DNA from: a virus
DNA: 31,903 bases
Reading direction: 5' to 3' (one strand)
Virus record (IMG/VR): IMGVR_UViG_3300046660_000245
Location: 1-31,903 of that record
Below the pieces are notes generated by a model. That model searched no databases, was not told the origin of the DNA, and saw only the letters and a list, made by a program, of their open reading frames with translations. The position numbers and the translations under genes are program-made. Every line of letters starts with the position of its first letter. The first letter of the stretch is position 1. Below are positions 1 to 31,903 of this stretch, in pieces.

Positions 1-41
1 TATCTAAATGGAATGCCATGCCAGCGGCAGGGAAGCCGCCA

Positions 42-335
42 TCATTTCGGTGCGCTCAATCGACCGTCTCGATCGGCGTAGAAGTCCCGCAGCGCACCCT
101 TGCCGCGCCGGCATTCAATGAGTGCCTTGCGGTCATCGATCCAGAAGCCTTCCGTCTGCTCCTGCGTCAGTGCTTTGTCGCCGATATCGATCGGCCGATC
201 GCAATCTTTGGTCAAAGCCGAATCCGGCTGGACCAACCGAGGCGCCGGCGGTGGGCTAACGTACCTTGTTGACGCGCTGCACGCTGGGAGCGCGAAGAGC
301 AGGCTTACCAGCATCTGGATCTTGATGAGCCTCAT
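42..335 (-). CDS. Rz1: Rz1-like outer-membrane spanin lipoprotein
   Basis: This 97-aa protein begins with a short basic region and a hydrophobic stretch, followed by a lipobox (LPAC, Cys19), so it should be lipidated and sorted to the outer membrane. A proline cluster (PPPAP, about residues 29-33) follows, as is usual in Rz1 proteins. The gene starts inside the 3' end of the Rz-like gene in another frame and runs about 210 nt past it, giving the overlapping arrangement typical of two-component spanins. ATG at 335 has an AAGGA ribosome site seven bases upstream. In the family, Rz1 pairs across the periplasm with Rz to fuse inner and outer membranes in the last step of lysis. The call rests on lipobox, proline content and position, because sequence conservation in this family is low. 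Confidence 0.82.
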   Translation of the reverse strand: MRLIKIQMLVSLLFALPACSASTRYVSPPPAPRLVQPDSALTKDCDRPIDIGDKALTQEQTEGFWIDDRKALIECRRGKGALRDFYADRDGRLSAPK

Positions 336-642
336 TCCTGAGTTCCTTGATTTGATCTTGTAGGGATTGGTTGTCGGCCTGCATCGCAGCGATGCGTTGC
401 GCCTCTGTGGCCTTGGCAGCGTTGTTCGCGGCGTCCTGGCGCTCGATCTCGTCGGCGCGGGCCTGTGCGGCCTCCGCCTTCATCTGGGCAATGGTTGCCT
501 TGTATTCTGTGGCTGCGCGCTCGTACCCATGGTGGTCAACATATAAATATGCAGCGCCGACCGCTCCGGTGGCCAGCAGAGCGATCACAGCCCATGCAGC
601 GAGCTCACTGCCGCCAAGCAGCTTTGCGAGGATGGAGATCAT
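256..642 (-). CDS. Rz: Rz-like inner-membrane spanin
   Basis: This 128-aa protein has one N-terminal membrane segment (about residues 14-34) followed by a long charged, Ala/Gln/Glu-rich region (about 45-105) that reads as a periplasmic coiled coil. This is the usual form of an i-spanin. It starts at ATG 642 in an ATGA overlap with the endolysin stop, and its 3' end overlaps the Rz1-like gene by 80 nt. The order endolysin, Rz, Rz1 is the standard lysis cassette. The protein is expected to span the periplasm and bind the Rz1 lipoprotein. Topology and context carry the call. No motif is diagnostic by itself. Confidence 0.83.
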   Translation of the reverse strand: MISILAKLLGGSELAAWAVIALLATGAVGAAYLYVDHHGYERAATEYKATIAQMKAEAAQARADEIERQDAANNAAKATEAQRIAAMQADNQSLQDQIKELRNEAHQDPDAGKPALRAPSVQRVNKVR

Positions 643-1259
643 TGCGGCAACCCCGATACGCAGGTTTCGGCTTCACCGAGCCGCTGAGCGTCGCCCATTT
701 CGCGCCGCTTCACGATGCCATCAAGGATAATGCCACCCGCTTTGTTGAACGCGGTCTGGGCTTCGCAGCCTTTGCGGTATTGACCCGCCATATGAAAGCG
801 GGTCGCAGTGGAGCCGGCCATCCCCTTCCTAGAGGCAACTGAGCCCACACCGAAATTGTAGGCGCCGGAGAGCATCGCTGCCTGGACGCCGACAGGGAAA
901 CCGGTGAAGCCGGGAACACCCTTGACCAACGGCAGGTAATAATCGTTGTAGATCTGCTCGCGCGTCATGGCTTCGCATTCTGCCCTGGTGAACCGCATGT
1001 TCGCCGTGACAGGCTTGCCGTTGATGCGGGTGATGCCGGCGCAAATATCGTAGATCTTTGCGAATTGGTCCCAATGGGAGCTGAGCACCATGCCCTCCCA
1101 CGGCAATATCAGTTTGTCGGTCGCAAGGATTACGGCCGGGGGGAGAACCGTCGGCGAGGTATCGCGGAAACTGTGCCAGCCGCCGGCGGCCGCGGCGATG
1201 AGTGCGGCCGCAATAGCCGCCTTCCCGCGCTTCGTGGCGACAATCTTATTGATCGGCAT
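639..1259 (-). CDS. Endolysin, GH24-like lysozyme with signal-anchor-release N-terminus
   Basis: The 206-aa product starts with a basic stretch and an Ala/Gly-rich weakly hydrophobic helix (about residues 12-28), like the SAR domain of phage 21 and P1 endolysins. Such proteins are exported by the host Sec system, held in the membrane and released on membrane depolarisation. The lysozyme core follows. Glu55 in WEG and Asp64 keep the Glu-8-Asp spacing of T4-type lysozymes, and the next conserved block reads DICAGIT (71-77). The expected reaction is hydrolysis of the MurNAc-GlcNAc bond. I chose ATG 1259 because AAAGG lies eight bases upstream. ATG 1265 and GTG 1268 are alternatives too close to that site. 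It overlaps the holin candidate upstream and the Rz gene downstream. Confidence 0.85.
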   Translation of the reverse strand: MPINKIVATKRGKAAIAAALIAAAAGGWHSFRDTSPTVLPPAVILATDKLILPWEGMVLSSHWDQFAKIYDICAGITRINGKPVTANMRFTRAECEAMTREQIYNDYYLPLVKGVPGFTGFPVGVQAAMLSGAYNFGVGSVASRKGMAGSTATRFHMAGQYRKGCEAQTAFNKAGGIILDGIVKRREMGDAQRLGEAETCVSGLPQ

Positions 1260-1485
1260 CAGCATCACCTTTCAGATTTTCTTGAGCAACAAAGCGAGAG
1301 ATAATGGCGCCACAGGTCACGAGCCCAGACAGGGCGGCGAAGATGCCGCGCGGGATCGTGACGACTTGATCGATGATCGGGAGGGCTATTTCACAGCCGG
1401 ACAAGATGCCGGCCACGGCGATCAACCGGATACTCCACGCGCGGCGAAGCACCCGGCCCGCCTCAGGGATGAGTTTCAGTTTCAT
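1246..1485 (-). CDS. Small membrane protein, probable holin
   Basis: This 79-aa protein has a basic, amphipathic N-terminus, two hydrophobic segments (about residues 17-35 and 44-63) and a charged C-terminal tail, with Cys31 and Cys58 in or near the membrane spans. It lies directly upstream of the endolysin and overlaps its start, the usual place for a holin, and resembles small holin-like proteins of rhizobial phages. Holins open the inner membrane, or depolarise it when they act as pinholins. The SAR-type endolysin next door would fit a pinholin, but that is inference. AAGGA seven bases before ATG 1485 supports the start. Size, topology and location carry the call. Confidence 0.66.
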   Translation of the reverse strand: MKLKLIPEAGRVLRRAWSIRLIAVAGILSGCEIALPIIDQVVTIPRGIFAALSGLVTCGAIISRFVAQENLKGDADADQ

Positions 1486-1549
1486 GGGGTGTCCTTGGGA
1501 TGTGGGCAGCGAAAGAGCGCACCGCCGCGAAGAGTTTCGCGTGGTCCAT
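1463..1549 (-). CDS. 28-codon ORF at head of lysis cassette, possible gene remnant
   Basis: A 28-codon frame begins at ATG 1549 with AAGGA about eight bases upstream and ends at TGA 1463-1465, overlapping the holin candidate's start by 23 nt in another frame. The first 16 or so residues (MDHAKLFAAVRSF and following) look like the start of peptidoglycan-hydrolase-type lysis proteins common in rhizobial phages. The rest looks out of frame. It may be a truncated gene whose ribosome site still helps translate the holin by coupling. That it is translated, and the family resemblance, are inference from the ribosome site and the N-terminal residues only. Confidence 0.33.
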   Translation of the reverse strand: MDHAKLFAAVRSFAAHIPRTPHETETHP

Positions 1550-1608
1550 GAGTTTTCCTTCTGATGGATTCTGCCGTTGTGATGCGGCGATGTTCAGCTC
1601 GGCCGAGG

Positions 1609-2043
1609 CTATGCCGGCCAAATCAATGGAAACTGCGTTCCCAGCTCGGTCAGAAAGTCACTGATCGTCGGCTGCTCACGCTGGCCGTTCTGCACCTTGT
1701 GCAGTTCGGCATAGCAATAGGTCCAGATCTGATCACGCCATGCGACAAACGTTTGCGCCTCGGCCGCCCATTGCGCATTGCCACTACCGGTGTAGGTCGC
1801 AATCGAAACCGCATTGTCATATCGCCGCTCTTTTGCCTTGGCGTCCAGCATCGCGGCGATTGCGGCCGTGTATTCATCGATACCAGGCCGAGAGTTTACG
1901 GGAGCGTTCGCAGCAGCGCTCGCCTCCTGCAAAATGCTCTCAACAGTCTGATCGTCACGACCGATGTAGATGACACCCGTTTCGGTATCGACCCATGCGT
2001 TCGGCGCGTCAGGCAGTCGCTGCATGCTGGATGCTGCAGTCAT
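1609..2043 (-). CDS. Tail fibre assembly-like protein (chaperone)
   Basis: The 144-aa protein has a short N-terminal segment (about residues 15-35) typical of tail fibre assembly proteins and a C-terminal Trp/Tyr-rich helical region. In that region AKERRYDN, YTGSGNAQWAAEAQ and WRDQIWTYCYAEL match the pattern seen in DUF4376-type and fibre-assembly proteins. It follows the fibre gene, where such chaperones usually lie. The family helps fold or trimerise the fibre. I chose ATG 2043 because GGAG lies six bases upstream. ATG 2061 has no visible ribosome site and would add six residues. Function is inferred from family pattern and position. Confidence 0.68.
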   Translation of the reverse strand: MTAASSMQRLPDAPNAWVDTETGVIYIGRDDQTVESILQEASAAANAPVNSRPGIDEYTAAIAAMLDAKAKERRYDNAVSIATYTGSGNAQWAAEAQTFVAWRDQIWTYCYAELHKVQNGQREQPTISDFLTELGTQFPLIWPA

Positions 2044-2072
2044 ATTGCTCTCCACATTCATTTACGGTTAGA

Positions 2073-3071
2073 TCAAGCGAAGTCTCTGGTGCAGATGAAG
2101 CAGGTGCTTATAAGAACTGAAGCGCCAGTCTCGTTTTTGACCTCGTAATGGTTGCTGGGGGTCGAATAGAAAAACACGTTGATCCTTCCAGACGTGCCGA
2201 GCGTCGTTGAGAACCTGCTCGACCCAGCGAGCATGGCTACGTTCGCTCCACCCAGGGCAAATATGCCGACCATTCCCGCCGTCATCTCGTTGACGATCAA
2301 AAGGCCGGACTGGGCCGTTTGCAACAAAGCGCCATTGGCGACGCTTACAGTTGCCACCTGCCGCAGCTGGTTTGTGCCCAGAGCGGCTCCGCTGGCAACG
2401 AGATTGAGCGGGCCTGTCATTGTGTCACCGGCCCTGTTGACCGGGGTAAAGCCAAGCGAAGCCTGGGCACCAAGCGTTGCGCGCGCCGTTGCGGCGTCGA
2501 CATCATCCAGAACGGTGCCCATAAATACAGACACGGATGCCGATGCGAGCGCGCCTATAGTGGTCCGCGCTGCCGCCGCATCCGCGTCGTCGAGAATGGT
2601 CTTGGCAAAGGCAGACACGCCGAGCGTCGAGAGCGCGGCGCTGGCATCAGCATCATCGAGCAGGCTTCGCGCAAACGCAGTAAAATCCGCAAGCGCCGCG
2701 GTGTTTGCTCCGTTGAACCAAGGCAACTTGTTGTTTGCCGGCGTCAGAGCGGAGAGCGCCGAAACCGATGGCTTTTGCAGCGCCTGGAGGATCTGCGCCA
2801 ATGCCGTCGCATTCGCCAGCACCTGGCGATCATAGGCCGTGTCAATGACCAGGGCGTAGGAATAGCTGCCGGTCGCCCCCTTCCATTTCACGGCCGCCGT
2901 GATCTGCGTATCGCTGTCGACGGTCAGGATGGGCATTGAATTGCCACCGGCTGCCTCGGCGTAGATAATGCCGCCGACGATCAGGGCGGTCTGCCATGCA
3001 GTTCCCGCCCCCGTAACAACGGCCGAGCCATTGGTCAGGGTGATCGTGCCTGCCGTATAGGGTGTGGTCAT
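2073..3071 (-). CDS. Tail fibre protein
   Basis: This 332-aa protein sits downstream of the J-like hub. The N-terminal ~80 residues form a beta-rich attachment-type domain. A middle section carries three related segments (about 137-151, 158-173 and 187-201), each with an LDDxDAxxA core ending in T(L/I)G. Then comes GDTMTGPL (215-222), a motif common in fibre stalks, and a C-terminal domain rich in Gly, Ser and Asn that should be the tip. Fibres of this kind trimerise and recognise the host surface. AAGGA nine bases before ATG 3071 supports the start. The C-terminal domain was not recognised, as expected for a receptor-binding region that evolves quickly. Confidence 0.8.
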
Positions 3072-3083
3072 GAATTTCCGTCC

Positions 3084-6000
3084 TTATCGTTTCCACCAAA
3101 GTTGCGTGACGGTTGCGTTAACGTTGAGGGCGCCGGAGTACACGACGAAGCCATACTGATACGTGCCGGCCGCTCCAGGGCGCGGCTCGATAAGCATCAC
3201 CTGACCTGAATTTGTTTGCGTGCCACTGCCCGTACCTGTGACGCTGAGACGGGCAAGCTCCGATCCCGTGGTGAAGTCCATGAGCTTGACGTAGGTCGTC
3301 GTGTTTCCCGTTACCTGAATAGTCCATTGAATCGACGTCAGAACAGGATTCGGATTTGGGTTCGCAATCGTCCAGCGTGCGCCTAGATCCGTTTCGCCGC
3401 CAGCCACACCATTTCCCGTGCGATTATTGCTTGCCGTGTCGGTGATCTGGTTGAAATCAAGATTTGACGTCGTGACCTGAAGATTGCCTATCTTTGCGCC
3501 GGTAATGGCTGCGTCCTGGATTTGCGCGGTAGAGATAGAAACATTCTGGATCTGTGCCCACTGAATGGTGGCGTTTACGATATCTGCCCATTCGACCTTG
3601 ACGTTTTGCAGCTTCAGAACGCCGGACTGAAACACCAGCGGCAGGAAGGACGTGCCGATGCTGTCGGGATTGAGGACGCTGAACTGATCGGCAATGACGG
3701 AGAAGCGCGATTTCTGGACGCCCCCGGTCGTGTAGATCTCCAGGAACATGCCGCTCTCGACATAGCTCGCCCCTACCGAGGTTCTTAGCGCGATCGAGAA
3801 GCGGGCATTGACGCCGGTCTGATCGGCAGCGACAGAGAACTTCACCAACCCTTGCGCGGAGAGATCGCCGACCGTGGCCGAAAGGGTCGTCGCCTGTGCG
3901 GCGGCGGCATTGGCGACGCCGGTCACGACAGCAATCTGAGTATCGGCCTGCGCCTTATTGTCCGCGACCGTGGCCGTCAGGGTGACGACCTGGCTCGCCG
4001 CGGCATTGGCAGCGTCGGCGACCACCTGAATATTCTCGGTGAAGGTGGCGTTGCTCTGTCCGACCGAGGCGACTAGGCTGCGCTGCGCTTCGTTCAGGAC
4101 CGCGTCAGAGAACTGCGTGTTGATCAGCAACTGCTCGACGAGCGGGCGCACGTCCAGCAGCTCCTGCTGTAGGCCCTTGAAGCGATCGAGAATGTCATTC
4201 TTGACGTGCTGTAGATCGACGATCAGATCCGTGACGACAACATTCGGCGTGGTCACCGGCAACCAGTCCGACCAGTTCGTCACCCGCGTTCCAGAGGGGA
4301 TGAACCTGCCGCGCGCCTCATAAGCGGTGCTGCCCTTGAAGTTGGCATTGATGACCCAGCTATATGGCGTTTCATAACGCGTCGAGTCGCTGTCGAACAT
4401 GACGTCGCCGGTTGCTGCTAGGCGAACCTGCGTCCATACCCGCACCACATCGTCCTGATCCGGGGCGCAGCTGATCTTGATCGACGGGCGCCACGGCACG
4501 CCGGCGCTATCGTTGATCGTCGCCGGCTCGACGGTCCACCCATACATAGGTTGCGGCGGCGGCGTGATCGGGCCAACCCAGCCCGTCGCGGTCGGCAGCT
4601 GCTGGCTCGGGTTCCAGTCGTAATCGGACGGGTCGATTTCCTTGAGCGTGACGAGGACAAGAAAGTTGCGCTGGGGAACGGCCTTGACGACAAGGAACTT
4701 CTTGTTCGTGTAGCCATTGCGGTTCGACGTCCACGAGACGCAATCATTTGGCTCCAGAGGATAGGCATCTGGCGCCAGATAGATCTGATGCGTCCGGAAG
4801 CGGCGATAGTCCAATATCATCGCCTGGCCAACACGCTGCACCTGGTTGGCGTACGGCGATGCCGGCAGCTCGATCTGCACCGGCAGGCGCCGGTTGCCGT
4901 CAGCCACTTCAAGGGCCGGATAGTATCGGCCGGGCGCGTCCTTCGTCGACCACTTCTCCGATGGCTCGGGATAGGTCGCCTCGATGGCGTTATAGGTTTC
5001 GGACAGCTGCGGAAACGGCTGGTAGTCCTGCTCCTGGGTGACGACGACATCGTCATCCGCGAAGGAATAGACAGCAGCACCGGGCACGCCGACTAGGATC
5101 TTGAAGATACCGCCGACCTCGGCCATGCTGGCGTTCGCCACCTTCAGCAGCTCGTTGACCGTATCGAGCGGCGTCTGGTCGCAATGCGCCTCATAGCCCG
5201 CCCGATAAGACGGCTCCGTGCCGCCGCCACTCAGCGAAACCGCGATATCGCAGGCGTTGGCGCCGGCAATGAAGCTCGACGATGGCAGGCTGAAGGCGGC
5301 CAAGTTCTGGCCGCCATAGAGCCAATCGTTACCGTAATAGATGCCGCGCACGATATTGTAGATCATGACGACGGGATTGAGCGACGGCTCCCATGTCGAG
5401 GGCGTGTTCCAGCGGTGCGAGCCCGAGCCGCCGTTCGTGCTGTCCTTTCTGACATCATAGAGCTTGATCGAACCGACCTCGAAGAGCCAGTTCGGTAGGC
5501 CTGAGAACAGGTCTGTATTGTAGCGCGCGGTCACCACGGCATAGGGACAACCGTAGCCGATCATCGTCGACTTGAATGGCCGATCGGAATTGCCGCCGAA
5601 CTTGGCGCGCACGAAGGCATCCGCCGTCGTCTGCGTGCCGTCGACGAACTTGATCCAGAGGTAATCCTTGCCGTTAACGCGATATTCCGAGACCGGATAG
5701 CCGCGACCATCGGAGGCCGGCTCAGCCCAAAGGATGGTGCATTTGCGATCATCGGCCCAAAGACCATTGAGGGCAGATGCCGGCAGGTTTCCAAGCTCGA
5801 CGACATCTGTGAGATAGGCATTCGGCGTTTTTCCGTCGTCGCCCCATGTGCCAATATACTTGCGCCGGCCGGCGGTTGCATAGTTGCCGAGGATGATGGA
5901 CATGGGCTGATCGTCGCCCATGGTCACCTGCACCTTGACACCGGTCTGCGTCTGCGACGTGCTGGTCTTCTTCTGCGTCGCCTTGGCGATCAGCGAGATG

Positions 6001-6158
6001 CCGATGTTGATGGCAACGCCGACAAGCAGCTTGCCGATGACGCTGCCAAGCGCGAATTTCGCGATGACGCCGATCGCCGCCGTGATCGGATCGGCAAAGG
6101 CCGGGTCCGCCATCAGCCATATGGTGATCGCGTTCAGGAGAATGGAGAGGATTTTCAT
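3084..6158 (-). CDS. J-like tail tip / host specificity protein
   Basis: At 1024 aa this is the largest protein in the window. It has a hydrophobic N-terminus (residues 1-60), a long body with features of tail hub proteins (a block about residues 85-130, fibronectin-like segments near 540-640), an Ala/Thr/Val-rich coiled-coil repeat region (roughly 690-760) and a C-terminal part with VIADQFSVLNP, the DUF1983-like motif of lambda J proteins. Such hubs cap the tail and connect to receptor-binding parts. It follows the DUF2163-like tail protein and the DUF6950-like peptidase and precedes the fibre, the usual gene order. ATG 6158 lies just after the preceding stop and has no strong ribosome site, so translation is probably coupled. 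ATG 6113 is an alternative. Confidence 0.85.
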   Translation of the reverse strand: MKILSILLNAITIWLMADPAFADPITAAIGVIAKFALGSVIGKLLVGVAINIGISLIAKATQKKTSTSQTQTGVKVQVTMGDDQPMSIILGNYATAGRRKYIGTWGDDGKTPNAYLTDVVELGNLPASALNGLWADDRKCTILWAEPASDGRGYPVSEYRVNGKDYLWIKFVDGTQTTADAFVRAKFGGNSDRPFKSTMIGYGCPYAVVTARYNTDLFSGLPNWLFEVGSIKLYDVRKDSTNGGSGSHRWNTPSTWEPSLNPVVMIYNIVRGIYYGNDWLYGGQNLAAFSLPSSSFIAGANACDIAVSLSGGGTEPSYRAGYEAHCDQTPLDTVNELLKVANASMAEVGGIFKILVGVPGAAVYSFADDDVVVTQEQDYQPFPQLSETYNAIEATYPEPSEKWSTKDAPGRYYPALEVADGNRRLPVQIELPASPYANQVQRVGQAMILDYRRFRTHQIYLAPDAYPLEPNDCVSWTSNRNGYTNKKFLVVKAVPQRNFLVLVTLKEIDPSDYDWNPSQQLPTATGWVGPITPPPQPMYGWTVEPATINDSAGVPWRPSIKISCAPDQDDVVRVWTQVRLAATGDVMFDSDSTRYETPYSWVINANFKGSTAYEARGRFIPSGTRVTNWSDWLPVTTPNVVVTDLIVDLQHVKNDILDRFKGLQQELLDVRPLVEQLLINTQFSDAVLNEAQRSLVASVGQSNATFTENIQVVADAANAAASQVVTLTATVADNKAQADTQIAVVTGVANAAAAQATTLSATVGDLSAQGLVKFSVAADQTGVNARFSIALRTSVGASYVESGMFLEIYTTGGVQKSRFSVIADQFSVLNPDSIGTSFLPLVFQSGVLKLQNVKVEWADIVNATIQWAQIQNVSISTAQIQDAAITGAKIGNLQVTTSNLDFNQITDTASNNRTGNGVAGGETDLGARWTIANPNPNPVLTSIQWTIQVTGNTTTYVKLMDFTTGSELARLSVTGTGSGTQTNSGQVMLIEPRPGAAGTYQYGFVVYSGALNVNATVTQLWWKR

Positions 6159-6161
6159 GTA

Positions 6162-6587
6162 TCAGCCGACCCGAAAGGCGCGTTTGGCGTCGAGCAGGTC
6201 GACGGTTCCCATACCATCTTCACGCAGCACAAAGATGCGCTCGCCATTGACCACGCCAAGCGCATAGCCGAACGGCGTATCAATCTCGATCGCCGCGATG
6301 TCGCCAATGCGCGCCTCGCTCGGATGGATCTCCGGAAGCATCACAGCCACCATGTCGGCGAGGTTCCGGAATCCGGCCTGACGCATGATCGCCATACCTT
6401 CGGCAGGGCTGGAATAGGTGCCGCGCCATTGGGCTGCACAGTCGGTTCCGGTGATCGCCAGCACCAGGTTGCCGGCAAGACCAGGGCCGCAATCATGTTC
6501 GCCCCACGCAAAAGGCGTATGTTTCAGGCGATCGACCTCGGCGACGAAACGCGCGCGCCAATCCGGCAGGCGAACAAGCTCGCTCAT
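6162..6587 (-). CDS. DUF6950-like tail peptidase (NlpC/P60-type)
   Basis: The 141-aa product carries RLPDWRARF near its start and then TPFAWGEHDC (residues 24-33), the arrangement seen in DUF6950-type proteins. Cys33 would be the nucleophile of an NlpC/P60-like cysteine peptidase. These proteins lie just before the J-like hub and are thought to help assemble the tail tip or cut peptidoglycan on entry. Partner catalytic residues were not firmly placed. ATG 6587 overlaps the preceding stop as ATGA, which decides the start over an in-frame ATG 19 codons upstream that lies inside the neighbouring gene. Confidence is good for the family and moderate for enzymatic activity. Confidence 0.74.
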   Translation of the reverse strand: MSELVRLPDWRARFVAEVDRLKHTPFAWGEHDCGPGLAGNLVLAITGTDCAAQWRGTYSSPAEGMAIMRQAGFRNLADMVAVMLPEIHPSEARIGDIAAIEIDTPFGYALGVVNGERIFVLREDGMGTVDLLDAKRAFRVG

Positions 6588-7207
6588 CCCTTTTGCCCCC
6601 AAGGTATGGTCCATGTTGCAATCGTGCTGGAATAAAGGCCCCACTCATCGCCGTTGCGGCGCTTCTGGCCCTCGTAGCTGCTCTTGACCGTGTTCGGGCG
6701 CTCCAGCATCGAGATCGCGGCCGAGACGCAGCTGATGGTGATGTCGCCGTCCTGCCCGACCGATGGCGTCTTGATCGGCGCATCGTCGACTAATCCCTGG
6801 AAGGCGATCTCCGGCGCTGATACCGGCTGGCGCGATACCGTGCTGAACGCCATGTCATGGATTTCGACTTGCGCCAGGCGCAGATCGTATCCCCTGACCA
6901 GCTGCTGCGCCGCCGTGGCGATCTGGCTAAGAGTGATCCTGACCGTCTGGATCGTCAGGTCCGACGTGCGGGCGATCTCTCCTATGGTGAGATTGTTCGC
7001 GCCAAAATAAGTGCGGACCTCCGGCAGCCCGGTCACGCCTGAGATGACGCTGATATTGATATCCTCGTCGCCGGTCCAAAGGCCGAGCGTTACCGGAGCG
7101 CCGGTATCGAGCGCCTTCGCCGTGAACCAGACGAATTGACGGGGCACAAGGGCGCCATCGCGCGCGCCTGTCAGCGCCGCGAGGAATGCGGTCGATGTGT
7201 TTTTCAT
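6584..7207 (-). CDS. DUF2163-like minor tail protein (hub / baseplate)
   Basis: This 207-aa protein has the pattern of tail proteins related to the gene transfer agent hub (DUF2163-like). It contains WFTAKALDTGAPVTLGLWTG near residues 27-46 and a C-terminal region with YEGQKRRNGDEWGLYSST. It lies between the distal-tail-type protein and the DUF6950-like peptidase, the same order as in alphaproteobacterial siphophages and gene transfer agents. It should be part of the tail tip. ATG 7207 starts two bases after the previous stop. It could be a different tip component, but a structural tail role is well supported by position. Confidence 0.68.
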   Translation of the reverse strand: MKNTSTAFLAALTGARDGALVPRQFVWFTAKALDTGAPVTLGLWTGDEDINISVISGVTGLPEVRTYFGANNLTIGEIARTSDLTIQTVRITLSQIATAAQQLVRGYDLRLAQVEIHDMAFSTVSRQPVSAPEIAFQGLVDDAPIKTPSVGQDGDITISCVSAAISMLERPNTVKSSYEGQKRRNGDEWGLYSSTIATWTIPWGQKG

Positions 7208-7208
7208 G

Positions 7209-7874
7209 CTACTTCTTCTGGATAACCTTGAAGGTCAGGCCCGATGTGACGCCGCCGCCATTGCTGCCGCCCGCCGTGCCGGGATTGCTGCTACCGGGAA
7301 CGATGATGCATTTGCAGGCCGGCTTAATCAGCGTCACGGCCAGTTCGGCGGCAATGCCTGTCGGCACGAAAGGAAACACACCGAATACCGCCGTGACACC
7401 GCTCCCATTCGCGACAACCGTTTCCGACACTTCAAGGAAGGCGTAGCGGGTCGGATTTGAGCTATAGGCGATCTGCATCTTGTCGCCGACCGTCAAGACG
7501 TAATTTGCCGGCAAGCCTTTCAGCGACAGAGAATCGAAGTTGCCGCCGACCGAGGCGACCTTGACGGCCGAGGCGCCGAGGGTCACGCCGCCGATATCGG
7601 CCTGCGGATATTGCGACAGCGGATCGTAGAGGAACAGCGCCTCCTGCGCGCCGTGTAGCTTGCGGATCCGGGCGGCAACCTGCTTTGCGGCCTGGTTCAG
7701 CATCGGTACGAGCGTCACCGTGCCGGTCCAGAGCGGCGGTGCCAGCTCCACCTGCCATATCCGGCCATCGCCGGAACCGCTCAACTCGTCGTTTCGCTGG
7801 ACATCCCAAACGACACTGGCAATCCTGAGCAGATCCGCGAAGGCTGAAAGCGCATAAGGATAGGTGACGGTCAT
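7209..7874 (-). CDS. Tail tip protein, distal tail-like
   Basis: The 221-aa protein follows the tape measure gene, overlapping it as ATGA, which is where the distal tail protein usually lies. The N-terminal half carries WQVELAPPLWTGTVTL and RIRKLHGAQEALFLYDP, resembling the N-terminal domain of distal tail proteins found next to DUF2163-like proteins in rhizobial siphophages. A Gly/Ser-rich linker (about residues 193-210) precedes the C-terminus. Its expected role is to join the tube to the hub. No catalytic residues are expected. The assignment rests mainly on gene order. Confidence 0.6.
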   Translation of the reverse strand: MTVTYPYALSAFADLLRIASVVWDVQRNDELSGSGDGRIWQVELAPPLWTGTVTLVPMLNQAAKQVAARIRKLHGAQEALFLYDPLSQYPQADIGGVTLGASAVKVASVGGNFDSLSLKGLPANYVLTVGDKMQIAYSSNPTRYAFLEVSETVVANGSGVTAVFGVFPFVPTGIAAELAVTLIKPACKCIIVPGSSNPGTAGGSNGGGVTSGLTFKVIQKK

Positions 7875-10441
7875 CGGCGCCTCGGATGGAGATTGATCTG
7901 CGCGACACGATCCGGCATCTGCTGGTCGTATTGCGTGAGGCCAGTGTTAACGGCGGATCCAGCCTCGGTTTGCGCGACATCCTTCACATAGGCGCGAAAT
8001 CCTTCATCCTGATCGAAGGCCACACCCACAGACACATGCAGACCGCCCGCACCCGAACCGCTTGACGATCGATTGTCATTGCCCGCCGCAGCGCTGACGC
8101 CGAGCCGACCTGAGCCGTCGCGCTTCAGCGGCATGATCGCCTCCGGACCCGCCTCGCCCATGAGGCCGGTTCCGTTGGCAAACGGAAACAGCGTCGGGCG
8201 TGATACGATGCTGTTGCTGAAGATGCCACCGCCTGCAAAGGCACGCACGCCGCCACTGAACGCGCCGCCGTTCGCATAGAGGCCCGGCACCAGCGTGCCC
8301 GCTTGCGCCGCCGCAAACTGGCTGCTGCCGCCAAGCCCCAACAGACTTCCCAGACCAGACAGAAGACTACCGCCGCTCGATGCTCCGGCAGTGTTGACCT
8401 TGAACAAGGCGTTCAACACATCGTTGAGCAGCATGTCGGAAATCTTCGTCAGGACGCTGGTTGCAGCGTCGCCAAAGGACTTCCACAGGCCCTCACCATT
8501 TCGCAGGCCGCTTGCCATCGTCGAAGCGAAGTCGCCGGCCAGGTCGCGTGCCGTCTTCAACTGTTCATTGGAACGGATCAACTGCGCGTAATTCGAGTTC
8601 AGATCCTCGGGTAATCCATATTGCTGCAAAGTGGACGCGACCGTCTGATCCAGCGAAGAACGGCCGAGCTGCCTTTGCTGAAACGCAATGTCCTGCTGCA
8701 ACTTGGCCACAGAGGCGGCGGTTGCGGCCGCCTTATAGGCATCCGCCAGCTTCTCAATTTCCGCCCGCTGCGCCGCCGTGACCGTACGGCCCTTGTCGGT
8801 CGCGTCCTGCAGAAGCTTGAGCTTGAAGCTCAGCGTCTCGGCGGCAATGCCGGTCTGCCCTGCGGTCTGCGTCTCCAGCTGCATCTGCTCGATGCGGTCA
8901 TTCGCGCTCTTGATGACGTCGCGATAGGCATTCCGGGCCGACTGCCCGGACTTTGCCAGCTTGTCAGCACCGGGAAGGCCTTCCAATTCGACGAGGGGCC
9001 TGTTCTGCGGAGTCGGGACAGTCGTCATCCGGCCATCAGAATTCATGACTAGCGGATTTTGGTCCGATAGGCGCTTCTGCGCGGCGCCGTACATATCTGT
9101 TGCGCGTTGCACATCGGCTTCCGTTTTCGCCGCCTTCAACGCATCATCGAACATCTTGTCGATTTGCTCGCCTTCGGTAAGTCGAATGGGCGATGCCCCT
9201 GCAAGCCTATCGAGCGCAGCTGTAAATGTGTCGATCCTCTTAGCTTCGATCGACGCCGCCGTTCCGACACCATGAAGTGTATCGATGAGAGGTGATAGCT
9301 TCCCCTGCGCTTCGATACCGGAGGCAGCTGCCTCGCGCGTCTGCTTGACGATCTCCTTCAGGTTCGCCGGAGTACCTTTCTGATTTTCGATATCGATCAG
9401 CCGCTCGACAAACGCTTTCAGCTGAGGATTGCCAGCTTTCACGCCGTCCATCAGTTCCTTGGTAGCCTGCGTCAGCTGCTCGACAACGGGGTCACCACTT
9501 GCCCTCGACCGTCTTGTTACACCCGAGAGATTATAGGCCGCAGTGTTCGATGCATCGACAACCGCCTTTTTGTAAAGGTCGACTGAATCCTTGATGTTCT
9601 GGGTCAGAATACTCTTGCTTTCGGCGGAGTACTCACGCAATCCGGCCGCCGCCTCCGGCCACGCCTCCTTGATCCGAGCGATCAAGGCAGAATGGTTTTT
9701 CAGCGCTTCAGCCGATTTGTCGGAATCGCTTTTGGTCGCCGAAAAATATCCAATGGCTGCGGCTGCCGCTCCCGTCAGACCGATCGTAATCAGCGAAACA
9801 GGACTGACCAGCGACATGAAGGCACCAGCGAGGCCCGAGACCACCTCGCGGCCACTGCCCATGGCAGAGAAGGCGGAGGCGAGCTGCGGCCCCTGCTGCA
9901 AAGCAATGGTCTTGGGGTCCATGCCGAGCGCTGCCGTAGAGAAAATGTCCTGGAACTGATAGGCGATGTTGGACGTATCAAAACGACTTGCGGACTTGGC
10001 ATTCTGGTTGGCAGGAACAATGCTGTTCTGCTGCTTTAGCTTGGCGTTGGCGCTCTCGACGGCCTGCGCCAATTCCACCTGGCCGCGCTGCATCAATGAG
10101 GCGGCATCGGCCGTCAACTGATATTTCCTGTAGATCCCGTCGAGGATCGAGCTGACTTCGGTGAGTGGCACAGCGCCACGCTCGATGCCTCTGCCGAGCG
10201 TCGTAATCGCGTTTTCAAAGCGTTGCGCGTTGGCAGCTCCGTCGACATACTGACGACGGAGGCGGGTAAGGATATCCCCGCTCTGGCTGATCTTGGTATT
10301 AGTGGCCGTGATAGCTTCGCCGACCGCCACGCTCGATGCTGCGCCTTCTTTGTCAGCAGCAACCTTTGCAGCCATTCCTGCCGTGTAGTTGCCAGCGTCG
10401 AGTTCCGCCCCGACGCGCAGAGAGCTGAGTGCAACAACCAT
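7871..10441 (-). CDS. Tape measure protein
   Basis: The protein is 856 aa from ATG 10441, which has AGGGA seven bases upstream. The frame stays open 76 codons further upstream, but that part is a shadow of the chaperone extension. It has a helical N-terminal half with coiled-coil character, a hydrophobic stretch (about residues 203-234) likely to insert into the host membrane, a long alpha-helical middle and a Gly-rich C-terminus containing GEAGPEAIMPL (762-772), a hallmark of lambda-type tape measures. Tape measures set tail length and form part of the DNA entry path. At the usual ~0.15 nm per residue this predicts a tail of about 125-130 nm, close to lambda. The genes before and after it encode the chaperone pair and the tip. 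Confidence 0.93.
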   Translation of the reverse strand: MVVALSSLRVGAELDAGNYTAGMAAKVAADKEGAASSVAVGEAITATNTKISQSGDILTRLRRQYVDGAANAQRFENAITTLGRGIERGAVPLTEVSSILDGIYRKYQLTADAASLMQRGQVELAQAVESANAKLKQQNSIVPANQNAKSASRFDTSNIAYQFQDIFSTAALGMDPKTIALQQGPQLASAFSAMGSGREVVSGLAGAFMSLVSPVSLITIGLTGAAAAAIGYFSATKSDSDKSAEALKNHSALIARIKEAWPEAAAGLREYSAESKSILTQNIKDSVDLYKKAVVDASNTAAYNLSGVTRRSRASGDPVVEQLTQATKELMDGVKAGNPQLKAFVERLIDIENQKGTPANLKEIVKQTREAAASGIEAQGKLSPLIDTLHGVGTAASIEAKRIDTFTAALDRLAGASPIRLTEGEQIDKMFDDALKAAKTEADVQRATDMYGAAQKRLSDQNPLVMNSDGRMTTVPTPQNRPLVELEGLPGADKLAKSGQSARNAYRDVIKSANDRIEQMQLETQTAGQTGIAAETLSFKLKLLQDATDKGRTVTAAQRAEIEKLADAYKAAATAASVAKLQQDIAFQQRQLGRSSLDQTVASTLQQYGLPEDLNSNYAQLIRSNEQLKTARDLAGDFASTMASGLRNGEGLWKSFGDAATSVLTKISDMLLNDVLNALFKVNTAGASSGGSLLSGLGSLLGLGGSSQFAAAQAGTLVPGLYANGGAFSGGVRAFAGGGIFSNSIVSRPTLFPFANGTGLMGEAGPEAIMPLKRDGSGRLGVSAAAGNDNRSSSGSGAGGLHVSVGVAFDQDEGFRAYVKDVAQTEAGSAVNTGLTQYDQQMPDRVAQINLHPRRR

Positions 10442-10455
10442 TCGATTATCCCTAA

Positions 10456-11195
10456 TTAGGCTTCTGCCTTCTCGGCGGTAAAGGCGATCCATTCGGCATC
10501 GATCGCCTGCAGGAATCGCCTGAACTGCGCGAATTCCTCGCCCCTGATGCCATGATCGGCGGCAAAGCGGCTCATGGCGACATAACTGATCGGCCCCTCG
10601 CCGCCGAAGGCTCCATAGAAGCGATCGAAACGGAGATCTTCCCAAGCCCGGAAATAGAGACCATGCCACGGCTCGGCCCGCGCCTCTTCCGGTGCGGTCT
10701 TGATCTCTATAAATGCCGCCTCATCCGGATTTTCAGCGGCGAGAGCCGCCAGCCAATCGCTATCGCCTTCCTCTGTCAGCCGCCAGCGGAAGGCTTTTCG
10801 GAGTTTTTTACTGCGCCATCCACAAACTCGACATTGACCTCGCCCAACTTGCGAGCGCACCAGTCCACAGCATTGCGCATGTCTCGATGAGTAACATCCG
10901 TCAGCGTCTCAAGCGCCACGTCATCGGAATAGGTGATGTCGAAACCGGTCCAGTCATGCAGGATATGCTGGCAATAGAGGGTGCCGATACCGCGCACCAT
11001 TTCCGGATCGTTGGCCGAAACAGGCTTGTTACGCGCCGCCATTCTCTTCAGCAAGAGATCACGCTCGGTCACGAACGGCTCCGAAAGTGTGGAGCTGACT
11101 TTGAATGACACGCCGGGCCAATCCGGATAGTCGATCCAATCGCCCTTGGCTTCGCGGTCCAGATCGGCCTTGAGGGATGTAAGCTTAACTACCAT
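10456..11195 (-). CDS. Tail assembly chaperone, -1 frameshift product (gpGT-like)
   Basis: A -1 slip at AAAAAAC (10803-10809) joins the first 131 codons to the overlapping frame that continues with LRKAFRWRLTEEG and ends at TAA 10456, giving a 246-aa product. The downstream frame has no good ribosome site or start within the overlap, which argues that it is made only by frameshifting. The extension, rich in acidic and aromatic residues (WHGLYFRAWEDLRFDRF), corresponds to the T domain that in lambda links the chaperone to tail tube subunits. Heptamer, phase and location are seen directly. Slipping efficiency is not visible. The G:GT ratio is important for tail assembly in lambda. Confidence 0.85.
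10776..11195 (-). CDS. Tail assembly chaperone, unshifted product (gpG-like)
   Basis: The 139-aa protein lies between the tail tube and tape measure genes and is followed by an overlapping frame 1 nt back, the arrangement of lambda G and G-T. It is predicted to coat the tape measure during assembly. Near its end, codons 129-131 read GTA AAA AAC, giving a slippery heptamer (10803-10809) in the correct phase. Ribosomes that do not slip stop at TGA 10776. ATG 11195 is the first start after the tail tube gene. Sequence identity in this family is low, so the identification depends on the gene order and the frameshift signal. Confidence 0.84.
   Translation of the reverse strand: MVVKLTSLKADLDREAKGDWIDYPDWPGVSFKVSSTLSEPFVTERDLLLKRMAARNKPVSANDPEMVRGIGTLYCQHILHDWTGFDITYSDDVALETLTDVTHRDMRNAVDWCARKLGEVNVEFVDGAVKNSEKPSAGG
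10803..10809 (-). promoter_or_regulatory. Slippery heptamer A AAA AAC for -1 frameshift
   Basis: On the minus strand the chaperone frame reads GTA AAA AAC TCC, which contains the heptamer A AAA AAC in X XXY YYZ phase. This is among the most efficient bacterial -1 slippery sites. A shift by one base back opens a 115-codon extension. The unshifted stop lies 27 nt downstream. I did not find an unequivocal stimulatory hairpin in the intervening bases. Confidence 0.87.
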
Positions 11196-11218
11196 TTTAC
11201 TTTTCCTGTTCTCAGAAA

Positions 11219-12697
11219 TCAGACTTCGAAATATTCCAACCGGTCCATCATGATATGGGCCGAGGTGAGCGGATCCTTGGATGCCTGCGCTGTGATCGGC
11301 AGCATCGAGTCCTGGTTCTTGCCGGAAGCGCTGGTCGTGCCGTCCGTCATGGTCATGCGCGGCACGGTCTGGATGACTGCCTGATTATCCTTGGCAATGC
11401 GCAGGTTCAGATTGGTGACCGTCGAGCTAAACAGCCGATCCATTAGATCCTTTGACCCGAAATAGGTCTGCAGGTTGATCGTCACGTCGCAGCTGCCGAC
11501 GCCGATATCGACCGCACCCACCAGGCCATCGTTGCGGATGGCATCGATCATGCGCAGGTTATTGTTGATGGTGATGCCGGCCGACTTGACGAAGTTCGGG
11601 CCGCCGACCGCAACGCCATTCTCAGCAATGCGGCCGACGCTGACGGCCGAGTCCATGACGCGATTGGTCGTGGCGGGATCGGGCGTATCGTCGAGCGAGG
11701 TCGTTGTAACCTGACCGGTCAGGCCATTGAAGGTGAGCACGTATTTGGCGATCTGCTGGCTTTCATAGGTGAACTCGCCCTGACCGACGACCATGCCGCG
11801 CTGAATGATGTAGGAAGGCGCGGCTTGCCCCATCCATCCGCGTTCGATCGTTTGGCTCAGCGTGGTGATGCCGTTTTTCAGGCGATCGCCGAAGAAGATG
11901 CGGATCGTCTTGGCCGCGCCGGCATCCGCCGCCCATGCGGTGGGTAGATTGTCGAGCGTGAGCTTGCCGGCGGCGATCGCGACGATGCGCGCCCAGCCAT
12001 TGGTTGCGCCCGTTGCGAAACGGAAGTTCGCACCAGTGCCGCCGATCTTGATCCACTGGCCGACAGCGAGGCCAAGCGTCGTAAAGTCGAGCGCGGTCGC
12101 GGTAATGCCGTCTGCAACGGCGGCGACGTCACCGGCTACACCCTGCGCACCGACAACTTTCACGCGGGCAGTCGCAGCGGGAGCCGCTTCGTCGGTCAGT
12201 AACGCCGCACCAACGGCCGGAACCGTGGCGGAACCCGTCGTGATGCGAAACAGGCCACTGTTGCCGGCCTGGCCGAAGCCGGACAGGCGCACGAGATGAC
12301 CGACCGCGAAGGCGATGCCGGCCGTGACGGTGATCACGCCCGTTGATGCCGTGACGCCGGTAATGATGCTGGCGGCCGTGCCGTCATTGTCGCGCAAAGG
12401 CGTGTTCACCCAGGAATTGAAGAACAGGCTTTCCAGAAACTGAGACAGAGGCGATCCGTCGACGGGATAGGACAGCTCGCCATTGACCGGGCCGGAGTTG
12501 GTTTCGTTGACCTTGACCGGATCGGAATTCATGCGGTCGTCGCGGATCTCGTCCGAATTGATGAAATTCGGCTGATAGGCCAGCGTCTCGCCGGTAAAGC
12601 GATGCGCGCGCATGCGCGGAGTGGGCGTCGGCGTCACGCCGAGGGCAGTTTCCCGCACGGTGGTCATGCGGACGCGATTGGTATCACTACCAGCCAT
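11219..12697 (-). CDS. Major tail tube protein
   Basis: At 492 aa this is larger than most tube proteins (often 150-350 aa). The N-terminal ~105 residues (ending in FLESLFFNSW) and the C-terminal ~220 residues (SQTIERGWMG, ITINNNLRMID, YFGSKDLMDRLFSSTVTNLNLRIAKD) fit the tail tube fold of this phage group. The middle (about 113-268) holds two related beta-rich modules that could be surface decoration. It lies directly before the chaperone pair, as tube genes do, and GGAGAAAG precedes ATG 12697. The protein should polymerise into stacked hexamers around the tape measure. Confidence 0.82.
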   Translation of the reverse strand: MAGSDTNRVRMTTVRETALGVTPTPTPRMRAHRFTGETLAYQPNFINSDEIRDDRMNSDPVKVNETNSGPVNGELSYPVDGSPLSQFLESLFFNSWVNTPLRDNDGTAASIITGVTASTGVITVTAGIAFAVGHLVRLSGFGQAGNSGLFRITTGSATVPAVGAALLTDEAAPAATARVKVVGAQGVAGDVAAVADGITATALDFTTLGLAVGQWIKIGGTGANFRFATGATNGWARIVAIAAGKLTLDNLPTAWAADAGAAKTIRIFFGDRLKNGITTLSQTIERGWMGQAAPSYIIQRGMVVGQGEFTYESQQIAKYVLTFNGLTGQVTTTSLDDTPDPATTNRVMDSAVSVGRIAENGVAVGGPNFVKSAGITINNNLRMIDAIRNDGLVGAVDIGVGSCDVTINLQTYFGSKDLMDRLFSSTVTNLNLRIAKDNQAVIQTVPRMTMTDGTTSASGKNQDSMLPITAQASKDPLTSAHIMMDRLEYFEV

Positions 12698-12738
12698 GGT
12701 CTTTCTCCATCAAGGTAATGGCCTATGACGGCCGGGGT

Positions 12739-13149
12739 TCAGATATCGCGACGCCAGTCGATGGTCGCGGTTATGCGGAAATAGGCACCGGTCGCATCGC
12801 CAGCATTGCCGGCACCGATCGATATGGTCTCGAAAACGATGTCGCCGATCTCCTGCCCACGGAACAGGTCGACGAACTGGCGGGCATACTGCCGGGCCTC
12901 ACGCGTGCCGGCGCCGCGCGGCGCCATGACATGCGCCTGGATCTGGCCTTCTTCACGCCAGAGATTGGCGGTCACCGTTTCCGCGCCGATCGAGGCCTGC
13001 TCATAGATGTCGCCAAAGATCTCGACGAGAATCCAGTGTGTCGGCGTCGCGGGAAGTTTGAAGCCGTCATTTTCGAAGGCCAGTGCCGGGCCAGACCAGG
13101 CTGGCACGAGATAGTCATGGATGGTGTCATAGGCTTCGGGACTGGACAT
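12739..13149 (-). CDS. Tail terminator-like protein (DUF4128-type)
   Basis: This 136-aa protein precedes the tube gene and has the size and pattern of tail terminator proteins (gpU-like). WILVEIFGD and QASIGAETVTANLWREEGQI sit in the first half, followed by an alpha-helix (TREARQYARQFVDLFRG) and a final beta-strand pair. Such proteins cap the tail end that joins the head. ATG 13149 overlaps the previous stop as TGATG. A TTG one codon earlier is not needed. It could also be called a tail completion protein. Position and size support the role. Confidence 0.66.
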   Translation of the reverse strand: MSSPEAYDTIHDYLVPAWSGPALAFENDGFKLPATPTHWILVEIFGDIYEQASIGAETVTANLWREEGQIQAHVMAPRGAGTREARQYARQFVDLFRGQEIGDIVFETISIGAGNAGDATGAYFRITATIDWRRDI

Positions 13150-13853
13150 CAATGCACCATGTTCATAACGAGAGCCGGATAGGTGATCGGCTGGCCGGCC
13201 TCGGTATCCTTGCGGCGGGAAAGCGTCGACCTGCCGGCGCGAAAGGCGCTCGATCGTGTGGTCTGCCTCACGGCGGCAGTGCGCTGATGACCCTTCAATA
13301 TATAAGGGATCAACGGATGCACGCCGCCGTCGATATTCAGGAAGGTGACCTGGCAGCTCAGGAGCTGCTGTGTGTATTTGGCGAAGAGCACCTTGCGGGC
13401 CTGCTCGAAGATGCGCGGCGGCACGCTCATTTTCATGGCACCGACCTGTATCTTGCGGACATAGGGCTGCGCATTGGTGATGATCACCTCGGAAGCGCCA
13501 TCGATCTCAGAAAAATCCGTGACCATGCGGCCGTTGACGATAACAATGAAGGATCGCGCGAAACGGCCCGATTTCGACGGGCTCACAGCGATCAGCGCCG
13601 CCAGGGCGTCGCGAATGATCGACTGCCACCAAGAGAAGACATAGACGATCGGCCCCGGCGCCTTGACACTCTCTTCCGCTGCGCCTTCCCGGCCGTTGAC
13701 GAAGCGGGAATAGGCGCTCGTGCCCTGTCCGCTCTCGATGACGCGCGCCAGCTCGGATCGGGCGAACTTCGCAAGGGCCGCCGAGATCGCCTCTTCGGAC
13801 AGACCGGCGGTCGCAACCTTGATGTCGCGGTCAAATGTCTGGAACTTTGCCAT
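13149..13853 (-). CDS. Neck / tail completion protein, HK97 gp10-like
   Basis: The 234-aa product lies between the head closure and tail terminator genes. In this place HK97-type phages encode a gp10-like head-tail joining protein. The first ~50 residues form two amphipathic helices, and PYVRKIQVG near residue 130 followed by PPRIFEQARKVL resembles the C-terminal region of gp10-like proteins, where a Tyr/Arg block precedes the last helix. It is longer than the usual 110-150 aa, with an extra C-terminal part rich in Arg and Thr (about 180-225). Overlapping starts and stops on both sides suggest coupled translation. The role is inferred from gene order. Confidence 0.52.
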   Translation of the reverse strand: MAKFQTFDRDIKVATAGLSEEAISAALAKFARSELARVIESGQGTSAYSRFVNGREGAAEESVKAPGPIVYVFSWWQSIIRDALAALIAVSPSKSGRFARSFIVIVNGRMVTDFSEIDGASEVIITNAQPYVRKIQVGAMKMSVPPRIFEQARKVLFAKYTQQLLSCQVTFLNIDGGVHPLIPYILKGHQRTAAVRQTTRSSAFRAGRSTLSRRKDTEAGQPITYPALVMNMVH

Positions 13854-14194
13854 CAGTCTTCCACCGTAAGCTCAATACGGACCACGACATCATTGATGGC
13901 GATATGATCGAATTCGATAATCTGGCGGGTCTGGCCGGCGACCTCGCACCAATCATCCTTTTCGGGAAGAGGTGCTGCCCATGTCGCGAAATCGGTCGGC
14001 GACAGGACGATAGTACTCAGGCGCTGCGTGATGCCGCTCTGGCCGGCGATGTCGGTCGCCTTGTCACCGCGTACGAAGCCTTTCGCCGCTTGCGAGGCGG
14101 AAGGCGCATCAGGCGTGCCGCGCATGACGGTGATCGTCTTGCCGTACTGTGCGAGCTGGCTGTCGAGAGAGGCAATAGCCTGCTGCGGCGTCAT
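13853..14194 (-). CDS. Head closure-like protein (head-tail joining)
   Basis: A 113-aa protein with a helical start and a beta-rich body (ITVMRGTPD, QRLSTIVLSPTDF, DWCEVAGQTRQIIEFDHI and a final strand VVVRIELTVED). The size and strand pattern fit head closure proteins of the gp16/HK97 gp7 type, which seal the connector after packaging. ATG 14194 overlaps the upstream stop as ATGA, and its own stop overlaps the next start. No single motif is diagnostic, so this call rests on fold pattern and its place between the connector and the gp10-like gene. Confidence 0.53.
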   Translation of the reverse strand: MTPQQAIASLDSQLAQYGKTITVMRGTPDAPSASQAAKGFVRGDKATDIAGQSGITQRLSTIVLSPTDFATWAAPLPEKDDWCEVAGQTRQIIEFDHIAINDVVVRIELTVED

Positions 14195-14814
14195 GCATCT
14201 ACCCTCCGAAGCCCCATCAAAAGCTTGTCCGCAGCCGCTTCAATGATCGATCCAGCCTGTGCGGACACTGTGTATTCGCGTCTGCCGATGCCATCGACCT
14301 CATCGACGCGCAGGAACAAGTCTTCCTTGCCGAGGGCCTTCAGGTATTGCACCGACAGAATGACCGCGCGCTTGACCTGAACAGGGACATCACCCGTGCC
14401 GCCACTTTCGGGCGGATCGCCGTTATAGCCTGCCTCGTAGCGGATTCGCACCGGCTCGGGGTAGTCGCCAATGGCAGGCTCGCGCCACGATGGAAGGAAC
14501 CAGATGTAGTCTCCGGTCTTTCCATAGAGAGACGCATCGACGGTCTGATCGACGCCATCATGATCGGTGTAGACGACACTGACGATGTCGATGAGAGGGC
14601 CATATGGCAGGCGAAGACTGCCGCCGAACCAGCGGTCCAGCGGCAATTCGAGTGTTTGCGGACCTAAGGCACGTCCAAGCCATCCATCCGGGCCGTCCCA
14701 TTGCGCCACGGTGGCAGCAATCATTCCCTCGACATCGGCATCATCTGCCGTCATGCCGGGGATCTCATTGGATGCCATGAATGGCTGCGGTGGAACGATG
14801 ACCCGGACGGACAT
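14191..14814 (-). CDS. Head-tail connector (gp6-like adaptor)
   Basis: The 207-aa product has the pattern of HK97 gp6/SPP1 gp15 adaptors. These usually combine an N-terminal helical region, a region with WFGGSLRLPYGPLIDIVSVVY that matches the common L-P-G-P-L-x-x-I-x-S-V-x-Y block of these proteins, and a C-terminal helix bundle (VQVKRAVILSVQYLKALGKED) ending in LLMGLRRV. Adaptors form a dodecamer-like ring under the portal. GAGG seven bases upstream supports ATG 14814. It follows the capsid and two small head proteins. I am fairly sure of the family. Confidence 0.77.
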   Translation of the reverse strand: MSVRVIVPPQPFMASNEIPGMTADDADVEGMIAATVAQWDGPDGWLGRALGPQTLELPLDRWFGGSLRLPYGPLIDIVSVVYTDHDGVDQTVDASLYGKTGDYIWFLPSWREPAIGDYPEPVRIRYEAGYNGDPPESGGTGDVPVQVKRAVILSVQYLKALGKEDLFLRVDEVDGIGRREYTVSAQAGSIIEAAADKLLMGLRRVDA

Positions 14815-14822
14815 GGAAGACC

Positions 14823-15191
14823 TCAGTCTACGAGGATATAGAAGGCGCCGATCTTGCTCGCGCCGCCCTGAGCGATCACGAACTTGAGACGGTCCACCAT
14901 GCCGATGCGGTCGAGAACGGCAGTGCCGCCCGTCGCATAGAGTGCCGGTGCGCCAGCCTGCGAATGCACGGCGGCGCGGGGATAGCGAACGGCCGACGCG
15001 TTGACGTTCGATTCCGTCCAGACATTTTCGCCGGTCGTCTCGGCGGTGACCGTGAAGTCAACGCCATCCGCATAGGCATTGCTGCCATCCTTGACGTATT
15101 GAATGCTGTGCAATTTACCGGCCAGACGCGGACCGAACACAGTCGCGTTGCCGCTCGCATCGGTTTGCACCGGTACCTTAAAACGTCTCAT
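14823..15191 (-). CDS. Small head-region protein, unknown function
   Basis: The 122-aa protein is predicted to be mostly beta strand. It starts MRRFKVPVQTDASGNATVFG, includes a block near residues 28-50 (SIQYVKDGSNAYADGVDFTV) and ends with DRLKFVIAQGGASKIGAFYI. Proteins of this pattern are found next to the capsid gene in many siphophages and are usually unannotated. A cement or decoration role, or a connector accessory, would fit but cannot be shown here. AGGAG seven bases before ATG 15191 marks the start. It is encoded between the 82-aa protein and the connector. Confidence 0.6.
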   Translation of the reverse strand: MRRFKVPVQTDASGNATVFGPRLAGKLHSIQYVKDGSNAYADGVDFTVTAETTGENVWTESNVNASAVRYPRAAVHSQAGAPALYATGGTAVLDRIGMVDRLKFVIAQGGASKIGAFYILVD

Positions 15192-15229
15192 GTCAGTCTC
15201 CTATCAGGCGCCACGGCGCCGCGTTGTGG

Positions 15230-15478
15230 TCAATCAGCCTCGTTGCCGACGATCTTCGTCCGACGAGTCTTGATGCTTCCGTTGGTCAGTACTCCCCTTT
15301 CGGAAGGCTGATCATCAGGCTCGTCTGCCGGCTCATCGTCGAGGCGCGGCACATAGCCCTTTTTCACAAGCATTCTGTGCCGCCGCTCTTCGACGACAAT
15401 CGTCTCGCCGCGCTGCACGATCACGCCATGAGGCGCAAGATGCGGCTTGAGGACAGTCGTCGTGATCATCTTTGACAT
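15230..15478 (-). CDS. Small protein between capsid and connector genes
   Basis: This 82-aa product begins MSKMITTTVLKPHLAPHG and has a likely small beta domain (residues 1-40, with VQRGETIVVEERRHRMLVKKGYV) followed by an acidic segment (DDEPADEPDDQPSERG, about 47-62) and a basic C-terminus. ATG 15478 has AAAGGA about seven bases upstream. A frame extension of 17 codons upstream is less likely. It may be a head accessory protein or a connector chaperone. No function is recognised. Confidence 0.58.
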   Translation of the reverse strand: MSKMITTTVLKPHLAPHGVIVQRGETIVVEERRHRMLVKKGYVPRLDDEPADEPDDQPSERGVLTNGSIKTRRTKIVGNEAD

Positions 15479-15534
15479 TTGCCTATCCTTTGAACGGGAG
15501 CCGGCTGTTGCCGGCTCCATCTGAGCCAAATGCC

Positions 15535-16725
15535 TTATGCGAAGGTGCCGTAAACGAAGCTCTGCGGGCGATAGACTGCGAGCGCCAGGCGCTCTTCCGC
15601 ACGGATCGTCACCATGTTCTTGACGAAGTTGTCGCCGTCTTCGGTCGAAACCTGAACGTTGGCATCCTCACGGTCAAAAACCTGCGCGGCCATATTGAAC
15701 GCACCGACCATAAAGTGCCCGGCCGGCATCGCGTTGGTGTCGACCACCGGCAGACCCCAAATATTCGGCTGGATGCTCTGGCCCGGATTGCCGAAGATGT
15801 AACGGCCGTTGCTATCCTTCAGCGTCTCGATATCGGCCCAATCGTTTGGATTGAGAACGATGCCGGAAGCGGCATATTCAGCGATGCGAACCTGCAGGAT
15901 AGCGCGGCGAAGGATATCGACCTGCTGATCGTCTGCCTTCAGCAAGGCTTCGTCGAAGGGAGTGGCCTGCGGAATAAGGCCTTCCAGGTTCTGGCCGGTG
16001 CCATCGCCCGCCAGGAGCTGAACTTCCTCCTGGAATTCGAGGCCGTAGCGCGCGCGGCCGTCGATATAGGACTGAAGCAGCGGGATATCGGCAAGCACCT
16101 GGTTGGAGGCCTTGAACCAGTGCGCGATCGTGCGAACTGGCGTGCTGACCAGATCGAGCGACAGGTCGGATTGCGGCTTAAGTGCCGTTTCGGCAACCGG
16201 AGCCGCCATGTTCTGGAAGCCGGTCTCCTGCACATACTCGATCATATTCGAGCCGGTGCGGCCCGGCATCAACAAGGCGCGGATCGTCATGCGCCGGTTC
16301 GGCGGCGTGATAATGCCCACCTGACGATCCGGGAAGATCGCAGTACCGACACCGCCAGTTCCGGTCGGAGAGCTGGTGATATTGGCAACCGCAGCATTCA
16401 TCGTAATGGACTTGAACGTCATCCGAGCCGTGCCGCGACGATCGTTCGCGAGCTTCTTGAAGGCTTCGCCTTCGGTGAAGCTTTCGCCAGCCGTCCTAAC
16501 GAGGTCGAAATCGCCACCGGCGCGGCGAGCCTGCTTCTGTTCAATTTCCAGCAAACGGGCGTGGATGGCCGCGTTGCCTTCCACCATCTTTTCGATGGCG
16601 GACTTCGTTTCGCTGGCAACGGTGCCTGCGGCCTTTGCTTCCTCGTTCGCCTTCGCAACGAGCTGTTTCAACTCTTCATCGCGCACGCCGAGTTTCGCGA
16701 GGAGTTCCTGAAATTCCTTATCCAT
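15535..16725 (-). CDS. Major capsid protein, HK97 family
   Basis: The 396-aa protein has an N-terminal coiled-coil region (about residues 1-75, rich in Glu, Lys and Ala) like the HK97 delta domain, which acts as scaffold and is removed during maturation. The HK97 fold follows, with recognisable blocks at GTAIFPDRQVGIITPPNRR, ALLMPGRTGSNMIEYVQE, LVSTPVRTIAHWFKASNQVL, and ending with MVTIRAEERLALAVYRPQSF. It lies after the S49 protease gene, as expected if that protease trims the delta domain. AAGGA nine bases upstream supports ATG 16725. No separate scaffold gene was seen. Confidence 0.95.
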   Translation of the reverse strand: MDKEFQELLAKLGVRDEELKQLVAKANEEAKAAGTVASETKSAIEKMVEGNAAIHARLLEIEQKQARRAGGDFDLVRTAGESFTEGEAFKKLANDRRGTARMTFKSITMNAAVANITSSPTGTGGVGTAIFPDRQVGIITPPNRRMTIRALLMPGRTGSNMIEYVQETGFQNMAAPVAETALKPQSDLSLDLVSTPVRTIAHWFKASNQVLADIPLLQSYIDGRARYGLEFQEEVQLLAGDGTGQNLEGLIPQATPFDEALLKADDQQVDILRRAILQVRIAEYAASGIVLNPNDWADIETLKDSNGRYIFGNPGQSIQPNIWGLPVVDTNAMPAGHFMVGAFNMAAQVFDREDANVQVSTEDGDNFVKNMVTIRAEERLALAVYRPQSFVYGTFA

Positions 16726-16737
16726 GGGAGAGCTTCC

Positions 16738-17820
16738 TTATTTGCCCAAACGGGCCAGGAATTGATCGAGAGATGCCTTGGCATCGGGTGACAAAGTCCG
16801 CGTCTCCGGCCCAGACTCACTCTGGAGCACACCCTTGCCGCGAGAGACGAATGCGGTTGCAAGGGCGTTGGGGAAGCCTGCCTCACGCAGGACTTCCTCG
16901 ATCTGTGAAAGGGGCGGGGTTTCGCCGGATGCGAACATGCGACGAGAGTTCGCCGATGCGCCGGTCTTCGGTGGGCTGACGCCGAGCCGCTGCAGGGTGT
17001 CCTGCATGGTGCCGACCCGGTCAGCCATGCCGCGCTTGACCAATTCCTTCGCGCCAAACATGCGGCCCTTGCCGAAATCCTCGCGAACTGTCGCGACGGG
17101 AACCTTTCGACCGGCCGCTACGGCCTTGATGAAGGCGTCTTCGGCCACATCGACGCGTTGCTGAAGATAGCCGTGGGCTTCTTCGGACAATGGGCTAAGA
17201 TTGGCTGTTTCCGCCTTGTAGATGCCATTCCGACCCCTGATGAGGGTGGGATTCACACCTTCCTTTTCGAGCAACTTCGAAATGTCCTCATGGACGGAAT
17301 AGACGCCGATCGAGCCGGCCTCGCCGCCGGGGGTCACGACGATCTCATCAGCCTGTGAAGCGAGATAGTAGGAGGCAGAGGCACAAAGGCTGTCCACCTG
17401 CGCAATAATCGGCTTGATACCGCGCGCATCTCGGATCTCGGTTGCTAGCTCGTCGACGCCATATGTCCCGCCGCCAGGGCTGTCATGAGAGAACACAATC
17501 GCCTTAATGCTATCGTCGGCCAAGGCGGCGCGAAACTGCTGCGACAACGCCTCGGTAGATGTCCCGCCGCCACCGCTGACATCCTGCATCATCGACATTC
17601 TCTGGGAGATGACACCATGAACCGGCAGGATCGCGATGCCGCCCTGCGGTGCGGTCGACGTCTGCTCGCGACCATCGCCGATGCGAGCCTGCACCTCTTC
17701 CGACGAAAGAGATCCACCCTTTGCCTTGAACATCAGGAAGCTGGAAATCACCTGAAGTTTCTCGGGCTGCATAGCCCAAGGCTGGCCCGCGAAGGCCGCC
17801 AGAATACGGAGATATTGCAT
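16738..17820 (-). CDS. Head maturation protease, S49 (SppA-like) family
   Basis: At 360 aa the protein has an S49 peptidase core. A strand block (GIAILPVHGVI, 61-71), a DSPGG block (113-117) and CASASYYLAS (146-155) place the nucleophile at Ser148. GIYKAETA gives the general base at Lys202, close to the Ser-Lys spacing in SppA. It corresponds to lambda gpC-type proteases that cut the capsid scaffold and sometimes the portal. The last ~70 residues form a separate tail (about 290-360) that may act as scaffold or be autocleaved. AGGAG precedes ATG 17820. Its place between portal and capsid is standard for HK97-type heads. Confidence 0.92.
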   Translation of the reverse strand: MQYLRILAAFAGQPWAMQPEKLQVISSFLMFKAKGGSLSSEEVQARIGDGREQTSTAPQGGIAILPVHGVISQRMSMMQDVSGGGGTSTEALSQQFRAALADDSIKAIVFSHDSPGGGTYGVDELATEIRDARGIKPIIAQVDSLCASASYYLASQADEIVVTPGGEAGSIGVYSVHEDISKLLEKEGVNPTLIRGRNGIYKAETANLSPLSEEAHGYLQQRVDVAEDAFIKAVAAGRKVPVATVREDFGKGRMFGAKELVKRGMADRVGTMQDTLQRLGVSPPKTGASANSRRMFASGETPPLSQIEEVLREAGFPNALATAFVSRGKGVLQSESGPETRTLSPDAKASLDQFLARLGK

Positions 17821-17828
17821 GATGGCTC

Positions 17829-19097
17829 CTACTTGCCGTTATCCGGCGCCGGATCTGGCTTTGGCTTTTTCGGCATGGTGCCGAAACCATCCGGCGTTTG
17901 AGCCGGCTGGATCTTCCCGAGCATTTCGAGAGGTACAAGGTTGGACTGCACCGTCAGGACATCGCCACCAGGCAATGGCGGATCGTTTTCCTTCTTGCGC
18001 AGCTCGTTGCGCGTCTTGAGGCCGTTCTGCGCCTGCACCGACATGATAGCGGCGCGGCCGGCACTGTCGGCGCGTAATAGGGCGTCAACATTGTGCTCGG
18101 CGTAGAATTTCAATCTGTCCGCCGGCGTCATCAGCTGCTTTTCAATCGCCTGCTCGGTACGCTGCATCTCAGGCCCGAGATACAAGGTCAGCCATGCGAG
18201 ATTGATCGACTCAACGCCGGTTCCCCACATAGTTTGACCTTGAGCGGCGTGGCCGATCAGAATCGGAAATGTCCCAAACCACCGGCAGATTTCCTCGACA
18301 TGGAAACCGCGCGTTTGCAGCAGCTGCGCATCTTCGGGATTAAGCCCCAGCGCCTTGAAGCTGAAGCCTGGCGGGAGCGGCATCACTTTGCCGGTGCGGC
18401 GAGATCCAGCAAACTTATCGAACAGCTCGACGATTTCCTCGCGCTGCTTCTGCGTGGTCTTGGCGCCAGGCATGTCCTCGGCGAAGCCCGAAACATGCAA
18501 GCCATCACCAAATGTACGACCCGCAACTTCGTCGGCGGCCAAGGCGGTTCCCAGCGTCTGCCGCCCAAATCCTATCGGCGACAGGCCCATCAGGCCACCA
18601 GCACCAAAACCGCGCAGGTGAAAGACCTTGTCTTCACCCCAATCATGGGAGCCGGTGATCGGATCGTTGTATCGGTAGCGCCTAGATCCGTCAGATGCAC
18701 GGTAAACCGAAGTCGAATCCGGGTTCATAGGATTGAGCGCAATCAGCGTTTCGCCGCTATAAACCTTCTCTGCATACGCGTTTCCGCGCAGATTGAGGCA
18801 GGTATACATGCCCTCCCAGAATTCCATGGCAGTCTGATCTGCATTCGGGCTGTCATGCAGGATCGAGTAAAGAGGATGATTATTATCAACCTCACCGGTT
18901 TTCGCGTCGTGGATCTTGATGGGTAGCGATGCCATCGTGCGCGAATTCAGACGAACGCATGCCCATGCCGTCGCCAGCTGCAAAACGGCATCCGGCGAGG
19001 TCGCCTTGCCGGACCATGTCGCATTGTCGACGTGCACAGATGCAGGATCTGTCAGCTTCACCTTACGGCGCCCGAGAATTCCGTCAAAAAAGCTCAT
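17829..19097 (-). CDS. Portal protein, HK97 family
   Basis: A 422-aa protein of normal length for HK97-type portals. Typical segments are ATAWACVRLNSRTMASLPIKI (near residues 43-63), PMNPDSTSVYRASDGSRRYRY (about 122-142), VFHLRGFGAGGLMGLSPIG (about 155-173) and a helix-rich C-terminal half with YLGPEMQRTEQAIEKQLM. It forms the dodecameric DNA channel and the docking point for terminase. The start overlaps the large terminase stop as ATGA. The last ~20 residues are Pro/Lys-rich and probably disordered. Identification is strong by pattern and order. Confidence 0.94.
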   Translation of the reverse strand: MSFFDGILGRRKVKLTDPASVHVDNATWSGKATSPDAVLQLATAWACVRLNSRTMASLPIKIHDAKTGEVDNNHPLYSILHDSPNADQTAMEFWEGMYTCLNLRGNAYAEKVYSGETLIALNPMNPDSTSVYRASDGSRRYRYNDPITGSHDWGEDKVFHLRGFGAGGLMGLSPIGFGRQTLGTALAADEVAGRTFGDGLHVSGFAEDMPGAKTTQKQREEIVELFDKFAGSRRTGKVMPLPPGFSFKALGLNPEDAQLLQTRGFHVEEICRWFGTFPILIGHAAQGQTMWGTGVESINLAWLTLYLGPEMQRTEQAIEKQLMTPADRLKFYAEHNVDALLRADSAGRAAIMSVQAQNGLKTRNELRKKENDPPLPGGDVLTVQSNLVPLEMLGKIQPAQTPDGFGTMPKKPKPDPAPDNGK

Positions 19098-20854
19098 GCT
19101 GACATCACCGGTTTCTTTAGGTATTCGTCGAGGTCTGGCACGAACTGGTCATCAGCCATGGAGAGCCCCACGGCCATGACGCTGGCAACAATGCCGTCGA
19201 TCTTCTCGGCCGACTTCTTTTTCGTCGGCGCATAGTTCAGGTTGTCGTCGAACTTGACGGCAGCGTTGCCCGCCATCCATCGCAAGACAGGATGGCCGCC
19301 GTGATCGAGCTTTCCGGACATAATGAGCCGCTCGAAAAGCTTCGTCGGCTCTCCCAGCGTCGGGATACCCTGGCGCATCTTGAGGAAGCGCTCTTCGTCG
19401 ACGCCGCCCTTCACCATATCGGTGTAGAGCTTGACCGCATTCCAAGGGTCGTAACCCATCAGATCGACGTCATATCGCTGTAGATCGTCCTCCAGCTGAT
19501 GCTGGACAAAGCTCTGATCGACATAATCGCCCGGCGTTGGCTCTATGGCGCCTATCTTCACCCAGTGATCATAGGAGATACGATCCCGCTTCGTGCGAAG
19601 TGGCGCTATTTCCTCCGGCACCCAGAATTTTGCCGAGAGGATCCAACGGTTGAAATCCTCATCTGGCGGAAAGGCCAGAATTCGTGCCGTGATGTCCTGG
19701 TTTGCCGATACGTCGAAAGCACTGAAGCACTTTCGGCCTTCTAACCCCTCGCCATCCCGCCATTTCTGCCAAATGGTCTTATCAGCAGCGCAGGCGTCCC
19801 ACTTCTTCAGGTTCAACCAGCGGACAACCGCGTCGATCCATTGGTTGGCGTGGTAGCAACGGAACTGCGCTTCGGCGCGAGGATTGTCCTTCGCTATCCC
19901 AGCTTCACGACGGAGAAACTGGAATGTCGGCGATATGCCGAGAGATGGATTTGCCTTCGGCCAATTGGCTTCGTCCGCCCAATCGTCATCCGGATCGAGC
20001 GCAAAAATGACGACCAACGTCGATGGATCGTCGGTTCGACCCTCAAGGATCGACTGGCTTTCCTCCCAAAGTGCCCATCCTGTCTTGTTCGACTTGACGC
20101 CGGCAGTCGATGCATAGAGCTCGATCGGCTCAAGGCGGGCGCCCGTACCCTGACGCAGGAAGTTAGCCAGGTCCGGCGTTTCCCACTCGTGCATTTCGTC
20201 GCCCGTTATCACGGTCGGCGATTTGCCGTGCTTTCCCTCAGCCTTGCCAGACAGCAGCTCGAATAGAGCGCGTATCTTCGGCAAGTAGATCGACTTCTTG
20301 AAGAGCTGCGCGTCGCCGAACTGCGGCGTCATGCCGATCATGGCCTTCATCTTATTGAAGATGATCTTCGCCTGGTTCTCATCACGGGCGAAGACATAGC
20401 CCTGCCCACCGACAACACCATCAACCGCGAAGAACAGCAGCGACAGGGCCGCCAGGAACTCCGATTTTCCGTTCTTGCGCGGCACCCACAACATGAGGCG
20501 CCGGAAGATCCGGACATGCACGACAATCAGCTCGCCGGTCTGTTCGTCGACGATCTCATTCGGCGCCTTCCACCCAACGAGCAGACGAACAATGATTTCC
20601 TGCCAGAGGCCAAGCTTGAACGGCTTGCCGGCGAAGCGATCCTCGGTCAGCCGAAAGATTGCGGGGAAGAGCTTTACCGCAGCGTCTGCCTTCGCGGCAT
20701 CGAACCATGCACCGGGAACCGTGCAGCACCGACGCCACGCGATGCGCGCCCATTCCCACCCACGCTTATCAGCCGCCTCAGAGACCCATTCCGGTTCCGG
20801 CCATAGCTGCGCGCCGGCAGAGGCCTGAATAGCCGTCGTCGATACACCGTCCAT
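19094..20854 (-). CDS. terL: Terminase large subunit
   Basis: The 586-aa protein has an ATPase domain with a Walker A-like PRKNGKS (125-131) and a Walker B region VITGDEMHEW (215-224, with Asp219-Glu220). A C-terminal nuclease domain follows, whose first acidic residue should be Asp381 in CFSAFDVSANQD (376-387). It belongs to the HK97-type Terminase_1 group. The enzyme pumps DNA into the prohead and cuts it into unit lengths. ATG 20854 lies just after the small terminase stop. The nearby HNH nuclease is consistent with cos-type packaging, although a cos site was not identified. Confidence 0.95.
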   Translation of the reverse strand: MDGVSTTAIQASAGAQLWPEPEWVSEAADKRGWEWARIAWRRCCTVPGAWFDAAKADAAVKLFPAIFRLTEDRFAGKPFKLGLWQEIIVRLLVGWKAPNEIVDEQTGELIVVHVRIFRRLMLWVPRKNGKSEFLAALSLLFFAVDGVVGGQGYVFARDENQAKIIFNKMKAMIGMTPQFGDAQLFKKSIYLPKIRALFELLSGKAEGKHGKSPTVITGDEMHEWETPDLANFLRQGTGARLEPIELYASTAGVKSNKTGWALWEESQSILEGRTDDPSTLVVIFALDPDDDWADEANWPKANPSLGISPTFQFLRREAGIAKDNPRAEAQFRCYHANQWIDAVVRWLNLKKWDACAADKTIWQKWRDGEGLEGRKCFSAFDVSANQDITARILAFPPDEDFNRWILSAKFWVPEEIAPLRTKRDRISYDHWVKIGAIEPTPGDYVDQSFVQHQLEDDLQRYDVDLMGYDPWNAVKLYTDMVKGGVDEERFLKMRQGIPTLGEPTKLFERLIMSGKLDHGGHPVLRWMAGNAAVKFDDNLNYAPTKKKSAEKIDGIVASVMAVGLSMADDQFVPDLDEYLKKPVMSA

Positions 20855-20857
20855 CGA

Positions 20858-21478
20858 TCAATTCGGACGGCTCGGCGGCGCGGAATCGAAGGTCTTCAGA
20901 ATGCCCATGACATCCTGCGGACCAGCGTCTGCTGTCGGCGATGGCTGCCGCTCGCCTGCGGGTGGCTGCTGATCGCCCCAGAGAGGCAGACCGTTGCCCA
21001 AGCCGTGCGCTGCGGCCTGGTCACGCATGATCTTGTAGCGTGCATCGGGCCGCATACCGAACGTTGCCTCAAGGTCGCGCAGCATCTTCTCGATGTCCTG
21101 GCAGGCTTGCCACGCCGGATGACGCTTTTTCGTCAGGTTGCCGTTCGTGTCTTTGGCTTCAAACCACGTCCCTTCTTTCTGGACGGTGATATCGGCGGCA
21201 ATCCACTCGACGATGTAGCGGCAGTACCGCGACAAAGGAGTGGCATCGAGATCGTTGAGCAGGTTCAAGCGTTCCAGTTTCGGCGCAAGATCGTTCCAGA
21301 TCTCTGTCGCCTTGCGGCTGCGCTTCAGCCACTTCGGCGGCCGAACCTTGCCGACCACGACAGGTGTCGGCGCCTTCGGCTCGCGGATCTTCTGCGCTAC
21401 CTGCGATGTCATGCGCTTTCCCGGCGCACCTTTTGCAGCCTGTTGCTCTGCCGTGTCGGGCTTGCGACCTCGTGCCAT
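20858..21478 (-). CDS. terS: Terminase small subunit, P27 family
   Basis: The 206-aa product begins MARGRKPDTAEQQAAKGAPG, a common start of P27-type small terminases. A helical core follows (about residues 48-130, with SRKATEIWNDLAPKLERLNLL and DLDATPLSRYCRYIVEW), then a Pro/Gln-rich C-terminal tail. It recognises phage DNA for packaging. A strong AGGAGG seven bases upstream of ATG 21478 decides the start over a 25-codon extension. The order HNH, TerS, TerL, portal is usual in HK97-type siphophages. Confidence 0.9.
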   Translation of the reverse strand: MARGRKPDTAEQQAAKGAPGKRMTSQVAQKIREPKAPTPVVVGKVRPPKWLKRSRKATEIWNDLAPKLERLNLLNDLDATPLSRYCRYIVEWIAADITVQKEGTWFEAKDTNGNLTKKRHPAWQACQDIEKMLRDLEATFGMRPDARYKIMRDQAAAHGLGNGLPLWGDQQPPAGERQPSPTADAGPQDVMGILKTFDSAPPSRPN

Positions 21479-21573
21479 CGTCCGCCCTCCTATTTGGCGA
21501 GAGAGAAAAAAATATTTCGGTAATTTCGCGGCGACGTGCGCGTGCACACCCACCGGTCTAGGCCCTCAGGCCT

Positions 21574-21897
21574 CTAGACTTTCGACCCGCCCCCAGGGGT
21601 GGCCCATCTGGCCTGATCGACCAGCGCATCAACGCGATGCGCGACCTCGCCCGATACATGCGAGTACCACGCGTGATCGACCTCGATGTGACCGCTCATG
21701 CCGCTGAGCATGATCTCATCACCACGGAAGCGGACCACATAGACGCGTGTGCGTCGGGCTACTTCGTCGCCTCGAAGATCAGCAACCATCCGCCTGACGT
21801 ACAGCTGATGGTGGCGCGAATAGGTGATGATGTGGCCGCCATCACTAGGTAGTCTCTCAACCATAGCCTTGGTCAGGCCGGTGCCGCGCTCAGTCAT
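21574..21897 (-). CDS. Unknown 107-aa protein between HNH and TerS
   Basis: The protein has a central beta-rich region (GGHIITYSRHHQLYVRRM, RVYVVRFRGDEIMLSG) and a C-terminal helix (GEVAHRVDALVDQARW). ATG 21897 overlaps the HNH stop as ATGA, so translation is likely coupled. That rejects a 26-codon upstream extension. It has no recognised domain. Its place between the HNH nuclease and small terminase suggests a role in packaging or its timing, but this is only context. Confidence 0.6.
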   Translation of the reverse strand: MTERGTGLTKAMVERLPSDGGHIITYSRHHQLYVRRMVADLRGDEVARRTRVYVVRFRGDEIMLSGMSGHIEVDHAWYSHVSGEVAHRVDALVDQARWATPGGGSKV

Positions 21898-22277
21898 CTT
21901 CCGCTCTTCTCTTCGGATTGCTTCACGATGTCGTGGTGGTCGGGGCACAGGGGCTGCCAATTCGACTGATCCCAAAACCGCACTGGATCGCCATGGTGGC
22001 GCTTGATGTGGTCGACCACCAGATGCATGCGCCGTGGATTACTCTGCAACTCACCTGCCATTGTCAGGTGACCCGCGTTCAGCAGGCCTGCCTGCTCACA
22101 TCGACGACAGAACTGATTGTCAGGCTGAGAAAGGAAGTCGGCACGTTCGCACTGCCAACGGTGGGTTTTATACCACTTACGCCAAGCCTGTTGATCACGC
22201 TCGCGATCATATTCACGCTCTCGCTGCTGGCTGGTTGGTGCGCCACGAAGGCGAAAGGACTTCGGCTTCGTGGCCAT
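21894..22277 (-). CDS. HNH endonuclease (packaging-associated)
   Basis: A 127-aa protein with a full HNH signature. Asp89-His90 in LVVDHIKRHHGD, Asn106 in QSNWQPL and His114/His115 in CPDHHD give the ββα-metal site. The Cys57-x2-Cys60 and Cys111-x2-His114 pairs suggest a structural zinc. The N-terminal 40 residues are highly basic. Small HNH proteins next to TerS/TerL are common in HK97-type cos phages, where they help terminase cut DNA at cos. It starts at ATG 22277 with no strong ribosome site and overlaps the following gene. A homing nuclease is less likely, given the size and the operon position. Confidence 0.88.
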   Translation of the reverse strand: MATKPKSFRLRGAPTSQQREREYDRERDQQAWRKWYKTHRWQCERADFLSQPDNQFCRRCEQAGLLNAGHLTMAGELQSNPRRMHLVVDHIKRHHGDPVRFWDQSNWQPLCPDHHDIVKQSEEKSGR

Positions 22278-22281
22278 ATTG

Positions 22282-22530
22282 TTATTCGACCGGCGTGAAG
22301 TCGACGAAGTAGGCCTTACCCTTTTCCAGCTTGTCGATCGCGGCGGGGTTGGTGATCGACATCTCGATCTTGCCTGACGGCGTATACTTCGACCAGCTCT
22401 CGTTGTCCTTGCCGTCGCCGTAGGTGCCGAAAACCGGCATCAACGTGACCATGGCATAGGGATCAGTTCCGGGCACTTCCGAATGTTTCACTTCGGCGAC
22501 GAAGAACTTTGCTCTTACCTGTACGCTCAT
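22282..22530 (-). CDS. Unknown 82-aa phage protein, first gene after terminator
   Basis: This short protein begins MSVQVRAKFFVAEVKH and is mostly beta strand, with KYTPSGKIEMSITNP (about residues 49-63) and AYFVDFTPVE at the end. Similar small proteins occur in many phages without known function. An OB-like nucleic-acid-binding fold is possible but not shown. AAGGAGAAG precedes ATG 22530, which rejects an eight-codon upstream extension. It is the first gene after the hairpin/terminator region and begins the packaging operon. Confidence 0.68.
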   Translation of the reverse strand: MSVQVRAKFFVAEVKHSEVPGTDPYAMVTLMPVFGTYGDGKDNESWSKYTPSGKIEMSITNPAAIDKLEKGKAYFVDFTPVE

Positions 22531-22546
22531 GCGTCTTCTCCTTTTG

Positions 22547-22564
22547 ATGGGCACGATTGCCCAT
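22547..22564 (-). other. Hairpin just upstream of first late-operon ribosome site
   Basis: On the minus strand ATGGGCA and TGCCCAT form a perfect 7-bp stem with an ATCG loop. It lies right upstream of the AAGGAGAAG site of the 82-aa gene and downstream of the intrinsic terminator. It could influence translation of the first late gene or be part of the structured leader. Confidence 0.55.
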
Positions 22565-22576
22565 ATCTATAGACGC

Positions 22577-22599
22577 AAAAAGGCGACCTATCGGCCGCC
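22577..22599 (-). terminator. Intrinsic terminator before packaging operon
   Basis: On the minus strand the 7-bp stem GGCGGCC/GGTCGCC (one G-T pair) with loop GATA is followed at once by TTTTT (22581-22577). It lies about 180 nt after the NusG-like gene and before the first packaging-operon gene, in the sense direction of both. Transcripts from the early operon must pass it to reach the structural genes. Confidence 0.78.
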
Positions 22600-22650
22600 C
22601 ATCATCATGCATTGGAGAAGTCATAGCTTTCGCACTGACCCTGAATCGAT

Positions 22651-22726
22651 ACCTCAGACTGAGGTCGTTAGGGCTGGGGCTGACCGGTGTACCAGCCTCG
22701 GGCTTATCGCCCCGCACTCTCGTGCG
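22651..22726 (-). ncRNA. Cluster of hairpins, possible cis-acting RNA
   Basis: Four inverted repeats follow one another on the minus strand: CGCAC-GAGA-GTGCG (22713-22726, with a GNRA-type loop), GGGC-GATAA-GCCC (22700-22712), GGCTG/CAGCC (22678-22697) and ACCTCAG-T-CTGAGGT (22651-22665). The spacing between them is small. The cluster ends about 50 nt before the intrinsic terminator and begins about 50 nt after the NusG-like stop. No ORF with a ribosome site fits this gap. The arrangement resembles put/polarity-relief elements, but no known RNA family was recognised. Confidence 0.5.
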
Positions 22727-22777
22727 TTCTCAGAGGTTCACTGCAGGATCATCAGCTTGTCCGTGAGCGATTAGTAC

Positions 22778-23437
22778 TCACACTTTCTCGATCTGAGCAA
22801 TATCTAATTCCACAGGCGTCTTCCTTCCGAAGATCTCCACATCCACGGTGATGCGATGCTTCTCCGCATCGATTGCGGTCACCTCTGCATCGAACGATGC
22901 AAATGGCCCGTCTGTCACTTTCACATGCTCACCCACATCATACGACATGCCGGTGATTGGGCGGTAATCATAGGATCCTCTCTGGGCGTGCTCTCTGAAT
23001 TTGTCGATATGTTTCAATGGTATCCGATAAGGTCGCTCAGCGCCGCCAACGATGCCTGTTACGTGCCTTACTTGTCTGAGAGCGAGGAACGCATGTGCGC
23101 TTGCTGCACACTGGACCAGCACATAACCCGGCATTACCGGCCGCCTTTTTGGCTCTATCATTCGGCCTCTGGAGTACTTGGGAGCGGATAGACATGTCGG
23201 AACAAGAGCCTCAACATTCTCTTCGTAGAGGTACTTTTCCACGGTGAATTCGCTGCCCGTCCTCACCGACAGGCAGTACCAAGGGCACATTTCGGGGTGG
23301 TCGGCGATGATTCGGCGGCTTGCCATCGCCAGATTGCTAATCCTGATTCGCTGCTCATCGGCGATCTTGTCGAGCTTGAGAAGCCCTTTGACTGACACTC
23401 GGCCTTCAAAGTCGCCACGCTTATGCTGCATCGTCAT
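22778..23437 (-). CDS. NusG-like (NGN + KOW) transcription antitermination protein
   Basis: The 219-aa product has an N-terminal extension of ~50 residues. An NGN domain follows (from CPWYCLSVRTGSEFTVEKYL at 51, through KRRPVMPGYVLVQ at 98-109, to about 150), then a KOW domain (about 165-219, with VGEHVKVTDGPFASFDAEV and GRKTPVELDIAQIEKV). NusG and RfaH-type proteins bind RNA polymerase and make it resist pausing or termination. This is the last gene of the early operon, just before the hairpins and terminator that guard the packaging operon, so it is a good candidate for the late-gene antiterminator. GAGG seven bases upstream of ATG 23437 supports the start. It overlaps the preceding gene by 17 nt. 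Confidence 0.88.
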   Translation of the reverse strand: MTMQHKRGDFEGRVSVKGLLKLDKIADEQRIRISNLAMASRRIIADHPEMCPWYCLSVRTGSEFTVEKYLYEENVEALVPTCLSAPKYSRGRMIEPKRRPVMPGYVLVQCAASAHAFLALRQVRHVTGIVGGAERPYRIPLKHIDKFREHAQRGSYDYRPITGMSYDVGEHVKVTDGPFASFDAEVTAIDAEKHRITVDVEIFGRKTPVELDIAQIEKV

Positions 23438-24623
23438 GGCCCGCCTCGCTGATTGTGGAGAGAAATGCCGTCAACGCATCCTCGACGGCCTGGTCTAGGT
23501 TGTCGGCGTTTTCGTCCACAGCCGGAAACCAAACGTACTCATTGGGAGACTCGATGAACGGCCAGCGGTGGCGGTCGTGCAGATCCGCCCATGCCACAAA
23601 TAGGGCGCTGTCACGCTCCACTTGGCGAAAGTCCGCCACGTTCGGGAGGAGCGCCAACGAGGTGACAAATGGGGCCTTACTGCGCGCTAGGTCGCGCATG
23701 GTGGTCACCAGCGGCCAACCGTGCTCAAGGCTCTTGCTGTGCAGCAGTGCCTCCCTAGTGGTCCTTCCATCCGCGATCTCCCGCTCGTCGAACGTGGTGA
23801 AGATGATGCGGCCCTTCGGCTCCCTGGAAAGCGCTGCTAGCCGCGTTCCCATCCAGAGCTTACCGCAGACCTTGGCAATGCCGCGTGTCGGCGCTGCCGT
23901 CACCTCTTCGGGCACATCGCGCCAATGGCGGTTCTTGAGGTAGACCGCAGCCGCCATGATGTCTTCCGGCTTCGCCCAGCGCAGATAGGCCGGGGTTCGC
24001 TCGACGCATTCGGCGCGCTCTTCCGGTGACAGTGCAAACCACGAATTTCGGGCGAAATCGACATCGCCCTTTTTCCAAGTGGCGTACCAGAGCGTGAAAT
24101 CGCGTTCGATCTTCTTTCGATCAGATCGCTTCAATCCTCCCTCTTCCGCGCCAGCGCTCGCTTGGTGGAGATCAGTATTTTTTAAGTAATCAGTATTTAC
24201 TAGTGTCGGATTCACCGGCGACGGCGGAACCGGCGACGGCATTGCCGTCGCCGGTAAATCCGTCTGCGGTAGAAATGCAACACTTTCGCGTTCGCTAACA
24301 TTTTCAGCGCTTTCGGCGTCGCGCGGCTCGTCAAAGATCACCAGCACGGATGCGCCGAACTTGCCGTCCGCGCGCTGCTGCTCGCGCTCTGCGTAACCGA
24401 ACTTCACCAGCTCGGCGACCATCCCACGCGCCTTGTCGCGGCCGCAGCCACCGCGCTTGCAGATGTCGCCAATGACGACGGTCCAGTTGTCAGGCTTCGA
24501 AAGCAGGTAGCTCAGGAGCCACCGCGCCTCCATGGAAAGCCGGCTATCCTCGAAGACGTGATTGGGAATGGCCGCATAGCGCGCATTGCGCACCGCGCGC
24601 CGTATGGTTGCTTCATGGCTCAT
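23421..24623 (-). CDS. Winged-helix replication-type protein
   Basis: The 400-aa protein begins with a winged-helix region (about residues 19-81: IPNHVFEDSRLSMEARWLLS, then WTVVIGDICKRGGCGRDKAR and ELVKFGYAERE), a form found in phage replication initiators and DnaD-like proteins. A Pro/Ser/Thr-rich linker (about 115-155) follows. A C-terminal part rich in Trp has FTLWYATWKKGDVDFARNSW and PAYLRWAKPEDIMAAAVYLK, which resembles the C-terminal region of phage replication proteins that load helicase. No origin was found. It starts at ATG 24623, overlapping the methyltransferase stop as ATGA. A role in replication fits the early operon but is not proven. Confidence 0.65.
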   Translation of the reverse strand: MSHEATIRRAVRNARYAAIPNHVFEDSRLSMEARWLLSYLLSKPDNWTVVIGDICKRGGCGRDKARGMVAELVKFGYAEREQQRADGKFGASVLVIFDEPRDAESAENVSERESVAFLPQTDLPATAMPSPVPPSPVNPTLVNTDYLKNTDLHQASAGAEEGGLKRSDRKKIERDFTLWYATWKKGDVDFARNSWFALSPEERAECVERTPAYLRWAKPEDIMAAAVYLKNRHWRDVPEEVTAAPTRGIAKVCGKLWMGTRLAALSREPKGRIIFTTFDEREIADGRTTREALLHSKSLEHGWPLVTTMRDLARSKAPFVTSLALLPNVADFRQVERDSALFVAWADLHDRHRWPFIESPNEYVWFPAVDENADNLDQAVEDALTAFLSTISEAGHDDAA

Positions 24624-26512
24624 GCCGCCATCCTTTCCGGCACTGCCATGTGATTGCAGTTGGCGGCGACCAGTGCGGCGGCAACGGGCGGCGATACGCT
24701 ATTGCCGACGCATAACACCTGCACCGACTTCGAGAAGAAATTCCCGTTCACATCGCGATCGATGACGTAATTCCGGGGAAAACCCTGCGCGTTGTAGAGT
24801 TCTCGCGGCGTCAGCATCCGCATGCCAATGTCGACGATAACGAAGGTGACGCCGTCGATCTCGACGGTGACGAACTCGCGATCATCCCAAAGACCATGTG
24901 AGCGCATGAAGTCCGCTACCTGGCGCGCACGAACCGCCTGCGCCTCCGTGAAGGGCGGCACGCCTATCACGGCCTCGACATGACCGAACCTGTCTCTGGT
25001 CGTCACCGTGCGGCATGGCTCGTCCTCGCAACCGCCATCCCCTATCCCGTAGTAAGACTGCAAATATGGCATCACCAACTGACTCTTGCCCTGCCCGTCC
25101 GCCATGATGGTGCCTGACGGCACGTCGATCGCATGACCGGTCGAAGTGCCGAACTGGCGCGCAACATAGGCTGAGACCAATTGCTGATGGCTACCGCTCT
25201 GCGTAATGGTCGACGCGGCCTCGTCCATCGGCCTACCCGGATTGACGCCTCCTACGCGGCGACTGTCGTTGTTGTGCTGGGCCATGAAGGCACACAGGAC
25301 CGCGTTCTGATCCTTGTCGCTGGCCGTTATCGTGTGGGCCTGTCCGTCGACCGGTCGGCATGACCCGCCCTGCTGCGCATAGGTCAAAACTGGCGCCAGT
25401 AGGCCGAGAGGGGCGGCGCCACCTGGTCGCTTGATGAAGCTGTTGGCTGTGATCGTCGGCATCTGGCCGCGCATGTCGACGCCCGTAGCGCCCGAATTGA
25501 AGCGCTGGATCGATGGTGCAACGAGCGCCTTCTCGCCACGGTGCGCCGCAGTGATCACCCTTGCCGGTTCCGCGATATCTTCCAGGCGGCCGCCATGCGT
25601 CAGATTGACAAGGAATGGTCGCTTCGCTCTGATGACGAACCTATCCATGCCGCGAGCGATCCGGGCATGAGAGTTGACTGCCAACGGCCGCACAGCCCGA
25701 ACGCCATGCTTTTCCCATATCTCTTCTGCCGTATCGAAGATCGAGGGGCATGCGATGCTCCAATCGATGCAATCGGCCACGATCCGCCACGCCTTCTTAC
25801 GCCCGGCTATCACGTCCGCATCGTCCGGAGCGCCGTGGGTAGGTTTCGGCCAGACGATCTTCAGGCCATCGAATCGGACGATGACGAACAGGCGCTTGCG
25901 GATGGTCGGCGCACCATAATCACGGGCGCGAAGCTCGCGCTTTTCGATCTTGCCGCCAAGCTTGCGCAGCTCTTTGCACCACTTCTGGAACGTCTCGCCC
26001 TTGCGCTCCGGATCGGGCATCAATCCTCGCTCCGTCTCGACGAGTGGCCCCCAATATTGGAATTCCTCGACATTCTCCATGATGATCACGTCGAGCTTAC
26101 CGCCGCTCTTCTGGATGCGTTCGACCCAATGGACGATGGTCCAAGCCAGGTCGCGGATATTACGCTCGACAGGCTTTCCGCCCTTGGCCTTGGAAAAGTG
26201 CTTGCAGTCCGGAGAGAACCAGCCGAGGCCGATATGTTCGCCGGCCAGATGGTCCAGCGGATCTACCTTGTAGATATTTTCCGAAAGGTGGATGGTCTCC
26301 GGATGGTTGACCTCGTGCAGCGCCAATGCGGGCTTGCTATGGTTCAGCGCATAATCCGGCGACCGCCCGAGAGCTTGCCTGATACCTTCGGATGCACCGC
26401 CGCCGCCGGCGAAATTATCGATGATCTTGCGCAAATGCGGCGCGATATCGCTTCCGTAGATCGGCGCGGTGCTGGACGCCATGAGGCTGTCGAAAAGCTG
26501 TTCGGTGTACAT
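24620..26512 (-). CDS. DNA cytosine-5 methyltransferase (orphan)
   Basis: A 630-aa C5-type enzyme. Motif I is DNFAGGGGASEG (32-43). The catalytic loop reads SPDCKHFS (100-107) with Cys103, a Pro-Asp-Cys variant of the usual Pro-Cys. ENV (146-148) is motif VI, and PTIRKRLFVI (202-211) matches the QxRxR motif. Motif IX-like RELYNAQGFPRNY and motif X GNSVSPPVAAALVAAN lie near the end, so the target-recognition region between about 260 and 570 is unusually long. The enzyme uses SAM to make m5C. No restriction enzyme is encoded nearby, so it likely protects phage DNA from host nucleases. It starts at ATG 26512 directly at the preceding stop. Confidence 0.92.
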   Translation of the reverse strand: MYTEQLFDSLMASSTAPIYGSDIAPHLRKIIDNFAGGGGASEGIRQALGRSPDYALNHSKPALALHEVNHPETIHLSENIYKVDPLDHLAGEHIGLGWFSPDCKHFSKAKGGKPVERNIRDLAWTIVHWVERIQKSGGKLDVIIMENVEEFQYWGPLVETERGLMPDPERKGETFQKWCKELRKLGGKIEKRELRARDYGAPTIRKRLFVIVRFDGLKIVWPKPTHGAPDDADVIAGRKKAWRIVADCIDWSIACPSIFDTAEEIWEKHGVRAVRPLAVNSHARIARGMDRFVIRAKRPFLVNLTHGGRLEDIAEPARVITAAHRGEKALVAPSIQRFNSGATGVDMRGQMPTITANSFIKRPGGAAPLGLLAPVLTYAQQGGSCRPVDGQAHTITASDKDQNAVLCAFMAQHNNDSRRVGGVNPGRPMDEAASTITQSGSHQQLVSAYVARQFGTSTGHAIDVPSGTIMADGQGKSQLVMPYLQSYYGIGDGGCEDEPCRTVTTRDRFGHVEAVIGVPPFTEAQAVRARQVADFMRSHGLWDDREFVTVEIDGVTFVIVDIGMRMLTPRELYNAQGFPRNYVIDRDVNGNFFSKSVQVLCVGNSVSPPVAAALVAANCNHMAVPERMAA

Positions 26513-26812
26513 TCAAGCCCCCAAGTGTCGCGGCGGCAGGCCGCATGCGATTCTGTCCATGCGTCCTCGTGCGGCCGCGATACCGATCAGATCGGTCGGG
26601 CCGCCGTCGTCGCGGCGCGGATTGCGAAGAAAGGAAAGCTCGGCGTCGAGATAGGCGATGCCGGGCTGAAATTGTGCGAGTTGCAGGCGACGGCGAATGT
26701 GGCTTTCGTCGCGCAGCAGCAGCGATAGCGAGCAGCGCAGAAGCCATCGCGCCCGCTGCTGGTCGGTTTCGGCATCGTCGAGTTGATCGACATCTGGCGG
26801 AAAATCGGTCAT
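26513..26812 (-). CDS. Unknown 99-aa early protein
   Basis: This protein is acidic at its start (MTDFPPDVDQLDDAETDQQ) and then rich in Arg and Leu (ARWLLRCSLSLLLRDESHIRR, AELSFLRNPRRDD). It is mostly helical. ATG 26812 overlaps the upstream stop as ATGA, which decides the start against a 22-codon extension. It lies between another unknown and the cytosine methyltransferase. It might help one of the methyltransferases or act on the host. No domain was recognised. Confidence 0.55.
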   Translation of the reverse strand: MTDFPPDVDQLDDAETDQQRARWLLRCSLSLLLRDESHIRRRLQLAQFQPGIAYLDAELSFLRNPRRDDGGPTDLIGIAAARGRMDRIACGLPPRHLGA

Positions 26813-27201
26813 GCCGCCTCCGCAGATGCGGAATAGTCGAATTTCATCCAGTGTTGGATGTCGGCGAGAAGGCAGCAAGGGTCTTGCGGATCGTATCCGT
26901 CACCGCCAATGTCCGTGCCTTCTGGCCAGTAGACGATGGCGTTTCTCGGCAATCGCTCGACAAAGGCAAGGTCGCGCTTCCGCCAATAACCCGAGTACCA
27001 ATGCGACGGATATATCGGGCCGCCTCTGAAGGAGGGCTCGCTCTTGCCGATACGAATGAAGTCTTCGGCGCGATATCCATGATACCTGATCAGGATATCT
27101 CTTGCCCGCTTGGTCCATGTCACATACTGCCGGGCACTGCGAAAGGATCTCGGCATGCTGAAGTCTGGAATGATCGGATCTCGTTTGAAAACGCCCCTCA
27201 A
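26809..27201 (-). CDS. Unknown early protein, start uncertain
   Basis: The frame gives about 130 residues from TTG 27201, which overlaps the ParB/MT-A70 stop as TTGA and has GAAGGCGAGG upstream. ATG 27156 (115 aa) is the first ATG with no clear ribosome site. The protein contains FSMPRSFRSARQYVTWTKRA, WYSGYWRKRDLAFVERLP and a final acidic region with GYDPQDPCCLLADIQHWMKF. It is rich in Arg, Tyr and Trp. No family was recognised. The tight overlap suggests it is translated with the methyltransferase. Confidence 0.52.
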   Translation of the reverse strand: MRGVFKRDPIIPDFSMPRSFRSARQYVTWTKRARDILIRYHGYRAEDFIRIGKSEPSFRGGPIYPSHWYSGYWRKRDLAFVERLPRNAIVYWPEGTDIGGDGYDPQDPCCLLADIQHWMKFDYSASAEAA

Positions 27202-28700
27202 GCCGCCTCGCCTTCCGGCGTGCCCGCCTGGTTGCCCCAGAAGTCCCATTTACCGTTGAGCCGGATATCGCCTGCCCGCAGGCTGTCCCGCCGCTGGAAA
27301 AGCTCCAGCTTGCGCATGTCGGGATAAAGCCGCTCGATCTCGTCGGCGAACCAGACCGGCTTTCGGCTATGCTCGGTTTTCGGTTCGCTGTAGAGGCTGT
27401 CCGGCTTTGGCGTATAAAGATCGATGCCCGGAAAGTTGCCGCGCTTGCAGATCAGCAGGTGCTCTGTGCGGTCGCGCACCCACCGGCCCATGCCGATGTT
27501 CACCTTGTCCCATGTGATGGCGCTGACATAGTCGAAGCCCCACGCCTCGATGATGTTCAGTGCATGGTGAAGCCGGTTCGTGGTGGCCCAGAAATAGAGG
27601 ACGGCATCCTGCGTGAACGGGCTGCGCTCGCCTGCGCAAAGCATCATCAGCTCGTCGACTGACATGGATGGATAGCGCAGGCCCTTGTCCTGCCCGGTCT
27701 CGTCGCTCCATGCCTCCTGCTGCCAGGGTACATCGCAATAACCGACCGCGAAGGCTGCTCGCGGCATTTCGCCCGCAACCGCCGTGCCGAGCTCCGCAAT
27801 GGCGTTAATCATCGCCGTGCGGATCATGCGGGAATGCTGCTGCTGCTCAGTGCGGATGGCTTTCGCCGCCGCGATGATCTGCTTTTTCTCGGAGCGAAGA
27901 ACCTCTTCCTGCGCTTGCCGTTCAAGATAGCTCAGTGATTCCCCGGCATTGACAGAGATGCGGCCCGTCTCGATAGCCGCAAGCAGCGCTGGCGTACCCT
28001 GATCGCGCACCCGTCTCGCGGCGGTGACAGCACGTTCCGATATCGATAAACGGCGCGCGGCTTCGCGGGTCGGCAAATTTGCTGACCCGGATGTGGCCTG
28101 ATTCATCCCACGATCCCAATCGACGATCTTCGCCGCGACCATTGCCCGCTGGCTTTCCGTCAAGTGGCGGCGGCGCAGATTGAGCGACAGAACGAAGCCG
28201 AGCGGATCGTCACCCTCGTAGTCTCTCGTCCACGGATCGATACCGATTCTATGGCAAGCTTCGTCGCGGTTTCGCCCGTCGATGATCTTGCCGTCGAGAA
28301 TCCAGACCGGCTGCTCCTGTCCGCGCGTGCGGATGTCTTCCGCCAGTTCGTCGAGTTCCGACTCCGAGAACATCGGGAATAGGCCGGCTAGCGCATGATG
28401 CGGAATGCGGTCGGGATAATGTGGTAGATCGTACTTGCTCCCGACAGGCTCGGCATGAGCAACCGCGGGCTTTTCAGTTGCCTGCGCCACCAACTTCATC
28501 TTCGCCATGTGGCCGGCAAGTTTCGGCGATGGATACCAGAGATCTGCATCCTTCTGGTCGCGGCGCAGCAGGCCTTTGGTGTTGAGCTTGATGCAGGATG
28601 TGCGTTCGCCCGCATTGATGCTGCGAACCTGCCCCTCCCTTTCCGCGACCTGTAATAGCGCCGCCTGCCTGTCGCGTGACTTGGCAATGGTGTTCGTCAT
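27198..28700 (-). CDS. ParB-like / MT-A70 adenine methyltransferase fusion
   Basis: The 500-aa protein has three parts. Residues ~1-65 form a possible helix-turn-helix (winged-helix type). Residues ~95-260 are ParB N-terminal domain-like, with DGKIIDGRNRDEACHRIG (136-153), followed by a second HTH (NLPTREAARRLSISERAVTA). Residues ~315-500 match MT-A70 N6-adenine methyltransferases, with YPSMSVDEL (343-351), LYFWATTNRLH, GFDYVSAITWDK, GRWVRDRTEHLLICKRGNFP and EHSRKP. The catalytic tetrapeptide reads DVPW (323-326) rather than the usual DPPW, from codons GAT GTA CCC TGG. The likely activity is m6A in phage DNA, targeted by the ParB-like DNA-binding part. ATG 28700 overlaps the previous stop. 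Confidence 0.86.
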   Translation of the reverse strand: MTNTIAKSRDRQAALLQVAEREGQVRSINAGERTSCIKLNTKGLLRRDQKDADLWYPSPKLAGHMAKMKLVAQATEKPAVAHAEPVGSKYDLPHYPDRIPHHALAGLFPMFSESELDELAEDIRTRGQEQPVWILDGKIIDGRNRDEACHRIGIDPWTRDYEGDDPLGFVLSLNLRRRHLTESQRAMVAAKIVDWDRGMNQATSGSANLPTREAARRLSISERAVTAARRVRDQGTPALLAAIETGRISVNAGESLSYLERQAQEEVLRSEKKQIIAAAKAIRTEQQQHSRMIRTAMINAIAELGTAVAGEMPRAAFAVGYCDVPWQQEAWSDETGQDKGLRYPSMSVDELMMLCAGERSPFTQDAVLYFWATTNRLHHALNIIEAWGFDYVSAITWDKVNIGMGRWVRDRTEHLLICKRGNFPGIDLYTPKPDSLYSEPKTEHSRKPVWFADEIERLYPDMRKLELFQRRDSLRAGDIRLNGKWDFWGNQAGTPEGEAA

Positions 28701-28897
28701 TGCGTCGCCCTCTGCTCATAACGCGAGATGCCGCGCAGGATGGTTTGCGGCCGACGACCCTTGGCGATGCGCTCTGCCATCTCCTTCGGGTCGTAGCCGA
28801 ATGCTGCGCCGGCAATGGCCTGACGCAGCGGCTTTGGCAGGGAATCGAATGCCCGCATGACATCCGCCGGCGACGCGCTGATACGCTTCGTCATCAT
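28697..28897 (-). CDS. Unknown 66-aa early protein
   Basis: MMTKRISASPADVMRAFDSL opens this small helical protein, which ends near GRRPQTILRGISRYEQ. It has a central segment AIAGAAFGYDPKEMAERIAKG. ATG 28897 overlaps the upstream stop as ATGA, and the 3' end overlaps the ParB/MT-A70 start, so it is translated as part of the early operon. No domain was recognised. Size and position would suit a regulator or anti-host factor, but there is no direct support. Confidence 0.56.
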   Translation of the reverse strand: MMTKRISASPADVMRAFDSLPKPLRQAIAGAAFGYDPKEMAERIAKGRRPQTILRGISRYEQRATQ

Positions 28898-29169
28898 TCG
28901 CACCTCATCAATCGATCCAGAAATTCCCGCCCCTTGCCGACGATCCAGACGGACTGATCGTCACGCACGTCGCGGCGCACGAAGCCGCTGGCGACGGCGC
29001 GATCGACGGACATGCGGTCGGCATTGAGCGCCATACGGTAAGGCTGGGGTGACAGGGCCACGCGGCGCAGGAAGGCGATGCCGCGCGGGCCGAGGGAAGC
29101 GCCGTTCGCGATCGTCGGATAGGAAACGATCGTCGGCTTGCCAGCGTATGGGATGCGGCGCGGTCTCAT
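28894..29169 (-). CDS. Unknown 91-aa early protein, winged-helix-like
   Basis: This basic protein includes GPRGIAFLRRVALSPQPYRM (about residues 27-46), MSVDRAVASGFVRRDVRD (about 53-70) and VWIVGKGREFLDRLMR at the end. The pattern of a helix, a recognition-like helix and a strand pair resembles winged-helix proteins found near the CII-position gene in rhizobial phages, but I cannot name a family. ATG 29169 overlaps the preceding stop as ATGA. Confidence 0.55.
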   Translation of the reverse strand: MRPRRIPYAGKPTIVSYPTIANGASLGPRGIAFLRRVALSPQPYRMALNADRMSVDRAVASGFVRRDVRDDQSVWIVGKGREFLDRLMRCE

Positions 29170-29636
29170 TCTACGCCTCCGTCTTCCATCTTGAGCAAAA
29201 CAAGCTCGATGGCTCGGATTGCCTCGCGTGCCTCTCGGGCAATGCGTTTCCGCTCCAGCGCGTCGATACGCTTGTCGAGGAGTGCGTCGAGGATGGCGCG
29301 CGTCAGGTCCATGCTTTCGGACAGAACTGTATGGGCGTCGGTTTCCGTCACCGGACCAAGCGCGGTGACCGGAGCATCCGGCACGAGGCGATGCCCCAGC
29401 AGCCGCGCCATGGCGGCGACGATAACCGGGCTCTTCGCCTGGCGGTCGGCCTCTATCGCGACATCGACCGGAATGAGCGCCAGCGCGTTCTCGTCATTGA
29501 ACGATGCGTATTTTGACAGCGTCGAAACGTTGACGCGCGTCAGTAGCTCAAAGCACCTGACGCCGCCGCCAAGCACATAGCTCGCCTCGGTCGCACCCTT
29601 GAGGCTTCGGACTTCTATTTCGGAAATTGTGCGCAC
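29166..29636 (-). CDS. CII-position putative DNA-binding protein
   Basis: The 156-aa protein starts at GTG 29636 with AGGGG upstream. The first ~90 residues (IEVRSLKGATEASYVLGGGV, FELLTRVNVSTLSKYASF and LALIPVDVAIEADRQAKSP) follow the form of alphaproteobacterial phage regulators in which an HTH around TRVNVSTLSKYA is followed by an IPVDV motif. Residues ~105-150 are a Glu/Arg-rich helix. It is the first gene after the terminator that follows the cro-like gene, the position of lambda cII. DNA binding is probable. A role as activator is inference from position. Confidence 0.62.
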   Translation of the reverse strand: MRTISEIEVRSLKGATEASYVLGGGVRCFELLTRVNVSTLSKYASFNDENALALIPVDVAIEADRQAKSPVIVAAMARLLGHRLVPDAPVTALGPVTETDAHTVLSESMDLTRAILDALLDKRIDALERKRIAREAREAIRAIELVLLKMEDGGVE

Positions 29637-29704
29637 GAAAAATCCCCTCGAGAAGTCAAGGAAACAAAAATGGAAAAGGATTCAGTGACCGGCACCTGGT
29701 CGCG

Positions 29705-29733
29705 CCGTATCGGTCATGTCGTCACGACATCAA
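29705..29733 (-). promoter_or_regulatory. Possible promoter with palindromic operator
   Basis: On the minus strand TTGATG (29733-29728) and ATACGG (29710-29705) are 17 bp apart, which is a weak match to a sigma-70-type promoter in front of the CII-position gene. A perfect 15-bp palindrome ATGTCGT-C-ACGACAT (29716-29730) overlaps the -35 element and the spacer, where a regulator could act. The -10 is poor, so the promoter part is tentative and the palindrome is directly seen. Confidence 0.35.
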
Positions 29734-29765
29734 GGAGGCCCGCATGACAGAGGCACGCAAAAACG

Positions 29766-29806
29766 AAAAAGCCCGCCAGGGCTCGAAGGTCCGCCGCCCT
29801 GGCGGG
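29766..29806 (-). terminator. Intrinsic terminator between cro-like and CII-position genes
   Basis: The minus strand has an 11-bp perfect stem (CCCGCCAGGGC/GCCCTGGCGGG, 29806-29796 with 29782-29772), a 13-base loop and, after one C, TTTTT at 29770-29766, then another T-run. It lies 130-160 nt after the cro-like gene and before the rest of the early operon, as tR1 does in lambda. Early transcription would have to read through it, or a separate promoter is needed downstream. Confidence 0.84.
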
Positions 29807-29811
29807 AGATG

Positions 29812-29879
29812 GTGCCACGGTGAAGGGTGTGGCACTGGGGAAACTGGCCGCGCCGGAGAAAGGCATAACTCGGCGCGGC
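29812..29879 (-). other. Two hairpins before the early terminator
   Basis: On the minus strand, GCCGCGCCG/CGGCGCGGC (29847-29855 with 29871-29879, 9 bp) and GTGCCAC/GTGGCAC (29812-29818 with 29829-29835, 7 bp) come just before the terminator. All three stems are read after the cro-like gene and before the CII-position gene. No ORF accounts for them on the minus strand. They could be RNA sites for antitermination or processing. Confidence 0.5.
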
Positions 29880-29929
29880 TGATCGGTGGCCCAAGAGACG
29901 GCCAAAGCCACCAGATGAAAGAAGGCTCG

Positions 29930-30154
29930 TCATTCGGCGGCCTCCATAGACTTAAAAATATCCGGTCGAAGAGAGGAGCGCGGTATGCCCGTAACAGTCT
30001 CAATTTGAACGGCTCGCTCCGCAGTGATCTTCCCGCGCTCCCACCGCAGCACTGTGGATTTATCGACGGGAGGGGAAAAAAGGCGCCCGAACTCTTCCAG
30101 CGTCATAAACTCATGACACTCGCGATAATTTGCAATGGGTGAAGCCGTCATCAT
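29930..30154 (-). CDS. Cro/YdaS-like DNA-binding protein
   Basis: A 74-aa protein with a compact HTH: MTLEEFGRLFSPPVDKSTVL, RWERGKITAERAVQIETVTG and the end IPRSSLRPDIF, the usual form of YdaS/Cro-type phage regulators. It is divergent from the XRE repressor and the first minus-strand gene of the early region, so it should act like lambda Cro. I chose ATG 30154. No ribosome site is visible, and a perfect 18-bp inverted repeat (30153-30170) overlaps the start, so the message may be leaderless and the gene self-controlled. ATG 30151, 30163 and 30106 are alternatives. Confidence 0.78.
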   Translation of the reverse strand: MMTASPIANYRECHEFMTLEEFGRLFSPPVDKSTVLRWERGKITAERAVQIETVTGIPRSSLRPDIFKSMEAAE

Positions 30155-30170
30155 GCAACACATGTTGCAT
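30153..30170. promoter_or_regulatory. Operator-like inverted repeat at cro start
   Basis: ATGCAACA-CA-TGTTGCAT is a perfect 8-bp inverted repeat with a 2-bp centre, placed over the start codon of the cro-like gene. It contains the half-site GTTGCA twice, and further copies lie at 30198-30203 and 30241-30246 in the same intergenic region. It probably binds the repressor, the Cro-like protein or both. Confidence 0.62.
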
Positions 30171-30240
30171 AAGTTACAACTTCTATCAAGGGGCTTCGTT
30201 GCACGCTGCGCTAACGATACCTCTCGCAAGTTCTTGTAGA

Positions 30241-30257
30241 GTTGCACTATGAGCAAC
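30241..30257. promoter_or_regulatory. Possible operator at repressor start
   Basis: GTTGC-ACTATGA-GCAAC is a 5-bp inverted repeat that covers the start codon (ATG 30249) of the repressor gene. It shares the GTTGC half-site with the repeat at the cro start, so it could be used for self-control of the repressor. No convincing -35/-10 pair was found in this 94-bp gap. Confidence 0.42.
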
Positions 30258-30590
30258 GTCACAAAAATTCACGCTGACAAAACTCCTACCCGCATTCACT
30301 TCATTCCGGAGTGGGCGGAAAAGCGCCATCTTGCCCAGGCGGACATCGTCCGTGAGATCGGCGTCGATAAGGGTTTAGTGTCTCGTTGGTACAAAGGTAC
30401 GCTGCCGAAGCCCGACTATCTCGAGAGGCTGGCTGCACTATTCAGCACGGACGTTTCAGGCCTATTTAGGCATCCTGATGATGACTGGCTTGCAAAATAT
30501 TTTGTCGATAAATCCGAAGAGCAACGCGAAAAAGCGATCCGAATGTTGAAGCTGCTCTTCAACGATGAGAAGAGCCGTGACCACGGCTAG
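30249..30590 (+). CDS. XRE-family repressor (CI-like, short)
   Basis: The 113-aa protein has an XRE helix-turn-helix in its first ~70 residues: RIHFIPEWAEKRHLAQADIV, REIGVDKGLVSRWYKGTLPK and DYLERLAALFSTDVSGLFRH. A basic-acidic helical end follows (KSEEQREKAIRMLKLLF). It is divergent from the cro-like gene, the place of a lysogeny repressor. It has no LexA/CI peptidase domain, so induction by RecA-stimulated self-cleavage is not expected. ATG 30249 lies inside an operator-like repeat and has no strong ribosome site. DNA binding is well supported, and the repressor role follows from gene order. Confidence 0.82.
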   Translation: MSNVTKIHADKTPTRIHFIPEWAEKRHLAQADIVREIGVDKGLVSRWYKGTLPKPDYLERLAALFSTDVSGLFRHPDDDWLAKYFVDKSEEQREKAIRMLKLLFNDEKSRDHG

Positions 30591-30626
30591 TCTGGATTCG
30601 TGAGCAATTCTCCCAAAGCGGGATGG

Positions 30627-31250
30627 CTACCAGTTGCAGGCATCCCTTACGCTGGCAATGGCGGCCTTTACGTTGCTCAAATTGAACTCGGCATCTACCC
30701 GGTCGGTTGCTCTGACGCGCGCAAACAGGCTCTCATTGTCCTTGCTTTCCAGCGATTTTAGAAATGGAATTGCTTGCTGCCCTCGCCAAAGGCCGACGGC
30801 CTTGTAATTGGTGGATCTCCGCCATTTTTGAATGACCGGGGCTTCCTTCCCAATGCGAATTGTTACCTCCGGCTCATCTTGCGTCATGAACATATCCGCA
30901 TAGATGACGAACGTCGTGACCTTTTCCTTGCAGCTGACGATCAACATTGGCGACGGCGTGCCGATGCCTGTGCCGACTGCCGTTTTAGGGAGAAGTGTTG
31001 CCTGCACGGTCTTGCTATCATCGAGAGGCGACGTGTCTGTCGAGATAACCCACTCGCCAGCATCAGATGTAGAAACTAAATCACTGCTAGCCTTTTCGGT
31101 GGGAAGCGCCGATGACTTGGGAAACAACTTGTCAAAGCAATTTAATCGCTGGTCTTTGTCTTCGAGCGTCGCGCAAGCTTGAGGAGCCTCCTCGGCATGA
31201 GCTAGCACAGCTGTAGACATAATAAACACTGCCGCGAAAACATTTCGCAT
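30627..31250 (-). CDS. Secreted TagO/VasI-like protein, likely lysogenic conversion gene
   Basis: The 207-aa product begins with a signal peptide (MRNVFAAVFIMSTAVLAHA, cut near residue 19). Cys26 and Cys38 lie in ACATLEDKDQRLNCFD, a pair typical of this family. The rest follows the VasI/TagO pattern: GEWVISTDTSPLDDSKTVQA, then LIVSCKEKVTTFVIYADMFM, VTIRIGKEAPVIQKWRRSTN and VDAEFNLSNVKAAIASVRDAC. TagO proteins are periplasmic and associated with type VI secretion, but relatives also occur in prophages. It lies convergent to the repressor, outside the lytic operons, with a less GC-rich sequence, all common for cargo genes expressed in a lysogen. Its job in the host is not known. Confidence 0.72.
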   Translation of the reverse strand: MRNVFAAVFIMSTAVLAHAEEAPQACATLEDKDQRLNCFDKLFPKSSALPTEKASSDLVSTSDAGEWVISTDTSPLDDSKTVQATLLPKTAVGTGIGTPSPMLIVSCKEKVTTFVIYADMFMTQDEPEVTIRIGKEAPVIQKWRRSTNYKAVGLWRGQQAIPFLKSLESKDNESLFARVRATDRVDAEFNLSNVKAAIASVRDACNW

Positions 31251-31370
31251 TTACCCATCCCCACCACTATTTCTTACGCCTAGTGATTTCATAAGCAGCT
31301 GCAACTTTCAACCGGCCTATTGATTGGAGGGCGACCGAGCGCGACCCGATACCTGGCAGTCGATTCCCCC

Positions 31371-31388
31371 GTTGCATTCTTCAGCAAC
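31371..31388. promoter_or_regulatory. Inverted repeat GTTGC-N8-GCAAC
   Basis: GTTGC (31371-31375) and GCAAC (31384-31388) are 5-bp arms eight bases apart, in the gap between the TagO-like gene and the plus-strand 63-aa gene. The half-site is the same as in the immunity region, and direct repeats with the same core follow at 31393. Confidence 0.42.
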
Positions 31389-31392
31389 TGAG

Positions 31393-31443
31393 TAGTTGCA
31401 AGTTATGCATCATCGCGGATTGACGTTAGTTGCAAGTTGTGCA
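31393..31443 (+). repeat. Two 17-bp direct repeats, operator-like
   Basis: TAGTTGCAAGTTATGCA (31393-31409) and TAGTTGCAAGTTGTGCA (31427-31443) differ at one base and start 34 bp apart, just over three DNA turns. Both carry GTTGCA, and each has TTGCA...TGCA as an imperfect inverted repeat. TTGACG at 31420 could be a -35 element with the second copy in its spacer, but the -10 is poor. They lie about 110-160 bp before the 63-aa gene and could control rightward transcription. Apart from these sites, the gap 31251-31550 holds no gene I can support. Confidence 0.6.
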
Positions 31444-31550
31444 ACAAATATGCCGTCCGGTCGACCTCCTCCCATTCCCGGATGCCGCGAACCGCCGCTG
31501 TCCTTTCCCCCCGGACAGCGGCGGGCCGGCGGGAAGAACCGGAGAAAGCC

Positions 31551-31742
31551 ATGAAACCGAAATCCGAAATCTCTGCCGCCGATGCCCGTGACATCAAGTT
31601 CATGTTCGATCTCGTCGTCGAGCGCGGCTGCATGACCGGAGCGCAGATGCTGCACGCCGGCGTCAAGCAGGAAAGTCTAATTCGCAACGGCCCCGCTGTT
31701 GCCGCCATGGTCCGCAATGCCGGCATTCAGATTGCCGCCTGA
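31551..31742 (+). CDS. Unknown 63-aa protein, plus strand
   Basis: This small protein starts MKPKSEISAADARDIKFMFD and continues GCMTGAQMLHAGVKQESLIR, mostly helical. ATG 31551 has GGAG six bases upstream, which rejects an upstream 38-codon extension. It is the first gene of a probable rightward operon controlled by the operator-like repeats before it. Early rightward small proteins of temperate phages often act in integration, recombination or host takeover, but no domain is recognised here. Confidence 0.58.
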   Translation: MKPKSEISAADARDIKFMFDLVVERGCMTGAQMLHAGVKQESLIRNGPAVAAMVRNAGIQIAA

Positions 31743-31744
31743 GC

Positions 31745-31805
31745 GCTTCCGCTTCGGTTTCCGCCATGTCCCACCCCTGACATCGGCGGTTTCCCAAACG
31801 GAAGC
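31745..31805 (+). other. Long imperfect hairpin between two right-end genes
   Basis: Outer arms GCTTCCG (31745-31751) and CGGAAGC (31799-31805) enclose inner arms CCGCCATGTC (31761-31770) and GACAT-C-GGCGG (31779-31789). The structure starts two bases after the stop of the 63-aa gene and ends a few bases before the AAGGAG site of the next gene. No T-run follows, so an intrinsic terminator is unlikely. It may stabilise the upstream message or set relative expression. Confidence 0.45.
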
Positions 31806-31823
31806 AGGTCAAGGAGAGCGACC

Positions 31824-31903
31824 ATGAAGCAAACCCTATCCCAGAGCATGCATGCGACCGACATCGCGATCGGCGGGACCATCCGAAAGCTGCGCAAGCA
31901 GGC
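31824..31903 (+). CDS. Partial CDS at window end, possible XRE-type protein
   Basis: Only 26 codons are visible, from ATG 31824 with AAGGAG seven bases upstream. The end of the visible part, IAIGGTIRKLRKQ, looks like the first helix of XRE-type DNA-binding domains (IGxxIRxLRKx). The gene continues beyond the window. If it is a regulator, it would be the second in this region. The call is tentative because the rest is not seen. Confidence 0.5.
   Translation, partial: MKQTLSQSMHATDIAIGGTIRKLRKQ

Follow-up and report, generated by a model that had tools for sequence, protein, structure and literature searches.

A structured leader RNA beside a NusG-like gene in rhizobial phages: a candidate switch to late transcription

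Phages are known to turn on their late genes mainly through Q or N antiterminators, sigma factors or phage polymerases. Among the paralogues of NusG, RfaH reads the non-template DNA strand at ops and has a C-terminal domain that switches fold. Closer to the locus described here are two systems in which polymerase is modified through a nascent RNA: LoaP of Bacillus velezensis, a NusG paralogue requiring a hairpin in the dfn/mln leader for read-through of an intrinsic terminator (PMC12691694), and the put RNA of phage HK022, which acts on the polymerase by itself (PMC9378689).

The DNA analysed (the window) is the whole of the 31,903-base virus record IMGVR_UViG_3300046660_000245. Genes for DNA methyltransferases and a replication initiator on its minus strand are followed by a NusG-like gene, a gap, a short ORF and genes for an HNH endonuclease, terminases, portal and protease, with the head and tail genes located downstream of the terminase genes (table 1). 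The gap extends 247 nt from the NusG-like gene to the first likely start codon and, as a preliminary description had stated, contains no supported gene. It encodes a conserved structured RNA comprising a long-range helix (P1) around a variable domain, two further helical elements (P2 and P3) and then an intrinsic terminator. The element is present as one copy per phage, at the early/late border.

Table 1. Coordinates of the NusG-like gene, the RNA element and the start of the late operon in the window
Feature	Position	Strand	Description
NusG-like gene	22778..23437	-	219 aa; N-terminal helical extension, NGN domain and KOW domain
P1 5' arm	22752..22762	-	GG 22762-22761, 4-nt bulge ACAA 22760-22757, GCUGA 22756-22752; partner 22683-22677
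Variable domain inside P1	22684..22751	-	From aligned subgroups and MFE; contains hairpins 22713-22726 and 22700-22712
P1 3' arm	22677..22683	-	UCAGC 22683-22679 and CC 22678-22677
P2	22638..22674	-	Compensatory changes, covariation, covariance model R1
P2a, outer stem	22674-22668 with 22644-22638	-	
P2b, inner stem	22665-22661 with 22655-22651	-	ACCUC with GAGGU
P3 hairpin	22621..22636	-	Near-invariant AGUGC-GAAA-GCUAUGA
Intrinsic terminator	22577..22600	-	GGGCGGCC-GATA-GGTCGCC-TTTTT; ranked first in the terminator list for 20500-25500
Late operon, first ORF	22282..22530	-	Probable start ATG 22530 after AAAGGAGAAG; phrog_6978, function unknown
HNH endonuclease gene	21894..22277	-	phrog_2323, 1e-16
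Terminase genes, start of head/tail operon	19094..21553	-	Small subunit 20858-21553, large subunit 19094-20854

Structure and covariation of the leader RNA

In folding energy the gap does not stand out (z = -1.35; an equally stable fold is reached by 18 of 200 shuffles), so that a list of hairpins alone could not carry the case, and MFE folding was rejected as evidence for an RNA element because it is not significant. The four leader stem-loops named in the preliminary description are all part of the MFE fold but fared differently. The hairpin at 22651-22665 is P2b and has compensatory changes and covariation, whereas those at 22713-22726 and 22700-22712 are local, non-conserved structures within the variable domain, which is far shorter in one aligned subgroup. 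The fourth, at 22678-22697, is contradicted by the evolutionary evidence, which favours P1, in which its 3' arm UCAGC (22683-22679) pairs with GCUGA (22756-22752). A further hairpin, claimed to have 7 bp at 22547-22564, has 6 bp, overlaps an ATG and does not recur in aligned relatives. The earlier anatomy thus stands for P2b and the terminator but not for most of the named hairpins, and it missed P1, P2a and P3, which are the best-conserved parts.

Relatives were collected with a four-member protein alignment and a DNA pattern derived from the RNA core. Four GenBank phages show blastn similarity in the gap DNA itself. Phages retrieved with only the NusG-like protein as query, at about 30-67% identity, have a conserved block downstream of the NusG-like gene consisting of P2, then P3 and usually a terminator.

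The consensus of P1 is GG-(4 nt)-NNNNN just after the NusG stop codon, pairing with NNNNN-CC before P2. Allowing a one-base offset, five perfect base pairs are present in 68 of 80 unique sequences and four in the other 12 (at a fixed offset, 65 of 80 are perfect), despite about 40 different sequence pairs for the two arms among the 80 phages. When partners are swapped between phages, five base pairs form in only 6.7% of cases, and the observed total is not equalled in any of 2000 permutations. Double changes occur in P2b, C-G/U-A among them, and in P2a 12 of 45 have a C-G/U-A change. The internal loop of P2 is asymmetric with a conserved GA. In our own covariation test, which, much as R-scape does, places substitutions anew over the tree (40 simulations), the top five covarying column pairs comprise three from P1, one from P2b and one from P2a (E 0 to 0.23). 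Conservation and covariation in relatives, which the preliminary description had made a check on its reading, are therefore both found, and strongly in P1 and P2. From these alignments we propose three helices in the leader, two of which (P1 and P2) covary.

P3 reads AGUGC-NANN-GCUAUG in near-invariant form across relatives, and because it hardly varies, its pairing is proposed rather than proven. Its conservation in loci selected by the DNA pattern is partly a matter of construction; P3 is likewise present in loci selected by the NusG protein and by the covariance model, both of which bypassed that pattern.

The loop of P3 (22628-22631 in the window) alternates between GNNA and YACN (N other than G) with nearly fixed flanking bases, which suggests two interchangeable tetraloop shapes. 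Loop class was considered as a marker of protein specificity and rejected, since the NusG tree implies about 19 changes of class, 12 or more of them on well-supported branches, and the class is thus no clean marker. By nearest-neighbour energies, the MFE is favoured over the P1 fold of the window by about 8 kcal/mol, and the region of the P1 3' arm (22679-22697) can instead form the local hairpin described above. The two are mutually exclusive and could constitute a folding switch.

The terminator and the genes behind it

A GC stem followed by TTTTT had been noted at 22577-22599, and this is indeed a strong intrinsic terminator (22600-22577). Of 89 unique elements, 74 have a terminator by automatic search no more than 100 nt behind P3, as against 5.2% of shuffles, and several of the remaining elements have one that is readable further on. 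Four (L098, L177, L180 and L185) are apparently without a terminator after P3; in these, either the RNA serves without gating or transcription is terminated in another way. The terminator stems vary by clade (GGCGGCC, GCCCGGT, GAGCGCC and others), and it is therefore the terminator as such that is retained.

Individual loci differ in what follows P3. An HNH-like reading frame begins almost immediately after it in L177, L180 and L185, and the downstream region is also different in L014. An opposite-strand ORF of 94 aa, resembling an inserted accessory gene, lies between P3 and the HNH gene of L147 (3862-4146, minus strand), and the prophage leader of L169 has a tRNA-Met gene (CAT anticodon; 1417-1493, minus strand) between P3 and the terminator, with terminator and start codon coming after.

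The commonest distance from the terminator stem to the next start codon in relatives is 17 nt, though the downstream genes are of several unrelated types; the probable start in the window is farther away than this. Such spacing leaves no room for a promoter in the relatives, and no sigma70-like promoter was matched in 20500-25500 of the window by a scan that covers other promoter types poorly. The strong downstream promoter that would have spoken against the preliminary description was accordingly not encountered, and transcription started upstream must cross the terminator to reach the late genes. The terminator might simply close an operon, with a separate late promoter nearby. This would be a familiar arrangement, inter-operon terminators being common, and the weakness of the scan for other promoter types leans towards it; given the covariation across the whole leader, the lack of room between terminator and start codon in relatives and the lack of a promoter-like match, we consider it highly improbable. 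Viewed from the NusG-like gene, the RNA is part of a 3' UTR that a terminator closes, and bacteria do have 3'-UTR elements (PMC2864571). It might then regulate or stabilise the NusG-like message (feedback or retroregulation) or yield a small RNA, with the late genes switched otherwise. This is very unlikely in our view, because the distance from terminator to start codon is held, most often at 17 nt, even before unrelated genes and the terminator is therefore tied to the gene downstream.

The NusG-like protein and its linkage to the RNA

The NusG-like protein is matched by the Pfam profiles NusG (2.6e-16) and KOW (5.4e-05), both above cut-off, and by the transcription antiterminator family phrog_6386 (1.2e-45). 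Pfam, the AF2 fold (pLDDT 88.9) and PDB matches all give the NGN domain followed by a KOW domain that defines the NusG/Spt5 family. Among PDB folds, NusG and RfaH come nearest to the model (Z about 10); 8f5g, whose title names a NusG-RNA complex and which is presumably the structure of LoaP with the dfn/mln leader hairpin, scores Z 8.8. By sequence the protein is nearest to NusG, and closer to it than to 8f5g. Only NusG and antiterminator families are matched in Pfam and PHROG, and the Q family is not among them. The structural comparison covered proteins from the window and from viral and genome loci. The first 17 bases of the NusG-like gene (23421-23437) are shared with the end of the replication-initiator gene, and the N-terminal MTMQHKRG is common to closer relatives, perhaps owing to this overlap.

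In its KOW domain, including GPFA-F, the protein closely resembles E. coli and housekeeping NusG. The C-terminal domain of E. coli NusG binds Rho or S10, and housekeeping NusG can also promote Rho termination. The NusG-like protein might by the same token bind the leader and promote pausing or termination, holding the late genes off, or couple them to Rho or ribosomes. This opposite effect appears unlikely, as a phage would less plausibly encode an early repressor against its own virion genes and the paralogue gene lies just upstream of the operon, as with loaP and other target-activating paralogues (PMC7819879).

The linkage between the RNA and the phage NusG-like gene is nearly absolute. The DNA pattern of the RNA core hits at least 119 stretches of viral contigs; among the matches listed, every full element with enough upstream DNA has a NusG-like gene on the same strand, and pattern matches without the stem have none. 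Of 150 loci collected, 129 have a NusG-like match and 128 of these the element, the one not counted having too little downstream DNA to judge. A covariance model of P2 plus P3 (R1) scores 76 bits in the window with no second copy, and matches 31 of 298 Rhizobiaceae genomes sampled. Wider samples at order, class and phylum level add one copy that is already among the 31, plus chance-level matches. Every fetched R1 match of at least 36.9 bits lies immediately downstream of a NusG-like gene (E <= 1e-26). Five genomes together contain ten NusG genes of the phage type and an equal number of RNA copies, ten, whereas their five housekeeping host NusG genes (about 127-132 bits) have none. Linkage could come about through inheritance of RNA and gene as one module. 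Five R1 matches of 23-26 bits in other bacteria (L153-L157) were rejected, having poor alignments and no NusG-like gene nearby.

This linkage bears on whether the RNA might act by itself. A leader that makes polymerase terminator-resistant without a phage protein, the NusG-like protein doing something else or only helping, has a precedent in the solitary action of the HK022 RNA, and the RNA here is larger and more conserved than a simple protein-binding hairpin needs to be. We nevertheless find it unlikely, because association with the NusG-like gene is so close, because an RNA for constitutive read-through would make little sense before a conserved terminator unless some other input were involved, and because a search of the HK022 genome with R1 gave no match at E up to 10. 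Homology to HK022 put, which the preliminary description had cited as background, is not supported by this last result.

The RNA and terminator are carried by many phages of root-nodule and related soil bacteria, and the RNA is a specific marker of this prophage group. The full module is also present in a phage annotated as infecting Nostoc (Nsp-JY10, PP395642.1; L004); strong matches in the genome samples are all from Rhizobiaceae, and the host label may be wrong. Rfam 15 gives no match at the gathering score in the window or seven relatives and only chance-level matches in permissive mode. No description of a phage NusG-RNA late switch was found in the searchable literature, a coverage mostly outside subscription journals, and no such motif is mentioned in the passages retrieved from a survey of 104 candidate RNAs. 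The leader switch thus looks like one not previously described.

Proposed late switch and comparison with known systems

We consider it probable that the phage NusG paralogue is brought to polymerase by the leader RNA, and that polymerase thereby gets past the terminator and on to the late genes, a reading that draws on the observed RNA, covariation, linkage and terminator placement, on the modelled NusG fold and on analogy with LoaP. Transcription arriving from the upstream replication region would traverse the NusG-like gene, enter the leader and, as long as the NusG-like protein is lacking, stop at the terminator. Once accumulated, the protein would recognise the folded RNA (P1, P2 and P3) and bind the elongating polymerase via its NGN domain, and polymerase so equipped would read through into the packaging, head and tail genes. 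The putative RNA partner or loading site before the late-operon terminator that had been put forward in the preliminary description therefore persists through the conservation and promoter checks, though without most of its named hairpins.

In favour of RNA-dependent loading are the covariation of P1 and P2, the linkage, the terminator after P3, the 17-nt spacing to the start codon, the lack of a promoter match, the single copy per phage at the early/late border, the NusG fold and the LoaP precedent; against it are the four elements without a nearby terminator, the less stable P1 fold, the lack of an internal terminator excess and the closeness of the KOW domain to housekeeping NusG. The protein presumably causes read-through rather than more termination, and its effect may be processive over the 22 kb of late genes; terminators inside the late operon are in no excess over shuffles, so that processivity is unsupported from that side.

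It is also fairly likely that this represents a widespread phage late switch and a new RNA family, in which a NusG paralogue works with a large cis-acting RNA dedicated to it, polymerase becoming terminator-resistant through RNA-loaded NusG rather than through N, Q, put or a sigma factor. If so, it adds a mechanism to phage late switching, and provides dozens of natural protein-RNA variant pairs for studying how NusG recognises RNA on the elongation complex.

The proposal shares with lambda Q and N the idea that a phage protein lets polymerase pass a terminator and so reach the genes of the following temporal class, and Q likewise acts next to its own gene. The protein here is instead of the NusG family, and the locus has no promoter-bound Q site that we could find and no visible boxA/boxB-type element. 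RfaH is similarly a NusG paralogue that modifies polymerase on selected operons, but the conserved site here is an RNA structure, direct reading of the leader revealing no GGCGGTAG of the ops type, and the KOW/C-terminal domain is predicted by AF2 to be a beta-barrel, where the fold-switching domain of RfaH is an alpha-helical hairpin in the free protein. The put RNA of HK022 is, like the leader, a cis-acting nascent phage RNA of several stems, and a similar disregard of terminators by polymerase is proposed for the leader; put differs in needing no phage protein and in sitting in early operons.

The closest parallel is LoaP, to which we propose that the phage system is functionally alike. In both, the gene for a NusG paralogue adjoins a long target operon, and a leader RNA structure precedes an intrinsic terminator, with read-through proposed for the phage. 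The P3 loop counts include no UNCG-type tetraloop such as that of the LoaP/dfn hairpin. Because this hairpin is absent, and because we infer the protein-RNA binding, we do not file the phage system as a member of the LoaP/dfn class. It further differs in belonging to phages of Rhizobiaceae, in its much larger RNA, with three helices plus a variable domain, and in a protein that is closer in sequence to NusG than to that of 8f5g. Should the proposed mechanism be correct, it would be an alpha-proteobacterial counterpart to LoaP.
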